64,000 nucleotides of DNA from positions 1 through 64,000 of the forward strand of contig SHXF01000005.1 of assembly GCA_009693435.1 (NCBI GenBank). Direction: 5' to 3'. A model generated the notes under the pieces. That model saw only the letters and a list, made by a program, of their open reading frames with translations, did not search any database and was not told the DNA's origin. The stretch comes from Betaproteobacteria bacterium. Lineage in GTDB: Bacteria > Pseudomonadota > Gammaproteobacteria > Burkholderiales > SG8-39. Both the position numbers and the translations under genes were made by a program. Each line of letters opens with the position of its first letter. Positions within the stretch are counted from its first letter, which is position 1. This document shows, piece by piece, positions 1-64,000 of this stretch.

Positions 1-130
1 AGGTAGAAAAAGCAGAGAAATCGTCAAATAAACGGTCGGTAGCGAGTAATTTCATGCCTATCGCATATTTCATTCCGCAGTGGAGTGAATCACCTCTGTG
101 CTCAAATGCCAACTGCTAAAATTGAAAAAA
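1..130. other. AT-rich segment without a gene
   Basis: This stretch is visibly richer in A and T than the rest of the window. It begins exactly where the Bug gene on the minus strand ends prematurely. No gene, tRNA or insertion-sequence end was recognised. It may be the edge of an inserted or rearranged segment, but the other side lies outside the window. Confidence 0.4.
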
Positions 131-1045
131 TCACAGCCTCTCAGGCGTCGACTCGACAAGGTCCGCGCCTTGCGCAGCGAAGCGTTCCTTCATGGCAGGG
201 TCGCGCAGGATGCGATTGATTTCCGCATTCAGCCTCGCCACCACCGGCGCCGGCGTGCCGGCCGGGGCAATGAACGCATACCAGACGGAAAAATCGTAGC
301 CCGGATAACCGGACTCGGCGATGGTCGGGACGTCGGGCAACCCGGGAAAACGATGCTTGCTGGTCACCGCCAGCGCGCGGATGCGCCCGCCGCGCAGTTG
401 CGGCAGGGTAGTCTGTACCGGATCGAACAACACCTGTATCTGTCCGGCAACCAGATCGATCATCGCCAGCGCATTGCCTTTGTACGGCACGTGCGTCATG
501 GCGACGCTCACCGTGTGCTGGAACAGCGCGGCGGCAAGGTGGGCGGAGTTGCCGATGCCGGCAGAGCCGAAATTCAGACGGTCCGGATTGGCTTTCGCGT
601 AGGCGACCAGTTCCTGCACGTTTTTCACCGGCAGCGACTGCGTCACGTCCAGCACGAAGGGCGTGGTGCCGGGGCAGGCCACATAGGCGAAATCCTTGAT
701 CGGATCGTAGCCGAGGTTCTTGTACTGATGCGGCGCGAGCACCAGCGGCGAGGTGCCGGAGATGCCGATGGTGTAGCCGTCCGGCGCGGATTTGGCGATC
801 GCCTGATGCGCGATCACGCCGGTGGCGCCGGTGCGATTCTCGGCAACGATGGGCTGTCCCAGCGTCGCTTGCATCTTTTCGGCAAAGGCCCGCCCCAGCA
901 GGTCGACCGAGCCGCCTGCCGGGTAGGGCACCAGCATTTTCAGCGGGCGTGTCGGGAAAGTCTGGGCCAGGCCCGGAATCGGCAGAACGATGGTGACGGC
1001 GAGCAGTAGGGCGGCGAGCAGTGCGCGCCGATGGCGGATTGTCAC
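131..1045 (-). CDS. TctC/Bug-family tripartite tricarboxylate receptor, C-terminus missing
   Basis: This is a periplasmic solute-binding protein of the tripartite tricarboxylate transporter (TTT) family, which captures organic acids in the periplasm. It starts with a signal peptide ending near residue 27, followed by the family hallmarks PYPAGGSVD (near residue 40), the VAENRTGA loop and the HVPYKG segment near the middle. The ORF stops after ESTPERL at 304 residues, whereas intact relatives here run to 321-326 residues and end in a conserved helix of the type FxxFxxxExxxWxxxIxxxG. The DNA beyond the stop is AT-rich and does not encode that helix in any frame I could read. The gene is therefore probably truncated and perhaps non-functional. 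The substrate cannot be told from sequence. Confidence 0.85.
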   Translation of the reverse strand: MTIRHRRALLAALLLAVTIVLPIPGLAQTFPTRPLKMLVPYPAGGSVDLLGRAFAEKMQATLGQPIVAENRTGATGVIAHQAIAKSAPDGYTIGISGTSPLVLAPHQYKNLGYDPIKDFAYVACPGTTPFVLDVTQSLPVKNVQELVAYAKANPDRLNFGSAGIGNSAHLAAALFQHTVSVAMTHVPYKGNALAMIDLVAGQIQVLFDPVQTTLPQLRGGRIRALAVTSKHRFPGLPDVPTIAESGYPGYDFSVWYAFIAPAGTPAPVVARLNAEINRILRDPAMKERFAAQGADLVESTPERL

Positions 1046-1092
1046 GATGGGTCTCCTTGCAGACGGTTCAGCCCGCCAACGGCGGCCATGTT

Positions 1093-1164
1093 ACTGCAAA
1101 GGTCTGTGACCCCAATAATGCAAAGGGCTGTGATCCCAATACTGCAAAGGGCTGTAGCCCCGAA
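1093..1164. repeat. Three tandem copies of a 24-bp repeat
   Basis: Units start at 1093, 1117 and 1141 and share the core TGCAAAGG-CTGT followed by a CCCC/TCCC run. The repeat lies between the start of the Bug gene and the end of srkA. Short ORFs that cross it are products of the repeat, not genes. Confidence 0.85.
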
Positions 1165-1190
1165 CCCGGTCCGCTGCTGTGGCGCCGCCT

Positions 1191-2216
1191 TCAGAAATTA
1201 CCGCCGCGCGCGAGCGACAGCGGCGGTTCGTCCATCAAGGCAATCTGCTCCCGCAATTCCAGTATCCGGTCTTGCCAGTAACGCTGGGTGTTGAACCAGG
1301 GGAAGGCGGCGGGGAAGGCGGGATCGTCCCAGCGCCGCGCCAACCACGCCGAATAATGCACCAGCCGCAAGGTGCGCAGCGCCTCGACCAGATACAGTTC
1401 GCGTGGGTCGAAATCGCTGAAATCCTCGTAACCCGCCAGCAGATCGGCTAGTTGCAGGGACATGGCGTCGCGGTCGCCGGAAAGCAGCATCCACAAATCC
1501 TGTATGGCCGGTCCCATGCGGCTGTCGTCGAAATCGACGAAATGCGGGCCGCTGGTTTCGCCGCCTTCGGTCCACAGCACATTGCCGGTGTGGCAGTCTC
1601 CGTGGAGTCGCAGCAGGGTAACGTCACCGGCGCGATCATAGCAATGCCGCGCGCCGTCGATTGCCATGGTCATCGCGCTCTTCCACGCGTCGCGCAAGTC
1701 CGCCGGAACGAACTTGCGCGCGAGCAGCCAGTTGCGCGGCTCGACGCCGAAGGTGTCGATGTCGATGGCCGGGCGCACCCGGTAGGGCGCCACCATGCCC
1801 ACGGCGTGGATGCGGCCTATGAAACGGCCCAGCCACTCGAGCGTGTCGCGGTCCTCCAGTTCCGGCGCGCGGCCGCCGCGGCGCGGGAATATGGCGAATC
1901 GGTAGTCCTCGAATTCGTGCAGCGAACTGCCCGCGTCGTTTTCCAGCGCGGCGACGACGGGAATCTCGTGCTCGTCGAGTTGCTGCACGAAGGCGTGATC
2001 TTCAAGGATCTGCGCATCGGTCCAGCGTCCCGGACGGTAGAATTTCGCCACCACCGGCGGCCCGTCCTCCAGCCACACCTGGTAGACGCGGTTTTCGTAG
2101 CTGTTGAGGGAAAGCAGACGGCCATCGCCACGCCAACCCTGGCTGTCCAGGGCGTCGAGGACGCGATCAGGTGTGAGGTCCGCATACGGCGCGGAAGTGC
2201 TGGCAGCGGATCGCAT
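1191..2216 (-). CDS. srkA: Stress response serine/threonine kinase SrkA (RdoA/YihE)
   Basis: This cytoplasmic aminoglycoside-phosphotransferase-fold kinase is known in E. coli as SrkA/YihE, which protects cells during envelope and redox stress. The 341 residues match the family length (about 330). Visible motifs are the ATP-anchoring lysine in VVAKFYRP (K58), the catalytic loop HGDCHTGN at 205-212 with D207, and the metal-binding FVDFDD segment at 227-231. The start at 2216 is the only sensible ATG near the family N-terminus. In E. coli srkA precedes dsbA, but no dsbA is seen here. The next gene upstream on the same strand is msrB, which also fits an oxidative-stress setting. Confidence 0.93.
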   Translation of the reverse strand: MRSAASTSAPYADLTPDRVLDALDSQGWRGDGRLLSLNSYENRVYQVWLEDGPPVVAKFYRPGRWTDAQILEDHAFVQQLDEHEIPVVAALENDAGSSLHEFEDYRFAIFPRRGGRAPELEDRDTLEWLGRFIGRIHAVGMVAPYRVRPAIDIDTFGVEPRNWLLARKFVPADLRDAWKSAMTMAIDGARHCYDRAGDVTLLRLHGDCHTGNVLWTEGGETSGPHFVDFDDSRMGPAIQDLWMLLSGDRDAMSLQLADLLAGYEDFSDFDPRELYLVEALRTLRLVHYSAWLARRWDDPAFPAAFPWFNTQRYWQDRILELREQIALMDEPPLSLARGGNF

Positions 2217-2386
2217 GCGCCATTGTACGGGCTGGCGCGGATACTCTCAGGAATGCGTGGTGTGGCGACGCAAGCGCGCAATGCTCCTGCCCGAGGACAA
2301 CGCAAACAGCGCATAGCGATTACGGGTCCGGGAGGCAAACAGGAAAGGAGCGCGCAACGGAGCGCGCCCCCGCCTGCAACGACTGG

Positions 2387-2965
2387 TCAGGCTTTCGCGA
2401 CCTTGGGAATGAAGCGCAGCGCGATGCCGTTGTTGCAATAGCGCAATCCCGTCGGCGCCGGGCCGTCGTCGAAAACGTGGCCGTGGTGCCCGCCGCAGCG
2501 CGCGCAGTGATACTCGGTGCGCGGCAGGATCAGCTTGAAGTCCCTGCTGGTCTTTACGCTGTCGGGGATGGTGGTGAAGTAGCTCGGCCAGCCGGTTCCC
2601 GAATCGAACTTCATCGCCGAGGTGAACAGGGGCAAACTGCACCCGGCGCAGGCGTAGACGCCGGGCCGTTTCTCGTTGTTCAACGGGCTGGTCCCCGCGC
2701 GCTCGGTGCCCTCGTGGCGCAGCACGTCGTAAGCCGCCGGCGAGAGCCGCTTCTTCCACTCCGCGTTTGCCAGCTTGAGCGGCTCGTTGCTGGTCGCCAC
2801 TTCGGCGCCGTCGGCGAGCAGCGTCTTCCAGTTCTTCTGCAGATCTTCCACTACGGATGCTCCTTTTTTGGCGGAGGACGACTGGGCGTGTCCATGCCCC
2901 CCGAAACTTGCAGCAACTACGCCTAGTGCTGCCGGCAGAGCTTTTAGCAGTGTGCGTCGTTCCAT
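2387..2965 (-). CDS. msrB: Peptide-methionine (R)-S-oxide reductase MsrB, Tat-exported
   Basis: MsrB reduces methionine-R-sulfoxide in oxidised proteins. The 192-residue protein begins with MERRTLLKAL, a twin-arginine motif followed by a hydrophobic stretch to about residue 27, so export by Tat is likely. Zinc ligands are the CAGC (C106, C109) and CARC (C154, C157) pairs. The catalytic cysteine is C177 in RYCNNG. The resolving cysteine found in some MsrBs is absent near GWPSY, so an outside reductant is needed. The start at 2965 was chosen over an in-frame upstream extension because a GGAGG ribosome site sits 8 bases before it and the signal peptide begins there. Confidence 0.95.
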   Translation of the reverse strand: MERRTLLKALPAALGVVAASFGGHGHAQSSSAKKGASVVEDLQKNWKTLLADGAEVATSNEPLKLANAEWKKRLSPAAYDVLRHEGTERAGTSPLNNEKRPGVYACAGCSLPLFTSAMKFDSGTGWPSYFTTIPDSVKTSRDFKLILPRTEYHCARCGGHHGHVFDDGPAPTGLRYCNNGIALRFIPKVAKA

Positions 2966-3224
2966 GCTTGTGTCCTCCAGTAAGGCTATTGTACTTTGTA
3001 CCCGACGTACCGAATGTACCGAAGCCGCCGGACTCCGGCTTGGAGCCCCGATGACTGATAAGTCGGACGAGGGCCCGGATCCCTTACACCGCAATCCAAT
3101 GGCAAGGACGCCATTATCGGTCATATCCGCCCCGGCGGCGCTGCAGGGTGCGATGCGCGAACGCGGTCCGCTCGGGTATCTGCGTCGTGGTAAATTGCGG
3201 GGCCGAAACAGCCTCCTCAAGCGC

Positions 3225-4028
3225 ATGATCGCCACTGCCGACTGCCTCGTAGAAGTCGAAGACCTGCATTTCAGCTATGCGGGACGTCCCGTCTTCAACG
3301 GCCTCAATCTGCGCATCGAGCGCGGCAAGGTCGTCGCGATACTCGGACCCAGCGGCAGCGGCAAGTCGACCCTGTTGCGCCTGATCGGCGGACAGGCGCA
3401 GCCCGCCCGAGGCGCCGTCAAGGTAGCCGGGCAGGTGGTGCATGAACTCGGCAACGATGCCCTTTACGCGCTGCGCCGCAAGATGGGAATGATGTTTCAG
3501 GCCGGCGGCCTGTTTTCCGATCTGAGCGTGTACGAAAATATCGCTTTCCAGATGCGCGAGCATACCCGCCTGCCCGAGGCCATCATTCGCCGGCTGGTGC
3601 TGATGAAGCTGCAGTCCGTGGGCCTGCGCGGGACGCACCAACTGGCGACATCGGAGTTGTCGGGCGGCATGGCGCGCCGCGTGGCGCTCGCGCGTGCCAT
3701 CGCCATGGACCCGGTTCTGGCCATGTATGACGAGCCTTTTGCCGGACTGGATCCGATCTCCATCAACGTGATTGCAGGATTGATCCGGGTGCTGAACGAT
3801 GCGCTCGGCAGCACTTCCATCGTGGTGAGTTATGACGTGGGCGAATCGATGAAGGTCGTCGACTACGTCTACGTGCTTGGCAACGGCGTGCTGGCCGGCG
3901 AGGGCACGCCGCAACAGATGGCTGCCTCCCCCGACCCCTATCTGCGGCAGTTTTTCGATGCCCTGCCGGACGGGCCGATAGAATTTCACTATCCGGCCAG
4001 GCCGATCGGCGCCGAACTCGGCGTTTAG
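3225..4028 (+). CDS. mlaF: MlaF-type ABC transporter ATP-binding protein
   Basis: MlaF is the ATPase of the MlaFEDB complex, which moves phospholipids between the inner and outer membranes. The 267-residue protein has Walker A GPSGSGKST (41-49), Q-loop Q92, signature LSGGM (145-149) and Walker B with D169-E170. The tail with DPYLRQFFDALPDGPI resembles the MlaF-specific C-terminal extension. The H-loop position reads VVSYDV, with Y203 where most ABC ATPases have histidine. No mlaE, D, C or B follows: the next gene is convergent and overlaps the stop by three bases. The ATG at 3225 is preferred over a long upstream extension that lacks family similarity. Confidence 0.87.
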   Translation: MIATADCLVEVEDLHFSYAGRPVFNGLNLRIERGKVVAILGPSGSGKSTLLRLIGGQAQPARGAVKVAGQVVHELGNDALYALRRKMGMMFQAGGLFSDLSVYENIAFQMREHTRLPEAIIRRLVLMKLQSVGLRGTHQLATSELSGGMARRVALARAIAMDPVLAMYDEPFAGLDPISINVIAGLIRVLNDALGSTSIVVSYDVGESMKVVDYVYVLGNGVLAGEGTPQQMAASPDPYLRQFFDALPDGPIEFHYPARPIGAELGV

Positions 4029-5116
4029 GCGGGTTCGGTTCTTCCCGCGGCGCGCTTCAGCGCGGCCTTGACTCCCGGCATCACCGCCTCGGCGAACAGT
4101 TCGACGTTCGCCATCACATCGGCGCGGGCAACGCCGCCGCAGTCCACGAAGCACATCAGCCGGTCGAATCCGCCCAGGTCCTCATGGGCCTTCAGGGTCT
4201 TCTCGATGATCTCACCGGGGTCACCGCAGAAATCCGGCTCGCGCACTGCGGCGGATCCCGGCGCACCGATGCGGTCGTACAGCACCTTAACGCCCTGGGT
4301 CAGTATCTTGCGCTCGGTGAGCGCCTTGGTGAAGGCACGATAGTTGTCGCGGTAGGGATGCCAGAAATCGCGGGCCTGCTGGCTGTCCTTGCGGACGTGC
4401 ACGTAGGCGAGCGCGGCGACGCTCATGTGGGCGGGGTCGTGACCGGCCGCGCGATAGGCCTCGCGGTAAGCGGTAGCCAGCGGTTTCATGTCCGCGTAGC
4501 GACCGACCACGGTCATCAGCATCAGTTTGTGCCCGGCGTGGCCGGCGCTCACTGCCGTCTGTACTGTGGCAGCGGTGGCGCGGTTGATCGGTATGCCGCG
4601 ACCGCTGAAGGTTCTCGGCTGCAGGCGCGATTCATGTATGGCGGTCCTGAATCGTCCCGCCCAGTCTATATCGTCCTCGTTCCATAACCGCTCGAGCAGC
4701 TCGAGATTCTCTTTCGATATATCCGCGCTCGTCGATGGAATCTTGCCGAACAGCTTGAACGTATGCTCGGTGAATCCGGAACCGAAGCCGATTTCCGCGC
4801 GACCGTTGCTGAGCAGGTCCAGGGTGGCGAAATCCTCCGCCAGGCGAACCGGGTCGTTGGTGGGCAGCAGGCTCACCGCCGTTCCCAGGGTGATGCGCCG
4901 GGTGCGGCTCGCGATGGCGGCAAGGACCATCTGCGGCGAGGACACGATGTAATCGCTGCAGTGATGCTCGCCTATCCAGAAAGCGTCGTAGCCCCATTCC
5001 TCGCTGCGCACGCCCAACTCCACCCACATCTGGAAACGCTCCGCCTGGGTTTCGTTGTAGCGTTGCGTGTGCGGGTCGGGCAGATGGTCGCCCAGGGAAA
5101 GCACATCGAATTTCAT
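4025..5116 (-). CDS. LLM-class flavin-dependent oxidoreductase
   Basis: This is a 363-residue luciferase-like monooxygenase, a TIM-barrel enzyme that uses reduced FMN supplied by a partner reductase. Family features are the N-terminal beta strand and SEEWGYDAFWIGEHH, the LGTAVSLLPTNDPVRLAEDFATLD stretch (described here by residues around 80-110), and the LSNGRAEIGFGSGF loop that lines the flavin site. The start at 5116 has a TGGAG ribosome site nine bases upstream. The gene converges on mlaF and shares three bases with its stop. The substrate is unknown. Confidence 0.9.
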   Translation of the reverse strand: MKFDVLSLGDHLPDPHTQRYNETQAERFQMWVELGVRSEEWGYDAFWIGEHHCSDYIVSSPQMVLAAIASRTRRITLGTAVSLLPTNDPVRLAEDFATLDLLSNGRAEIGFGSGFTEHTFKLFGKIPSTSADISKENLELLERLWNEDDIDWAGRFRTAIHESRLQPRTFSGRGIPINRATAATVQTAVSAGHAGHKLMLMTVVGRYADMKPLATAYREAYRAAGHDPAHMSVAALAYVHVRKDSQQARDFWHPYRDNYRAFTKALTERKILTQGVKVLYDRIGAPGSAAVREPDFCGDPGEIIEKTLKAHEDLGGFDRLMCFVDCGGVARADVMANVELFAEAVMPGVKAALKRAAGRTEPA

Positions 5117-5519
5117 TGGGTGTTCTCCAAAGTGATGGCCGCGCCCGTACAAAAGGGGGCTCGCTTCGAATCCGAAACCTGTCCCAGGGGGCGCTACGGC
5201 GTCCGCGCCGGCCGGGCGCGCAGAACGGGGACCAATTTTAACAGCGGTGAAAAGCGACACCGGTCGGTTCACATTGGGAGGCGGCGAGGGGAGCGGCAAC
5301 CGTGCGCATCGACCGCTGAGGACGGCGTCATCCTCCCACTGCGTGCCTTTCGCTCCGCCCGGAAAAACAAACCCGGGCGCGGATGCGACCCCGAAACGGC
5401 AGTCCCCGGTCGCTGTATGCAATAATGATTGCACGGATTGCGCTAGATTGCGCACTTCCGTTCGGCGGACCATCGCGCCCGCCGCTACTCACCCAGGACT
5501 CGACGCGCAAGCGCATCCC
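5117..5519. other. Divergent intergenic region between the LLM oxidoreductase and RIO kinase
   Basis: About 400 bases separate two divergent genes. I see no gene, repeat or clear operator. An open frame runs into the RIO kinase from 5247, but it has no family similarity before residue MKIPKR, so it is treated as non-coding. Promoters for both genes presumably lie here. Confidence 0.5.
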
Positions 5520-6371
5520 ATGAAAATTCCGAAACGACTTGAATCGCTGGTGCATGCCGGTCTGGTGGATAGCGTGGTCCGCCAGTTGATGAGCGGCAAG
5601 GAGGCGATGATTTACGTGGTGCGCTGCGGCGTGGAGGTGCGCTGCGCGAAAGTCTACAAGGAGGCCAACAAGCGCGCCTTCCGGCAAAGCGTCGATTACA
5701 CCGAGGGCCGCAAGGTGAAGAACAGCCGGCGCGCGCGCGCCATGGAAAAAGGATCGCGCTATGGCCGCAAGGAACAGGAGGCGGCATGGCAAAGCGCCGA
5801 GGTCGATGCGCTGTACCGTCTGGCCGGGGCGGGCGTGCGTGTGCCGCATCCGTATAATTTTCTCGACGGCGTGCTGTTGATGGAACTGGTGACCGACAGC
5901 GACGGCAATGCCGCGCCGCGGCTGAACGACCTGATGCGCACCGCGGAGCAGGCGCGCGCGCAGCACGGCTTTCTCATGCGCCAGGTGGTGCGCATGCTGT
6001 GCGCCGGCATCGTCCACGGCGATCTGTCCGAATACAATGTGCTGGTCGGCAGCGACGGGCCGGTCATCATCGACCTTCCCCAGGCGGTGGATGCCGCCGG
6101 CAACAACCACGCACCGGCGATGCTGGAACGGGACGTGAATAACCTCGCAACCTACTTCGGACAATTCGCGCCGGAACTGCTCGAGACCGACTACGGGCCG
6201 GAAATCTGGGCGTTGTACCAGGGTGGCCTGCTTACGCCCGAGAGTGAACTGACCGGCCGTTTCGAGCGCGACGAAGGCCCGGTCGATGTGGACGGTGTAA
6301 TGCGAGAAGTGGACGACGCCCTGCAGCAGGAGGCTGCAAGGCAGCGCTACAAGCAGGAGATGGGGCAATAG
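5520..6371 (+). CDS. RIO1-like serine/threonine protein kinase
   Basis: This is a 283-residue atypical protein kinase of the RIO family, found in archaea and eukaryotes and in some proteobacteria. Visible features are the nucleotide-binding SGKEAMIY (25-32), the lysine in CAKVYKE (K44), the catalytic loop HGDLSEYN at 166-173 with D168, and the metal-binding aspartate in IIDLPQAV (D185). The ATG at 5520 matches the family N-terminus. The bacterial target is not known. It stands alone, upstream of an unrelated Bug receptor. Confidence 0.9.
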   Translation: MKIPKRLESLVHAGLVDSVVRQLMSGKEAMIYVVRCGVEVRCAKVYKEANKRAFRQSVDYTEGRKVKNSRRARAMEKGSRYGRKEQEAAWQSAEVDALYRLAGAGVRVPHPYNFLDGVLLMELVTDSDGNAAPRLNDLMRTAEQARAQHGFLMRQVVRMLCAGIVHGDLSEYNVLVGSDGPVIIDLPQAVDAAGNNHAPAMLERDVNNLATYFGQFAPELLETDYGPEIWALYQGGLLTPESELTGRFERDEGPVDVDGVMREVDDALQQEAARQRYKQEMGQ

Positions 6372-6409
6372 TTTTCAGAGGGCGTAACGCGCCCGGTCAA
6401 GGAGTCGAC

Positions 6410-7375
6410 ATGCACTACCCGATATGGTTGTCGCTGGTTGCTGCCGCGCTGGCGGGCACAGTGTTGCCGGCGGCGGCACAAACGCAAAATCGCGTGATCG
6501 TGGGTTATCCCCCGGGCGGGGCTTTGAATACGGTTGCACGGTTGCTCGCGGACAAGTTGTCGGATGCGACCGGCCGTGCTTTTGTGGTCGAGAACCGTGC
6601 CGGTGCCGCCGGGACCATAGGTGCGGCTGCGCTGAAGGGTGCTCCCGCGGACGGCTCCACGCTTTTTTTCGGCCCCGATTCCAATGTAAGTGTCTATCCG
6701 CATACCGTTAAGAAACCCGTGTACACGCCGCTCACCGATTTCGTTGCGATTGCACACGGCGGCGATTACCGGATCGCGCTGGCGGTGCACAACTCGGTTC
6801 CGGCCAACGACTTGCGCACTTTCATCGCGTACACCAGGGCACAACCGGGCGCGACCGGTTACGGCACCGCGGGCGCGGGCACCAACCTGCATTTCTACGG
6901 CGTGCTGATAGGGCAGGTGACCGGGGCCAACATCAACCACGTTCCGTACCGCGGCACCGGCCCCGCGATAGTCGATCTGGTTGCAGGGCATCTGCCCGCC
7001 ACGGTCCTGCCGATAGGTTCGATGATGCCCCACTACAAGGCGGGCAAGATCCGGTTCCTGGGACAGACAGGCGACAACCGTCCGTCGAACGTGCCGGACG
7101 TGCCCACGTTCAAGGAACTGGGCTATCCCTCGCTTGCGTTCTCCGGGTGGTACGGCATGTTTGCGCCCGCCGGGACACCGGTGGATGTGATCAACCGCTA
7201 TAACGACGTTATCGTCAAGGCATTCCGCACCGCGGAGCTGAAGGAGCGGATGCAAGGCTACGAGCTTGAAATCCGCGAAATGTCCGCGGCGGAGTTTCAG
7301 ACCTTCGTCAAGGCCGATACCGAGCGCTGGGGACCCATCATCCGCAATTCGGGGTTTACTGCCAGCAGCGAGTGA
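6410..7375 (+). CDS. TctC/Bug-family tripartite tricarboxylate receptor
   Basis: This periplasmic substrate-binding protein has 321 residues. A signal peptide ends at PAAAQ near residue 24 and is followed by GYPPGGALNTVAR, VENRAGAAG and HVPYRG, the ligand-loop motifs of the family. It has a full-length C-terminus. An AAGGAG ribosome site lies directly before the ATG. No TctA or TctB permease gene is nearby, as is common for Bug genes, so it may deliver cargo to a permease encoded elsewhere or act in sensing. The ligand is unknown. Confidence 0.93.
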   Translation: MHYPIWLSLVAAALAGTVLPAAAQTQNRVIVGYPPGGALNTVARLLADKLSDATGRAFVVENRAGAAGTIGAAALKGAPADGSTLFFGPDSNVSVYPHTVKKPVYTPLTDFVAIAHGGDYRIALAVHNSVPANDLRTFIAYTRAQPGATGYGTAGAGTNLHFYGVLIGQVTGANINHVPYRGTGPAIVDLVAGHLPATVLPIGSMMPHYKAGKIRFLGQTGDNRPSNVPDVPTFKELGYPSLAFSGWYGMFAPAGTPVDVINRYNDVIVKAFRTAELKERMQGYELEIREMSAAEFQTFVKADTERWGPIIRNSGFTASSE

Positions 7376-7380
7376 GAGGG

Positions 7381-7486
7381 CTTCGACAGGCTCAGCCCGA
7401 ACGGTGTCGCGTAATGGGAAAGATCGAAATCCGTTCGTCCTGAACCTGTCGAAGGACTGCGTGCTTCGACAGGCTCAGCCCGAACG
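7381..7486. repeat. Intergenic repeat with CTTCGACAGGCTCAGCCC units
   Basis: Two direct copies of CTTCGACAGGCTCAGCCCGA (7381 and 7464) flank an inverted copy around 7432-7456. Sequences of this kind are widely scattered between genes in beta- and gammaproteobacteria. The inverted pair can form a hairpin and may stop transcription from the convergent genes on both sides. Confidence 0.8.
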
Positions 7487-7513
7487 TATTTATCAATTCT
7501 GATATATTCTGTA

Positions 7514-9874
7514 TTACCGCAGTTCGCGTACTGCACCCGGGTTATGGATTGCACGCCAGACCCGTTCGGCCGTGGCCGGCATCGGCAGGTCGGTGATGCC
7601 CCACGGCGAGAGCGCGTCCAGGATGGCGTGGATTATCGCCGGCGGGGCGCCTACGTTGCCGGCTTCGCTGCCGCCCTTGACGCCCAGCAGGTTGGTCTTG
7701 GTCGGCACCGCGTGCACTTCGGCGCGCATGTGCGGCAGGTCATCGGCGCGCGGCATGCCGTAGTCGAGGAACGAGCCGGTGAGCAGCTGGCCCGTTTCAC
7801 GCTCGTACACCACCTCTTCGAACAACGCCTGGCCGAGTCCCTGCGCGACCGAGCCGTGCAGCTGGCCTTCCAGCGTCAGTGGATTGACCACTGTGCCGAC
7901 ATCATCGGCCGCCGAGAGTGCCACCACCTTGACCGCGCCGGTTTCCGGATCGACCTCGACTTCGCAGATCATGCAGCCGTTGGGAAACGTGTTGGGACCG
8001 GGATGCGTGCCTACGCCATCCAGTCCTATGCCTAATGCAGGCGGCAACCCTATTCCCTGGAAGGATTTCTTCGCGACCTCGGCAAATCCCAGGCTGCGGT
8101 CGGTGCCCTTCACCGTGAATCGGCCGCGCACGAATTCGATGTCGGAGTCGGCCGCCTCCAGCATCCATCCGGCGATGCGTTTGCCTTTCGCGATCACTAC
8201 GTCGGCGGCCAGTTTCAGGGCCGATCCGCCGGCATTCATGCTGCGCTGGGCGAAGGTGCCGCGACCGTAGAGCAGCTTGTCGGTGTCGCCCTGGAAAATG
8301 CGCACGCCGGACAAGGGCACGCCCAGCCAGTCCGATGCCATCTGGGCGAACATGGTCTCGTGGCCCTGCCCGGTGGACAAGGTGCCGGCGTGGAGCGCGA
8401 CGCTGCCATCCTGAGCCACGCGGATCTCCATGCGTTCGGACTGGCTGCCGGCGCGCTGGCAATGCATGGCCAATCCGATGCCGCGACGCAGCCCGCGCTG
8501 CTCGCTGGCAGCCCGCCGGAGGGGAAAGCCGTTCCAGTCGGCAAGCTGCAACGCCTTGTCGAGCACCTGCTCGAATTCGCCGGAGTCGAATAGATAGCCG
8601 CCCGGTGTCCTGTAGGGCATGGCCGATGCCGGGATGAGGTTGCGGCGGCGAATCGCCACGGCATCGATACCCATTTCGTGCGCCGCCTTGTCGATGAGGC
8701 GCTCGATGACGAACGTCGCTTCCGGCTTGGCCGTGCCGCGATACGGCCCGATGACGCTGGTGTTGGTGAAGGCGGCACGCACGCGCGCATGGATGAGCGG
8801 AATATCGTAGGTGTTGGTGTAGCTGACGGCGGCATTGAGCGGCGCCACGCCCGCCGAGTAGCCGAGGTAGGCGCCCAGATCGATGGTCACCGAGGTGCGC
8901 AGCGCCAGCACCCGTCCATCGGCATTCAGTGCGATCTCCGCCTCGGTGAGCTGATGGCGGCCGTGCATGTCCGCGGCGAGGCTTTCGCTGCGGTCCGCCG
9001 TCCATTTCACCGGACGGTCCAGCCGGCTCGCCGCCCACAACACCAGCGCTTCCTCGGGATAGATCTGGCTTTTCATGCCGAATCCGCCGCCGACATCCGG
9101 CGCCAGCACGCGCAGGCTCTGTTCGGGGATGCCGAGAACGGCGCACAGGATTTCCCGCACCTGATAGGGCGATTGCGTGGCCGAGCACAGCGTGTAGCGG
9201 CCGTCGTGTGCATCGCGCCAGGCAAGCGCGCTGCGCGGCTCGATGGCGTTGGCCGAGGCGCGCGGATACTGGATGAAGAGCCGCGTGACGTGCGCCGCTC
9301 GCGCGAATTGCGCGTCGACCGCCTTGCCATCGCCGCGCTCCAGTTCGAAGCTTGCGTTGCTGCCGGCGGCATCCCAGACGAGCGGCGCGCCGGGTTCGAG
9401 CGCGTCGGCCAGGGTGACGGCCTGCAGGGGATCGTAATCGATGGCAATCAGTTCGCCCGCGTCCCGCGCCTGTGCTGCCGTCTCCGCGACGACGAGTGCG
9501 ATGGCGTCTCCGACGTGCCTCGCTTTGTCGATAGCAAGTATCGGTTGCAGTGGACGATAGAAACGGCTGCCAGCGGGCAGCGCGGGAAATGCTTCGCACG
9601 GCAGGCTGCCTATGCCCTGCAGGACGAGGTCGGCGCCGGTGAAGATTGCCAGCACGCCGGGCGCGGCGAGCGCGGCGCGTTTGTCGATCGCGGTGATGCG
9701 CGCATGGGCGTGAGGCGAGCGCACCACGTGGGCGCAGGCGCACCGGGCTGGCTGCATGTCATCGACGAAACGGCCGCGTCCGGTGAGGAAGCGCGCATCT
9801 TCCAGGCGCCGCACCGGCGCGCCGATTCCGGTTGCGCCCTCCGGCGCGATCTTGTCTGCCACTGGCTCAATCAT
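7514..9874 (-). CDS. Xanthine dehydrogenase-family molybdopterin-binding (CoxL-like) subunit
   Basis: This is the large, molybdenum-cofactor-binding subunit of a xanthine dehydrogenase/aldehyde oxidase/CO dehydrogenase-type hydroxylase, 786 residues with the start at 9874. The N-terminal GAPVRRLEDARFLTGRGRFVDD, the cofactor loop VGGGFGMK, the GQGHE loop and the C-terminal GVKGGSEAGNVGAPP with the catalytic glutamate are all present. The substrate loop reads PYRGTAKPEA, so it is not a form I CO dehydrogenase. The 2Fe-2S and FAD subunits that normally accompany it are absent here. An in-frame GTG at 9895 is an alternative start, but the AAGGA ribosome site fits 9874 better. Confidence 0.92.
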   Translation of the reverse strand: MIEPVADKIAPEGATGIGAPVRRLEDARFLTGRGRFVDDMQPARCACAHVVRSPHAHARITAIDKRAALAAPGVLAIFTGADLVLQGIGSLPCEAFPALPAGSRFYRPLQPILAIDKARHVGDAIALVVAETAAQARDAGELIAIDYDPLQAVTLADALEPGAPLVWDAAGSNASFELERGDGKAVDAQFARAAHVTRLFIQYPRASANAIEPRSALAWRDAHDGRYTLCSATQSPYQVREILCAVLGIPEQSLRVLAPDVGGGFGMKSQIYPEEALVLWAASRLDRPVKWTADRSESLAADMHGRHQLTEAEIALNADGRVLALRTSVTIDLGAYLGYSAGVAPLNAAVSYTNTYDIPLIHARVRAAFTNTSVIGPYRGTAKPEATFVIERLIDKAAHEMGIDAVAIRRRNLIPASAMPYRTPGGYLFDSGEFEQVLDKALQLADWNGFPLRRAASEQRGLRRGIGLAMHCQRAGSQSERMEIRVAQDGSVALHAGTLSTGQGHETMFAQMASDWLGVPLSGVRIFQGDTDKLLYGRGTFAQRSMNAGGSALKLAADVVIAKGKRIAGWMLEAADSDIEFVRGRFTVKGTDRSLGFAEVAKKSFQGIGLPPALGIGLDGVGTHPGPNTFPNGCMICEVEVDPETGAVKVVALSAADDVGTVVNPLTLEGQLHGSVAQGLGQALFEEVVYERETGQLLTGSFLDYGMPRADDLPHMRAEVHAVPTKTNLLGVKGGSEAGNVGAPPAIIHAILDALSPWGITDLPMPATAERVWRAIHNPGAVRELR

Positions 9875-10006
9875 CGGGACTGCGTTCCTTTCCACGGGGA
9901 GCGACTATTGTTCCGCGGGGCGCGCCGGCATCGAGCCGTCTCCGTGCCGTATCAGGCCGCCGGGTCCGATCGGGTGGGCGACGCGCCAGACCCGGGTTAC
10001 CGCAAG

Positions 10007-10378
10007 TCAGGCACCGGTCTTCAGCGTGCGCTCGATCAATTTCTGCAGGTCGACGGCGACTACCGGCTTGGTCAGGTACCCGGAGATACCCAATACCGTG
10101 GCCTCGCTCCATATTTCATCGTCACCGTGACCGGTAAGCAATATCACCGGGATGTGCGCGGTTTTCTCGTCGCCGCGTATCGCCCTGAGCAGTTCAATAC
10201 CGTTCAAGTAGGGCATGTTCACATCGCAGACGACGAGCTGGAAGGCGTCCTCGAGCAATGCGCGGATCGCCTCCGTCGCGTCGGCCGCCGCAAGCACCGA
10301 ATGACCGTGCATGGACAGATGCAGGCGCAGCAGTTCGCGCAGCGAAACGTCGTCGTCGACAACCAGGATTCGGGCCAT
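10007..10378 (-). CDS. CheY-like response regulator receiver protein
   Basis: This is a single receiver domain of 123 residues with no output domain. The acidic pocket D8-D10, phosphoacceptor D52 in VVCDVNMP, T82 and K104 in YLTKP are all in place, so it can be phosphorylated. No histidine kinase is in the window. It may act as a diffusible output or a phosphotransfer intermediate. It lies between the molybdopterin oxidase and the TAXI receptor on the same strand, with gaps of about 130 bases on both sides. Confidence 0.95.
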   Translation of the reverse strand: MARILVVDDDVSLRELLRLHLSMHGHSVLAAADATEAIRALLEDAFQLVVCDVNMPYLNGIELLRAIRGDEKTAHIPVILLTGHGDDEIWSEATVLGISGYLTKPVVAVDLQKLIERTLKTGA

Positions 10379-10512
10379 GTGCTTTTTTCCAAAGGGCGAT
10401 GGTAGATCTTCCGCGCGCTACTTGTCGATGCCCGCTGGGCACGTCGCCCGATGATGCGGCTGAAAAGCAACACCCTGCGTTGTCAGTGGCCCGCCCCCCG
10501 TAGCTGCGCCGG

Positions 10513-11868
10513 TTACCGAAGCGCCGCCGCTGCAGCCGCAAGCCGTTCGCGCACCAGCTTGATGTGGCTGCGCAGCGCGTACAACTCGTCGGTGTAGGAA
10601 AGCGGCACCGATATACCCTCGGCCTTCTCGTCCAGGCGGTTCAGTTTTTCCAGCAGCGCCGCCTGCGGTTCCGCGTTGCCGCTCAAGGCATCCTCGATAT
10701 CGCGCAACTGCCGGTACCAGCGGAAAATGCGCGAGCGGATGCGAAAGTCATACAGCGGCGGGACGACGCGCGATAGCGGGATGAGCACGGCAATGATGGA
10801 GACCAGTGCGACCCACATGCGGTCAATCAGGTTGGCCAGCCAGAAGGGCAGGTAGCGTTGCAGGAAGGGCGGCCCGGTGCGGTAGTAGCGCTCGGCCTCC
10901 CTGGCGAGCGGCAACTCGGTGTTCTGTCCCGAGGGGAACTGCCCGGCGCGGGCAATCCAGCCAGTGCCGCCATGTATGGTCTGCGCGGCCTGGACGAACA
11001 GTTGCTGCAGCGCCGGGTGGGTGCGCTCGCGCAAGATCAGGGCAGTCGTGGTGGCGACCAGGGGCATGTCGTGTGCCGGCTGGTCGCGGCCGAGGTCGAT
11101 CACGCCGCGCGGCAGCACCACCGGCCTGAGATAGGGCATGCGCCTGGCGTACGCCTCGGCCTGCGCAAACTCGAATAGCCGGATTCCGGGTGTCAGGAGC
11201 AGCATCTGCACCAGCGACGCCTCGGGCGTAGCGGCAAGCAGAATGGCGTCCAGGTTGCCCTCCAGCAGTCCCATCACCGCGGGCGTGGACTCCAGGCGTG
11301 TGCGTTCCATGCTTTCGCGTTCGATGCCATTGGCGTGCAGCACCTTGCCGAACAGTCCCGACGTGCCGCTGCCGCGCGCGCCCACGTTCACGCGCCATCC
11401 CTTCAACTGGCCCAATTGCGACAGCACGCCGCGAGGCAGTTTCTTCGCCGATTTCTCGCGGTAGAACAGCCATAGTGGTTCGAGCGACATGCTGCCCAGC
11501 GATACCAGCGGCACGCCGCCCGCCTCCTCATCGGATGCGCGCAGGGCATCGCTCGACCCGCCCCGCACGAAACCCAGATCCACTTGCTGGAGAGGATCGC
11601 GCAGCAGGCGCCGGTTCTCCGATGAGCCGGCCGTCTGCTTGAGCACTACCTCGATGCCGTAGGGTTTGAGGGCAGCGGCATAGCGCGCGCCAAACGCGGC
11701 GTAATCGCCACCCGCGGGACCGGTTGCCATCACGACGCGGCGCGGTGGCGTCGGTTCCAGCAGGAAGTACGCCGCGACCAGCGACACCATGACCAGCGCC
11801 GCGAACGGACCGGCGGTGATGGCCAGATCACGGGCGGATATCAGGGTGTTGCGCAGGACGCGGGACAT
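10513..11868 (-). CDS. TAXI-family TRAP-type solute-binding protein with membrane anchors
   Basis: This 451-residue receptor of the TAXI family is anchored at its N-terminus by a membrane segment at about 16-37. A ligand-binding domain opens with VVMATGPAGGDYAAFG, the family signature. A second membrane segment at about 351-371 is followed by a cytoplasmic, charged helical tail of about 75 residues. No TRAP permease is adjacent. A tethered receptor with a cytoplasmic tail suggests sensing or a fixed partner rather than a free periplasmic binding protein. That role is inference. Confidence 0.88.
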   Translation of the reverse strand: MSRVLRNTLISARDLAITAGPFAALVMVSLVAAYFLLEPTPPRRVVMATGPAGGDYAAFGARYAAALKPYGIEVVLKQTAGSSENRRLLRDPLQQVDLGFVRGGSSDALRASDEEAGGVPLVSLGSMSLEPLWLFYREKSAKKLPRGVLSQLGQLKGWRVNVGARGSGTSGLFGKVLHANGIERESMERTRLESTPAVMGLLEGNLDAILLAATPEASLVQMLLLTPGIRLFEFAQAEAYARRMPYLRPVVLPRGVIDLGRDQPAHDMPLVATTTALILRERTHPALQQLFVQAAQTIHGGTGWIARAGQFPSGQNTELPLAREAERYYRTGPPFLQRYLPFWLANLIDRMWVALVSIIAVLIPLSRVVPPLYDFRIRSRIFRWYRQLRDIEDALSGNAEPQAALLEKLNRLDEKAEGISVPLSYTDELYALRSHIKLVRERLAAAAAALR

Positions 11869-12045
11869 GTGCAGGAGGATAACTTAATCGGGCGGCGCGG
11901 CTGTCCGTCAACTGCGATGGGACGGCGGCAGAGTTCGTTCAATCCGCTACATTCATTGAATTGATGTTGACCAAGTGGCTTCAATACGGACTTCTACGGG
12001 TTATTCTGTTTTCATAAATAGAATAATTGAACGCGGCAAACCGGA

Positions 12046-13089
12046 TCAACGCAGCCCTTCGGCAAGCCCGCGTGTTAGCTCTCTTGCCGGTATCGCCCTG
12101 CACCCGCTGGCGTTTTGTCCGGACCAGAGCGGCGAAAAATCACCGCTACTCAGGGCCTCGGCGCACGCGCGCAGCGGCGCGATCGCGGCAGTCGCGAGTG
12201 GAAAGACGGGAGCGATCGCATTGACGGGCCCGAGTTCCCGCATGACGCGGTTCACTATGCCGCGTGCCGGTCGGCCGGTGAACAGGTTGGTGAGCGCGGT
12301 ATGGCGCGCGGCGTCGCTCTGCAGTGCGGCGCGATGCACCGCGCTGATGGTGGATTCGTGGCAGAGCAGATAGGCCGTGCCGATCTGCACGCCGGCCGCG
12401 CCCAGCGCCATGGCCGCAGCTACGCCTTGCGCGTCGGCAATCCCGCCCGCGGCAATGACCGGCAACCCGACTGCCTTCACCATCTGGGGCAGCAAGGCGA
12501 AGCTGCCGACCTGGGTGCTCAAATCCTCGGAGAGAAAAATGCCGCGATGTCCCCCTGCTTCCACGCCCTGGGCGATGATGGCGTCGACGCCGCGTGCTTC
12601 CAGCCAGCGCGCTTCCTCCAGCGTGGTGGCCGATGCCAGTATCTTCGAACCCCAACTCCGAACTCGAGCGAGTAACGCGGCATCCGGCAGTCCGAAATGA
12701 AAACTCACAACAGCGGGCCGGACCGTTTCCAGCACATCGGCGGCAGCGGCGCTGAACGGCGCGCGACCCGGTCCAGCCGTGATGCCCGCGGGATCGATGT
12801 CGAACTCGCGGTAATAGGGCGCGAGTGCGGCGCGCCAGGCGGCTTCGCGCTGCGCGTCCGGCCGTGGGTCTTGGTGGCAGAAGAAATTCACGTTGAAGGG
12901 CCGGTCCGTTCGCTCGCGAATAAGCGTGAGTTCGGCGCGCATCGCCTCCAGGCTCAGCATGGCGCAGGGCAGCGAACCCAGTCCCCCAGCGTTGGAAACG
13001 GCGGCCGCCATTGCGCCGGCCTGCGCGCCCGCCATGGGCGCCTGGATGAGGGGGAATTCGGTGCCGAGCAGGGAGGACGGGGTGGTCAT
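12046..13089 (-). CDS. Nitronate monooxygenase-family flavoprotein
   Basis: This 347-residue FMN-dependent TIM-barrel enzyme belongs to the 2-nitropropane dioxygenase/nitronate monooxygenase family. It opens with FPLIQAPMAG, contains AQGVEAGGHRG (flavin phosphate region), AAGGIADAQGVAAAMALGA and GVQIGTAYLL, all typical. The start at 13089 carries a GGAG ribosome site; the much longer open frame upstream is not coding. Members oxidise nitronates, but several are in fact enoyl reductases, so the substrate is uncertain. Confidence 0.9.
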   Translation of the reverse strand: MTTPSSLLGTEFPLIQAPMAGAQAGAMAAAVSNAGGLGSLPCAMLSLEAMRAELTLIRERTDRPFNVNFFCHQDPRPDAQREAAWRAALAPYYREFDIDPAGITAGPGRAPFSAAAADVLETVRPAVVSFHFGLPDAALLARVRSWGSKILASATTLEEARWLEARGVDAIIAQGVEAGGHRGIFLSEDLSTQVGSFALLPQMVKAVGLPVIAAGGIADAQGVAAAMALGAAGVQIGTAYLLCHESTISAVHRAALQSDAARHTALTNLFTGRPARGIVNRVMRELGPVNAIAPVFPLATAAIAPLRACAEALSSGDFSPLWSGQNASGCRAIPARELTRGLAEGLR

Positions 13090-13326
13090 GGGTTCTCCGA
13101 TTCGAGGATTGGTACCATTATCCTCGCTTGAGGAATGTGGCGAGACCCCATCCCGCGGCAGCGCGCCAAACGGCGGTGCCCAGCCGCAGCGAAGCACTCG
13201 CACGCCGCGCCGCATGACGCAAAGACGTGGTTTTTCTTGCGTTCGAGTGCCTCGCGGTCGAGGGCCTTTGACAACGGGCGGACCGGCTGGCAACCTTGAA
13301 GCCTTTGAACGTCGGGGGATTCCGTC

Positions 13327-13899
13327 ATGACCGCCACAGCCGCGCGCACCTTCGAAGTGAATGGCCTCCACCACTATGCCTACAAGTGCAAGGATCCGCT
13401 TGCCACGCGGCACTTCTACGAGGAAGTGCTCGGCATGCCGCTGGAGCATATCGTGCGCGCCAGCCACACGCCGAGTACCGGAGGCGATCCGGTGCATTTC
13501 TTCCATATGTTCTTTCGCATGATGGACGGCAGCTATATTGCATTTTTCGATCTGGGCGACGACGAGGCGTCGGAGCCTTCGCCCAACACGGCGGCGTGGA
13601 TCAATCACATTGCGCTGGAAGTCGCGGACGAGGCAGCTCTGAAGCGGGCCCGCGAAGCGTTGGAGAGCAATGGATTCCCGGTGGTCGGGCCGCTCAACCA
13701 CGGGTTCGTCAAGTCGATTTATTTCTTCGACCCCAACGGCATCCGCATGGAATTCACCATACGCACGCCGGGCGGGGAAGTGCCGGGCCAGAGTTACGGC
13801 GGCGAGAAGACGGCTGCGGCGGAATTCGACAAGTGGATAAAGGAGCGCTCCCGGGCAAAGGAATTCGCGAAGACCTGGGAACTGCACCCGGTCTACTGA
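13327..13899 (+). CDS. VOC (glyoxalase/dioxygenase) superfamily protein
   Basis: This 190-residue protein has paired beta-alpha-beta-beta-beta modules. The first begins NGLHHYAYKCKDPLATRHFYEEVLG (family start, residues about 12-36). The second begins WINHIALEVADE and ends FDPNGIRMEFT, where the last glutamate is the usual metal ligand. Histidines at the two module starts complete a plausible metal site. The family includes glyoxalases, fosfomycin resistance enzymes and extradiol dioxygenases, so the reaction cannot be assigned. It is followed by an aldo/keto reductase on the same strand. Confidence 0.88.
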   Translation: MTATAARTFEVNGLHHYAYKCKDPLATRHFYEEVLGMPLEHIVRASHTPSTGGDPVHFFHMFFRMMDGSYIAFFDLGDDEASEPSPNTAAWINHIALEVADEAALKRAREALESNGFPVVGPLNHGFVKSIYFFDPNGIRMEFTIRTPGGEVPGQSYGGEKTAAAEFDKWIKERSRAKEFAKTWELHPVY

Positions 13900-14032
13900 G
13901 CACGCATCCGCTCGTACCCCATCTTTGCGCCGCCACCGCGAGGTGCTTTCCATTTTGCAATCGATGGCCATCGTTGCGCGCTGATCCAGGCCATTCCAGC
14001 ACCGGCAAAGCCTGCTTATCCCGGGGAGTCAC

Positions 14033-14866
14033 ATGAGAAAGGTCATTCTTCCCTCCGGTGTGGCGGTGCCGGCTTTCGGCATGGGTACCTGGGAGATGGG
14101 AAACCGGGCGTCGGCGCGCAGCGAGGAGTTGGCGACGTTGCGCCTCGGGCTCGAACTGGGCGCTACGTTGATCGATACCGCCGAGATGTACGGCGAGGGC
14201 CTGGCGGAGGAACTGGTAGGCGAGGCTATCGCGGGGCGGCGCGACGAAGCCTTTCTTGTCAGCAAGGTCTACCCCCACAACGCCACGCGCCGCGGCGCGA
14301 TAGCGGCGTGCGAGCGCAGCCTGCACCGGTTGCGCACCGACCGGCTCGACCTGTATCTGCTGCACTGGCGCGGCGAGGTCCCGCTGGCAGAAACCTTTGA
14401 AGCTTTCGACGAATTGCAGCGGGCGGGAAAAATCCGCCACTACGGCGTGAGCAATTTCGATGTGGGCGACATGCGCGAGGCGATGGCGCTACGACGGGGG
14501 CAGGCGGTCCAGACCAATCAAGTGCTCTACAACCTGACCCGGCGCGGCATCGAATGGGCGCTCTTGCCCTGGCAGCGCGAACGGCGCATTCCGGTGATGG
14601 CCTATTCGCCCATCGAACAGGGTCGCCTGCCTGGCAAGCGGCGCCTGGTCGCGTTCGCCCGCGACTGCGGTATGACGCCGGCGCAGGTTGCGCTGGCCTG
14701 GCTGCTGGCGAAGCTGGACGTCATCGTCATTCCCAAGACGAGCAGCCGTTTGCGGCTGAAAGAGAATCTGGGCGCGCTGGAGCATGCGCTCTCCGAGGAG
14801 CAGCTCATCGAACTGGACAGGATGTTTCCGCCGCCCGGCGGTCCGGGGCCACTGGAAATGCTCTAG
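14033..14866 (+). CDS. Aldo/keto reductase
   Basis: This 277-residue NAD(P)H-dependent TIM-barrel reductase acts on carbonyls. The catalytic tetrad is visible as D in IDTAEMYGEG with its tyrosine, K in LVSKVYPHN and H in LYLLHWRG. The C-terminal IPKTSSRLRLKENLGA segment binds the cofactor phosphate. It resembles 2,5-diketo-D-gluconate reductase-like bacterial members. It lies between a VOC protein and an amidohydrolase with the same orientation and may share their transcript. Confidence 0.93.
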   Translation: MRKVILPSGVAVPAFGMGTWEMGNRASARSEELATLRLGLELGATLIDTAEMYGEGLAEELVGEAIAGRRDEAFLVSKVYPHNATRRGAIAACERSLHRLRTDRLDLYLLHWRGEVPLAETFEAFDELQRAGKIRHYGVSNFDVGDMREAMALRRGQAVQTNQVLYNLTRRGIEWALLPWQRERRIPVMAYSPIEQGRLPGKRRLVAFARDCGMTPAQVALAWLLAKLDVIVIPKTSSRLRLKENLGALEHALSEEQLIELDRMFPPPGGPGPLEML

Positions 14867-14893
14867 CACGCCAGCCTGTTTCCGAAGGGATGA

Positions 14894-15970
14894 ATGAAGG
14901 CCATGCGTAGCGGATTGCGGCTTCTCTGCTTGTTGGCGCTGCTTGCGGCGGGCGCGCCCGCGTGGTCGCAGGGCGCGCCGCGATTGCCTTTCGAGTGGAT
15001 AGACGTGCACGTGCACCCGGTTGCCGGGCGCGGCGGTGCAGCGGACGTCTTCAGTTCGGTCAGTGCCGCAGCGGAGGCAATGGCGCAGTCGGGCATCGCA
15101 AGAATGATCGTCATGCCGCCGCCGATGACTGCCGCGGTCCCGTACCCCTTCGACATGGAGGAACTGCGCGACGCGATACGGGAACGTGGTTCGCGATTCG
15201 CCTTTCTCGCAGGCGGGGGCAGCCTCAATGCCATGATTCAGGGCGCGGCCGGGGTCGAGACGGTGAGCGCCGAACTGCGCGAGCGCTTCGAGCGGCGCGC
15301 GATGGAGATCCTCGGTGCCGGCGCCCTGGGCTTTGGCGAAATCACCGCGCACCATCTGTCGCTGCAGCCGGGCCATCCCTATGAGCGCGTGGCCGCGGAC
15401 CATCCGCTGCTGCGGCTGCTGGCCGACATCACGGCGCGCCATGATGCGGTGATCGAACTGCATTTCGACGTGGTCGCCGAAGACATGGCGATGCCGGCGG
15501 GGCTGGCCGGTCCGCCCAATCCCGAGCGACTCGCCGCCAACCTGCCGGAACTGGAACGCCTGCTCGCGCACAACCGCGGCGCGCGCATCGTCTGGGCGCA
15601 CGCGGGTTCGGATATCCTGGGCCATTGGACGATCGAACTCAGCCGCAGGCTGCTCAAGGACCATCCCAACCTGTACATGAGCCTGCGCATGGCGCCGGGA
15701 CGCCAGCCGCAGAACCACCCCCTGACGCCAATGGGGGAAGTCAAGCCGCCGTGGCTGGCGTTGCTGGGAGAATTTCCCGAGCGCTTCGTGATCGGCGGCG
15801 ACCAGTTCTTCGTTCCGCCCGGTACGCGCGGCGGCCCTGCCGCGACATTCGCGCAGCGGGCTTCGATCATGCGCGAGCGCACCCGCCGGTTTCTCGCGGT
15901 GCTGCCCGGGCCGCTGGCGCGCCGCATAGGCTACGAGAACCCCATGCGGATTTACCGGATCAAGGATTGA
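14894..15970 (+). CDS. Secreted amidohydrolase-family (Amidohydro_2) protein
   Basis: This metal-dependent hydrolase of the TIM-barrel amidohydrolase superfamily has 358 residues. An N-terminal signal peptide ends near PAWSQ, so the enzyme acts in the periplasm. Metal ligands are the HxH pair in IDVHVHP, the histidine in VWAHAGSD and an aspartate in IGGDQFF. A second ATG nine bases downstream (14903) is an alternative start. The start is preceded by AAGGGATGA and lies 24 bases after the aldo/keto reductase, suggesting one operon. The substrate is unknown. Confidence 0.88.
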   Translation: MKAMRSGLRLLCLLALLAAGAPAWSQGAPRLPFEWIDVHVHPVAGRGGAADVFSSVSAAAEAMAQSGIARMIVMPPPMTAAVPYPFDMEELRDAIRERGSRFAFLAGGGSLNAMIQGAAGVETVSAELRERFERRAMEILGAGALGFGEITAHHLSLQPGHPYERVAADHPLLRLLADITARHDAVIELHFDVVAEDMAMPAGLAGPPNPERLAANLPELERLLAHNRGARIVWAHAGSDILGHWTIELSRRLLKDHPNLYMSLRMAPGRQPQNHPLTPMGEVKPPWLALLGEFPERFVIGGDQFFVPPGTRGGPAATFAQRASIMRERTRRFLAVLPGPLARRIGYENPMRIYRIKD

Positions 15971-16146
15971 GCCGGTCTGCAGCCTTGCGAGGGCACTACG
16001 TCTGCGCCCGGATCCGGTTGCGCTGCGTGCATGCTTGCGTCGTTCCTGCCCTGCGATAATTTCCGACTTTTATCCGTACAAGTCGCCATTTGGCGGGTGT
16101 TTCCGGGGAGATATATTCCCAAAAATCGTATAGCGCAAGGCGGACG

Positions 16147-16731
16147 CTAGTGGCTTTCCGAAGTGATGACCTTCTCTATGCGCCGGTCGGGAACCAGCCA
16201 GACCAAGGCAACCAGCGCGTACAGCGCGCAGGAGATCAGCGGGTAAGCCAGCGCGACCGGGATGGACACGAGGTAGATCGCAAGTGAGATCTTGCCCTTG
16301 ATGTCGCGACCCAGCGCCCTGGCGATCAGCGATTCCTTCCCGTGGTGGGCGACCAGTGTCATCGCCAGTATGCTGTAGGCGAATCCCGCGCACAGCAGCA
16401 CCACCCCGTACAGTGCCACCGGCAGCGCCGCAAAATGGTTTTCTCCCATCCAGCCGGTGACGAACGGCACCAGCGACAGCCAGAACAAGAGGTGTACGTT
16501 CGCCCACAGGATGGGGCCGCTGACGTGCTTCACCGCCTGCAGCAGGTGATGGTGGTTGTTCCAGTAGATGGCGACAAAAATGAAGCTGAGCACGTAGCTC
16601 AGGAAAACCGGCAGCAGCGGCAGCAGCGCCGCCGCGTCCGCGCCGTGCGGCACCTTCAGCTCGAGCACCATGATGGTGATGATGATGGCGATCACGCCGT
16701 CGCTGAATGCTTCCAGCCGTCCCTTGTGCAT
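16147..16731 (-). CDS. TMEM175-family (DUF1211) membrane protein, probable potassium channel
   Basis: This 194-residue protein has about five to six membrane segments. The first carries the TMEM175 signature FSDGVIAIIIT at residues 9-19. Bacterial TMEM175 proteins are tetrameric potassium-leak channels. The start ATG shares one base with the stop of the upstream cupin gene (TGATG), so the two are translationally coupled. Why a thiol-dioxygenase-like cupin would be paired with a potassium channel is not known. Confidence 0.92.
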   Translation of the reverse strand: MHKGRLEAFSDGVIAIIITIMVLELKVPHGADAAALLPLLPVFLSYVLSFIFVAIYWNNHHHLLQAVKHVSGPILWANVHLLFWLSLVPFVTGWMGENHFAALPVALYGVVLLCAGFAYSILAMTLVAHHGKESLIARALGRDIKGKISLAIYLVSIPVALAYPLISCALYALVALVWLVPDRRIEKVITSESH

Positions 16732-17384
16732 CAGTCGTCCTTGTAAGTCGGGTAGGTGCCGGATTCGGGCGATGCGGTTCCGGCTTCGAGTTCGCAAGGC
16801 ACCTGCTCGGGCCCGGGCGCGAGGAAATGCACATTGCTGGTGTGGTGCCACATGCGTTGGTTGAAGCTGCCGATGCGCTGGCTGCGGATGATGACCGCGG
16901 CAGTGCGCGAATCGCCGACATATTCCGCGTGCGGCAATCCCGGCGGGACCACGTCGACGAAGCCCGGTTCCACCATGTAGCTGCCGGCCTCGCTGAACTG
17001 CGCCACCGCGCCGGGGGGCGCATCCACGTCCAGGTGATAGCGGACCACGCGCTCGGAGCCGTAGATCACGCCGTACGCCGTCCAGGTATGCGCGTGGTCG
17101 TGCACCGGCGTGACGCCGCCCGGCGCCTTGACCAGCGCATTGATGACGAATCCGTACTGCGGGTCTTCGTAGAGCAGCATGTTGGTGTACATGCCGTCGG
17201 GTTTGCGGGTGATGTCCCACGCTGCGGCGCGTTCGCGCAGCTCCGGATCGTCGAGCAGCATCGGCACCAGGGTGCTGACTTTGCGCCAGCGCGCTTCGTC
17301 GCTCATGTCGGACTGCCACAGCGCGTGCATCGCGGGCACGAAGCGCTCGAAACAGGCAAGCGGCGGAATGCGGTTTATATCCAT
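16731..17384 (-). CDS. Cysteine dioxygenase-like cupin protein
   Basis: This 217-residue single-domain cupin is related to cysteine and 3-mercaptopropionate dioxygenases, iron enzymes that oxidise thiols to sulfinates. The metal site is seen as the HDH motif in TPVHDHAHTW near residue 95 and a third histidine in PPGLPHAEY. A five-copy 9-bp repeat lies directly upstream of the ATG and supplies AGGA motifs in place of one normal ribosome site. It overlaps the TMEM175 gene by one base. A true cysteine dioxygenase function is not proven. Confidence 0.85.
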   Translation of the reverse strand: MDINRIPPLACFERFVPAMHALWQSDMSDEARWRKVSTLVPMLLDDPELRERAAAWDITRKPDGMYTNMLLYEDPQYGFVINALVKAPGGVTPVHDHAHTWTAYGVIYGSERVVRYHLDVDAPPGAVAQFSEAGSYMVEPGFVDVVPPGLPHAEYVGDSRTAAVIIRSQRIGSFNQRMWHHTSNVHFLAPGPEQVPCELEAGTASPESGTYPTYKDD

Positions 17385-17391
17385 GGCGGGT

Positions 17392-17436
17392 GAGTCCTAT
17401 GAGTCCTATGAGTCCTTTGAGTCCTATGAGTCCTTG
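17392..17436. repeat. Five 9-bp tandem repeats carrying Shine-Dalgarno-like motifs
   Basis: The unit is GAGTCCTAT (variants end TTT or TTG). On the minus strand each unit reads ATAGGACTC, which contains AGGA. The array ends seven bases before the start codon of the cupin gene at 17384. Copy-number change would alter spacing in steps of nine bases and the number of ribosome-site-like motifs. Confidence 0.85.
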
Positions 17437-17478
17437 GGGCAGCGTGGCGCTTCAGGCGCGCCGGGTTGGATGCGGCAA

Positions 17479-18885
17479 TTATCGTAGCAAATGTCCGATC
17501 GAATTGGCGTAATAGCGCAGCAGGGCAAGTTCAGCTTCATTGGCCGCGTACAGGCCGTCCTGCTCATTCACAATGCGGCGCTCGGTGAGCATGCGCAGGC
17601 CCGCGCCGATGGCGTAGTCGCGGTCGCGCCGCGGCACGTAGACATGCGCGCCGCGCGCTTCCAGTTTTTCTATCAGCGCCTCCACTTCGACTTTCAGTTC
17701 CAGTTCCGACAGCCGCCGCCCGGGTGCGGCGGCGAACACCGTGGCGACCAGCGGCACCGGCAGCACCGGCACCAGGCTGCCGACGCGTTCCATCAGATGG
17801 CGGCCGAGTTCGGCGACGCGCACCTGGCGCCCCTCTTTCGACAGTTTGCCGAAGTCCAGGCCGCGCTCGGCCGAGTACTTTCTTATCGATATCGGGGCGC
17901 CGAAATTCACGCAGGCGTAGCCGAAGCGGTGCCATTCGCTTTTCATCATCAGGCGCGCATGGTGGGCAACGAACGCCAGGGTGTTCCATAGCGCGCGCGC
18001 GATCCCCGGTCGCTTCGCCTCCGCGTCCAGCGAGCGCAGCTGCGTGCGGTCTTCCAGGCAGCGGTCGTAGTTGAGGCCAAGCGGCACGAACACCAGGTCA
18101 CGCCCGTCCGGCGTGTAGCCGCGCAGCATGTAGTCGACAATGCCCAGCTTGGGCTCACGCATCAGGCCGTCGCGGGTCAGGCCGCCTTCGGGGTACACCG
18201 CCTGGGTGACGCCCGCCTCGGTGGCCATGGCGATGTAGCGCTCCAGCACGCGCCGGTAAAGTTCGTCGCGCGAATTGCGGCGCACGAAAAAAGCGCCCAT
18301 GGAGCGCAACAGCTGCTGCAGCGGCCAGACGCGCGCCCATTCACCGACTGCGTAGGAGAGCGCGGCGTGCTCCGCGGCGAGGTAGGCGGCAAGGATGTAG
18401 TCCATGTTGCTGCGGTGATTCATGACGAATACCACGGTTGCATCCGGCGGCACCTGCGCCAGCGCCTCGCGGTCGGCATAGCCGACCCGCACCCGGTAGA
18501 GCAGCCGCGCGATGCGCCGTCCGACCCAGTAGCCGACGCGGAAATAGAGGTAGGCATTGAATGCCGGCACGATCTCCGAGGCATAGGCGCGGATGCGCGC
18601 GGTGACCAGTTCGCGCGGCATCTTGTGTTCGCGCGCGTAAGCCGCGGCGGCTTCCTGAACTTTCGAATCGTAGGTGAGGATATCGATCAGCGCCTGGCGG
18701 CGGGTCTGCTGGAACGGGCGGATTTCGATGCTCAGTCGCGCCCCGACTTCTTCCAGTACGCGGCTCGCCCGGCTGCGCAGGAACCAGCGCACCGGCGGCA
18801 TCATGATGCGGTCGTACAGCGCCCACGCCGCCAGTATTCCGACGAGCACTGCGAGCCACATCGGCAGGGTTACGGTGGAGAACAT
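17479..18885 (-). CDS. Glycerol-3-phosphate/lysophospholipid acyltransferase (PlsB/PlsC-like)
   Basis: This 468-residue enzyme of phospholipid synthesis is anchored by an N-terminal membrane segment at about 8-25. The acyltransferase block I is NHRSNMDY (the HxxxxD motif), with PEGG further on as block III. The C-terminal part, ending LLRYYANSIGHLL, resembles PlsB-type acyltransferases. The start at 18885 lies 16 bases inside the upstream FAD hydroxylase gene, so the two are translationally coupled. A longer open frame upstream is discarded because it lies within that gene. Confidence 0.87.
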   Translation of the reverse strand: MFSTVTLPMWLAVLVGILAAWALYDRIMMPPVRWFLRSRASRVLEEVGARLSIEIRPFQQTRRQALIDILTYDSKVQEAAAAYAREHKMPRELVTARIRAYASEIVPAFNAYLYFRVGYWVGRRIARLLYRVRVGYADREALAQVPPDATVVFVMNHRSNMDYILAAYLAAEHAALSYAVGEWARVWPLQQLLRSMGAFFVRRNSRDELYRRVLERYIAMATEAGVTQAVYPEGGLTRDGLMREPKLGIVDYMLRGYTPDGRDLVFVPLGLNYDRCLEDRTQLRSLDAEAKRPGIARALWNTLAFVAHHARLMMKSEWHRFGYACVNFGAPISIRKYSAERGLDFGKLSKEGRQVRVAELGRHLMERVGSLVPVLPVPLVATVFAAAPGRRLSELELKVEVEALIEKLEARGAHVYVPRRDRDYAIGAGLRMLTERRIVNEQDGLYAANEAELALLRYYANSIGHLLR

Positions 18886-20624
18886 GTCGCGGCCCCGGTT
18901 GTGGATACGGCGAAAGTTGCGCCGTAGCCTGCTTCGACTTCGGAAGGAAAATGCAAGCTCGCGGCCAGCCGCTGCAACTGTTTCGAACAATCCATCGCCC
19001 GGCAAGCCATGGCGATGAAGCGATCCGGGCGCAGCAGTATCACGGCAGCCCGGTGCGCGTCGAACCAGCGGTGCAGCTCGCCGTCGCGATCGAACAGTAT
19101 CGTGAAACCCATATCGGATTCGCCTTCCAGGCGCCGCTGGCAAGCGGGTTTGAACACCAGGCGTTTTGCATGCAGACGGCTCAATACGCGTCGCGCGGCA
19201 TTGTCCAGGTGCGCCGCCGGATCTGCGCCCCATGATAGCAGCGCGAATCCGGGGCCGCCGCCTTGGTTGGCGCCGTGGACGGCACCGTTGTCGCCACCGG
19301 CGCCATCGATCGCGTCATCGAGGCGCAATGCGATGCCCCGCGCGTCTTCCACCCACGGCTGGATGAACATCCTGCCGACCGGCACGCGGTGCGGCGGGTC
19401 GGCATCGTGCACCACAACACCGCGCCTGATCATCGGCATCGGCTTGAATCCCATTTCCAGAAAGAAGTTGCGCAGGCCCGGCACTTTCTGCGTCAGTCCG
19501 AAGAAGACGCTTTGCAGCCAGGCATGAACCCGCGTCGGCGGACGAATGATGCGGCCGGTGGTGACCGAGACTCGGGTGATGGCCATGACATGTTCGCGCC
19601 GCTCGTCGTCGTAGCTGTCCAGCAACGCCTCGCCGGATTCGCCGCGTATCACCCGCGCCAGTTTCCAGCCGAGGTTGGCGGCGTCGCGGATGCCGGTGTT
19701 GTAGCCCTGGCCCTGCCAGACCGGCATCAAATGCGCCGCGTCGCCGGCCAGCAGCAGCCGTCCCTTGCGGAACGCCGAGGCCACGCGCGCGTGGTGGGTG
19801 TAGATGCGGTGGCGAATGACGTTGATGGCGCCATATTCGCCCATCGCCTGGCGCAGCAGCCGCTCGAGCTCGCCGGAGGCCGCAAGCGAGGCCTCGGTCG
19901 CGTCGGGCGGCACCAGGAATTCGAAGCGCCGCACGCCGTGCGGCAGGCCGATGGAAATATAGGGCGCTAGCGGATGGCACACGGCGATTATGCTGGGCGT
20001 GCCAACCGGGTCGTCGGCGAGGTCGACCACCAGCCACTGCGTCGACTCGGTCGTGCCTTGGAAGTCCGCCTGCATCGCCTTGCGCACGGTGCTGCGTCCG
20101 CCGTCGCAGCCGATGATGTAACGCGCGCTGATCGCGGCCTGCTCGCCCGTGGACGATTTCGCGTTTGCCGTCGCGCCCGCGGGAGTATCCGCAACCGTTT
20201 CCACCGTCCAGCCGAAGCAGGTCTGCACGCACTCAAAACGATGCAAACCCTTGAAGAGTTCGTTGTCGACCAGGGGCTGGACGAAACTGTTGCGTCGCGC
20301 CCAGCCGAATTCGCGGGTGCTGGGGCGCGCGGAGAAGAGCGTCCTGCCGCGCGGCGTTACGAAATGGATGGCATGGTCGGGAGCCGTATGCTGCCGCACC
20401 TGCGCAACCAGTCCGATCGCCTGGAACGCGCGCAGGCATTCGTCGTCGATGCCGACGCCGCGCGGATAGTCGATCAGGCGGTCCAGTTGTTCGACCACGA
20501 CCGTGCGCACCCCGTACAGTCCCAGATAATTCGCCAGCGTCAGCCCGACCGGACCAGCGCCCAGTATCAATACGTCCGTTTCGGCGGCAGGTGTGCGCTG
20601 CGCTTCGGTTCCGGAATGGCTCAT
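18870..20624 (-). CDS. FAD-dependent aromatic hydroxylase (MhpA-like)
   Basis: This class A flavin monooxygenase (584 residues) uses NAD(P)H and oxygen to hydroxylate aromatic rings. It has the N-terminal dinucleotide fold GAGPVGLTLANYLG at about 24-37, the FAD-binding LLLAGDAAHLMPVWQGQGYNTG segment near residue 300 and a thioredoxin-like C-terminal region. The closest named family is 3-(3-hydroxyphenyl)propionate hydroxylase. It diverges from a VOC extradiol-like gene, which fits aromatic degradation. The ATG at 20624 fits the family start; an upstream TTG at 20657 is less likely. Confidence 0.9.
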   Translation of the reverse strand: MSHSGTEAQRTPAAETDVLILGAGPVGLTLANYLGLYGVRTVVVEQLDRLIDYPRGVGIDDECLRAFQAIGLVAQVRQHTAPDHAIHFVTPRGRTLFSARPSTREFGWARRNSFVQPLVDNELFKGLHRFECVQTCFGWTVETVADTPAGATANAKSSTGEQAAISARYIIGCDGGRSTVRKAMQADFQGTTESTQWLVVDLADDPVGTPSIIAVCHPLAPYISIGLPHGVRRFEFLVPPDATEASLAASGELERLLRQAMGEYGAINVIRHRIYTHHARVASAFRKGRLLLAGDAAHLMPVWQGQGYNTGIRDAANLGWKLARVIRGESGEALLDSYDDERREHVMAITRVSVTTGRIIRPPTRVHAWLQSVFFGLTQKVPGLRNFFLEMGFKPMPMIRRGVVVHDADPPHRVPVGRMFIQPWVEDARGIALRLDDAIDGAGGDNGAVHGANQGGGPGFALLSWGADPAAHLDNAARRVLSRLHAKRLVFKPACQRRLEGESDMGFTILFDRDGELHRWFDAHRAAVILLRPDRFIAMACRAMDCSKQLQRLAASLHFPSEVEAGYGATFAVSTTGAATCSPP

Positions 20625-20764
20625 GCGATCCCGATCTGATTCAAGTAAACCGTGCAAGCATAAGGGTGGGATTACAATCCCGCCATAATCGTGTATTCCG
20701 TGAAACCCGAGTCCGGGGTAAATTGCAATACTGCCCCCGAAACCAGGAACTGCAAGGAGACAGC

Positions 20765-21664
20765 ATGGACATCAAGGGCGTGGAGCGCGTCGTCATGGGC
20801 GTGCAGAGCATGGCGGACGCTTGCCGTTTTTTCAACGACTTCGGATTGCAGGAAGCGCCGGACGACAAGGGCGGGGCGCGCTTCGCCACCGAGGAGGGGA
20901 CGGAGATCGTGCTGCGGCCCATAGACGATCCGGCGCTGCCGCCGGCGGTGGCAGGCGGATCCAACGTGCGCGAGATCGTCTGGGGTGTTGCATCGGAACA
21001 GGTGCTGGGCCAGATCGAAAAGGAACTCGGACGCGATCGCGCGGTGATGCGCGATGCGAATGGCGCAGTGCGCGCCACCGACCCGAACGGCTACGCGATC
21101 GCGTTTTGCGTCACGCAGCGCAAGGCGCTGCCGGCGGCATCGCATGCGGTCAACTTTCCCGGCGCGCCGCTGCGCAGGAATCGCCGCGTCGATTTCAGCA
21201 TTCGGCCGCGGATCCGGCACGTGGGCCATGTCGTTATATTCGCGCCGAATCTGGACAAAGGGCTTGCCTTCTATCGCGACCGGCTGGGATTTCGGCTGTC
21301 GGACAGCTACCCGGGGCGGGGGCTGTTCATGCGCGCCGCCGGATCGCACGATCACCACAACCTGTTCATGATCAAGCGGGAAGAGATGAAGGGCCTGCAC
21401 CATGTCTCCTTCGAAGTGACCGAATTCAACGACGTCATGATCGCCGGCATGCACATGCAGAAGCAGGGCTGGAAAACGTATTCCGGGCCGGGCCGCCACC
21501 GGCTGGGCTCGAATTACTTCTGGTACTTCGACAGTCCCTGCGGTGGCGCGATGGAGATTTATTCGGACATGGACTATCTCACCGACGAGTGGCAGGCGCG
21601 CGAGTGGGAATACACGCCCGACATCGTTGCCGCGTGGACGGCGAACGTTCCGGAGCCGGCCTAA
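20765..21664 (+). CDS. Two-module VOC protein, extradiol dioxygenase-like
   Basis: This 299-residue protein has two vicinal-oxygen-chelate modules. The C-terminal one carries a plausible iron site: H155 in VGHVVIF, H213 in LHHVSFEV and E264 in AMEIYSD, as in type I extradiol ring-cleavage dioxygenases. The N-terminal module lacks these residues and is likely structural. An AAGGAG ribosome site precedes the ATG at 20765. Its divergent neighbour is an aromatic hydroxylase, so a ring hydroxylation and cleavage pair is plausible. The substrate is not known. Confidence 0.88.
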   Translation: MDIKGVERVVMGVQSMADACRFFNDFGLQEAPDDKGGARFATEEGTEIVLRPIDDPALPPAVAGGSNVREIVWGVASEQVLGQIEKELGRDRAVMRDANGAVRATDPNGYAIAFCVTQRKALPAASHAVNFPGAPLRRNRRVDFSIRPRIRHVGHVVIFAPNLDKGLAFYRDRLGFRLSDSYPGRGLFMRAAGSHDHHNLFMIKREEMKGLHHVSFEVTEFNDVMIAGMHMQKQGWKTYSGPGRHRLGSNYFWYFDSPCGGAMEIYSDMDYLTDEWQAREWEYTPDIVAAWTANVPEPA

Positions 21665-21759
21665 ACGGGAGGGCGAGAAGCGCAACGCGGCCTGGCCCGG
21701 CTGCGTACGCGTTCAAGAAGAGGAGGCCGCCATGCCTGGTTTCATCGTGCGACTGATAG

Positions 21760-22398
21760 AAGAACCTGCAGTACACCAGGGAATCGTTCATCGCGCTGTG
21801 CCAGACGTTCGAGAATCTGTTCTGGGTGGCGGCGGGGCCGAAATCACCGTTTCAGGACACCCAGTCGCTGCTTGGGTACGCGAAAGCCAATCCGGGGAAG
21901 CTGCGCTACGCCACCTCCGGTTTCATCGGATCGCCGCACCTGGCCGGGGCGGAATTCTGGCTGCGCAACGGCGTGCAACTGACCGATATTCCCTACTCGG
22001 GCGAGTCGGTGGCGTTTCCGCATTTGCTGACCGGTTAAGTGGATCTGGGAATCATCACTACAACCGGCGTGGCGACGCAGCGCTTGCGGCCACTGGCGGT
22101 GTTCTCGGAGGAGCGCATCAAGAACTTTCCCAACGTGCCCACGGTGCGCGAACTCGGCCATCCCATCCTGCCCTCGGGCTATGGCGGTCTCTTTATCCGC
22201 GCCGATACGCCGGCGGCCATCGTGCAGAATCTGGAGTCGGTGTGCCGCGATGTCGCGGCCGACACCGCGTACAGGGATCTGTCGGAAAAGCAGTACCAGC
22301 AGGCGACCTACCTGGACCGCGTTGCATTCACCGCGCGGCTCGATGCCGACTTCAAGGCGAAGGCCAGCCTCATGCCCAGCCTGAAACTGCCCGACTGA
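21760..22398 (+). pseudogene. TctC/Bug receptor pseudogene, N-terminus lost and in-frame stop
   Basis: The frame encodes the middle and end of a Bug receptor: YAKANPGKLRYATSGFIGSP, then the IPYSGESV segment and the C-terminal part with FPNVPTVRELG. An in-frame TAA at 22036-22038 splits it, in the sequence LLTG-stop-VDLG where relatives have a residue such as Q or R, so CAA to TAA is a likely cause. Upstream of 21760 the frame is closed by TGA and TAG, and the signal peptide plus about 85 residues are missing. A strong AGGAGG and ATG at 21721-21734 lead into a different frame, suggesting that a deletion fused a start region to the gene body. Confidence 0.88.
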
Positions 22399-22491
22399 CG
22401 GCCGGTTGCGTCGTCGCGCTTAATCGAATTCAAGAGGACGCAGGCGTATGACCGCTCTGAATTCGGCTTGCAGCCTTAGCACCGGAGGACT

Positions 22492-23472
22492 ATGAACAAT
22501 CGATCGCATCCCGCGATACTTCTGATTGCGATGACACTGGCTGCCGCAGTGGCATTGCCGCTGGGCGCACAGTCGTTTCCCAGTCAGCCGATGAGGCTGG
22601 TCGTGCCATTTCCTGCCGGAGGCGGCGTCGATCTGGTGGCGCGTATCGTCGCGGCACCGCTGTCGCAGCAGCTCGGACAGCCGGTCGTGGTCGAGAACCG
22701 CAGCGGCGCGGGAGGCGCGGTGGGCGCGACTGCGGTGGCCCAGGCGCAGCCTGACGGGTACACCTTGCTCGTCGGCGCCAACTCGACGCACGGCACGAAT
22801 CCGAGCGTCCAGTTGAAACAGTCCTACGATCCGGTACGCGATTTTGCGCCTGTCGTCCTGATTTCGACCTCGCCGCTGTTCCTTCTGTCGGCCAATGCTT
22901 TGCAGGCGGGTTCGGCGGAAGATCTGATCTGGCTTGCGCGCCGCAGTCCCGGCAAGCTGAATTTCGGTTCGTACGGCAACGGCAGCATTACACATCTGAC
23001 CGCGGAACTGTTCAACTCGATGGCCGGCATACAGACCAATCATGTCCCGTATCGCGGATCAGCGCCCGCACTCACCGACCTGGCTGCAGGAAGGATAGAT
23101 TTTGTCTTCGACGGCGTGTCCGCACTCGGCTATGTGAAGGCAGGTTCGATGCGTGCGCTTGCGACCGCGGGTGCGAAGCGCGTGCCATCGGTGCTCGACA
23201 GGCCGGCACTCGCCGAGGGTGCGGTTCCCGGCTTTGACATCTCGCTCTGGTTCGGGGTGTTTGCGCCGGCCGCGACGCCGCGCACTGCGCTTGACGTGCT
23301 CAACGCCCGCATGAACGCCGCGCTCGCCGAGTCTCCCGTACGGCAGGCGATAGAGAAGATCGGGATGGAGGTTGCAGGAGGCGAGCCCGCGATGCTTTCG
23401 CGTCGCGTCGAAGCCGAATTGCGACGATGGGGAACTCTTGCGCGCGAAAAGAACATTCGCGCGGACCCGTAA
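22492..23472 (+). CDS. TctC/Bug-family tripartite tricarboxylate receptor
   Basis: This full-length periplasmic receptor has 326 residues. A signal peptide ends near GAQS (about residue 27) and is followed by VPFPAGGGVDLVAR, VENRSGAGG and HVPYRGSAP, all ligand-binding motifs. GGAGGAC precedes the ATG. It is separated by only 25 bases from a DszA/NtaA-type monooxygenase downstream, so receptor and enzyme probably belong to one transcript and handle the same or a related substrate. Confidence 0.94.
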   Translation: MNNRSHPAILLIAMTLAAAVALPLGAQSFPSQPMRLVVPFPAGGGVDLVARIVAAPLSQQLGQPVVVENRSGAGGAVGATAVAQAQPDGYTLLVGANSTHGTNPSVQLKQSYDPVRDFAPVVLISTSPLFLLSANALQAGSAEDLIWLARRSPGKLNFGSYGNGSITHLTAELFNSMAGIQTNHVPYRGSAPALTDLAAGRIDFVFDGVSALGYVKAGSMRALATAGAKRVPSVLDRPALAEGAVPGFDISLWFGVFAPAATPRTALDVLNARMNAALAESPVRQAIEKIGMEVAGGEPAMLSRRVEAELRRWGTLAREKNIRADP

Positions 23473-23497
23473 TAATGAAGTTTGCTGAAGGTACCCC

Positions 23498-24787
23498 ATG
23501 ACTGATCCAAGACGTGAGATGCACCTCGCGGTGTTTGTGGTCGGCACCGGCAACCACTCGGCCGGCTGGCGTCATGAGGGCGCGTTCGACAGCAACTGCT
23601 CATGGGCCGCGCTCGAATCGATTGCCAAGACCGCGGAGCGCGGAAAGTTCGACCTGTTCTTTGTTTCGGACGGGCTGACCTCGGACGCCGACGACCAGCC
23701 TTCCTTCGTGACCCGCTTCGAGCCGACGACCCTGCTTGGCGCAGTCAGCATGGTCACGAAGAAGGTGGGTTTAGGGGCGACGGTTTCGACCAGCTTTGGC
23801 GAGCCGTTTCATGTGGCGCGTATATTCGCCTCGCTCGATCACCTGAGCGGCGGCCGTGCCGCATGGAATGTGGTCACCACAACCAACGAGAAGGCCGCGC
23901 TCAACTTCAGCACGCAGCCCATCCCGCATGATCATCGTTACGAGATCGCGGAGGAATTCGTGGATGTAGTCCGCGGGCTCTGGGATTGCTGGGAAGCGGG
24001 CACGGTGGTGAAGAACAGGGAAACCGGCGTTTATATCGACAAGACAAAATTTCACCGGTTGGATCACGAGGGGCGATTTTTCTCGGTGCGCGGACCCGCG
24101 AACATCCAACGCAGTCCGCAGGGGCAGCCGGTCATCATTCACGCAGGAGGTTCGTCGCCCGGGCAGGAACTGGCCGCACGCGTGGCGGACGTGGTGTTTT
24201 CCGTCGTGGCGGAGCCGGACTCGGCAAAGCGTGCCTACGACGAACTTAAGTTACGGGTCGCCAGGCACGGGCGCAATCCAGAGGAAGTGAAGATCCTCGC
24301 CGGTGTTATGCCGATCGTTGGCCGCACCGACGCCGAAGCCAAGGCGCAGCTGGATCGGCTTCAGGGCTGGATTTCGGACACAACTGCAGTGCCGCTGGTT
24401 TCGCAGCGGCTTGGACACGATATTTCCGGCCTTCCGCTCGACGGCCCGATCCCGGATTTTCCCAGGACCGAACGCGGGCAGACGTTTTCAAAGACCCTGC
24501 TCGAGCATGCGCGGCGACACAACATGACGCTGCGGGATATCTACAATCTGATCGCCGCTGCGCACGGTCACTGGGTCATCTGCGGCACGGCTGAGCGGAT
24601 CGCGGATACGCTGGAGGAATGGTTTATCGAACGACGGGCCGACGGGTATATCGTGATGCCGCCGTTTTTCCCCGGTCCGTTTGATGATTTCGTCGATCTG
24701 GTCGTGCCGGAACTGCAAAAGCGCGGCCTGTTCAGGAAGGACTACTCGGGCAAGACCCTGCTTGAGCATTTGGGCATCAAGAGATAA
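23498..24787 (+). CDS. NtaA/SnaA/DszA-family flavin-dependent monooxygenase
   Basis: This 429-residue FMNH2-dependent monooxygenase is of the class that breaks down nitrilotriacetate, EDTA and dibenzothiophene sulfone. Hallmarks are the N-terminal HSAGWRHEGA, the FFVSDGLT strand, the SGGRAAWNVVTTTN flavin loop and the C-terminal DGYIVMPPFFPG. A reduced flavin supplier is needed but none is nearby. It lies directly after a Bug receptor. The exact substrate cannot be read from sequence. Confidence 0.93.
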   Translation: MTDPRREMHLAVFVVGTGNHSAGWRHEGAFDSNCSWAALESIAKTAERGKFDLFFVSDGLTSDADDQPSFVTRFEPTTLLGAVSMVTKKVGLGATVSTSFGEPFHVARIFASLDHLSGGRAAWNVVTTTNEKAALNFSTQPIPHDHRYEIAEEFVDVVRGLWDCWEAGTVVKNRETGVYIDKTKFHRLDHEGRFFSVRGPANIQRSPQGQPVIIHAGGSSPGQELAARVADVVFSVVAEPDSAKRAYDELKLRVARHGRNPEEVKILAGVMPIVGRTDAEAKAQLDRLQGWISDTTAVPLVSQRLGHDISGLPLDGPIPDFPRTERGQTFSKTLLEHARRHNMTLRDIYNLIAAAHGHWVICGTAERIADTLEEWFIERRADGYIVMPPFFPGPFDDFVDLVVPELQKRGLFRKDYSGKTLLEHLGIKR

Positions 24788-24804
24788 GGGGATCTCTATT
24801 TTTT

Positions 24805-24870
24805 CGTCATTCCCGCGAAAGCGAGAATCCATCTCTATGATTACATGGGTTCCCGCCTCCGCGGGAACGA
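24805..24870. repeat. Imperfect palindrome of the CGTCATTCCCGCG type
   Basis: The segment starts CGTCATTCCCGCGAAAGCGA and ends CCGCGGGAACGA, forming a long imperfect hairpin. Palindromes with these ends are dispersed between genes in many proteobacteria. A variant copy lies at 46053-46123. It follows the monooxygenase gene and may act as a terminator. Confidence 0.75.
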
Positions 24871-24943
24871 AAAAATTTGAATATGTAGAGGCGCAATCCG
24901 CGGCACGTCCCCGACGGGGATCTTCGTCCCCCTGGCCGTGCGG

Positions 24944-25264
24944 TCAGACCATGGCCTTGCGCAACTGGTGCTTGTAGCTGTGTATGTGGTCCAGGGCTAC
25001 CCGCAGCGCTTTGCGGTCACCGGCGGCGCGCGCTTCGTCGCGCTTCTTTTGCCAGTCGTGAATCTTGGCCTTGACCGCCGTCTTGTCGATCCCTTTCACC
25101 TCGTGGTGGACGTGCATGTCGATGTTAAGCGCCTTGCAGATCGCGACCAGCAGGTGGTCCTTGTTCATTTGCGTGTAGCCCTCGACCGCGGGTGTCATGG
25201 CTACCGCGACCTCACTCAGTTCAGCGAGGGTTTTGTGTTTCAACTCCGAAAAAGTGTGTGCCAT
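24944..25264 (-). CDS. Small conserved protein with Rho-N-like domain
   Basis: This 106-residue hypothetical protein has an N-terminal half (LAELSEVAVAM and the MNKDHLLVAICKAL helix, residues about 14-47) that resembles the Rho termination factor N-terminal or SAP-like fold, often used for nucleic-acid binding. The C-terminal half is a charged helix. The start carries an AAGGAG ribosome site. It borders the integron-like region. The function is unknown. Confidence 0.7.
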   Translation of the reverse strand: MAHTFSELKHKTLAELSEVAVAMTPAVEGYTQMNKDHLLVAICKALNIDMHVHHEVKGIDKTAVKAKIHDWQKKRDEARAAGDRKALRVALDHIHSYKHQLRKAMV

Positions 25265-25721
25265 GGTTCAGAACTCCTTGCGTAGTGTCCGTTGTCTGGA
25301 TGTTCGTTCGAGAACCCCTGGGTGAGGATCTCCAACCAGAGAGGTTACTGCGTCCGCGCCAATTACAACATTTCCGAACGGTGCTTGTCATCCGCCGCCT
25401 GGAGCGCCCGAAACCGGGGGAGGAGTGGCTCTCCCTGACGCCAATGTCATCGTGTCTCGCGGCAACGGGTGGCGGCATAGGACATTTGCCGGCGGCAGAG
25501 GTGTCGGCAATGGCCGGTATCGAGCAGGTCGAATGACTGGTAACGACCCTATGCCGCCATGGGCTATCGGCGGTTTGGCTCTGCTTTGAGGCACGCAGTT
25601 AAATAAAGTGGCATGCCGGTTTTCACGGTTTGTTAGTACACTGATTGCACGCATCGAGGGGCCGAAAAACCAATGGGCACATGGAGTTCCGGAGGAACAT
25701 GCTCGCCAGGTAATGGCGCAG
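25265..25721. other. Gene-free region between the Rho-N-like gene and the attI-like site
   Basis: About 450 bases hold no convincing gene. In class 1 integrons an integrase gene would lie here on the minus strand, but no frame here shows integrase motifs. A hairpin with CCGCC and GGCGG arms lies near 25554-25576. A lone GTTAAAT at 25598 matches the integron core consensus but has no partner and is not called. Confidence 0.55.
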
Positions 25722-25768
25722 TCGGGTATGTAACGCAGCAAAACTGTCGCCCGACATTACGTTAGAGC
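25722..25768 (+). other. attI-like recombination site
   Basis: The stretch ATGTAACGCAGCA ... CTGTCGCCC ... GTTAGAG matches the class 1 attI site as I recall it (ATGTTACGCAGCA, CAGTCGCCC, GTTAGG) at the same order and near-identical spacing. The core is GTTAGAG at 25761-25767, with the expected exchange point between G25761 and T25762. It lies just before the first cassette. The match is from memory and not from an alignment. Confidence 0.6.
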
Positions 25769-26289
25769 GCAAGGCCACGATGGATACGCTTTCAGGGTTT
25801 ATTGATGCCGTGGTCCAGAATTGGGAGCTCCTTGCGTACGCGGTTACTACTGCTGGGGCTGGAGCTGTGCTGCTTGTCCAAGTGCTGACAATATGGAAGT
25901 TGAAATTGGAGATCGAAAAGCTCAAAGCGGTGGTCGCAAAGCCTGATCCCTTGCCTCAAGTAGTAGTCGCTACGGCCGCAGACCTTCAGCGCGAGATTGA
26001 GTTGCGACGCGCACGTTTCGAGAAAGAGCGCAACAAGATGCATGGGTGGGATGCCGCTGGGCTAATGGCACTTTCTGGTGCGTTGTTTGCTAACCTACCT
26101 ATGCTCATCTATTTGCTGCTAGGAGCGCTAACAATCGCCGTCGGCCTCGCTATCATCGGTATGCGTTTGGATCGGAAACAGGAGGTTCTGTTGGCAAAGC
26201 TCAGTCACCGCGCAGCCAATAGTGCGCTCTAACAAGCCAATGGAGCGGACGCCTCCGTGCTGCGCACTTCGGCGCCGCTCATCGGCACG
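25762..26289 (+). mobile_element. Integron gene cassette A
   Basis: The cassette starts TTAGAGCGCA and its attC site begins with the exact complement TGCGCTCTAA at 26223-26232, so the ends would pair as in an excised cassette circle. It carries one small gene, 25780-26232. Its 3' boundary is the G before TTGAGC at 26290. Confidence 0.78.
25780..26232 (+). CDS. Cassette-encoded membrane protein of unknown function
   Basis: This 150-residue protein has a membrane segment at about 17-38, a charged helical region at 39-88 likely to form a coiled coil, and two closely spaced hydrophobic segments at about 92-128. Its C-terminal tail is short and cytoplasmic or periplasmic. It ends with the stop codon inside the attC R'' box. 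I do not recognise a family. Base composition looks lower in GC than the flanking genes, which fits a cassette of foreign origin. Confidence 0.72.
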   Translation: MDTLSGFIDAVVQNWELLAYAVTTAGAGAVLLVQVLTIWKLKLEIEKLKAVVAKPDPLPQVVVATAADLQREIELRRARFEKERNKMHGWDAAGLMALSGALFANLPMLIYLLLGALTIAVGLAIIGMRLDRKQEVLLAKLSHRAANSAL

Positions 26290-26295
26290 TTGAGC
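26227..26295. other. attC-like site of cassette A
   Basis: The site runs from CTCTAAC (26227-26233) to GTTGAGC (26289-26295), about 69 bases. The arms AAGCCAATGGAGCGGACGCC and GGCGCCGCTCATCGGCAC pair as an imperfect hairpin, as in attC sites. The first base deviates from the RYYYAAC consensus, but it pairs with the matching deviation at the cassette start. Confidence 0.72.
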
Positions 26296-26991
26296 GGCAC
26301 TCGAAGTGCGATGAAGTTCAACTGGTTACTTGCTGCGGCACTACTTCTCTCGCCGACCGCCGCTGTCGCCGACAATGAGGCCCGTAACACGACTCGTATT
26401 TTCGCCAGCCGGTACGGCAACTGCTTCGCCAAGTCGGTACCGATGGAGACGTACGGCGAGAAAGGCGTGACCAAGGTATTCTTGGTTGGAGCGGGAACGG
26501 ACAGACTAGTGCATACCTACAACTGGTACGCGCCGCAGGTCTTCCTGGAGTGCAACGTCGCGCCCGCCGGCAAACCGGTGGCTGTCTCCGTTGCTCGCAT
26601 CGGTCCGTGGCCCCGTGGACGACGCGCAAACGCGTCTGATCTGGCCATCGCCTTTTATCGCGGTGGCCAACTTCTCAAACGGTACTCAACTCTCGACATC
26701 GCGGACGCCCCCGACAATGTAAGCGCCAGCGTGTCGCACTACAGCGTGTTGGACCACATTGATGGTTACCGCTGGGGAACCGGCAATGAATATAGCTTTC
26801 AAGTGCGGACCGTTGACGGAAGGAGCCTCTCCTTTGACGCTGCAACGGGTGCGCTCATTGGGAATCATTCCATGGGCATGTCCATTCCTCAGAGGCACCG
26901 GTGACCTGCCGCCCAACTCGGCGCTCAACCTCGTTCGCATCGCTTACTGGACGCTGCGCGATAAAGGCGCGCAGCGCCGGTTAGCTCTACG
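26290..26991 (+). mobile_element. Integron gene cassette B
   Basis: The cassette begins TTGAGCGGCA. Its attC begins TGCCGCCCAA at 26907-26916, which is complementary at nine of ten bases. One gene lies inside, at 26311-26904. The end is the G at 26991 before TTAGAT. Confidence 0.76.
26311..26904 (+). CDS. Cassette-encoded secreted protein of unknown function
   Basis: This 197-residue protein starts with a clear signal peptide (hydrophobic core 5-13, cleavage likely after AAVA at residue 20), so it is periplasmic or secreted. Two cysteines, C38 and C81, could form one disulfide bond. The rest is beta-rich by eye with no motif I recognise. The start at 26311 was chosen because the signal peptide begins there and the longer frame runs back into the attC site. 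Its stop is just before the cassette's own attC. Confidence 0.7.
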   Translation: MKFNWLLAAALLLSPTAAVADNEARNTTRIFASRYGNCFAKSVPMETYGEKGVTKVFLVGAGTDRLVHTYNWYAPQVFLECNVAPAGKPVAVSVARIGPWPRGRRANASDLAIAFYRGGQLLKRYSTLDIADAPDNVSASVSHYSVLDHIDGYRWGTGNEYSFQVRTVDGRSLSFDAATGALIGNHSMGMSIPQRHR

Positions 26992-26997
26992 TTAGAT
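26911..26997. other. attC-like site of cassette B
   Basis: The site runs from GCCCAAC (26911) to GTTAGAT (26991-26997), both exact matches to RYYYAAC and GTTRRRY. An internal hairpin with arms CGCTGCGCG and CGCGCAGCG lies at about 26952-26978. Outer arms CTCAACC and GGTTAGC support the fold. Confidence 0.8.
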
Positions 26998-27563
26998 CGC
27001 AAAACAAGGAGAATCGCATGCAGGACATATTTCTGGCCACGATCCAGCACGCGTCCTGGCCCATAGCAATTCTTATCGCGCTCTTTGTCCTGCGGAAAGA
27101 GGTACGGTCGCTCCTGGGCAGAATTCGAGGATTCAAGGCCGGTAAAGTCGAACTCAAATTCAATGAGGAATTGGAACAGCAAGGATTCACGAAAAAGCAA
27201 CTGGCCACGTTACGGACGCTGACAGCGGACGAGATTGACCTCTTTCTTCTGGTCTCGTTCTCGGAAGCACCGAACTTCAGATACCAAACTGGTATTGACC
27301 CGGCAATATTTCGCCAACACATGTCGCGCTTAGAAGAATCCGGCCTGCTGACAATCACAAATCCAGAGAATGACGGTAGCAACCTGCTACATAACTTGAC
27401 GCCTTTAGGCCGACGCGCGCGCTCACTATTCGTAAATAGTACGGTCGAACTCCTCAGGAAATCTACGTAAGGTGCGTTGCGATCTAACCTTTAGCTGGCG
27501 CGGACGGGCCGGAAGCACCGTGCCATTCATCGTCGCCGTGCTGGCCCGCCGCACAGCACAACG
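26992..27563 (+). mobile_element. Integron gene cassette C
   Basis: The cassette begins TTAGATCGCA and its attC begins with the perfect complement TGCGATCTAA at 27478-27487. It holds one gene, 27018-27470. The end is G27563 before TTAAGT. Confidence 0.82.
27018..27470 (+). CDS. Cassette-encoded membrane-tethered protein, possible winged helix
   Basis: This 150-residue protein has an N-terminal membrane segment (about residues 13-26), a basic stretch at 27-45, and a soluble C-terminal part. The C-terminal part has helices and the pattern HMSRLEESGLLTI followed by NLTPLGRRARSLF, which resembles the recognition-helix and wing region of a winged-helix DNA-binding fold. An AAGGAG ribosome site lies seven bases before the ATG. 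No family is recognised; the winged-helix call is by pattern only. Confidence 0.7.
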   Translation: MQDIFLATIQHASWPIAILIALFVLRKEVRSLLGRIRGFKAGKVELKFNEELEQQGFTKKQLATLRTLTADEIDLFLLVSFSEAPNFRYQTGIDPAIFRQHMSRLEESGLLTITNPENDGSNLLHNLTPLGRRARSLFVNSTVELLRKST

Positions 27564-27569
27564 TTAAGT
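27482..27569. other. attC-like site of cassette C
   Basis: The site runs from ATCTAAC (27482) to GTTAAGT (27563-27569), both within consensus. Arms GGCGCGGACGGGCC and GGCCCGCCGC pair imperfectly with one unpaired base, like the extrahelical base that directs attC strand choice. No further cassette follows; the next sequence is an IS remnant. Confidence 0.8.
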
Positions 27570-27634
27570 CATGGCGAACGACCGCAATGGACCGTATCCC
27601 GACAGGGAGTGTGGTGGCGCTTAGCAAAACATGG

Positions 27635-28105
27635 ATTCCGTAAATTCGGTCTGAACGATTTTGCGATTTTCGGCTGGCCGGAGCGATGAGGGCGCGTAGC
27701 GCCGAAAGAGCGCAGAACGGTCGCAAATCGCTGCGCCGCGATCGGGGCGTGCGGCAGGCGGATCCATCGAGGCATCATAAATCCTGACCTCGAAGGAATC
27801 CTTGAAATGGCTCAACGTGTAGCACACAATCCCCTGCAAGATGCTTTCACCACACTTCTCAACCACGCACGGACTGGACGGTGCCGGCGATGCCCTGCGC
27901 ATCCTGGTGATGAGGCCAGCAAGATCGAGCGCGGGAACTTCCGCAACGCCGGCGCCTACGAGCGCAGCGCCGAGAGGGTGGATTACGCCAAAGGCTTCAA
28001 GCCCAAGAGCATGCAGACCCGCCTGGGCGAGATCATCTTCGCCGTGCCGCAGGTACGCGGCGGCGGCTTCTACCCGAAACCGTCTTCGGCCAATTTACAG
28101 AAAAG
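27635..28105 (+). mobile_element. Internally deleted IS256-family insertion sequence
   Basis: The left end TTCCGTAAATTCGG near 27637 and the right end near 28088-28105 (reverse complement TTCTGTAAATTGGCCG) are imperfect inverted repeats. Between them is the first part of a transposase: MAQRVAHNPLQDAF ..., the GAYERSAERVDYAKGFKPK motif of IS256 transposases and TRLGEIIFAVPQVRGGGFYP. Two compensating frameshifts occur near residues 20-35, and the coding frame ends after about 90 residues of an expected 400. The element is dead unless mobilised in trans. No target-site duplication was found. Confidence 0.75.
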
Positions 28106-28126
28106 AAGTTGCACAACCGTCGTGGG

Positions 28127-28308
28127 GATCCGCTTGCCGCTGCACTGAAGGGCGCGCTCGGCGATGCGGCGTTCTCGAAGCGGCTGGCGGAATTCGGCGT
28201 GCAGCTGGTGGCAGCCGATCGCGTCGGGCCGGACGGATTCGCGGCCTATTTCCGTTCCAAAGGAAATGGGCGCCGGTGATCGAGGCGGCGGGCATCTATG
28301 CGGACTGA
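28127..28308 (+). pseudogene. 3' stub of a TctC/Bug receptor gene
   Basis: The frame reads AALKGALGDAAFSKRLAEFG, then a region ending FAAYFRS. After a one-base deletion near 28262 it continues WAPVIEAAGIYAD in another frame. This is the C-terminal helix pair of Bug proteins. The first 250 or so residues are missing; the deleted IS256 copy and the cassette array occupy the position where they would be. Confidence 0.78.
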
Positions 28309-28353
28309 TGCGCGCTTGCGCGACCGGATGCACATCGGATCCGTCCGTTGCTC

Positions 28354-29517
28354 ATGAAGCTGCTTCGCAACATCCGCGTGCTTGACCTGGGAGGCTTCAT
28401 CACCGGGCCGTACACCGCAATGCTGTTGGCCGATTTCGGCGCGGACGTGGTGAAAGTGGAGCGACCGGGCGGCGACCCGTTCCGCGCGCTGCGCGACGAT
28501 CTCTACAGCCCGCAGTTCCAGGCGCACAACCGCAACAAGCGTTCGCTGCTGCTTGATTACGCCCGCCCCGAGGGACTGGAGGCGCTGATGCTTCTGGTTG
28601 GCGCGGCCGATGTGCTGGTGCTCAACAGCCGTCCCGGCGTGCCGGAGAGACTCGGCATCGGCTACGAGGCACTGCGCGCGATAAACCCGCGCCTTGTCTA
28701 CTGCTCGATCACCGGTTTCGGGCCCGACGGGCCCTATGCCGACCGCCCGGCCTTCGACAACGTCGGCCAGGCGCTCTCGGGCTGGATGAGCCGCTATCGC
28801 CAGGGTGACGAACCGCGGGCGATCGGTCCCGCGATCGCCGACCCGGTCACCGCCCATTACGCGGCGATGGGTGTGCTGGCTGCGCTGCACGAGCGCGCCA
28901 GCACCGGCCACGGCCACCTGGTGGAGGTCAACATGCTCGAGGCGACGCTGTCCTTTGGCACCGAGGCACTGTCGCACTACCTCGCCTCGGGCAAACCGGT
29001 GCCGATCTACCTTCGCGGCGCGAACTCGCAGGCCTACAACCTCACCTGCAGGGACGGCAGGCGCATCGGCCTGCATATTTCCTCGCCCGACAAGTTCTGG
29101 CAGTCCCTCTGCCGCGCGATCGGGCGGCCCGACTGGGCGGAGAAGTACGCGAGCCGCGCTGCGCGCATGCGCGACTACGAGGCGATCGCCTTCGAGCTGA
29201 AGGAAATCTTCCTCACCCGGAACCGCGAGGAGTGGATTCTCCTGCTCGAGCGCGAGGATGTGCCGTTTGCGCCCGAGAACGAACTGCAGGAACTGGAGGG
29301 CGATCCGCAGATCCGCCATCTCGATGTGTTCCATGAATTGCAGCATCCGGAGAAAGGCACGATCCGCACCACGCACCGGCCGGTGCATGTCGATGCGTCG
29401 CGCGATGTGGATTTTCGCCCGCCGCCGGTACTGGGTGAGCATTCCGATGAGGTGCTGCGAGAGGCGGGCCTCGCGCCGGATCGCATCGCGCGCCTGCGCC
29501 AGCTCGGCATCGTCTGA
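28354..29517 (+). CDS. CaiB/BaiF-family CoA transferase
   Basis: This 387-residue class III CoA transferase moves CoA from an acyl donor to a free acid. Family marks are VLDLGGFITGPYTAMLLADFGADVVKVE (residues about 10-37, described as a block), the KRSLLLDYA segment and the catalytic aspartate in PAIADPVTAHYAAMG. The ATG at 28354 was chosen over a TTG two codons upstream. It is followed by an acyl-CoA dehydrogenase and a crotonase on the same strand, as in cai-type operons. Confidence 0.92.
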   Translation: MKLLRNIRVLDLGGFITGPYTAMLLADFGADVVKVERPGGDPFRALRDDLYSPQFQAHNRNKRSLLLDYARPEGLEALMLLVGAADVLVLNSRPGVPERLGIGYEALRAINPRLVYCSITGFGPDGPYADRPAFDNVGQALSGWMSRYRQGDEPRAIGPAIADPVTAHYAAMGVLAALHERASTGHGHLVEVNMLEATLSFGTEALSHYLASGKPVPIYLRGANSQAYNLTCRDGRRIGLHISSPDKFWQSLCRAIGRPDWAEKYASRAARMRDYEAIAFELKEIFLTRNREEWILLLEREDVPFAPENELQELEGDPQIRHLDVFHELQHPEKGTIRTTHRPVHVDASRDVDFRPPPVLGEHSDEVLREAGLAPDRIARLRQLGIV

Positions 29518-29530
29518 CAGCGGAGGCGGC

Positions 29531-30682
29531 ATGGACTTTACCTTCACCGAAGAGCAGAACCTATTGCGCGAGAGCGTGCGCCGCCGCATGGATACGATCG
29601 CCACTTCCGAATACTGCCGCCGCCTGGACGAGGAGCAGACCTACCCCTACGAACTCTACGATGCCTGGGTGGAGATGGGTCTGCTGCGCATGCCGTTCCC
29701 CGAGGAGTACGGCGGGCTCGGCGGCAATGCGATCGACATCACCATCATCGCGGAGGAACTCGGGCGCAAGAGCTTCGACCTGTTCACCGCCTACAGCAAC
29801 TGCGTGTTCTGCGGGCTGAACGTGGCGCGCATGGGCAGCGAGGAACAGCGCAGTCGCTGGATCCCGCGCATCCTCTCGGGCGAGGTGAAAATGTCGGTGT
29901 CGATGTCCGAGCCCGGCGCGGGTTCCGATGTCGGGGCGATGCGCACCAGCGCACGGCGCGACGGCGATCACTGGGTGATCAGCGGGCAGAAGCTCTGGGC
30001 CACCGGCGCAGGGGCGAAGAACAACGTGATCAACGTCTATGCGAAGACCGATCCGCAGGCGAAATACCGCAAGGGGATATCGCTTTTCCTCGTGGACAAC
30101 GACACGCCCGGCCTGAAGCTGCGAAAGCTCGACATGCTCGGCCGGCGCGGCGTGGGCACCTACGAGATCTTCTTTGACGACGTCCGTGTGCCGGCGGACC
30201 GGCTTGTCGGCGGCGAGAACCGGGGCTGGGACTGCGTGCTGAGCGGCCTGCAGGTCGAGCGCATGACCATCGCCGCCGGCTACTGCGGCAACCTCGAGGC
30301 GATCCTCGAACTGGCGCTCGGTTACGCGAAGGAGAGAAAGCAGTTCGGCCGGCCGATCGGCAGCTTCCAGGCGATCGCGCACCTGCTCGCCGACATGCAA
30401 ACCGAGGTGGAGGCGGCGAAAATGCTCACCTGGCGTGCTGCCTGGATGCTCGCTTCGGGCAAGGACGCAGTGCGCGAAATAACCATGGCAAAACTCTTCG
30501 CCTCGGAGACGCAGGTGAAGATTGTCAATCAGGGCATGCAGATCATGGGTGCCTGCGGCTACAGCATGGAGTACGACATGCAGCGCTTTTTCCGTGATGC
30601 GCGTGCCTCGACCATAGGGGCGGGCACCTCGCAGATGCAGCGCAACCTGATCGCGAACCTGATGGGATTGAAGGTGCAGTAA
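29531..30682 (+). CDS. Acyl-CoA dehydrogenase
   Basis: This 383-residue FAD enzyme oxidises an acyl-CoA to an enoyl-CoA or runs the reverse as a reductase. It has MSEPGAGSD for FAD binding, RKQFGRPIG and QIMGACGYSMEYDMQR near the C-terminus. The usual catalytic glutamate of medium-chain enzymes (Y-E-G-T) is replaced by IGAGTSQ. E243 in LQVERMTIAAG matches the catalytic glutamate of isovaleryl-CoA and long-chain types. The start ATG is 13 bases after the CoA transferase stop, with GGAGG before it. Confidence 0.93.
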   Translation: MDFTFTEEQNLLRESVRRRMDTIATSEYCRRLDEEQTYPYELYDAWVEMGLLRMPFPEEYGGLGGNAIDITIIAEELGRKSFDLFTAYSNCVFCGLNVARMGSEEQRSRWIPRILSGEVKMSVSMSEPGAGSDVGAMRTSARRDGDHWVISGQKLWATGAGAKNNVINVYAKTDPQAKYRKGISLFLVDNDTPGLKLRKLDMLGRRGVGTYEIFFDDVRVPADRLVGGENRGWDCVLSGLQVERMTIAAGYCGNLEAILELALGYAKERKQFGRPIGSFQAIAHLLADMQTEVEAAKMLTWRAAWMLASGKDAVREITMAKLFASETQVKIVNQGMQIMGACGYSMEYDMQRFFRDARASTIGAGTSQMQRNLIANLMGLKVQ

Positions 30683-30751
30683 ATACGGCGCATTATGCAA
30701 ACACGCAAGTCGAAAAAAACACAGTCGGCAACGGCAAATAGAGGAGTCTGA

Positions 30752-31591
30752 ATGTCCGTCACCTGGAAACTGCTCAAGGAATGGCCCGAGCTCTATCTCG
30801 AGCGCATGGACGACGCCGGGGTTGCCCGGATCGTTCTCAACCGCCCGGCGAAGCGCAACGCGCAGAACGGGACGATGGTCGGGTATTTTTTCGAGGCGCT
30901 GGAGATCATCCGCGCCGACAAGGGTCTGAAGGTTGTCATCACCAAGGGCGAGGGCCCGTCCTACAGCGCCGGGCTTGACCTGCATTTTCTGCACCATCTC
31001 GACCATGAGCCGCTGCGCGATTTCGACCGTCCGGCGATCACCACGAAACTGAACGAGGAATTTCGCGATTTCCCGCGCATCACCATCGCCCAGGTGCACG
31101 GCTACTGTCTCGGCGGGTCGATGGGGCTGATGAATGTGCATGACCTCGTGATCGCGGCCGAGGACGCGCAGATCGGCATGCCCGAGATGCCGCGCGGGAG
31201 CTTCGGCGAAATCGCCACCAGCACCCTGTTTCATGCGCAGATCCCGATCAAGAAAGCCTCGCTGATCGCGCTCACCGCACGCAACATGAGCGGCATCGAG
31301 GCGGAGCGGATCGGCCTGGTGTCGATGTGTGCCCCGGCCGCCTCGCTCGAGGAAACCACCAACGGCATCGCGCGGCAGATCGCCACCTGCCACCTCGCGC
31401 CGCTGCAGCATCACAAGATCGCGGTGCAGATGGGGCGCGATTTTTCGCTGCGCGACGCGATTCGCCTCGACCAGCTGGTAGGCGAACGCCAGTCGATTGC
31501 GGTCGACCCGACCGGGGACGTGGACGGCTGGCTGCAGGCCAAAAAGGCAAAAGCGGACTACACGCGACCGGACATGGAGGACGTGGAGTAG
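30752..31591 (+). CDS. Crotonase (enoyl-CoA hydratase/isomerase) family protein
   Basis: This 279-residue crotonase-fold protein has YSAGLDLHFLHH for CoA binding and HGYCLGGSMGLM for the oxyanion hole. Of the two catalytic glutamates of true hydratases, the first position is G125 while the second, E145 in MPEMPRG, is kept. That pattern is seen in isomerases rather than hydratases. It follows a CaiB-like and an acyl-CoA dehydrogenase gene by about 70 bases. Confidence 0.9.
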   Translation: MSVTWKLLKEWPELYLERMDDAGVARIVLNRPAKRNAQNGTMVGYFFEALEIIRADKGLKVVITKGEGPSYSAGLDLHFLHHLDHEPLRDFDRPAITTKLNEEFRDFPRITIAQVHGYCLGGSMGLMNVHDLVIAAEDAQIGMPEMPRGSFGEIATSTLFHAQIPIKKASLIALTARNMSGIEAERIGLVSMCAPAASLEETTNGIARQIATCHLAPLQHHKIAVQMGRDFSLRDAIRLDQLVGERQSIAVDPTGDVDGWLQAKKAKADYTRPDMEDVE

Positions 31592-31667
31592 GCCTGCGTT
31601 GGCAAGGGGGAAGCGGTCAGGTTCGCCGCGGGGTTCCAGTGATGATTCACCACTGCAAGGAAGAAAC

Positions 31668-32645
31668 ATGAGCATGCGCAAATGTCTGGCGCTGTTGCTG
31701 TTCTGTATCGCCACCGGCCTGTCGGGCGGTGCATCCGCCCAGGGGCAGTATCCGAACAGGCCGGTGAAGTTCGTCGTGTCCTTTCTCGCAGGAGGCGGTC
31801 CCGATGTGGTTGCGCGCCTGCTTGCGAACGAGTTGACGATCCGATTCGGAAAGCAGTTCATCGTCGAGAACCGCGCGGGTTCGGGAGGCAGCATCGGTGC
31901 GGCCTATGTCGCGAAATCCACGCCGGACGGCTACACGCTGTTCTTCGCCACCGAGGCGCCGCTGGTCACCAATCCGCTTCTGTACAAGTCGTTGGGTTAC
32001 GACACGCTCAAGGACTTCATACCGATCACGGCGCTGGTAAAAACCGCGTTTTACGTGATTGCCTGTCCGAAGCTGCCGGTGTCCACGCTGGGCGAGCTTG
32101 CGGCGCATGCCCGCAAGACGCCGACCACCTACGCCTCCACCGGTCACGGCACCACCATGAACCTCGCCGGCGAGATGCTGAAAAAAGGCATGTCCTTCGA
32201 CATGACCCACGTACCCTACAAGGGCGTGCCGCCGGCGATGGCCGACATCATGAGCTGCACCGTGGACGTGGGCTTCGGCGCCTACGGCTCGGCGCTGCCG
32301 CTGATCAAGGGCGGCAAGGTCAAGGCGCTGGCGGTATCCACGCCGTCGCGGGTGGCCGATACGCCGGATGTGCCCACCTTGCGCGAATCGGGGTTCGCCA
32401 GCCTCGAGCAGATCGAGTCCTCCTTCAGTCTTGTCGCACCCGCCGGCACGCCGCAGCCGATCATCGATCTGCTCTTCACCGAGGTGGTGAAGATCATGAA
32501 AACGAAGGCCATGAACGACAAGATGACCGAGCGCGGCATCACCGTGCAGGTGAGCGACTCGCCGGCGGAATTCACCAACTGGATCATCGCCGCCTCCAAG
32601 CGCTACAAGGCCATCATCGATGACGCGAAAATTACGATCGAATAG
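31668..32645 (+). CDS. TctC/Bug-family tripartite tricarboxylate receptor
   Basis: This periplasmic receptor has 325 residues and a signal peptide ending at ASAQG near residue 26. VSFLAGGGPDVVAR, VENRAGSGG and HVPYKGVPP mark the ligand loops. It starts at 31668 with AAGGAAG just upstream, 76 bases after the crotonase stop, so it likely belongs to the CaiB/dehydrogenase/crotonase operon and supplies its acid substrate. Confidence 0.93.
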   Translation: MSMRKCLALLLFCIATGLSGGASAQGQYPNRPVKFVVSFLAGGGPDVVARLLANELTIRFGKQFIVENRAGSGGSIGAAYVAKSTPDGYTLFFATEAPLVTNPLLYKSLGYDTLKDFIPITALVKTAFYVIACPKLPVSTLGELAAHARKTPTTYASTGHGTTMNLAGEMLKKGMSFDMTHVPYKGVPPAMADIMSCTVDVGFGAYGSALPLIKGGKVKALAVSTPSRVADTPDVPTLRESGFASLEQIESSFSLVAPAGTPQPIIDLLFTEVVKIMKTKAMNDKMTERGITVQVSDSPAEFTNWIIAASKRYKAIIDDAKITIE

Positions 32646-32674
32646 CCCGCCGGCCGCACCCCGGCATCACGCGT

Positions 32675-33655
32675 TTACTCCGCGCTCACTCCGGTTCGCC
32701 GTACCAGCTCGCCGTAGGTGCGGGCATCGGCGCGGATCATTTCGGCGATCTGCGCCGGCGACGCCAGCGCCGCCTCGAAGCCCAACCCATGCAGGCGCTC
32801 CAGAACGTCGGGCTCGCCGAGCTGCTTCGTCACATCCGCGTTGATACGCTGCACGATCGCGAGCGGCGTTCCGCGCGGCGCGAACAGCGCGAGCCAGGAT
32901 AGAGCCTCGAATCCCGCCGGTCCGCCCGCTTCCTCAACCGTCGGCACCTCGGGCAGCGCTTTGAGCCGCTGCTTCTTGGCGATCGCCAGAAACCTGATTC
33001 TCCCGGAATTGAGGAAAGGCAGCGCCGAACCCAGCGTGGACAGCGCCCAGGTAACGTCGCCGCTTGCGATCGCGACGTACAGCTGCGACTGATCCTTGAA
33101 CGGTACCGCGATCATCTTGGTCCCGGTCAGCAGCTCGAATTCGGCACTCTTCAAGTGGGGAGTGCTGCCGACGTTGGGCGTTGCATAGGTGATCCTCCCC
33201 GGATTGGCCCTGGCCGCTGCAATCAAGGCCTGAATGCCTTGATACGGGCCGGAAGCGGCGACCGCGACGAAGAACGAGGTCTCGTAGATCAGCGCCAGCG
33301 GCGTAAAGTCCCTTTCCGGGTCGTAAGGAAGTTTCTTGAACAGAGCCGGGTTGATGGCAACGTGCGCATTGCTCATGAGCAGGATGTCGTGGCCGTCGGG
33401 CGGGGCGTTCTTCACCGCCTCGATCGCAAGAAAGCCGGCGGCCCCCGGGCGCGCATCGACGATAACCTGCTGGCCCCAGATCCGGGACAACTTATCGCCG
33501 ATTACCCTCATGAACACCGTCGGCCCCGCGCCGGCCGAATAGGGAACGGCGACCTTCACGACCTTCGACGGAAAGGTCTGCGCCGGGCAGGCCGGGGCGA
33601 GCCACAGTGAGGAACTGGCCAGGCAAAATGCAAGGGTCCGGGAAATCACGGGCAT
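32675..33655 (-). CDS. TctC/Bug-family tripartite tricarboxylate receptor
   Basis: This 326-residue periplasmic receptor has a signal peptide ending near CPAQT. The ligand loop is divergent: VPYSAGAGPTVFMR replaces the usual PGG-D pattern, and VDARPGAAG replaces VENRxGAG. The substrate specificity may therefore differ. The ATG at 33655 is preferred; a TTG at 33667 would leave the AAGGAA ribosome site too close. The gene is convergent with the preceding Bug gene. Confidence 0.9.
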   Translation of the reverse strand: MPVISRTLAFCLASSSLWLAPACPAQTFPSKVVKVAVPYSAGAGPTVFMRVIGDKLSRIWGQQVIVDARPGAAGFLAIEAVKNAPPDGHDILLMSNAHVAINPALFKKLPYDPERDFTPLALIYETSFFVAVAASGPYQGIQALIAAARANPGRITYATPNVGSTPHLKSAEFELLTGTKMIAVPFKDQSQLYVAIASGDVTWALSTLGSALPFLNSGRIRFLAIAKKQRLKALPEVPTVEEAGGPAGFEALSWLALFAPRGTPLAIVQRINADVTKQLGEPDVLERLHGLGFEAALASPAQIAEMIRADARTYGELVRRTGVSAE

Positions 33656-33816
33656 AGTCTGGGGCAATTCCTTTCTGGCAGGTCAGGGTTCATGGATCTC
33701 GGCCGAGCCTGGACGCTATTTCCGTTCGCCGCAAAGCTGCTGAAACATTGCGGCTCGTCACTGGCGATCAAGATCTTCCGGTGCTCGAGGGCGGCCCCGT
33801 GCCACGCCGCGGTTCC

Positions 33817-34785
33817 TCAATTTGCAGCTATGCCCAGCCCCTTGATCAGCTTCCCGAATTTCGCGACGTCCGAGGCAATCATCGCGCCGAAGTTTTCGGG
33901 CGTGCTGCTTGCGGGATCGAATCCGAGACCTGACAGGCGGGTTCGAACGTCTGATGCGTTCACTGCCTTTACGGTTTCGGCATTGAGCAGGGCGATGGCG
34001 TCGCGGGGCGTGCCCGCTGGTGCCAGCAGGCCTATCCAGCCTTCGAATATAAAACCCGGAAGCGCGGATTCGGCAACGGTCGGCAGTTCCGGCAAGACTG
34101 CCCAGCGTTTGCTTCCTATAACCCCCAGGCCGCGCAACTTTCCGTTGCGGATGTGCGGCACCGCTGCAATGCCGTTGATCGCGACCGGCACTTCTCCGCT
34201 GATCTGCGCGGTCACCAGGGCGGCGAACCCCTTGTAGGGGACATGCACGATATCGACGCCGGCCAGATTCTTGAATAGCTCGAATGCAATGTGTGCCGCG
34301 CCGCCAACCCCGGAGGAACCGTAGCTGAGCTTGCCAGGTGTGGCTTTCGCAAGCGCGATGAACTCGGCTGCGGACGAAACCTGCACCGACGGATGCACGG
34401 CCAGCACAAGGTTATAGGTGCCAACCACGTTGATTGCTGCGAAATCCCTGACCGGATCCCAGCTGATTTTTTGCAGATGCGGCAGCATGGTATGTCCATC
34501 GGTAGTCATGAGGATGGTGTAGCCGTCCGGCGTAGACCTTGCCGTCGCTTCGGTGCCAATGCTTCCACCCGCGCCGCTGCGGTTCTCCACGACCAGCGGC
34601 TGTCCGATATTCGCGCCGATTTTCTGGGCAATTTCCCGGGCGATCGTGTCCAGTCCACCACCCGCGGGGAACGGCACGATCATGCGTATGGGTCTAGCCG
34701 GATAACCCTGAGCGATCCCTGACCCGCCGTGGGAGAGAATCGCTGCGCAGGAAACGAGCGTGGCTACAAGCGAGGCTGAACGCAT
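33817..34785 (-). CDS. TctC/Bug-family tripartite tricarboxylate receptor
   Basis: This 322-residue periplasmic receptor has a signal peptide ending near GIAQG. VPFPAGGGLDTIAR, VENRSGAGG and HVPYKGFAA are canonical. The start at 34785 is only nine bases after the stop of a Rieske oxygenase gene, with AGGTGA as ribosome site, so the receptor is in one operon with two oxygenases and may bind their aromatic substrate. A GTG at 34794 is an alternative start. Confidence 0.92.
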   Translation of the reverse strand: MRSASLVATLVSCAAILSHGGSGIAQGYPARPIRMIVPFPAGGGLDTIAREIAQKIGANIGQPLVVENRSGAGGSIGTEATARSTPDGYTILMTTDGHTMLPHLQKISWDPVRDFAAINVVGTYNLVLAVHPSVQVSSAAEFIALAKATPGKLSYGSSGVGGAAHIAFELFKNLAGVDIVHVPYKGFAALVTAQISGEVPVAINGIAAVPHIRNGKLRGLGVIGSKRWAVLPELPTVAESALPGFIFEGWIGLLAPAGTPRDAIALLNAETVKAVNASDVRTRLSGLGFDPASSTPENFGAMIASDVAKFGKLIKGLGIAAN

Positions 34786-34794
34786 GGCTGTCAC

Positions 34795-36057
34795 CTATGA
34801 AGTTCGCCGGTGTTCGGGCAGCAGTGGGGAGAAATCCTGCCAGGCAGTGCCGCGCGGCTTTTCGAATCGTTCGCTTTGCACCCGGTCGAAGTTCTCGCAT
34901 TCAATCCCGGTCGGCGCCTCGCCCGCGACCGCGGCGTCGGCGATGCGCAATAGCAGACGCCGCATTGCGATCACTGCCACGTCGATGTGGCTCAGACGTT
35001 CGCGCGTCCGGTCCATGATCAGCCCCTGTGATTCGTTCATCGCGTGGTCTTCGGTCACGATGCCCTCGATGCCGGACAGGTTGCGGGTTTTCTGCGCGAT
35101 GCGATCGATCAGGTAGTCGTTCCCGGCGTTACGCAACTTGCGATACTCCTTGTCGACCCAGTGTCCGCCCACGCCCACGCGACGCTCGACGTTGAGCGGG
35201 CCGCCTATCGGGCTGTAGAGCCACTGGATGTGCCAGGTGCTTTGGTCGTCGCGCGGCATCCAGAAATTCACCATGCGCTCGCCGGTCTTGAGATTGACGG
35301 GCGGCACCACGGTGCATGCGGGGGGAATGAAAGGGATGATGGTTACGACGTCGGTGGTCTCGTCCTTGTCCTGCTCCGAGATCAGCCGCATACCATATGC
35401 AGTGCTCTGGACAAAGGTGCGCGGCGACAGGTCATCGGAGGTCTGTGGACCGCTCTGGTCGATGATGCCCACCAGCGGCAGGCCGCGCTTGGTGATCGGC
35501 AGGCGCCGGTGCAGGATCGGCGCGTGCGCCATGTCCAGGCCGCCCTCGACCGCCTGCGCGAAATTGCACTCCTCAAGAATCTTGAATGCGTGCGAAGGCT
35601 GTTTCACCCAGCCGAACTCGCGAAACGGAGGTGTCTTGTCCGCGGGGCCCATGTAGGCCCAGACCGCGCCAGCGGATTCGCGCACCGGGTAGCTCTTCGT
35701 TCGCACCCGGTCCTTGTAGCCGTGGGTCGGCGCCTCGGTGGGCATATCCACGCACTTTCCCGCGACGTTGAATTTCCAGCCGTGATAGACGCAGCGCAGG
35801 CCGCCCTCTTCGTTGACCCCGAAGAACAAGGACACGCGGCGGTGCGGGCAGGATTCATCGAGCAGGCCGACACGGCCTTGGCTGTCGCGGAAGGCGACGA
35901 GATGTTCACCGAGGGCCTTGACGCGGACCGGCGGGCAGTCCGGCGCAGGCAATTCTTCGGACAGCAGCACCGGCAGCCAGAAGCGCCGGAACAGCGTGCC
36001 CATCGGCGTACCCGGCCCAACGCGGGTGAGCCGCTCGTTGTCTTCCTTGGTCAGCAT
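34795..36057 (-). CDS. Rieske aromatic ring-hydroxylating oxygenase, alpha subunit (phthalate dioxygenase-like)
   Basis: This 420-residue oxygenase is a one-component terminal oxygenase of the phthalate 4,5-dioxygenase type. The Rieske centre is C70-P-H72 and C89-x2-H92. The mononuclear iron site shows D175 and the histidines H178 and H183 in LDMAHAPILH, with the normal four-residue spacing. It needs an FMN/ferredoxin reductase, which is not in the window. Its neighbour upstream is a paralog separated by nine bases. Confidence 0.92.
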   Translation of the reverse strand: MLTKEDNERLTRVGPGTPMGTLFRRFWLPVLLSEELPAPDCPPVRVKALGEHLVAFRDSQGRVGLLDESCPHRRVSLFFGVNEEGGLRCVYHGWKFNVAGKCVDMPTEAPTHGYKDRVRTKSYPVRESAGAVWAYMGPADKTPPFREFGWVKQPSHAFKILEECNFAQAVEGGLDMAHAPILHRRLPITKRGLPLVGIIDQSGPQTSDDLSPRTFVQSTAYGMRLISEQDKDETTDVVTIIPFIPPACTVVPPVNLKTGERMVNFWMPRDDQSTWHIQWLYSPIGGPLNVERRVGVGGHWVDKEYRKLRNAGNDYLIDRIAQKTRNLSGIEGIVTEDHAMNESQGLIMDRTRERLSHIDVAVIAMRRLLLRIADAAVAGEAPTGIECENFDRVQSERFEKPRGTAWQDFSPLLPEHRRTS

Positions 36058-36066
36058 GAATCCTCC

Positions 36067-37341
36067 TTACGCCTTGCCAGAATTGTTTTCCGGTGGCGCG
36101 ATGCCCGCGTCCTCCGCGGGGCTGATCGTCTTCCAGGGCGTGGCGGCGGGCTTCAGGTAGTCGCGCCCGCCGATTTGCACATAGGGAATGAACGGATCCA
36201 GGCCGGGAAGCTCGCCGCCCGCGGCGCAGATTTCGAGCGCCTCCAGCAGTATGCGCCGCAGTTCCACGACCGGCAGGTCGGCCTCGAGCAGATGCTCCCT
36301 GCTGCGGTCCACCACCGGCCCCTGGATCTCGGCCAGCATGTGATCTTCGATGATGATGCCCTGCACGCCGTTGTAGGAGCGGGACTTCATCGCATCCCGG
36401 TCCTGAAGGTAGCGGTTGTCGATATTGCGCAGTTTGCGGAAACTCGTGTCCAGTCCTTCGAGGCCGCGGGTTCTCCGGTAACCCGGGTCGATCGGTTTGT
36501 CGGCGTTGTACAGATGTATGAAATGCCAGCAGCTCGTGTCATCGCGTGGCACGAAGGCGAAGCCGCGGCCGTCCCCCGAGTTGGCCACCGGCCAGACAAA
36601 CAGGAACGCGGGCATCACGAACGGCGTGATGCGTATGTAGTCCTGCCCGTCATTTGCGGGCTGCACCGCCACCGAGCGCAGGCCGTAGCCGGTGCGCTCG
36701 ACTTCCATCGTCGAGGATCCGAGTTCCGAGCGCACGATCTCGAGGAGTGACTTGCCGGCTTTGGCTTCGTCGTCTTTGAGCGTGCGGTGAATCGGTGTGT
36801 GGACCGTGTCGAGATCACGCTCCATGCCTTGCAGGAAATTGGCTTCGTGCAGAACCTTCCATACGCCGCGGTGCGCAGGCGGTACCGCCATCCATCCGAA
36901 CTCGCGGAATGGCGGCATTGTGGCCGCGGGACCCATGTACGCCCAGACTGCACCGCCCGCTTCGCGCGTCGGGTACGCCGTAGTGACAATCTGAGGCTTG
37001 GCATTCGCTGGGCCGGTGTAGTTGGGCATGTCCACGCAGGCGCCGTTCAGGTCGAACTTCCAGCCGTGAAAAATGCAGCGCAGTCCTCCCTGCTCATTGC
37101 GGCCGAACGACAGCGAGGCGCCGCGGTGCGGGCAGGCATCGTGCAACAGGCCGACGCGGCCCTGCGTGTCGCGAAAAGCGACCAGGTCCTCGCACAGGAT
37201 GCGCACCGGCACCGGCGCACAGTCGGGCGCGGGCAATTCCTCCGACAGCAGTACCGGCAGCCAGTAGCGCCGGAACAGGTTACCCATCGGGGTTCCCGGA
37301 CCGACCCGGGTGAGTCGTTCGTTTTGGTCCGTGGTCAGCAT
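36067..37341 (-). CDS. Second Rieske aromatic ring-hydroxylating oxygenase, alpha subunit
   Basis: This 424-residue protein is a close paralog of the downstream gene with nearly the same N-terminus (MLT..NERLTRVGPGTPMG). Rieske ligands C70, H72, C89 and H92 are conserved. The iron histidines are H181 and H185 in LDTVHTPIH, spaced by three residues and not the usual four. A GGGAG ribosome site precedes the start at 37341. A 5' extension to 37392 is not supported. Two different alpha subunits may act separately on related substrates or one may have changed function. Confidence 0.9.
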   Translation of the reverse strand: MLTTDQNERLTRVGPGTPMGNLFRRYWLPVLLSEELPAPDCAPVPVRILCEDLVAFRDTQGRVGLLHDACPHRGASLSFGRNEQGGLRCIFHGWKFDLNGACVDMPNYTGPANAKPQIVTTAYPTREAGGAVWAYMGPAATMPPFREFGWMAVPPAHRGVWKVLHEANFLQGMERDLDTVHTPIHRTLKDDEAKAGKSLLEIVRSELGSSTMEVERTGYGLRSVAVQPANDGQDYIRITPFVMPAFLFVWPVANSGDGRGFAFVPRDDTSCWHFIHLYNADKPIDPGYRRTRGLEGLDTSFRKLRNIDNRYLQDRDAMKSRSYNGVQGIIIEDHMLAEIQGPVVDRSREHLLEADLPVVELRRILLEALEICAAGGELPGLDPFIPYVQIGGRDYLKPAATPWKTISPAEDAGIAPPENNSGKA

Positions 37342-37417
37342 GGTGACCGTTTCTCCCTTCCTGCTCCTGGCTGGGAGAGCGCAGCGTGGCACGCTGCTTC
37401 AAATATGACTCGGGTGC

Positions 37418-37693
37418 TCACAATTCGAGCACCGAACCAAGCCGCCGGGCAGCACCAAGAGCATTTCCGCTGGCGACGAGGCTATGAGCGTCAAGCGCAG
37501 CCTGCAGCAGCTTTCCCAGATTCTCGGCCCTGGTTTCCAGCAGATCTGCCTCAACTTGCCGGATCAGGTCATCGAGTTCTGCCTCGCGATAGATGCACTG
37601 CTCGGGTTCTGGAGACATCTCCAGCATGGCAACCAATTCCCGGAGGGTGCTTTCGGCGTAGTTCATGACAGGAGACGATCGATTTGGATCCAT
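37418..37693 (-). CDS. Small hypothetical protein
   Basis: This 91-residue acidic, helical protein begins after a strong GGAGG ribosome site, four bases before the ATG at 37693. I do not recognise a family. It lies 76 bases upstream of the Rieske pair on the same strand and may be their first gene. No transmembrane segment or signal peptide is visible. Confidence 0.55.
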   Translation of the reverse strand: MDPNRSSPVMNYAESTLRELVAMLEMSPEPEQCIYREAELDDLIRQVEADLLETRAENLGKLLQAALDAHSLVASGNALGAARRLGSVLEL

Positions 37694-37996
37694 TGTTCCT
37701 CCGACGATATCAGGGAATTATCCTCCACTTGTTGCGTCAGGCCGTGCCAAAGGTGTTCCGGATTCCCGATTCTGTCGAAAATGAAAGCTCTCGAAGCGCT
37801 CAATGCCTGCCGCTTCAATGCTGATGGTGGGCCGGACGGGAATGCCGTCGCAGTTACAGGGGCGGATGATCCGAGTGCGGCAACGACACGGTTTGCGTCA
37901 CCCGCAACGGCCCGAACCATCGCCGCCAGCCAAGGCATAATGCGGGCGGCATCGAGAAAGCGACGCGGTTCAATCGAAGTGGGGAGGGACAAACAG
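37694..37996. other. Divergent intergenic region, no gene seen
   Basis: About 300 bases separate the divergent small hypothetical gene and the TRAP receptor gene. Open frames here lack motifs and a start with a ribosome site. Control of the Rieske operon and of the TRAP block is likely located here. Confidence 0.5.
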
Positions 37997-39064
37997 ATGG
38001 CTGATACAAAATTGACTGACGAATTTTTCACCAGCCGGGGACGGCGCGGCGTTATGTGCGGAGCGCGCAGGATGCTGCGGCGCGCTTTGCTCGGCGTGGT
38101 GCTGGTTTCATTGCCGCTGGCGGCGACGGCGCAGACCGTGCTGAAATTCGCCGTGACCATACCGCCTGCGAATCCCATGGTGGCGGAATTGTTCCAGGTC
38201 TGGGCGAAGAAAGTGGCCGATGCTTCCGGCGGCGAAGTCACCGTTCAGGTGTTCGCCGGACCCACGCTCGCCAATCCCGGCAACGTCTGGGAACGCACGG
38301 TGAACGGGGTCGCGGACATCGGCTTCGGCATTCACGGCGCGGTCGGCGTGCCCTTTCCAAAGACCGTGGTCACCAGTCTGCCTTTCATGGTAGATGACCT
38401 GCCGAGCGGTTCGGTCGCATTATGGCGCTTGTATGCCAACGGCCTGATCGCCGATGAGCACAAGGATGTAAAGGTGCTGGCGCTGGTGACTTCGCCCGCT
38501 CAGGGCATCAGTTCCAAGAAGGCGATCAACACGCTCGCCGACTTGAAGGGTGTGAAAATCCGCTCTGCCGATCGCATCGTTGCCGACATCGCAACCGCGC
38601 TGGGTGCCACGCCGATCTCGGTGCCGGCCCCGGAGACATACCAGGCGCTCAGTTCCGGCGTGGTGACGGCGTCATTTGCCGGCTGGACGCTGATCAGCAC
38701 CTTCAAGCTGTTCGAGCAGGTCAACAACCACCTCGAAAGCGCGCTGGGTTCGCCCCCTGGATTCATCGTCATGAACCGGCAGTCCTACGACAAGCTTTCG
38801 CCCCGTGGCAAGGCGGCCATCGATCAGAATTCGGGGGAAGTCTATTCGCTTGCCTTTGGCGAGTGGTTCCAGAAGAACGCGGCGCAGGGACGCGAAATGG
38901 TGAAGAAGATCCCCAGCCAGAATATCTACTCGCTGAACCCGCAGGAACTGGAGCGCTGGAAGCAGGTCACCGCGCCCATCATCAAGGGCTGGATGGACCG
39001 CACGCCGGGCGGCGACAAGGTGGTCGAAACGTATCGCGCCGAACTGAAGAAACTGGGCAAGTAG
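37997..39064 (+). CDS. TRAP transporter solute-binding protein (DctP family)
   Basis: This 355-residue periplasmic receptor of a TRAP transporter has an N-terminal stretch with a signal peptide ending near TAAQT at about residue 46, then VLKFAVTIPPANPM and the ADLKGVKIRSADRIVADI segment that bears the carboxylate-binding arginine. The start at 37997 has a GGGAGG ribosome site; the ATG at 38054 would give a more typical signal length. The fused DctQM permease follows after 31 bases, so the system is complete. Confidence 0.92.
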   Translation: MADTKLTDEFFTSRGRRGVMCGARRMLRRALLGVVLVSLPLAATAQTVLKFAVTIPPANPMVAELFQVWAKKVADASGGEVTVQVFAGPTLANPGNVWERTVNGVADIGFGIHGAVGVPFPKTVVTSLPFMVDDLPSGSVALWRLYANGLIADEHKDVKVLALVTSPAQGISSKKAINTLADLKGVKIRSADRIVADIATALGATPISVPAPETYQALSSGVVTASFAGWTLISTFKLFEQVNNHLESALGSPPGFIVMNRQSYDKLSPRGKAAIDQNSGEVYSLAFGEWFQKNAAQGREMVKKIPSQNIYSLNPQELERWKQVTAPIIKGWMDRTPGGDKVVETYRAELKKLGK

Positions 39065-39095
39065 CCGTTCGCCGGCTCGGAGGGGAACTGTCGTA

Positions 39096-41039
39096 ATGCA
39101 GCCGGCGGGGCTTGCCCGGGCGGATGCGGTTTCGATCGCGCTGACGCAGCGCATCGCCTTCGCCGGCGTGATGGGCATGCTGATCATCGGCATTCTCACC
39201 ACCATAGACGTGGTGATACTGCGGGCGCTGTTCAACGCGCCCATCCCCGGTTCAAACGAGTTTCTCAACACGATTTTCGCGGTGGCCATCGCGGCCGTGC
39301 TGGCGAGCGGGCTGGCGCAGCGTGCCACGCTCGAAATCGACATACTGCAGAAACGACTGGGCGATCGCGCCACCGGCTGGTTGCGGGCAATAGGCAACGG
39401 ATTGTTTCTGGCGGCGCTGGTGCTGATAGCGTGGCGCGTGGCCGTGCACAGCTGGGACGCCTACCTGCGCAATCTGTCCACGGTGATCCTGCAGTGGAAG
39501 ACCTGGCCTTTTCTGTGGACCATCACGGCGCTGTTCTTCATCTGCGTGCCGGTGCAGTTCATTGTGTTCTGCTCCTCGGTGGCCACGGCGCTGAAGGGCG
39601 GATTCGCGGGGCGGGCGGGACCCGAGGCTGCCGGCAGCGTCTGGAATATGACCTTTGTCATCCTTGCCGCGATTGTCGTGGCAGCCGCGGTGATCTATTT
39701 CGGCATCGGCTGGAGCCAGGCAACGCTGTCGCGACACGGCATCGGTCTGGCGATCTTCTTTTTCTTTCTGCTGTGGGCCCTGATTCTGTTGTTCGTGCCG
39801 CTGGCGGCGGCTTTGGCGCTCTCCGGTCTTCTTGGTACCGCCGCACTGATGGGGTTTTCGCAGGCGTTCAGCGTGCTTGGATCGGAAACCGTCGGGCTCA
39901 TCACCAATGCCGATCTGGCGGTCATTCCGCTATTCCTCATCATGGGCGGCTTTGCCACGGCAGGTGGCCTGTCTTCGGACATCTACCGCCTCGCGCACGC
40001 GCTGTTCGGTTTTCAGCGCGGCGGCCTGGCGCTGGCCACGATCGGCGGCTGCGCGGGGTTCGGTGCGCTCACGGGCTCGTCGCTTGCCACCGTCGCCACC
40101 ATAGGCAGCGTTGCGTTGCCCGAGATGAAAGCACGCGGCTACTCTCCTGAACTGAGCACGGGCTGCATTGCGGCCGGCGGGACGCTCGGCCAGCTGGTGC
40201 CGCCCTCGACGGCGATCGTCATCTACGCGCTGCTGGTGGAGCAGTCGATCGGGCGCCTGTACATCGCGGTGCTGATTCCAGCGCTGATGACGGCGCTGTT
40301 CTACATGCTGGCGGTCGGAGTCACCGTATGGCTGAAGCCGGAATCGGCGCCGGGCCGGGACAAGTTCGACATGGCGGAACTGCTGGCCGCGCTGAAGGGT
40401 TGCATTGGCGTATTCCTGATGTTCGGCGCGGTGATCGGCGGCATATATACCGGCATCTTCACCGCGACCGAAGCCGCGGCTGTAGGCGCGGTGATCGCGT
40501 TCGTCATTGCCTGGTGGCGCGGCAAGCTCGGGCGCGGCGCGCTGTGGAGCGTAGTCAGCGAAACCACCCGTTCCACGGCGATGCTCTACTTCGTCATCAT
40601 CGGCGCCATGGCGATTTCGTTCTTCATGGGCACTTCCGGACTGCCGGCCTGGCTCACCGAAGGGCTCACCGGTTCCGGCCTGCCGCGGCTTGCCATCATC
40701 ATCCTGCTGGTGATCGTCTACATCATCCTTGGCTGCGTCATGGATTCGTTCACCATCATGATCATCACCGCGCCGCTGGTTGCGTCGGTAATCGTGATCC
40801 TGGGCTACGACCCCATCTGGTGGGGAATCATGATGGTGGTGCTGGTCGAGATGGGCGTGGTGACGCCGCCGTTCGGCCTGAATCTTTTCGTCATGAAAAG
40901 CATGGTGCCGGATGTGCCGCTTACCGCGATATTCCGCGGCGTCATGCCGTTCGTCATCGCCGATACGATCAAGGTGATATTGCTGATCGCGTTCCCCGCG
41001 CTGGTGCTGTGGCTGCCCAGCGTCGCCTTCAACCGATAG
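39096..41039 (+). CDS. Fused TRAP transporter permease (DctQM)
   Basis: This 647-residue inner-membrane protein joins the small DctQ subunit (about residues 1-200, four membrane segments) and the large DctM subunit (about 215-645, twelve segments by pattern). The DctM part contains AGGTLGQLVPPSTAIVIYALL and VEMGVVTPPFGLNLF, both family hallmarks. TRAP systems import organic acids with sodium. It lies between its receptor and a crotonase-fold gene, and the block continues with a CoA ligase. Confidence 0.94.
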   Translation: MQPAGLARADAVSIALTQRIAFAGVMGMLIIGILTTIDVVILRALFNAPIPGSNEFLNTIFAVAIAAVLASGLAQRATLEIDILQKRLGDRATGWLRAIGNGLFLAALVLIAWRVAVHSWDAYLRNLSTVILQWKTWPFLWTITALFFICVPVQFIVFCSSVATALKGGFAGRAGPEAAGSVWNMTFVILAAIVVAAAVIYFGIGWSQATLSRHGIGLAIFFFFLLWALILLFVPLAAALALSGLLGTAALMGFSQAFSVLGSETVGLITNADLAVIPLFLIMGGFATAGGLSSDIYRLAHALFGFQRGGLALATIGGCAGFGALTGSSLATVATIGSVALPEMKARGYSPELSTGCIAAGGTLGQLVPPSTAIVIYALLVEQSIGRLYIAVLIPALMTALFYMLAVGVTVWLKPESAPGRDKFDMAELLAALKGCIGVFLMFGAVIGGIYTGIFTATEAAAVGAVIAFVIAWWRGKLGRGALWSVVSETTRSTAMLYFVIIGAMAISFFMGTSGLPAWLTEGLTGSGLPRLAIIILLVIVYIILGCVMDSFTIMIITAPLVASVIVILGYDPIWWGIMMVVLVEMGVVTPPFGLNLFVMKSMVPDVPLTAIFRGVMPFVIADTIKVILLIAFPALVLWLPSVAFNR

Positions 41040-41047
41040 GATCAACT

Positions 41048-41065
41048 ATGAAAAAGCAATCATGA
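41048..41065 (+). other. Five-codon leader frame overlapping the crotonase start
   Basis: ATGAAAAAGCAATCATGA encodes MKKQS and ends in a TGA that overlaps the ATG of the next gene (ATGA). An AGGAT lies six bases upstream of this mini-frame, whereas the crotonase ATG at 41062 has no good ribosome site of its own. Translation of the leader could bring ribosomes to the gene. Confidence 0.4.
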
Positions 41066-41970
41066 GCACGGCAGAACCGCCCGCCGCGAAACACGAATAC
41101 AAATACGAATACATCGGCTACGAAGTCGATTCCGACAATCTCGCGACGATCACCTTGAACAAGCCGGACACGATGAACGCCCTGTCCTGGCCGATGATGG
41201 AGGAACTCAAGGCCGCGCTGAAACGCGCCGAGCGCGACCCGAACGCGCACGTCATTATCCTAAAAGGGGCGGGGCGCTGTTTTTCAGTGGGCTACGATTT
41301 TCAGGAGACGCCGCCGGACAAGGTGGGCCGCGGCATCGGCCCCGCGGACGGTAGCCACGAACCGCGCGGCGTGCCCGAGTACGGCCGCGGCATCTGGAAC
41401 AGTCGCGCGCACGTGCAGGGCCACATCGAGTACGAACGGGTCATCTGGGAATTATGGAAACCGGTGATCGCGCAGGTGCACGGCTATGCGCTTGCCGGCG
41501 CAAGCACCGTGGCGCTGGCCTGCGACCTGACGATGATGTCGGACGACGCGAAGATCGGCTATCCGCCGACCCGCTGGCTCGCCCCCGGTGACAACGTCGC
41601 CATCTACTGTTTCGTTGCCGGGCTGAAGAAGTCCAAGGAGATGATGTTCGGGCGCATGTTCAGCGGCAAGGAAGCGGCTGCGATGAACATGATCAATTAC
41701 AGCTTTCCCGAGGAGAAACTCGAGGAAGAGACCCGCGCCATCGCCAAGCGCATCGCCACCATCCCGGCTGAATTGCTGATGCTCAACAAATCGGTTTGCA
41801 ACCGCGTGTGGGAGCAGATCGGCATCAAGACGGCGATGGAAATGGGCGGTGAATTCGACAGCCTGGCGCACCTCGCCGACACCGGCCGCCCGATTCGCGA
41901 AGCGATACAGAAGCACGGCTCGCTGTCGAAGGCGCTGAAGGAACTGAACGAGCCTTGGGGCGGGGTGTAG
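41062..41970 (+). CDS. Crotonase-fold protein lacking both hydratase glutamates
   Basis: This 302-residue protein has the enoyl-CoA hydratase fold: the FSVGYDFQE CoA loop and HGYALAGASTVALACD at the oxyanion hole. The two catalytic positions are T149 and P169 where hydratases have glutamate, so the reaction is not ordinary hydration. A charged 24-residue N-terminal extension and an insert around residues 80-120 are unusual. It lies directly after the TRAP permease and before a CoA ligase. Confidence 0.85.
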   Translation: MSTAEPPAAKHEYKYEYIGYEVDSDNLATITLNKPDTMNALSWPMMEELKAALKRAERDPNAHVIILKGAGRCFSVGYDFQETPPDKVGRGIGPADGSHEPRGVPEYGRGIWNSRAHVQGHIEYERVIWELWKPVIAQVHGYALAGASTVALACDLTMMSDDAKIGYPPTRWLAPGDNVAIYCFVAGLKKSKEMMFGRMFSGKEAAAMNMINYSFPEEKLEEETRAIAKRIATIPAELLMLNKSVCNRVWEQIGIKTAMEMGGEFDSLAHLADTGRPIREAIQKHGSLSKALKELNEPWGGV

Positions 41971-41998
41971 CGGTCGCGTGGATTTCCCTCACCCCCCA

Positions 41999-42021
41999 CC
42001 CCTCTCCCGGGGGGAGAGGGG
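41999..42021. repeat. Hairpin of the CCCCTCTCCC type
   Basis: CCCCTCTCCC and GGGAGAGGGG form a ten-base-pair stem. Related hairpins lie at the end of the following array and at 49203-49225. Elements of this kind are common between genes in beta- and gammaproteobacteria. It may stop transcription after the crotonase gene. Confidence 0.75.
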
Positions 42022-42067
42022 AGACAACAGAAGGAATGATTTACCGTTGCTGTGCTGCCGGGAGAAT

Positions 42068-42291
42068 ATTGATTTGCCTCCCTCTGTCTCCGGGATAGGA
42101 TTGATTTACATCCGTCTGCCTCCGGGAGAGGATTGATCTACATCCGTCTGCCTCCGGGAGAGGATTGATCTACATCCCTCTGCCTCCGGGAGAGGATTGA
42201 TTTACGTCCCCCTGCCACGGGGAGAGGATTGGTTTACATCCCTCTGTCTCCGGGAGAGGATTGATTTACATCCCTCTCCCTCCGGGAGAGG
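42068..42291. repeat. Seven tandem copies of a 32-bp repeat
   Basis: Units start every 32 bases from 42068 and share the form ATTGATTTACATCC, then CTCTGCCTCCGGGAGAGG. Unit 5 (42196) is the most divergent. There are no spacers, so it is not a CRISPR array. Part of each unit (CCTCCGGGAGAGG) resembles the hairpin at 41999, suggesting growth by slippage from an intergenic hairpin. It fills the space before the CoA ligase. Confidence 0.92.
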
Positions 42292-42326
42292 GACTGAGGG
42301 TGAGGGAAGCATCACCAGGTGCACAA

Positions 42327-43880
42327 ATGAACATTCACGGCGGCGAAACGATAGGGGGAGTCCTCGGCCATTCCGCAGAGCGCTTTCCGGACAAGGTCGC
42401 CGTGATCTTTGGCGAACGGCGCCTTACGTACCGCGAGCTCGACGCAGCGTCGAATCGCCTCGCCCATGCGCTGGCAGCACTGGGTGCCGGGAAAGGCGCG
42501 AAGATCGCCGTGGTGGCGCGCAACGGCGAGGGATTCGTGCTGACGCATTTTGCGACGGCCAAAAGCGGCGCGGTACTGGTGCCGCTCAATACCCAGTGCA
42601 CCGGCCGCGAGCTGTCGTTCATGATCAACGACGCGGATGCCTCGGTGCTGGTCTTCGAGGAGGAATTCACCGGCAAGATCGATTCGATCCGGGCGGACCT
42701 GCCCGCCATTCGCCGTTACGTCAGCATCGGGGCATCGCCGTGTTCATGGGCGCTGCCCTTCGCGGCACTGCTGCAGGACGGAGCGGCAGATCCGCCCGCC
42801 ATCGCGGTCGGGGAAGACGACGATTACCTGATCATGTACACCAGCGGCACCACCGGCAAGCCCAAGGGCGCGCTGCTGACGCATCGGGCGCGCGTCCACC
42901 AGGCGATCCAGTGCGTCATCGACTACCACATGGATTTCAGGCAGGTCACGGTGCTGCCGGTGCCGCTGTTCCACACCGGCGGACTCAACACCTGCTTCAT
43001 GCCGCACATGCTGTCCGGCGCCACCGTGATCCTGATGCAGAAGTTCGACGTGCCCGCGATGCTGCGCAGCGTGGAGGCTGAGCGCGCCACCATGCTGTTC
43101 ATGGTCCCCGCCATCGCCCAGGCCATCATCGATACGCCAGACCTGGCGTCCTACGATCTGAGCTCGCTCGAATGGTTCATGTACGGCGGCGCGCCGCTGC
43201 CGCTGGAGGTGTTCCGCCGCGCGAGTGAAAGGCTGCCGCAGGTGCGCTTCCTGCAGGGATACGGCTCGACCGAGGCTTCGCAGCTCACGGTGCTGGACGC
43301 AGCCGACCACGCAGCCAAGGCAGGCGCCACCGGCAAGCCTTCGGTGCTGGCGCGGGTTCGCGTCGTCGATGCAGGCATGCGGGACGTGAAGACAGGCGAA
43401 GTCGGCGAGATCGTGGCGCGCGGCCCGTTCCTGATGAAGGCGTACTACAAGCAGCCCGAGGCGACCGCGGAAGCGTTTCGCGGCGGCTGGCTGCACACCG
43501 GGGATCTCGCGCGCGTGGACGATGAGGGTTTCATCACCATCGTCGATCGCGCGAAGGACATGATCATCTCCGGCGGCGAGAACATCTATCCCAAGGAAAT
43601 AGAAGAAGTGCTGTACACGCATCCTGCGGTGCAGGATGCCGCGGTGTTCGGCATCCCCGACGACAAATGGGGCGAATCGGTGTGCGCCACCCTCGTGCTG
43701 AGGAAAGGTGCAAGCGCAACCGAGGCCGAAATCATCGATTTCTGCAGGCAGCAGCTTGCCGGTTACAAGAAGCCGCGGCTGGTGAAATTCGTCGATTCCC
43801 TGCCGCGTACCGGCGTGGGCAAAATTGCCAAGCAGGTGTTGCGCGCGCCGTACTGGCAAAATGCGGGACGCAATATCTGA
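42327..43880 (+). CDS. AMP-forming acyl-CoA ligase
   Basis: This 517-residue adenylating enzyme activates a carboxylic acid to its CoA thioester. The P-loop YTSGTTGKPKG, GYGSTEA, GWLHTGDLARVDDEGF, the hinge RAKDMIISGGENIYPKEIEE (block around residue 410) and the catalytic lysine in TGVGKIAKQ are present. The ATG at 42327 follows AGGTG and comes just after the 32-bp repeat array. Upstream ORF extensions are translations of the repeat. Substrate is probably an aromatic or medium-chain acid, but this is not proven. Confidence 0.92.
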   Translation: MNIHGGETIGGVLGHSAERFPDKVAVIFGERRLTYRELDAASNRLAHALAALGAGKGAKIAVVARNGEGFVLTHFATAKSGAVLVPLNTQCTGRELSFMINDADASVLVFEEEFTGKIDSIRADLPAIRRYVSIGASPCSWALPFAALLQDGAADPPAIAVGEDDDYLIMYTSGTTGKPKGALLTHRARVHQAIQCVIDYHMDFRQVTVLPVPLFHTGGLNTCFMPHMLSGATVILMQKFDVPAMLRSVEAERATMLFMVPAIAQAIIDTPDLASYDLSSLEWFMYGGAPLPLEVFRRASERLPQVRFLQGYGSTEASQLTVLDAADHAAKAGATGKPSVLARVRVVDAGMRDVKTGEVGEIVARGPFLMKAYYKQPEATAEAFRGGWLHTGDLARVDDEGFITIVDRAKDMIISGGENIYPKEIEEVLYTHPAVQDAAVFGIPDDKWGESVCATLVLRKGASATEAEIIDFCRQQLAGYKKPRLVKFVDSLPRTGVGKIAKQVLRAPYWQNAGRNI

Positions 43881-43885
43881 GCGTG

Positions 43886-43960
43886 ACATGAGCGGAACAT
43901 GAACGAGACATGAACGAGACATGAACGAATGAGACATGAACGAAACGTGAACGAAGCATG
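43886..43960. repeat. 11-bp tandem repeats with serial start codons
   Basis: The unit is ACATGAACGAG with variants. ATG or GTG codons occur at 43888, 43899, 43910, 43921, 43936, 43947 and 43958, mostly 11 bases apart. The last ATG is the start of the hydantoinase A gene, so its first codons (MNE) are part of the repeat. Because 11 is not a multiple of three, the units fall in different frames. Confidence 0.85.
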
Positions 43961-46024
43961 AACGAAAATCGACCAGGTCTGCTGCTCGCCGCCGACACCG
44001 GCGGCACTTTTACCGATATCGTCGCCTACGACCCCGGGACCGGGGAACTCAGTTGTTGCAAGACGCTGACTGTGTATGAGGATCTGGTCGAAGGCGTGCT
44101 CACCGGCGTGGACAAGCTCGGCGCTGATCCGCGCCGGCTGTCGCTGGTCAAGCATGGCACGACCCACATCATCAACACCTTCCTCCAGCGCAGCGGCGCG
44201 CGCACCGCGCTGGTGACGACGCGCGGCTTTCGCGACTCCCTGGAAATCGCGCGCGGCAGCCGTCCGGTGCCGTTCCGTCTCGACTACCGCCGCCAGCCGC
44301 CGCTGGTGGCGCGCCCGTGGCGCTACGAAGTCGCGGGCCGGATCGATACCCACGGAGTGGAACTGGAGCCCCTGGATCCGGCGGAACTGGAGGCGCTCGC
44401 CGCCACCTTGCGTGCCGAAGGGGTCGAAGCGGTTGCGGTGTCCTTTCTCAATGCCTATGTGAATCCGGGCCACGAGGAAGCGGTGGCGACGCGACTGCGC
44501 GCGCTGCTCCCCGATGTCTTCGTCACCACCGGCGCGGAATTCTCGCGCGAGTGGTACGAATACGAACGCGGCGCGACCGCGGTCGCCAACGCCTATGTCG
44601 GGCCGACGATGGCGCGCTATCTGGGCCGCTTTGCCACGCGCTTCGCCGAACGCGGTTTCACCGGCCGTTGCTACATGATGGGCTCGAACGGCGGCGTGCT
44701 GACCGTGGAGGGCGCGCAGGCGCAACCGGTGGCGCTGGTGGAATCCGGGCCGATCGGCGGGTGCATCGGCGCCGCCGCGATGGCGCGCGAGCTCGGGGTG
44801 CGCAACGTCATCGCATTCGACATGGGGGGCACCACCGCCAAGTGCAGTGTCATCGACAACGGCCAGTTCCAGATCGAACCGTTCTATTGGGTGGGCGGCT
44901 ACGAAGCGGGCTTCCCGATCCGCAGTCCGGTGCTGGACATCGTCGAAGTCGGCACCGGTGGCGGATCGATCGCGTGGATAGACGCGCAAACGAGGCTGCG
45001 CGTCGGTCCCAGGAGCGCGGGCTCCGAACCCGGGCCGGTGTGCTACGGCCGTGGCGGAACGGAACCGACGATCACCGATGCCAACCTGATACTGGGGCGC
45101 ATCGGCTCGGACAGTTTTCTCGGCGGCGAAATGCAGCTGGACGCGGATTCAGCGCGCAGGGCATTGCAGGACAGGGTGGGCACGTCGCTCGGCTATCGCA
45201 CCGCAGCGGCGCTCGATCAACTGGCACAGGGCATACTCGCCATCGCCACCATGAGCATGGGCGAGGCTATCAAGCGCATCACCCTAGAGCGCGGCCGCGA
45301 CCCGCGCGACTTCGAGCTGTACGTGTACGGCGGCGGCGGGCCGCTGCACGGCGCGGTGCTGGCGCGCGAACTGCACATCCCGACCGTGGTGGTGCCGTTG
45401 CAGCCGGGAAATTTTTCCGCGATCGGCATGCTGCTGGCCGATTCGCGCATCGACGACGCGCTCACCATCACCGGTGCGCTGGAGGACGAGTCGGCGCGGA
45501 AATGCGATGCGCTGTTCGACGGCATGGAGCAGGCCGCCGCGCGCCGCCTGGTGGCGGAGTTCAGCGCCAGGCACGTCGATTTCGAACGCCAGATCGAGCT
45601 TCGCTTCCGCGGGCAGCGGCATTCCATACGGGTCACGGTCACGGCGGGACTGACCGAGCAGGGCGTGCGAGGCCTCTTCGAGGCGGCTTACCGCGAGCGC
45701 TTCGGTCACCTCGGGGCGAGTGGCAAAATTGAATTCGTCGGTTTGCGCCTGCGCGCCTGGGCACGCACCGCATCCATCAGCGTCAAGCAGCTCTTCAGCC
45801 GGACGGCGGCCTCGGGCAAAATGGCGGTGGGCAACCGTCCGGTGTATTTTCCGGAGTTGGGTGCCCGGGTGGCGACCCCGGTCTACTGGCGCGACGCATT
45901 GCCGGTCGGATTCCGCGCGACAGGGCCGGCGGTGATAGAGGAGTACGGTTCGACGACCGTGGTGGGCCCGAAGGACGAATTCAGCATCGGTTCGCTGAAC
46001 GAAATACGAATTACATGCGGGTGA
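43958..46024 (+). CDS. Hydantoinase/oxoprolinase A-family protein
   Basis: This 688-residue ATP-using enzyme subunit is related to N-methylhydantoinase A, 5-oxoprolinase and acetone/acetophenone carboxylase subunits. The N-terminal phosphate loop ADTGGTFTDIVAYD and the second nucleotide site FDMGGTTAKCSV are visible. It is followed by the B subunit. The start codon lies in an 11-bp repeat and no standard ribosome site is present. The substrate could be a cyclic amide or a ketone; the CoA ligase upstream favours a carboxylase-like pathway but does not prove it. Confidence 0.9.
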   Translation: MNENRPGLLLAADTGGTFTDIVAYDPGTGELSCCKTLTVYEDLVEGVLTGVDKLGADPRRLSLVKHGTTHIINTFLQRSGARTALVTTRGFRDSLEIARGSRPVPFRLDYRRQPPLVARPWRYEVAGRIDTHGVELEPLDPAELEALAATLRAEGVEAVAVSFLNAYVNPGHEEAVATRLRALLPDVFVTTGAEFSREWYEYERGATAVANAYVGPTMARYLGRFATRFAERGFTGRCYMMGSNGGVLTVEGAQAQPVALVESGPIGGCIGAAAMARELGVRNVIAFDMGGTTAKCSVIDNGQFQIEPFYWVGGYEAGFPIRSPVLDIVEVGTGGGSIAWIDAQTRLRVGPRSAGSEPGPVCYGRGGTEPTITDANLILGRIGSDSFLGGEMQLDADSARRALQDRVGTSLGYRTAAALDQLAQGILAIATMSMGEAIKRITLERGRDPRDFELYVYGGGGPLHGAVLARELHIPTVVVPLQPGNFSAIGMLLADSRIDDALTITGALEDESARKCDALFDGMEQAAARRLVAEFSARHVDFERQIELRFRGQRHSIRVTVTAGLTEQGVRGLFEAAYRERFGHLGASGKIEFVGLRLRAWARTASISVKQLFSRTAASGKMAVGNRPVYFPELGARVATPVYWRDALPVGFRATGPAVIEEYGSTTVVGPKDEFSIGSLNEIRITCG

Positions 46025-46052
46025 TGCCTCTGGTGGCAGCTCGGGAAATTCA

Positions 46053-46123
46053 CGTCGTTCCCGCGAAAACGGGAATCCAGTTGTTCGCCGGCCGCCTGTA
46101 TCTCCGCCCGCGCGGGGATGACG
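46053..46123. repeat. Imperfect palindrome between the hydantoinase A and B genes
   Basis: The ends CGTCGTTCCCGCG and CGCGGGGATGACG pair. It is a variant of the palindrome at 24805-24870. Its place inside an operon could change the ratio of A to B subunits by partial termination or mRNA stability. Confidence 0.7.
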
Positions 46124-46147
46124 GCAAGCCTGGTTGAAGGAGTGTCC

Positions 46148-47959
46148 ATGAATCAGGCCACCTTGCAGGAAGTCGGGCTCGATGCGGGAGCCACAATCGA
46201 CCCGGTGACGCTGGAGATGATCCGGCATTCGCTCAACGCGATTCCCAACCTGATCGAATCCAACATCTCGCGCACCGCGTACAGCCCCTTGATCTACGAA
46301 TACAAGGATTTTGCGGTCGGCATCGTCGATGCGCGCGCGCGGCTGGTGTCGCAGTGCAAGGGCGGCATCCCGATCTTCATGGCCAATGCGCTCGGCACGG
46401 CGGTGAAGGATGGCATGGAGATCTACGGCGAGGACGGCATGGCGCAGGGCGATGTCGTCATCACCAATTACGCCGGCTCGATGGGGCAGCACCTGAACAA
46501 CGTGGTGATGTACACGCCGATTCGTATCGGTGCCGGCGGCGCGGGCGCGGGGGGCGAACTCGCGGGTTACATGGCGGTGGTGATGCACTGGATAGACATC
46601 GGCGGCATCATCATGGGCTCGTGCTCGGCCAACGACACCAAGGAGATCTACCAGGAGGGCATACAGTTTCGCACCGTGAAGCTGTATTCCGGCGGCCAGC
46701 CCAACCAGGACATGTACCGCATGATCCGCTACAACACGCGTTTTCCCGACATGCTGATGGGCGATGTCGAGGCGCAGGTCGCGGCCTGCTTCAATGGGCG
46801 CGACATGGTCGCGGAGGTGATAGGGCGCTATGGACTGGGCACGGTGCGCGCCGGCATCGACGCCATGCTGGATCAGAGCGAACAGGTTGCCAGGGCGGCG
46901 ATTCGCGACATTCCGGACGGTGTCTACACGGCCGAAGCGTTTCTGGACAACGACGGCACCGATCTGGAGCGCCGGATTCCCGTGCCGATTTCGATACGAA
47001 TAGAGGGCGACCGGATCACGGTGGACTACTCGCAGGTTGCCGATCAACTCAACGGACCGCTCAACTCCGGGCGCGAAGGCGGCGCGGTGGCCGCGGCCCG
47101 CATCGCTTGCAAATACCTGCTGACGCCGGATGAACCGGCGAATGAAGGCGATTTCCGCGCGCTGACGGTGGAGATCCCGGACGGGAAATTTCTTTCCGCG
47201 GGGCCGACGGCGGCAATGGGTCATTCCGGTTCGTCGATGCCGACAGTGGTCGACACGATACTCAAGGCGTTCGCCGATGGCCTGCCGACGCGCGTGTCCG
47301 CGGCTCACCACGGTACTTACGGCATACACGTATTTCATGGCGTGCATCCCGCCACGGGCGACCGTTTTCAGCACCTGGAATCATCGATCGGCGGCTGGGG
47401 CGCGGCGCACGACAAGGACGGCGGCGGCCCGCATCGCAGCATCGTTCATGGCGATACCGTGGACGTGCCGGCCGAGATGCAGGAGGCGGGCTGTCCGCTG
47501 CGGCTGGAGTACTACCGGCTGCGCACCGACTCCGGCGGCCCGGGGAAATATCGCGGCGGGCTGGGCATCGACAAAGCTTACCGGGTGCTGGCGCCGTGCT
47601 TCGTCATCGTCGGTTTCGACCGCACCCAGTGTCCGCCATGGGGATTGAAGGGCGGCAAGGCCGGGGCAACGGGCTATGTGGAAATCATTCGCGAAGGCGA
47701 AGCGCCGCGCCACATTACCAAGGCGAACGACGTGGCGCTCAAGCCGGGGGACCTCGTATGCGTGCGCACCGGCGGGGGCGGGGGACATGGCTCGCCGCTG
47801 GAGCGCGAACCGTCCCGTGTCGCGGAGGACGTTCGCTACGGCTATATAACGCGCGAGGCGGCCCTGCTGCATTACGCTGTGGCGCTGGATGCGGCGGGCA
47901 AGCTATTGACGCGCGAAACTGCGGCAGCCAGAGCGGCGGCGGGACAAGCATCCACATAG
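46148..47959 (+). CDS. Hydantoinase/oxoprolinase B-family protein
   Basis: This 603-residue partner subunit of the A protein begins with DPVTLEMIRHSLNAIPNLIESNISRTAYS (block near the N-terminus, residues 15-45). It contains NDTKEIYQEG and the C-terminal GGPGKYRGGLG and TGGGGGHGSP motifs typical of HyuB/acetone carboxylase alpha-like proteins. The ATG at 46148 has AAGGAG upstream; the frame from 46118 is not needed. It works as a complex with the A subunit. Confidence 0.92.
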   Translation: MNQATLQEVGLDAGATIDPVTLEMIRHSLNAIPNLIESNISRTAYSPLIYEYKDFAVGIVDARARLVSQCKGGIPIFMANALGTAVKDGMEIYGEDGMAQGDVVITNYAGSMGQHLNNVVMYTPIRIGAGGAGAGGELAGYMAVVMHWIDIGGIIMGSCSANDTKEIYQEGIQFRTVKLYSGGQPNQDMYRMIRYNTRFPDMLMGDVEAQVAACFNGRDMVAEVIGRYGLGTVRAGIDAMLDQSEQVARAAIRDIPDGVYTAEAFLDNDGTDLERRIPVPISIRIEGDRITVDYSQVADQLNGPLNSGREGGAVAAARIACKYLLTPDEPANEGDFRALTVEIPDGKFLSAGPTAAMGHSGSSMPTVVDTILKAFADGLPTRVSAAHHGTYGIHVFHGVHPATGDRFQHLESSIGGWGAAHDKDGGGPHRSIVHGDTVDVPAEMQEAGCPLRLEYYRLRTDSGGPGKYRGGLGIDKAYRVLAPCFVIVGFDRTQCPPWGLKGGKAGATGYVEIIREGEAPRHITKANDVALKPGDLVCVRTGGGGGHGSPLEREPSRVAEDVRYGYITREAALLHYAVALDAAGKLLTRETAAARAAAGQAST

Positions 47960-47968
47960 GGCTGTGTG

Positions 47969-49138
47969 ATGCCACGCGTACTCATCGTCGGCAGCGGTAT
48001 CGCAGGGCAAACGCTCGCCTGCGCCCTCACCGGACAGGGCATGGCCTGCGATGTCGTTGAACTGAAACCGTCGTTCGACATTGCCGGCGCCGGCATGTAT
48101 CTCTACGGCAATGCCCTGCGCGCGTTCCATGAGATCGGCATCATGGAGGAGATCGTTTCCGCGGGATGGGCGCCCGAGGACGACTGTTCCATCATCAGCG
48201 ATGCGGCGGGCAATGAACTGCTGCGCGCACGCGTCCCGCGCCTAGCCGGGCCGGCAGTGCCCGCCCTGGTGCCGATCCGGCGCAAGGTGCTGCACGATAT
48301 TCTGGCGGGCGCGGTGCAGCGCTGCGGGGTGACGGTGCGCAGGGGGGTTACTGTGGCCGCGATAGCCGAAAGCGACAGCCTGGAACCGGTGCATGTTCAA
48401 TTCAACGACAACTCGACGGGAAACTACGATCTGGTGGTCGGCGCCGACGGGGTGCGCTCGAGCCTGCGCTCGCTGCTCTTTCCCGGGGTGGCGCCGCACT
48501 ACAGCGGGTTCTCCAACTGGCGCGTGGTGTTGCCGCGTCCGGCGGAACTGACCCGTCCCGTGTGGATGATGGGCACAGGCAAGTCATTCGGCATCATTCC
48601 GATTTCCGCGGATGCCCTCTACATCGCCGGCGTGTCCAAGGAGCCGGGCAATCCGCGCTACGAGCGCGACGATCTTCCCCGGCTGTGCCGCGAGAGATTC
48701 TCGGGCTTCGGCGGACTGGCGCCGGCGCTGCTCGCGCGGGTGAGTGCGCCGGAGCAGATCGTCTACACGCCCATCGAGGAGGTACATCTGGCGCGTCCGT
48801 GGCACAAGGGGCGTACCGTGCTGCTGGGCGACGCCGCGCATGCCGGCACGCCGTTCTGGGCACAAGGCGCAGCCATGGCGGTAGAGGATGCCGTGCTGCT
48901 GGCGCGGCTGCTCGCAAGACAGAGGACATCCGGCGAAGCGACCGAAGCGCTGCTCGCCGAATGGACCGAACGCCGCCACGACCGCTGCCTGTTCGTGCAG
49001 CGTGGTTCCATGCACACCGGCCTGCGTTCCCACAGCGAAGCACCGGGCGCCCGGGAAGCGCTGCTCGCCTATGTGCGCGAGCGCATGCAAGGCGACATGG
49101 ACAAGCGCTACGCACGCCTGGCGGAAGCGGCGTTCTGA
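47969..49138 (+). CDS. FAD-dependent monooxygenase
   Basis: This 389-residue class A flavin monooxygenase has the Rossmann motif VLIVGSGIAGQTLACAL at the N-terminus, the DG motif VGADGVRSSLRSL, and the GD motif VLLGDAAHAGTPFWAQGAAMAVEDA. It resembles salicylate/6-hydroxynicotinate-type hydroxylases. The ATG at 47969 is used rather than the GTG one codon before it. The gene starts ten bases after the B-subunit stop, which supports a common pathway. Confidence 0.92.
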   Translation: MPRVLIVGSGIAGQTLACALTGQGMACDVVELKPSFDIAGAGMYLYGNALRAFHEIGIMEEIVSAGWAPEDDCSIISDAAGNELLRARVPRLAGPAVPALVPIRRKVLHDILAGAVQRCGVTVRRGVTVAAIAESDSLEPVHVQFNDNSTGNYDLVVGADGVRSSLRSLLFPGVAPHYSGFSNWRVVLPRPAELTRPVWMMGTGKSFGIIPISADALYIAGVSKEPGNPRYERDDLPRLCRERFSGFGGLAPALLARVSAPEQIVYTPIEEVHLARPWHKGRTVLLGDAAHAGTPFWAQGAAMAVEDAVLLARLLARQRTSGEATEALLAEWTERRHDRCLFVQRGSMHTGLRSHSEAPGAREALLAYVRERMQGDMDKRYARLAEAAF

Positions 49139-49202
49139 CATAGATACTGCGCGATTGACGGCAGCAGTGCTTTCAGAAACCGCGCCCAACTCGGGATTGA
49201 AG

Positions 49203-49225
49203 CCCTTCTCCCCCCGGGAGAAGGG
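49203..49225. repeat. CCCTTCTCC hairpin repeat
   Basis: CCCTTCTCCC and GGGAGAAGGG pair around a short loop. It is of the same general type as the hairpin at 41999-42021 and precedes the cupin gene. Confidence 0.7.
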
Positions 49226-49278
49226 TTGGGATGAGGGGATGCTCCCCGGTGTCCAGTCAATTTAAGAAAGGAAGAACG

Positions 49279-49821
49279 ATGGCCACACCACTACCACCAG
49301 TCCGCAGAGTCACCACTGGTTTCGATGCAACCGGCCGCTCCATCATCGAAGACGACGCGCCTGCCCGCATGGTGAAGACCGTGCCCGAACGCCCCGGCTA
49401 CCGGGTGAGCAACCTCTGGGCGACGCACGGCAGTCCCGCGCCATTCGCCGAACCGGATCGCATCGCGGAAACCACCGGCGTGTTGCCGCCACCCAAGGGA
49501 ACGGTGATACGCGTCATCGATTTTCCGCCCGAAGCGAAGGATCCCGCCGAACGCGACCGACTGCTGCGCGCGACCTTCGCCAAGCTCTACCCCGACGCCG
49601 ACCATCGCCCCGACGGCGGACCGCATCCCGGCATGCACCAGACCAACACGGTCGATTACGCCATCGTCATTCAGGGTGAGATCGTCGCGGTCATGGATCA
49701 GGGCGAAACCCTGCTCAAGGCAGGCGACGTGCTGGTCCAGCGCGGCACCAACCACGCCTGGAGCAACCGCTCGGACAACTACTGCCGGATCGCGTTTGTG
49801 TTGATTGACGGCGAGGCGTAG
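49279..49821 (+). CDS. Cupin-domain protein
   Basis: This 180-residue single cupin has metal-binding H in GMHQTNTVDYAIVIQGE, and a second motif GDVLVQRGTNHAWSN with a histidine near residue 155. The N-terminal half is an extended lid of unknown role. An AAAGGAAG ribosome site precedes the ATG. It ends the co-oriented catabolic block. Enzyme or sensor role is unknown. Confidence 0.88.
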   Translation: MATPLPPVRRVTTGFDATGRSIIEDDAPARMVKTVPERPGYRVSNLWATHGSPAPFAEPDRIAETTGVLPPPKGTVIRVIDFPPEAKDPAERDRLLRATFAKLYPDADHRPDGGPHPGMHQTNTVDYAIVIQGEIVAVMDQGETLLKAGDVLVQRGTNHAWSNRSDNYCRIAFVLIDGEA

Positions 49822-50063
49822 GGCGAACCGCAGGGCGGAGCAGGGGCCCCGCCGCAGGCGAGGATGCGACCCCGAAGGTTCGCCGGCCCGCAACGCGGGC
49901 CTTTGCGCGCATTCGGTAGGGCGGTCCCAGGCACGCCGTTCCAAACGCATAAATTGGAAAGTTTATTCTGTATAAGTCCCTAAACGGCGGACGTCTACGA
50001 GCCGTACGATTTCAATAATAAGTATAACTCCCCGCTGCACCCGCATTTCGCGCAGCGCAATGA

Positions 50064-50486
50064 CTATCCTTTTTCCGCCAGTTCCCGTGCCCCAACCGGC
50101 GGCGCGCACGGCTTGGTCCCCATTTCCGCAGGAAGCGATACTTCAACCAGTTCCATATCGTCCGAGTAGTTCACTTCCTGATGCACCGTGCCACCCGGCA
50201 GAAACACGGAGTCACCGGCGTGGAAGCGCACCACGCCCTTGCCTTCGATCTCGAGATCCAGCCATCCTGCGGTCATGTAGAGGAACTGCATCTCGCACAA
50301 ATGGGTGTGCCAGCCGGTCGGTTGCTGCGTGCCCGGATTGGCGATCATCACCTGGGCGCGCATCTTTCCCTGCGACGCTTCGGTCACGCCGAGTTCCCGG
50401 TAATTCATGTAAACGCGCCTGCCCGGAACGCTTCGGGCCGTCTCAGGCGTGGTTATTACCACCGGCATTGCGTTGCTGACCGTCAT
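50064..50486 (-). CDS. Cupin-domain protein
   Basis: This 140-residue single cupin has metal ligands H in PTGWHTHLCEMQFLYMTAGW and H in PGGTVHQEVNY. A near-perfect GAAGGAGGT ribosome site precedes the ATG at 50486. It is followed upstream, on the same strand, by an NAD(P)-dependent dehydrogenase and may modify the same metabolite. The reaction is not known. Confidence 0.88.
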   Translation of the reverse strand: MTVSNAMPVVITTPETARSVPGRRVYMNYRELGVTEASQGKMRAQVMIANPGTQQPTGWHTHLCEMQFLYMTAGWLDLEIEGKGVVRFHAGDSVFLPGGTVHQEVNYSDDMELVEVSLPAEMGTKPCAPPVGARELAEKG

Positions 50487-50558
50487 GGAATACCTCCTTC
50501 GCAGTGGGGAAACATTGTCTCGCTGAAAAGATTCCAGCATCCGCAGTCGATGCTGCAC

Positions 50559-51401
50559 TTACTCCGCCTTGATCACCGCCTTCAACACTGCCTCCAGCGG
50601 CGGAGGCGTGGCGGCGTCCTTGAATTCTCCCTGCCGCGCGTAGATATCGGCGGAAGCGCGATGGAAACCGCCGGGCAGACCGGCTGCTTCGAAGCTGGCG
50701 GCGATCTGCTCCATTTCGTTTACCCAGCGCCATGCCTTGCGCGCGTTGAGTGCCACCTGGTCGCTTTTTTTCAACGCGTCGGGCTGGTTGGCGGCCCACA
50801 CGTCAAGCAAACCACCCTCAACGCCCTCATGCAATGCGAGCGCGCGTATGTCGGCAGCAAGGGCAATCGTGCCTTTGGTCCACGCGGCGTAGCAGACCTT
50901 GAGCGCGGATGCGGTGCCAGGCGGCCCCGCCAACGGCAGCACGCGCACCGGACTGTCCGCAAAGAGTTCGGCGATAACGCTGCTATCGGGCCCGGATACG
51001 TACAGGCGCGTGGGTGTGCCCGGCCTGGGCGGCGGGCCGACGATGCCTCCGTCGACGAAGCGCGCCCCGGCAGCCTCGACGATCCGTCCCACTTCGCGCG
51101 TGGCGTCGGGGGAGATGGCGTTCGCGTCGAGGTACAGACCTTGGAAGCCGGCCCTGGCGACGCTGCGCGCGAGTTCGAGCGCACCGTGCGGCGGGCAGAT
51201 CGCGAGGATCACCTCGCAGCTGCGAATGGTCTGCTCCATCGTTCCAGCGTCTTCCAGCCCTCCCGCGCGCGCCCGTTGCGCGGTGGCGCCGCTGCGCCCT
51301 GCCGAGGCCCAGGCGACGCGATGGCCGAGCGCCACTGCGCAAGCGCCGACGGCGGCGCCCATTTCACCGGGGTGCAGCAATGCAATGTTCGTCGCGGGCA
51401 C
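50559..51401 (-). CDS. NAD(P)-dependent dehydrogenase of the 6-phosphogluconate/hydroxyisobutyrate type
   Basis: This 280-residue enzyme has the N-terminal dinucleotide fold ALLHPGEMGAAVG and a helical C-terminal domain with SALKVCYAAWTKG, where the lysine is the likely catalytic base. It appears related to DUF1932-containing reductases. The start is GTG at 51401 with an AGGAGG ribosome site. Substrate unknown. Confidence 0.85.
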   Translation of the reverse strand: MPATNIALLHPGEMGAAVGACAVALGHRVAWASAGRSGATAQRARAGGLEDAGTMEQTIRSCEVILAICPPHGALELARSVARAGFQGLYLDANAISPDATREVGRIVEAAGARFVDGGIVGPPPRPGTPTRLYVSGPDSSVIAELFADSPVRVLPLAGPPGTASALKVCYAAWTKGTIALAADIRALALHEGVEGGLLDVWAANQPDALKKSDQVALNARKAWRWVNEMEQIAASFEAAGLPGGFHRASADIYARQGEFKDAATPPPLEAVLKAVIKAE

Positions 51402-51456
51402 TGGACCTCCTCGTCAAGTAATCTGCCTGGTGTGCGGATCCGCCATCCTGCTTTTT

Positions 51457-53025
51457 CTATTTTGCAGGAACGGCACCGCTTTCGGCGCTCACATTTTGTG
51501 CGTCACGGCTTGCAGTCTTTGTGTCCGTTGCGCCGTCGTCCCGGCTGAGCAAGCGTTCCGCCGTTGGCAATGAATCGGCGTTCCACCCGCCGCCCAGCGC
51601 CCGGATCAACAGCACGCTGGCGACCAGCCGGCGGCTGCGTATATCCATGGCGGCGCGTTCGGCGTTGAGCGCGGTCGCCTGCAGGGTGACCACGCTCAGG
51701 AAGTTGATCAGCCCCGCCTTGTATTGATTCATCGCGAGCGCCACCGATTGCCGCGCAAGCTGGAGTGCTTCGTCCTGCACCCGTGCCTCCTGCTCGAGTA
51801 TGCGCAAGGTCGCGAGGTTGTCCTCGACTTCCTGCAGTCCGGTGAGCACTGTTTGCCGGTATGCGGCGACGTTGGCGTCATAGCCGGCGATGGCCTGGTC
51901 GGTCAGGGCGCGCCGCTGGCCACCATCGAATAGTGTTTGCGCCAGGGTCGCCCCTATCGACCAGAAACGGCTGGGCGCGGTCAGCCACTGCGCCATGTCG
52001 GCCGTCTGGTAGCCGAGTGCGCCGGACAGCGTCAGGGCCGGAAAATAGCCGGCGTGTGCCACGCCGATCTGGGCGTTCGCCGCGGCGACGCGCCGCTCGG
52101 CCGCGGCAATGTCGGGGCGCCGCTCCAGCAGCGCCGATGGCAGGCCGACCGGCACCTCGGGCGGCTGCGCACTGAAGGGCGCGTTAGGCAGGGTGAACTC
52201 GGCAGGTGCCTTGCCGACCAGGAGCGCAATGGCGTGCTCCAATAGCGCGCGCTGCACGCCGAGATCGATCGCCTGCGCCTGCGTGGTGCGTACCTGCGCT
52301 TGCGCTTGTATGGTGTCGGCCCTGGCGACGGTGCCGGCGTTGTACTGGTTCTGCGTGAGCTGTACGGAGCGCTCGTAGGCGGCAATGGTGTCATCCAGCA
52401 GTTGTTTTTGCGTGTCCAGCACGCGCAGCTGGAAATAACTCTGCGCGAGTTGCGCCTGCGCCGACAGGCGCGCCGCTTCCAGATCCGCGGCACTCGCCTG
52501 CGCGCCTGCGGCACTGGCTTCGACGGTGCGCCCGATCCGGTTCCACAGATCCGCTTCCCAGGTCGCGTTGAACGGTAGGTTGTGGTTGCTGACGGCGCCC
52601 CGGGAAACAGGCGTCGCGGAAGGCTGCGCGATGGTGGTGGACGAGGCGCGCGAGCGCGTGTTGGTGAATGCGCCGGTAACCGTCGGAAAGTATCCTGCGC
52701 GCGACTGCTGCGCGAGCGCGCTCGCCTGACGAAAACGCGCCTCGGCCAGCGCGAGGTTCTGATTGGACACATTCACCTGCTGCTGCAACTGGTCGAGCAG
52801 CGGATCGCCGAATATCTGCCACCAGTTGCCGCGCAATTCGTGATCGCGGGGTTCGGCTGTCTTCCACCCCGCCATCTCCCGGAACGCCGCGGGCGTAGCT
52901 GCGCTCGGGCGCACGTAGTCCGGTCCGGCGCCACAGCCGGCAAGGCATGCCAGCAGCACGCCGCTGAGCACGCGGCACAGTGTCGCCGTCTGCATGCGGA
53001 AGTCTCTCATTCGGGGCTCTTTCAT
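51457..53025 (-). CDS. Outer-membrane efflux lipoprotein (NodT/OpmB-like)
   Basis: This 522-residue TolC-type channel completes a three-part RND efflux pump. A lipobox CLAGC places a lipid-modified C31 at the N-terminus, followed by two repeated coiled-coil halves with [20 protein letters not shown] and [20 protein letters not shown]. The start overlaps the upstream RND gene stop (ATGA), so translation is coupled. Order and layout match muxABC-opmB. Confidence 0.93.
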
Positions 53026-56000
53026 GTCTGCGCTGCTTGCGGCCGTCCGGATGCGGAAGGCCCGGTCAGAGGCTGCGGCAATGCCGCGCCAGAACGCCGC
53101 CTGCGCTGCGCCCACAGCCGGAACCGGTCCAGATAAAGATAGACCACCGGCGTGGTGTAAAGGGTGAGTAGCTGGCTGACGGCGAGGCCGCCGACGATGG
53201 CAATGCCGAGCGGGCGGCGGAATTCCGCACCATCGCCCGCGCCCAGCGCCAGCGGCACGGCGCCCAGCAGCGCCGCCACGGTGGTCATCATGATGGGCCT
53301 GAAACGCAGCAGGCAGGCCTGGAAGATCGCGTCCCGCGGGGACAGGCCGTGGCGGCGTTCGGCGTCGAGCGCGAAGTCGATCATCATGATGGCGTTCTTC
53401 TTGACGATGCCGATCAGCAGGATCACGCCGATGAAGGCGATGATACTGAATTCCGTGTCGCAGGCGAGCAGCGCCAGCAGCGCGCCCACCCCCGCCGAAG
53501 GCAGGGTGGAGAGTATGGTGACCGGATGGACCAGGCTCTCGTAGAGCACACCGAGCACGATGTACACCGCCAGCAGTGCGGTCAGGATCAGCCAGGGCTG
53601 GCTTTGCAGCGACGCCTGAAAGGCGCGTGCCGTGCCCTGGAAAGTGCCGTGCACCGAGGTCGGGACGCCGATGCTGTCCATGGTGTCGCTGATGGCACGG
53701 GTGGCGTCCGACAGCGAGACGCCGGGGGGCAGGTTGAAGGAAATGGTGGAGGCGGCGAACTGACCCTGGTGATTGACGTTGAGTGCCGTGTTGGTCGGCT
53801 CGTAGCGGCTGAAGGCGGACAGTGGTACCGCGGTGCCGTCGGTTGCCATGACGTAGATCAGCTTGAGCGATTCCGGGCTTTGCCAGTATTCCGGCGCCGC
53901 TTCCATGACTACGCGGTACTGGTTGAGCGGGTTGTAGATGGTCGAGACCTGGCGCTGGCCGAAGGCGTCGTTCAAGGTCGCATCTATCATGCGCGTGGTG
54001 ACCCCCAGGCGTGCTGCCGTGTCCCGATCGATCACCAGTGAGGTCTGCAGGCCGCGCTCCTGCTGGTCGGTATTCACGTCGACCAGTTCCGGCCGATCCG
54101 CGAGCGCGCGCCGCAGGCGCGGGTCCCAGGCGCGCAATTCAGCGAGTTCGTCGGCCTGCAGGGTGAACTGGTACTGCGCGTTGCTCGGTCGTCCGCCTAT
54201 GCGTATGTCCTGCACCGGCACGAGGAACAGGCTGGCACCGGGTTCGCGCGCCAGGTTGCCGCGCAGGCGCGCCACCACCCTGTCCGCGGACAGGGTGCGT
54301 TCGTTGAGCGGCTTGAGGGTGGCGAACATGAAACCGCTGTTGCGCCCGCCGCCGGTGAAGGCGATCACGTTCTCCACCGCCGGATCGGCGCGCACGATGT
54401 CGACAAAATTGGCGAGCTTGATGCGCATCGCCTGAAACGAAATGCTCTGGTCCGCCTGGATGTTGCCGACCAGCCGGCCGGTGTCCTGCTGCGGAAAGAA
54501 TCCCTTCGGGATGATCACATACAGGTAGACGTTGAGGCAGACAGTCGCAAACAGCAGCACCATCATCAACACGCCGTGGCGCAACGCCCAGCCGAGCGAT
54601 CGTCCGTAGCCGCGCACCAGTGCAGCGAAGGCGCGCGAGGCGGCGCGTTGCAGGCGGCCTGGCTGATGGCCGGATGCGTTGGTGTCGCGACCGCGCAGCA
54701 GCAGCGCACACATCATCGGTGTAGTGGTCAGCGACACCAGCAGCGACACCATGATGGCCACAGACAGGGTGACCGCGAATTCTCGGAACAGCCGGCCCAC
54801 GATGCCGCCCATCAGCAGGATGGGAATGAACACCGCGATCAGCGACAGGCTCATCGACAGCACCGTAAACCCCACTTCGCGTGCGCCCAGCAGGGCGGCC
54901 TGCACCGGCTTCATCCCCCGCTCAATGTGGCGTGACACGTTTTCCAGCACGACGATGGCGTCGTCGACGACGAATCCGGTGGCTATGGTGAGGGCCATGA
55001 GGGAGAGGTTGTTCAGGCTGTAGCCGAGCAGGTGCATGACGCCGAAGGTGCCTATCAGCGAAATGGGCACCGCAACGCTGGGAATAAGCGCCGCACGGAC
55101 ATTCCCCAGGAACAGGAACACCACCATGATCACCAGCGCGGTGGAGATAAGCAGGGTGCGCTCGACTTCGCGCAGCGAGGCGCGGATGGTAGGCGTGCGG
55201 TCCAGCGCGACTTCCAGGTTGATGGCGCTGGGAATGGAGGCGCGCATCAGCGGCAGCAGGTCGCGAATGCGGTCCACAGTCTCGATGATGTTGGCATTCG
55301 GCTGGCGGTTCAGGATCACCAGCACCGAGGGCTTGCCGTTGGCGGACCCGGCGTTGCGCAGGTCCTGCACCGAGTCGACGACTTCGCCGACGTCGGACAG
55401 GCGCACCGCCGCGCCATTGCGATAGGCCACAATCAGCGGCAGGTATTCGGCCGCCTTTTTCGCCTGGTCGTTGGCGTAGATCTGCCACTGCCGCTCGCCA
55501 TCCTCGACCACACCCTTGGGACGGTTGGCATTGGTGGCGGCGATGGCGGCGCGCACCGCCTCGAAGCCGATGCCGTACTTGTTGAGCGCATTCGGATTGA
55601 GTTCCACGCGCACCGCCGGCAGGGCGCTGCCGCCTATGGTCACCTGGCCTATGCCCCGCACCTGCGCGAATTTCTGCGCGAGTATGGTGGAGGCGGCGTC
55701 GTACATCTGTCCCTGGGTCATCGATTCCGATGTCAGCGACAGGATCATGATGGGCGCGTCGGCCGGATTGACCTTGCGATAGGTCGGATTATTCGGCAGG
55801 CCCGTGGGCAGCAGGGTTCGCGCGCCGTTTATGGCCGCCTGCACTTCCCGGGCGGCGCCGTCTATGTCGCGGCTGAGGTCGAACTGCAACACCACGCGCG
55901 TCGAGCCGAGCGAACTTGAGGAGGTCATCTCCGTGATGCCGGCGATGCGTCCCAGCGCGCGCTCCAGCGGTGTCGCAACCGTTGCCGCCATCGTCTCCGG

Positions 56001-56165
56001 GCTCGCCCCGGGCAATTGCGCCTGCACCGATATGGTCGGATAGTCGACCTGCGGCAGTGGCGAGACCGGCAACAGCCGGAACGCCATGATGCCGGCAAGC
56101 GCGAGACCCACGGTCAGCAGGGTCGTGGCGACCGGCCGGGCTATGAACGGTGCGGAGACGTTCAT
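53022..56165 (-). CDS. mdtC: RND efflux permease, MdtC/MuxC type
   Basis: This 1047-residue inner-membrane pump subunit has twelve membrane segments and two large periplasmic loops. It works as a mixed trimer with the MdtB-type protein. Visible are the N-terminal [19 protein letters not shown], the [15 protein letters not shown] motif carrying proton-relay aspartates and the C-terminal [15 protein letters not shown]. The start overlaps the MdtB stop by four bases. Exported compounds cannot be inferred. Confidence 0.95.
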
Positions 56166-59100
56166 GACCTTGTGGGGTCGCCCGATGCGGCGGGATTTCC
56201 GCCGGGTTGCGCCGGCACGGCCGACAGGGACACACCTGAGTTCCCGGCGCCGAAGCGGCGCGCGAGCTTGTCGAAAGCCAGGTAGATCACCGGCGTGGTG
56301 AACAAGGTGAGTACCTGCGAGAGCAGCAACCCGCCCACCATGGTGATGCCCAGCGGATGGCGCAGTTCCGAGCCCACGCCGCTGCCGAGCATCAACGGCA
56401 GCGCCGAGAGCAGCGCCGCCATGGTGGTCATCATGATGGGCCGGAAGCGCAGCAGCGCTGCCTGGCGGATGGCTTCCAGCGGGCTCATGCCTTCGTTGCG
56501 CTCGGCGTCCAGGGCGAAGTCGATCATCATGATGGCGTTTTTCTTGACGATGCCGATCAGGAGGATGATGCCGATGATGCCGATGATGCCGAGGTCGCTG
56601 CCGGCGATCATGAGCGCGAGGAGCGCGCCCACGCCGGCCGAGGGCAGGGTGGACAGTATGGTGATGGGATGGATATAGCTCTCGTACAGCACGCCCAGCA
56701 CGATGTACATGGTGACTATGGCGGCGAGGATGAGCAGCAGGGTATTGTCCAGCGACGCCTGGAAGGCGAGGGCAGCCCCCTGGAAGCGCGTCTGCAGGCC
56801 GGCAGGCATGGCGAGTTCACGTTCGGCATCGCGTATGGCACGCACGGCATCGCCGAGCGAAGCGGGCGAGTTGCCCTCGCGTCCGAGGTTGAACGACAGG
56901 GTTGCGGACGGAAACTGGCCCAGATGGTTGATCACCAGCGGCGCGGGCTTTTCGCTGATCTTCGCCACGGTGGCGAGGCGCACCTGCTGCGGTAACCCGG
57001 CAGCGCCGGAACCGGGCAGACTGGAATTCACATAGATGTCCCCCAGGGCCGCTGGGCCGTTGCGATATTCGGGCCCCACTTCCAGCACCACCCGGTACTG
57101 CGTGGTCTGGGTGAAGATGGTGGACACCAGCCGCTGGCCATAGGCGTTGTACAGGGCATTGTCGATCGAGGCAGGCGTCACGCCCAGCCGGCTCGCCGTG
57201 GCACGGTCGATTTCTACGTAGGTCTGCAGTCCGTCGTCCTGCAGGTCGCTCGCCACGTCGGCCAGTTGCGGCAACTGCCGCAGGCGCGCCAGCAGCCGCG
57301 GCACCCACAGGCTCAATTCGGCCGGGTCGGCGTCTTCGACGCTCATCTGATACTGGGTGCGGCTGACGCGGTTTTCTATGGTCAGGTCCTGCACCGGCTG
57401 CATGTAGAGCGCGATGCCTTCGATCTTCGCCAGGCGCGGCTGCATGCGGCGGATGACTTCCAGTGCGCTGATGCGGGAACCGTCCGGATTGCGCGCATCC
57501 GGCGGCTTCAGATTGATCAGTATGCGGCCGCTGTTGAGGGTGGCGTTGATGCCGTCCACACCGATGAAGGACGACAGGCTCTCGACGGCGGAATCCTCCA
57601 GCACGGCGCTCGCCAGGACCTGCTGGCGTTCCGCCATGGCGGCAAAGGAGATCGACTGGGATGCCTCCGACACGCCCTGGATGACCCCGGTGTCCTGAAT
57701 GGGAAAGAAGCCCTTGGGTATGAACAGGTAGAGTACGACGGTGAGCACCAGGGTGGCAATGGCCACGAGGAGGGTGGCAGCTTCGCGCTGAAGCACCCAG
57801 TCCAGCGCCACCCCGTATCGGGCGATGATCCGGTCGAAGTAGCGGCCGCTGACCCGGTAGAACCAGCCTTGCTGCGCTTCGGGCGTGTGGCGCAGCAGGC
57901 GCGCGCACATCATCGGTGTCAAGGTCAGGGACACCACCGCCGAGATGAGAATCGCCACCGCGAGCGTGATGGCGAATTCGCGAAACAGCCGTCCCACGAC
58001 ATCGCCCATGAACAGCAGCGGAATCAGCACGGCAATAAGCGAAAAGGTCAGCGAGATGATGGTGAAGCCTATTTGCTGCGCGCCCTTCAGTGCCGCTTCC
58101 AGCGGCGCGTAGCCCTTCTCGATGTAGCGCGAAATGTTTTCTATCATCACGATGGCGTCATCGACGACGAACCCCGTCGCCACGGTCAACGCCATCAAGG
58201 TGAGGTTGTTGATGCTGAACCCGGCGAAATACATGACGCAGAAGGTGCCGATCAGGGAGACGGGCACCGCGATGCTGGGGATGATCGTCCCGGACGCGGT
58301 GCGCAGGAAAAGGAAAATCACCATCACCACCAGCGCGATAGCGAGCAGGAGTTCGAACTGCACGTCCTTGACCGAGGCGCGGATGGTGGTGGTGCGGTCG
58401 GTGAGCAGGGTCACTTCCACCGAACCCGGCAGGGTTGCCTGCAACCGCGGCAACAAGCCCTTCACCCGGTCCGCCACTTCGATGACGTTGGCGCCGGGTT
58501 GGCGCTGGATATTGAGAATCACCGCCGCGGATTCATTGGCCCAGGCCGCCAGCCGCACGTTCTCCACGTCATCGACCGAGGTGGCGATGTCCGCCATGCG
58601 CACCGGCCGGCCATTGCGCCAGGCGACGATGAGGGCCAGGTATTCGTCCGCCGACTTGAGCTGATCGTTGGCATCGATGGTGGAGGCGCGGGCGGGTCCG
58701 TCGAAGCTGCCCTTGGCCTGGTTGACATTGGCATTGGCTATCGCCAGTCGCACGTCATCCAGGCTGAGACCGTAGGCCGCCGCCGCCTTGGGATTGACCT
58801 GGATGCGCACAGCAGGGCGCTGGCCGCCGCTCAAACTCACCAGTCCGACACCCGGAAGCTGGGAAATCTTTTGCGCGAGGCGCGTATCCACCAGGTTCTG
58901 CACTTTCGGCAGCGGCATGGTCTCGGAGGTGATGGCGAGGGTGATGATGGGCGAATCCGCCGGATTGACTTTGCTGTAAATCGGCGGAACGGGCAGGTCC
59001 TGTGGCAGAAGATTGCTCGCCGCGTTGATCGCGGCCTGCACTTCCTGCTCCGCGACGTCCAGGGTCAGCGCGAGGCTGAACTGCAGGGTGATCACCGAGG

Positions 59101-59362
59101 CGCCGCCGGAGTTGGTCGATGCCATCTGATTGAGTCCGGGCATCTGGCCGAACTGGCGTTCCAGCGGCGCGGTGATCGACGAGGTCACCACTTCGGGACT
59201 CGCGCCCGGATACAAGGTGACCACCTGTATGGTCGGGTAGTCCACTTCCGGCAGCGCCGACAGCGGCAGCATGCGATAGGAGACCAGACCGGCGAGCACG
59301 ATGGCGAGCATCAGCAGCGAGGTGGCCACCGGACGCAGGATGAACAGGCGGGAAGGATTCAT
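56162..59362 (-). CDS. mdtB: RND efflux permease, MdtB/MuxB type
   Basis: This 1066-residue RND pump subunit pairs with the MdtC-type protein. It starts [20 protein letters not shown] and contains [18 protein letters not shown] in membrane segment 4 and [22 protein letters not shown] towards the end. It starts 21 bases after the adaptor gene. The two-RND arrangement is the defining feature of the MdtABC/MuxABC class. Confidence 0.95.
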
Positions 59363-59383
59363 CGATCGCGCTATCGGTCGCAG

Positions 59384-60865
59384 CTACTGCGGGGACGGCG
59401 CGCCGGCATCTGCACCTTTGCGCCAACCGCCTTTGCGCAATTCCCCCTTGGCGGATTGGTCTTTGCCGGATTCTCCTTTGGCGGACTCACCTCTGCCTGA
59501 TTCACCTCTGCCTGATTCACCTCTGCCTGATTCACCTTTGCCGAATTCGCTCTTGCCGTCTTCCAGCTTGCCGTCTTCCCGCTTGCCGCCTTCCCGCTTG
59601 CTGCCTTCGCCGCGACCGCCCTTGCGGCCGTCCTTTCCTGCTGCGGCATTGCGCCCGCCGACATCAACCTTGCCGCCCTGACGAAGTTTGTCGGCGCCGT
59701 CGGTGACCACGATTTCGCCCGGGGCCAGGCCTTTTTCTATGGCGATATTTTCGCCCTGCACGGGCCCCAGGCTCACCTGCCGGATGGTGACGGTGCTGTC
59801 CTCCTTCACGACGTAGACGAATGTGCCCTGGCTGCCGCGCTGCACCGCCGCCGACGGAATCACGGTTGCGCCTTGTTTCATTTCCAGCTGCATGCGCGTA
59901 TTGACGAACTGGTTCGGGAACAGGCTGAAATCCTTATTGGAAAACTGGGCTTTGAGCTTGAGCGTGCCGGTGGTGCTGTCGATCTGGTTATCCACGGTGA
60001 GCAACGTGCCGGTGGCCAGCCGGGTTTTTTCGGCCCGGTCCCATGCTTCGACGGGAAGCTTCTCCCGTGCCCGCAGTTTCGCCATGACGCCGGGCACGTT
60101 GTCTTCGGGCATGGTGAACACCACGCTGATCGGCTCCAGTTGCGTGATGACGACGATGCCGCTCGCGTCGCCCGCGCGCACGATGTTGCCGGGATCGACA
60201 AGACGCAGACCGAGCCGGCCGCTGATGGGCGCGGTGATGCGACAGTAGTAGAGCTGAAGCTTTGCCGTGTCGATGGCCGCCTGGTCCACCTTTGCCGTGG
60301 CTTCGTATTGCCGCACCAAAGATTCCTGCGTGTCGAGCTGCTGTCGGGCGATCGAGTCCTGCTGGAACAGCGTTCGATAACGCTCCAGGTCGAGCCGCGC
60401 ATTGCGCAGTAGCGCCTGGTCCCGCGCCATCTGCCCTTCGGCCTGGGCGAGTTGTGCTTCCCAGGTGCGCGGATCGATCTCCGCCAGCAGGTCGCCGGCC
60501 TTCACGATCTGTCCTTCGGTAAACAGCGTTCTCATCAATTGGCCGTCGATGCGCGAGCGCACTGTCACGGTGGCCAGGGGCGTGACCGTGCCCAGTCCGG
60601 CGAGAATCACCGGAACATCGGCGCTCTTTGCCGGCACCGCTACCACCGGCATCGGGCGGTTAGGGTCGAATCCCTTCCGGCCGCCCGGTCGCTGCTTATG
60701 TTGCACCGCCTGCGGTTCGCCGGATGGCGCGACATAGTAGAAGTAGTAACCGGCCGCGCCGGCCGCCGCGATCAGGCAAAGCAGGAACACCGACAGCCCC
60801 CAGTTTCGGGGCTTGCGGCCGCCGGAGGGGGCGGCGTAACCGAGTTCGGCGTCTGGTTCGTTCAT
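59384..60865 (-). CDS. mdtA: RND efflux periplasmic adaptor, MdtA/MuxA type, with repeat tail
   Basis: This 493-residue membrane fusion protein links the RND pump to the outer-membrane channel. A membrane segment lies at about 25-45, followed by the lipoyl half GTVTPLATVTVRSRIDGQL, the helical hairpin and the beta barrel with ITAPISGRLGLRLVDPG. The normal end is near residue 410. A charged tail follows, with about twelve pentapeptides of the type GKGES or GRGES (residues about 416-475). The start at 60865 is chosen by family length. Confidence 0.94.
   Translation of the reverse strand: MNEPDAELGYAAPSGGRKPRNWGLSVFLLCLIAAAGAAGYYFYYVAPSGEPQAVQHKQRPGGRKGFDPNRPMPVVAVPAKSADVPVILAGLGTVTPLATVTVRSRIDGQLMRTLFTEGQIVKAGDLLAEIDPRTWEAQLAQAEGQMARDQALLRNARLDLERYRTLFQQDSIARQQLDTQESLVRQYEATAKVDQAAIDTAKLQLYYCRITAPISGRLGLRLVDPGNIVRAGDASGIVVITQLEPISVVFTMPEDNVPGVMAKLRAREKLPVEAWDRAEKTRLATGTLLTVDNQIDSTTGTLKLKAQFSNKDFSLFPNQFVNTRMQLEMKQGATVIPSAAVQRGSQGTFVYVVKEDSTVTIRQVSLGPVQGENIAIEKGLAPGEIVVTDGADKLRQGGKVDVGGRNAAAGKDGRKGGRGEGSKREGGKREDGKLEDGKSEFGKGESGRGESGRGESGRGESAKGESGKDQSAKGELRKGGWRKGADAGAPSPQ
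59441..59620. repeat. About twelve degenerate 15-bp repeats encoding the MdtA tail
   Basis: Units such as TTCACCTCTGCCTGA (three near-identical copies at about 59500-59530) follow one another in frame. On the minus strand they encode pentapeptides rich in G, K/R, E and S. The central units are most alike, so recent expansion is likely there. Confidence 0.88.
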
Positions 60866-61008
60866 GTAGGAACCTGAAATGCAGGGAATGGGAAAGTGGG
60901 AAGGGATGCTTATAACGCTCACGTACGGCTACCGGCAAGTCGCGCCTGTTACCAGATGTGTCTCTTCTTTCGGGTCAATCGAGGCTGCGCATCCCGTCCG
61001 CGTGTCCG

Positions 61009-61104
61009 CTAGACCCCCAGCCCGCCCTTTGAGATCCCCGAAAGCAGGATGGCAGGAACTGCTGCCACCCGGAACCACGGGTCGGTGAGCAGCGTCAGGG
61101 TCAC
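61009..61104 (-). pseudogene. TauE/SafE permease, truncated after 31 residues
   Basis: The frame LLTDPWFRVAAVPAILLSG, then ISKGGLGV and a TAG stop, matches the first membrane segment of sulfite/organosulfonate exporters of the TauE/SafE family, which are about 250 residues long. The GTG start overlaps the stop of the CoA ligase (GTGA). The DNA beyond the stop does not encode the rest of the protein, so a deletion or rearrangement has removed it. Confidence 0.78.
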
Positions 61105-62636
61105 GCCGCGGGTGCTTTGCCGGCATTCTCCGACGAAAGTGCAATGGCGTTGTCGCGCAGCACCCGCTTCAGAATTTTTCCGGTGGCGCTTTTCGGCAAT
61201 TCGGCAACGATGTCGACCTGCGCCGGCGCCTTGTAGGCAGCCAGTTTTTCCCTGCACCACTTGCCGATGTCCTCGCCGGTCAGAGCGGCGTTCTCGCCCA
61301 GCACTGCGGCAACGCGCACCACTTCGCCCTTGACCGGGTCGGGCACGCCGTAGACCGCCACTTCCTTGATGCCGGGGATCTGGTACAGATAGTGCTCAAC
61401 CTCAGCGGGCCAGACCTTGAAGCCCGAGACATTGATCATGTCCTTCACCCGATCGACGATGAATACATAGCCTTCTTCGTCCTGGCGGCCGATGTCGCCC
61501 GAATGCAGCCAGCCAGTGCGCAGGGCGCGCGCAGTCTCCTGCGGATTGCCCCAGTAGCCCTTCATCACGCCGGGCCCGCGGATGACGATTTCGCCCCATT
61601 CACCGCGCGCCACTTCCTTGTCGTTCTCGTCGAAGATGCGCACCTCGAAATCTTCGATCGCGGTGCCGACGCTGCCGAACTTGTGTTTGGTGACGTGGTT
61701 GTACGCGGCGCAGGGCGCGCACTCGGTGAGGCCGTAGCCCTCGTATACCAACTGTCTGTAGGATTCGGTCCAGCGGCGCGATATTTCCTGCGGCATGGTG
61801 GCCGCGGCCGAGAAAAAATAGCGCACAGAGGCCAGTTTTTCTGCGGCCACGCCGGCACTCAGGAGTGCGATGTAAATGGTAGGCACGCCGAAGAACATGG
61901 TGACCTTGTCACGCGCGATGCTATCGATGACCTGGTCCGGGACGAAACGGCGATGCAGCACCACGGTGGCGCCCGACTCGAATGCGCCGTTCATGATGAA
62001 ATTCTGGGCAAACACGTGGAACAGCGGCAGGAATACGATCAGCCGGTCGGCGGGCCGCATGCCGGCGCAGGCCGCCGTGGTGCGCACGTTCGACTGCACG
62101 TTGCGATGGCTCAGGGTGACGCCCTTGGGTACGCCGGTGGTGCCGGAGGAATAGAGCAGGGCAGCCGGGTCGTCCGGCTTCATGCGGGTGCATTTCAGCG
62201 GCACAGAAGCACCCAGTTCCAGCCACTCTTTCAGATTCGGCAGGTCGGCCGTACCTTCACAGATCACGACCTGGTCGAGCAGCGGACAGTCGTCGCGCGG
62301 GATGTGGGGCAACAGGTCGGCAACAGTGAAAATAATTCCGGCACCGGAATCGTTGATGATGAATTTGACTTCCTCGGACTTGAAGATGGCATTGATCGAC
62401 ACTGCCACGGCGCCTGCCCGCAGCACCGCCAGGTAGACCAGCGCGAATGCAGGAATGTTGGGCAGGTACAGGGCCACCCGGTCGCCCCGCTTTACGCCGC
62501 GCAGCAGCAGCGCGCGGGCCAGCGCGGCTGCGCAATCATTGAGCGCAGCGTAGGCGATCTGGCTGCCTTCGAAGACGATCGCCGGATGCTGCGCGGTGCG
62601 CAGCGCGGCCAGTTGCACATGATCGGCGACGTTCAT
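61101..62636 (-). CDS. AMP-forming acyl-CoA ligase
   Basis: This 511-residue adenylating enzyme has the P-loop LYSSGTTGVPKGVTLSH, YGLTECAP, GWLHSGDIGRQDEEGY, the hinge with VKDMINVSGFKVWPAEVE and the catalytic lysine in SATGKILKR. It is similar to long-chain or branched-chain acid ligases. It starts seven bases after the end of the upstream dehydrogenase, which suggests one operon with it and the BKACE protein. Confidence 0.93.
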   Translation of the reverse strand: MNVADHVQLAALRTAQHPAIVFEGSQIAYAALNDCAAALARALLLRGVKRGDRVALYLPNIPAFALVYLAVLRAGAVAVSINAIFKSEEVKFIINDSGAGIIFTVADLLPHIPRDDCPLLDQVVICEGTADLPNLKEWLELGASVPLKCTRMKPDDPAALLYSSGTTGVPKGVTLSHRNVQSNVRTTAACAGMRPADRLIVFLPLFHVFAQNFIMNGAFESGATVVLHRRFVPDQVIDSIARDKVTMFFGVPTIYIALLSAGVAAEKLASVRYFFSAAATMPQEISRRWTESYRQLVYEGYGLTECAPCAAYNHVTKHKFGSVGTAIEDFEVRIFDENDKEVARGEWGEIVIRGPGVMKGYWGNPQETARALRTGWLHSGDIGRQDEEGYVFIVDRVKDMINVSGFKVWPAEVEHYLYQIPGIKEVAVYGVPDPVKGEVVRVAAVLGENAALTGEDIGKWCREKLAAYKAPAQVDIVAELPKSATGKILKRVLRDNAIALSSENAGKAPAA

Positions 62637-62643
62637 GCAGTGA

Positions 62644-63702
62644 TCAGCCGAGCGCGTCGGCGATGGCCTTGCCCATCTCGTCGGTCGACGCTTTGCCGCC
62701 GATGTCGCGGGTGCGCGGTCCTTCCGTAAGCACGCGCTCTATCGCGCGCACTATGCTGTCTGCGGCGGCCTTGTGTCCCAGGTGCTCCAGCATCATGGCG
62801 CCCGACCAGATTTGTCCCACCGGGTTGGCGATATTCCTGCCAGCGATGTCCGGTGCCGACCCGTGCACCGGCTCGAACAACGATGGATAGCGGCCCTCCG
62901 GGTTGATGTTGCCCGAGGGTGCGATGCCGATGGTGCCGGTGCAGGCCGGTCCCAGATCGGACAGGATGTCGCCGAACAGGTTTGAACCCACGACCACGTC
63001 GAACCAGTCCGGATGCTGCACGAAATGCGCGGTGAGAATGTCGATGTGGTACTGATCGACGCGAATGTCCGGATACTCTTTCGCCATGGCGGCAAAACGC
63101 TCGTCCCAGTAGGGCATGGTGATGGATATCCCATTCGATTTGGTGGCCGAGGTCACATGCTTTTTCGGCCGCGTCTTCGCCAGCTCGAAGGCATAGCGCA
63201 GGATGCGGTCGGTGCCGTGGCGCGTGAAGGTGGACTGTTGCACCACCGTTTCACGCTCGGTGCCGTCAAACATGCGCCCGCCTACGGAGGAGTATTCGCC
63301 TTCGGTATTTTCACGCACCACCCAGAAATCGATGTCACCGGGATTGCGGTCGCGCAGCGGAGACTGTATCCCCGGCATCAGGCGCACTGGACGCAGATTG
63401 ACATAGAGATCGAAAGACCGCCGCATCGGGATCAGCAATTCCCACAGGGACACATGGTCGGGCACGCCGGGATAGCCGCAGGCGCCGAAAAAAATCGCGT
63501 CGTGCTTGCTGATGGATTGCAGGCCGTCCACCGGCATCATGCGGCCATGTCTGGCGCGGTACTCGCAACTCCACGGATATTCGTCCCACTCGAAGCCCAG
63601 GTCGAACTTTCTGCCGATGGCCTCCAGGGTCCGGATGCCTTCGGGCATGACTTCCTTGCCGATGCCATCCCCGGGAATCACGGCGATTTTGTATTTTTTC
63701 AT
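62644..63702 (-). CDS. Tartrate/D-malate-type dehydrogenase (isopropylmalate dehydrogenase family)
   Basis: This 352-residue NAD-dependent beta-decarboxylating dehydrogenase has VIPGDGIGKEV at the N-terminus, VRENTEGEYSSVGGR with the catalytic tyrosine, the lysine in SATKSNGIS and the metal aspartates in NLFGDILSDLG. The substrate-binding loop differs from isopropylmalate dehydrogenase and fits the tartrate/D-malate branch. It sits with a CoA ligase and a BKACE enzyme. Confidence 0.9.
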   Translation of the reverse strand: MKKYKIAVIPGDGIGKEVMPEGIRTLEAIGRKFDLGFEWDEYPWSCEYRARHGRMMPVDGLQSISKHDAIFFGACGYPGVPDHVSLWELLIPMRRSFDLYVNLRPVRLMPGIQSPLRDRNPGDIDFWVVRENTEGEYSSVGGRMFDGTERETVVQQSTFTRHGTDRILRYAFELAKTRPKKHVTSATKSNGISITMPYWDERFAAMAKEYPDIRVDQYHIDILTAHFVQHPDWFDVVVGSNLFGDILSDLGPACTGTIGIAPSGNINPEGRYPSLFEPVHGSAPDIAGRNIANPVGQIWSGAMMLEHLGHKAAADSIVRAIERVLTEGPRTRDIGGKASTDEMGKAIADALG

Positions 63703-63772
63703 GTCTATTGCGCCCTCGGTTGATCGTCCTGCGGACGATGGCGTTATGGCCGGTTGGCGGCTCGCGCCGGGC

Positions 63773-64000
63773 CTAGAACGCGACGTTGTCGCGGCCCTTC
63801 AGTTTGAGCATCTGGCGCGCGTCCTCGGCAGTGGCGATCTGGAGGCCCAGTTCCTCGAGGATGCGGCGCACCTTGGCAACCTGTTCTGCGTTGGTCTTTG
63901 CCAGCGTGCCGCGTCCCAGCCACAGGCTGTCCTCCAGGCCGACCCGCACGTTGCCGCCCATGGTTGCCGATTGCGCGGCGATGAACATCTGGTTGCGTCC
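63773..64000 (-). CDS. BKACE (DUF849) beta-keto acid cleavage enzyme, partial
   Basis: Only the C-terminal 75 residues are in the window. ATMGGNVRVGLEDSLWLGRG is characteristic of the family, in which 3-keto-5-aminohexanoate and other beta-keto acids react with acetyl-CoA. The N-terminus continues past the window edge, so the ORF is cut off and not broken. It is upstream of the dehydrogenase in the same orientation. Confidence 0.85.
   Translation of the reverse strand, partial: GRNQMFIAAQSATMGGNVRVGLEDSLWLGRGTLAKTNAEQVAKVRRILEELGLQIATAEDARQMLKLKGRDNVAF

Follow-up and report, generated by a model that had tools for sequence, protein, structure and literature searches.

An integron cassette array with a retained attI site and an integrase gene very probably lost in place

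Clusters of at least two attC sites with their cassettes and no integrase gene nearby form the CALIN category of IntegronFinder; 2961 CALINs have been reported beside 2760 complete integrons, and IntegronFinder 2.0 detects no attI outside class 1 (PMC9024848). Three routes by which CALINs arise have been proposed, namely insertion at off-target sites, intI loss, and rearrangement (PMC8618304). One survey called nearly a third of intI genes pseudogenes (PMC2426708), and in survey data loss of LexA control correlates with integrase inactivation (PMC3108266). A search of the open-licence literature returned no paper on an attI site retained together with a few intI codons.

The locus described here lies in a 64-kb stretch of DNA, the whole of which was analysed and is referred to as the window. 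Positions 25761–27569 hold a run of three integron gene cassettes, each consisting of one gene and a closing attC site; the three short genes are co-directional, and an imperfect hairpin follows each of them. The G|TT boundaries of the cassettes are at 25761, 26289, 26991, and 27563. Cassette A (25761–26288), extending from its own G|TT to that of cassette B, carries gene A (25780–26232) and attC A (26226–26295); cassette B (26289–26990) carries gene B (26311–26904) and the 87-nt attC B (26911–26997); and cassette C (26991–27562) carries gene C (27018–27470) and attC C (27482–27569), all on the plus strand. The first-pass annotation of this DNA had started the array at 25722, which proved to be no cassette boundary: positions 25722–25760 belong to the attI site, and cassette A runs from 25761/25762.

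On the left, the array is neighboured by genes for a luciferase-like monooxygenase and a Rho_N-like protein, the latter just under the Pfam cut-off, and on the right by a CoA-transferase gene. Its right border is the remnant of an IS256-family transposase gene (27807–28148, plus strand), which matches Pfam PF00872 over and NCBIfam NF033543 below the cut-off and shares 72.5% identity with an IS406-like element across some 205 bases. Positions 27563–27625 may hold a fourth cassette start that would have been truncated by this remnant; as judged by eye, a frame of 17 codons starts there with an ATG at 27571. The window also encodes an SrkA-like kinase with 69–72% identity to those in five genomes out of 299 searched from the phylum of genome G008; judging by gene content, these genomes and the window are probably Burkholderiales-like. 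The longest contig that encodes the cassette proteins measures 80,952 bases and is probably the window's own, so that about 17 kb of it would lie outside the window.

Since Rfam gave nothing in the window at gathering thresholds, arrays adjoining intI genes were used to derive an attC model. The integrase gene is common in the order of genome G179, being present in 118 of 300 genomes searched at E ≤ 1e-60, in 114 of them with a match over the curated cut-off. Up to 20 kb was fetched around 20 of the positives, and a strict motif scan of these regions yielded 38 candidate attC sites, of which 33 were aligned to give covariance model R1 and five were left out as very long or apparently outside arrays. 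Model R1 found 138 sites in the same 20 regions, and these served to train model R2. Both training sets exclude the window, which was scanned on both strands with filters off. Both models place attC B, A, and C as the top three matches in 64 kb, on a single strand and each closing a gene, with E-values, rough by the tool's own statement, of 4.9e-12 (R1) and 2.1e-12 (R2) for attC B, 0.019 and 0.0034 for attC A, and 0.35 and 0.14 for attC C. The first-pass annotation had expected attC model matches at these places, and those at 26226, 26911, and 27482 do rank first; attC B alone is conclusive by the covariance model, and A and C are weak on score alone, attC C exceeding the next window match under R2 by only 0.7 bits (16.0 versus 15.3).

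The strict motif scan of the 64 kb returned sites B and C only, against a background of 0.08 matches per 64 kb for both strands (60 order-2 Markov simulations); site C, being near-palindromic, was also matched once on the opposite strand. At the remaining site, attC A opens with CTCTAAC and cassette A starts with GTTAGAG; neither strictly fits the motifs, and the two deviations compensate each other. The three units with hairpins bounded by RYYYAAC and GTTRRRY that had been described earlier are thus borne out as units, genes, and attC sites, although cassette A has these ends, within the same architecture, through compensated deviations only.

When the bottom strands were folded and compared with shuffled sequences, the result was strong for attC A (z −4.2; none of 200 shuffles as good), moderate for attC C (z −2.1), and no better than shuffles for attC B (z −0.5; 60 of 200 as good). 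Site B is 83–90% identical over 74–102 bases to attC sites in six intI-adjacent arrays (L067, L068, L071, L074, L075, and L078); weaker matches extend beyond those six, some of the same genomes recurring under other locus names. Site C is secured by its homology to other attC sites, namely the first attC of the array on contig C74 of genome G401 (G401:C74; 80% over 86 bases, E 5e-13) and a site beside intI in L047 that is also matched by the model (73% over 82 bases, E 3e-4). No homologue of this kind was found for attC A, which is supported by its fold and by perfect cassette geometry.

This geometry was assessed by comparing the first ten bases of a cassette with the complement of the last ten through R''. 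The values for cassettes A, B, and C are 10, 9, and 10 of 10, exactly as first noted. Among consecutive cassettes of intI-adjacent arrays, 69 of 104 reach at least 9 of 10 (132 of the 138 R1 sites were used, five partial sites and one on the other strand being left out), and of 10,712 pairs in which start and end come from different cassettes, 4.8% reach this level. Each unit in the window thus has one gene and a start complementary to its own attC, as in a cassette array, and the initial assignment to integron cassettes is upheld by model matches, attC homology, and controlled geometry.

The cassette genes give no clear function. Gene A encodes a protein of 150 aa with hydrophobic stretches, as judged by eye, which has one known relative (83% identity) and no family over the cut-off; no relative turned up in six genomes searched. 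The 150-aa product of gene C, with a hydrophobic N-terminal anchor seen by eye, has two relatives (65% and 52%), one of them labelled MarR-family by its source, and likewise no family over the cut-off. The 197-aa product of gene B, with a signal-peptide-like start by eye, has 183 matches at E ≤ 0.001, itself counted and 120 of them listed, and is assigned to a family by neither Pfam nor NCBIfam; its structure was modelled confidently as all-beta (mean pLDDT 88.5), but no PDB entry matched the model at E ≤ 0.001, so no function is offered. Ordinary chromosomal relatives of gene B occur at nine loci, with 37–52% identity. No attC model match closes the gene at the eight loci where the DNA continues past it (L002 ends 38 bases after the match), and the single weak attC match (E 0.025) falls within the L001 gene itself. 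An IntI over the cut-off is absent from all nine genomes. The first-pass annotation had named close relatives of all three genes in normal contexts without such sites as the finding that would speak against it; ordinary chromosomal relatives were found for gene B, and genes A and C have one and two known relatives, respectively.

Searches of 300 order-level genomes gave a single, distant relative of gene C, matching in the anchor only, and none of gene B. In L081 (G348:C48), positions 1379–2158 hold a cassette gene between two attC sites whose product has an N-terminal membrane-anchor pattern like that of gene C and a different body. Viral contigs contained no relative of A, B, or C passing tblastn, nor did a 23-base piece from the attI-proximal block recur there exactly. 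On plasmids, no relative of gene C and no match to the left flank were found, gene B had one relative with 36% identity, and the attI block gave only a 19-base match at E 8.

To the left of cassette A, positions 25606–25765 are, by sequence comparison, homologous to the region comprising attI and the start of intI in integrons that are distant relatives of class 1 (attI1/IntI1). The putative attI site spans 25700–25765 (plus strand; left edge approximate), with its recombination point G|TT at 25761, and 22 bases at this first junction are 95% identical to the corresponding one in L052, where it precedes the first cassette of an array adjoining intI. A degenerate pattern combining the window with the class 1 attI1 core was searched in 300 genomes with up to three mismatches, and was found at eight places in seven genomes, versus two places for the reversed pattern used as a control; three of these places (two in G091 and one in G435) equal the class 1 attI1 core. 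Alignment with the window, scored without shuffles, gave 156 for G401:C74, 71–74 for the attI1 places, and 32–48 for the others. The attI1 core itself does not occur in the window within three mismatches. Aligned with the window, L031, a class 1 locus, reached a score of 45, the maximum in 30 shuffles being 31. In L031 (G499:C1), the class 1-like attI1 is cut short and is apparently followed by the start of a sulphonamide-resistance gene.

A DNA search with window positions 25600–25775 over 98 genomes of G401's family revealed matches in three genomes. The closest is G637:C60, with 85% identity over 163 bases (E 2e-46) and no intI beside it, followed by G401:C74 (75%, E 3e-20), where the adjoining intI is broken, and G637:C22 (72%, E 4e-12), where the match lies directly before a one-frame intI of 344 codons; the attI-containing alignments with these three span 153–163 bases. 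Also matched were G621:C185, with a broken intI (93% over only 30 bases, E 9e-5), and G637:C6, where no intI was found beside the match (67%, E 3e-4). An order-wide search, in which at most two candidates were scored per genome and copies may be missed, found the block in two of 379 genomes, G637 and G401, and added none. The placement of an attI next to the first cassette, a feature of complete integrons, would thus be present, judging by the similarity to attI regions that adjoin intI genes, whether these are broken or in one frame. A consensus scan for the cassette promoter Pc upstream of cassette A gave no promoter-like site; such a scan does not exclude one.

Beyond the putative attI site, the start of an integrase gene is still readable on the minus strand. 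A GTG at 25626 opens a frame whose first seven codons (25606–25626) read VKTGMPL, after which the frame leaves IntI and reaches a stop after 20 codons. These first codons are near-identical across the window, G637:C60, G401:C74, and G637:C22, the last two proteins starting with MKTGIPL and VKTGIPF, respectively. Of the intI gene of a complete integron, the locus retains these seven codons only. The first-pass annotation had reported no integrase gene in the 64 kb, and tblastn with IntI sequences from 14 of 30 IntI loci and two IntI fragments indeed gave nothing credible there, the best match (E 0.003, 29% identity, 62441–62025) falling inside the frame of another gene. With three clustered attC sites, the single E-values of A and C being weak, and no credible IntI in 64 kb, the locus has the composition of a CALIN.

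The homology of the left border ends differently in different relatives. The alignment with four relatives ends at 25606–25610, and that with G637:C60 continues to 25530, so that the DNA just past the intI break (25530–25605) is common to this integrase-less copy and not to the four others. For positions 25506–25606, the local alignment score against G637:C60 is 54, a value reached by none of 2000 first-order Markov resamples (maximum 41), and the scores against the other four are at chance level. Used alone as a query, without the attI part, the left flank gave a weak match (E 0.02, 71% over 63 bases). The window and G637:C60 therefore appear, from these alignments, to have an integrase-less junction in common. 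The idea that the sequence left of the break corresponds to DNA downstream of intI in relatives is unsupported, as this sequence has no match to the intI loci compared. A perfect 12-base inverted repeat, TGGCGGCATAGG, lies at 25470–25481 and 25548–25559 with a 66-base spacer, left of the break. In G401:C74 (L088/L090), which has a related attI, intI is left in two pieces, one open frame for its N-terminal part and another for its C-terminal part.

In the former intI promoter, the LexA (SOS) box position at 25641–25656 reads CTGATTGCACGCATCG, apparently a decayed form of the CTGTN8ACAG found in intI-bearing relatives. In a comparison resting on seven copies, this motif is exact in all four that bear intI (G637:C22, G401:C74, G621:C185, and the class 1 copy in G091) and missing, even with one mismatch allowed, in all three without an integrase. 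However, an exact box occurs in only one of 24 IntI loci from the order-level intI search, so the absence of the box is by itself no mark of integrase loss.

Behind the shared junction, G637:C60 carries two cassettes, with complementarity of 10 and 9 of 10, that differ from those of the window. At the same locus (L097), positions 10795–11847 hold a 350-aa frame that forms a cassette between two attC sites and whose product resembles, by eye, the substrate-binding protein of an ABC transporter; ABC-permease-like frames lie nearby, and 146 bases of one recur 4.7 kb further on with 90% identity. A second attI of the family in G637, beside which no intI was detected, is followed by three cassettes (10, 10, and 9 of 10) at about 8185–10171 on the minus strand of L099 (G637:C6).

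These observations are best explained by an integron that lost intI in place while attI and the array stayed, a reading in which we place high confidence: the array is still joined to attI and to the first seven codons of intI. The ancestor would have had the customary integron arrangement, with a minus-strand intI, its promoter bearing an SOS (LexA) box, attI, and plus-strand cassettes; the three present cassettes, with their G|TT bounds and an attC each, would have been placed by IntI-type recombination. We infer that a deletion would then have taken intI beyond codon 7, so that only the gene start and its former promoter remained beside attI and the array, and that the cassettes would now be fixed in cis and movable only by an integrase acting from elsewhere. 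The array is most likely a fossil in cis, with cassettes fixed behind attI without an integrase; an intI could be present elsewhere in the host genome, beyond the window. The first-pass annotation had left the choice between a cluster lacking its integrase and a relocated piece; the former is the better description, as loss in place, and relocation is not needed, though the neighbourhoods of the platform differ between the window and G637:C60.

A rather doubtful alternative is that the platform is still used in trans, intI having been lost in the common ancestor of the window and G637:C60 platforms, with later cassette exchange at attI by an integrase encoded elsewhere. This would fit a common intI break with 76 shared bases beyond it in two platforms with different cassettes, homology that gives out within GTTAG, the core sequence at the recombination point, and attI/promoter DNA that is 85% identical, although the SrkA kinases of G637 and the window share only 67%; a Xanthomonas study describes integrase-less clusters as mobilisable in trans (PMC12444791). 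An IntI in one frame, associated with an attI of this family in G637, at first seemed to favour use in trans. However, this protein (L098, G637:C22, 1528–2562; motif TTMICTHV) carries Cys in place of the catalytic Tyr, a residue present in all 14 of 30 IntI loci where the motif was found, and the second G637 IntI stops just past the catalytic Tyr; this makes the reading less likely, since no clearly working helper is seen in G637. Moreover, the shared junction amounts to one relative and about 76 bases, and lateral exchange of the left part alone fits as well. It is a tentative and rather unlikely proposal that, within this attI family, platforms without an integrase persist stably as a type in their own right, in which attI would be kept, intI and the SOS box lost, and cassettes exchanged at attI via integrases in trans, in unrelated chromosomal neighbourhoods of different genomes.

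Two further explanations have little to recommend them. Off-target insertion into a chance secondary chromosomal site, one of the proposed CALIN origins (PMC8618304), would agree with the lack of an integrase in the window and would make the left border ordinary DNA; it is very improbable, as the 160 bases on the left show homology to attI/intI-start regions elsewhere and have the intI start codons in place. The weak scores of attC A and C and the ordinary chromosomal relatives of gene B might even suggest chance hairpins beside unrelated chromosomal genes, but that the top three model matches in 64 kb would then lie on one strand, each closing a gene, with start/end complementarity and an attC B so similar to those of six intI-adjacent arrays, is scarcely conceivable.

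With loss of intI in place as the preferred reading, the locus resembles a CALIN in that its attC sites and cassettes lack a neighbouring integrase gene, and differs in that attI and the first intI codons are kept, making the origin by integrase loss directly readable. It shares recurrent integrase inactivation with integrons that have a decayed intI (pseudo-integrons); unlike in these, the loss of intI is near-complete and not a frameshift or stop, and the same junction apparently occurs in a second genome. Its attI and intI start are recognisably related to those of class 1 integrons and their relatives (attI1/IntI1), but the window has clearly diverged from attI1, and a closer family is found in G401, G621, and G637. 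If the shared junction with different cassettes holds in more genomes, attI sites would be in use without an integrase of their own, and surveys seeking only intI or class 1 attI would miss them. A CALIN formed by integrase loss is of a known kind; what is new is the readable scar, attI with seven intI codons, which singles out loss of intI among the proposed origins, and a hint of continued cassette exchange by integrase-less platforms.
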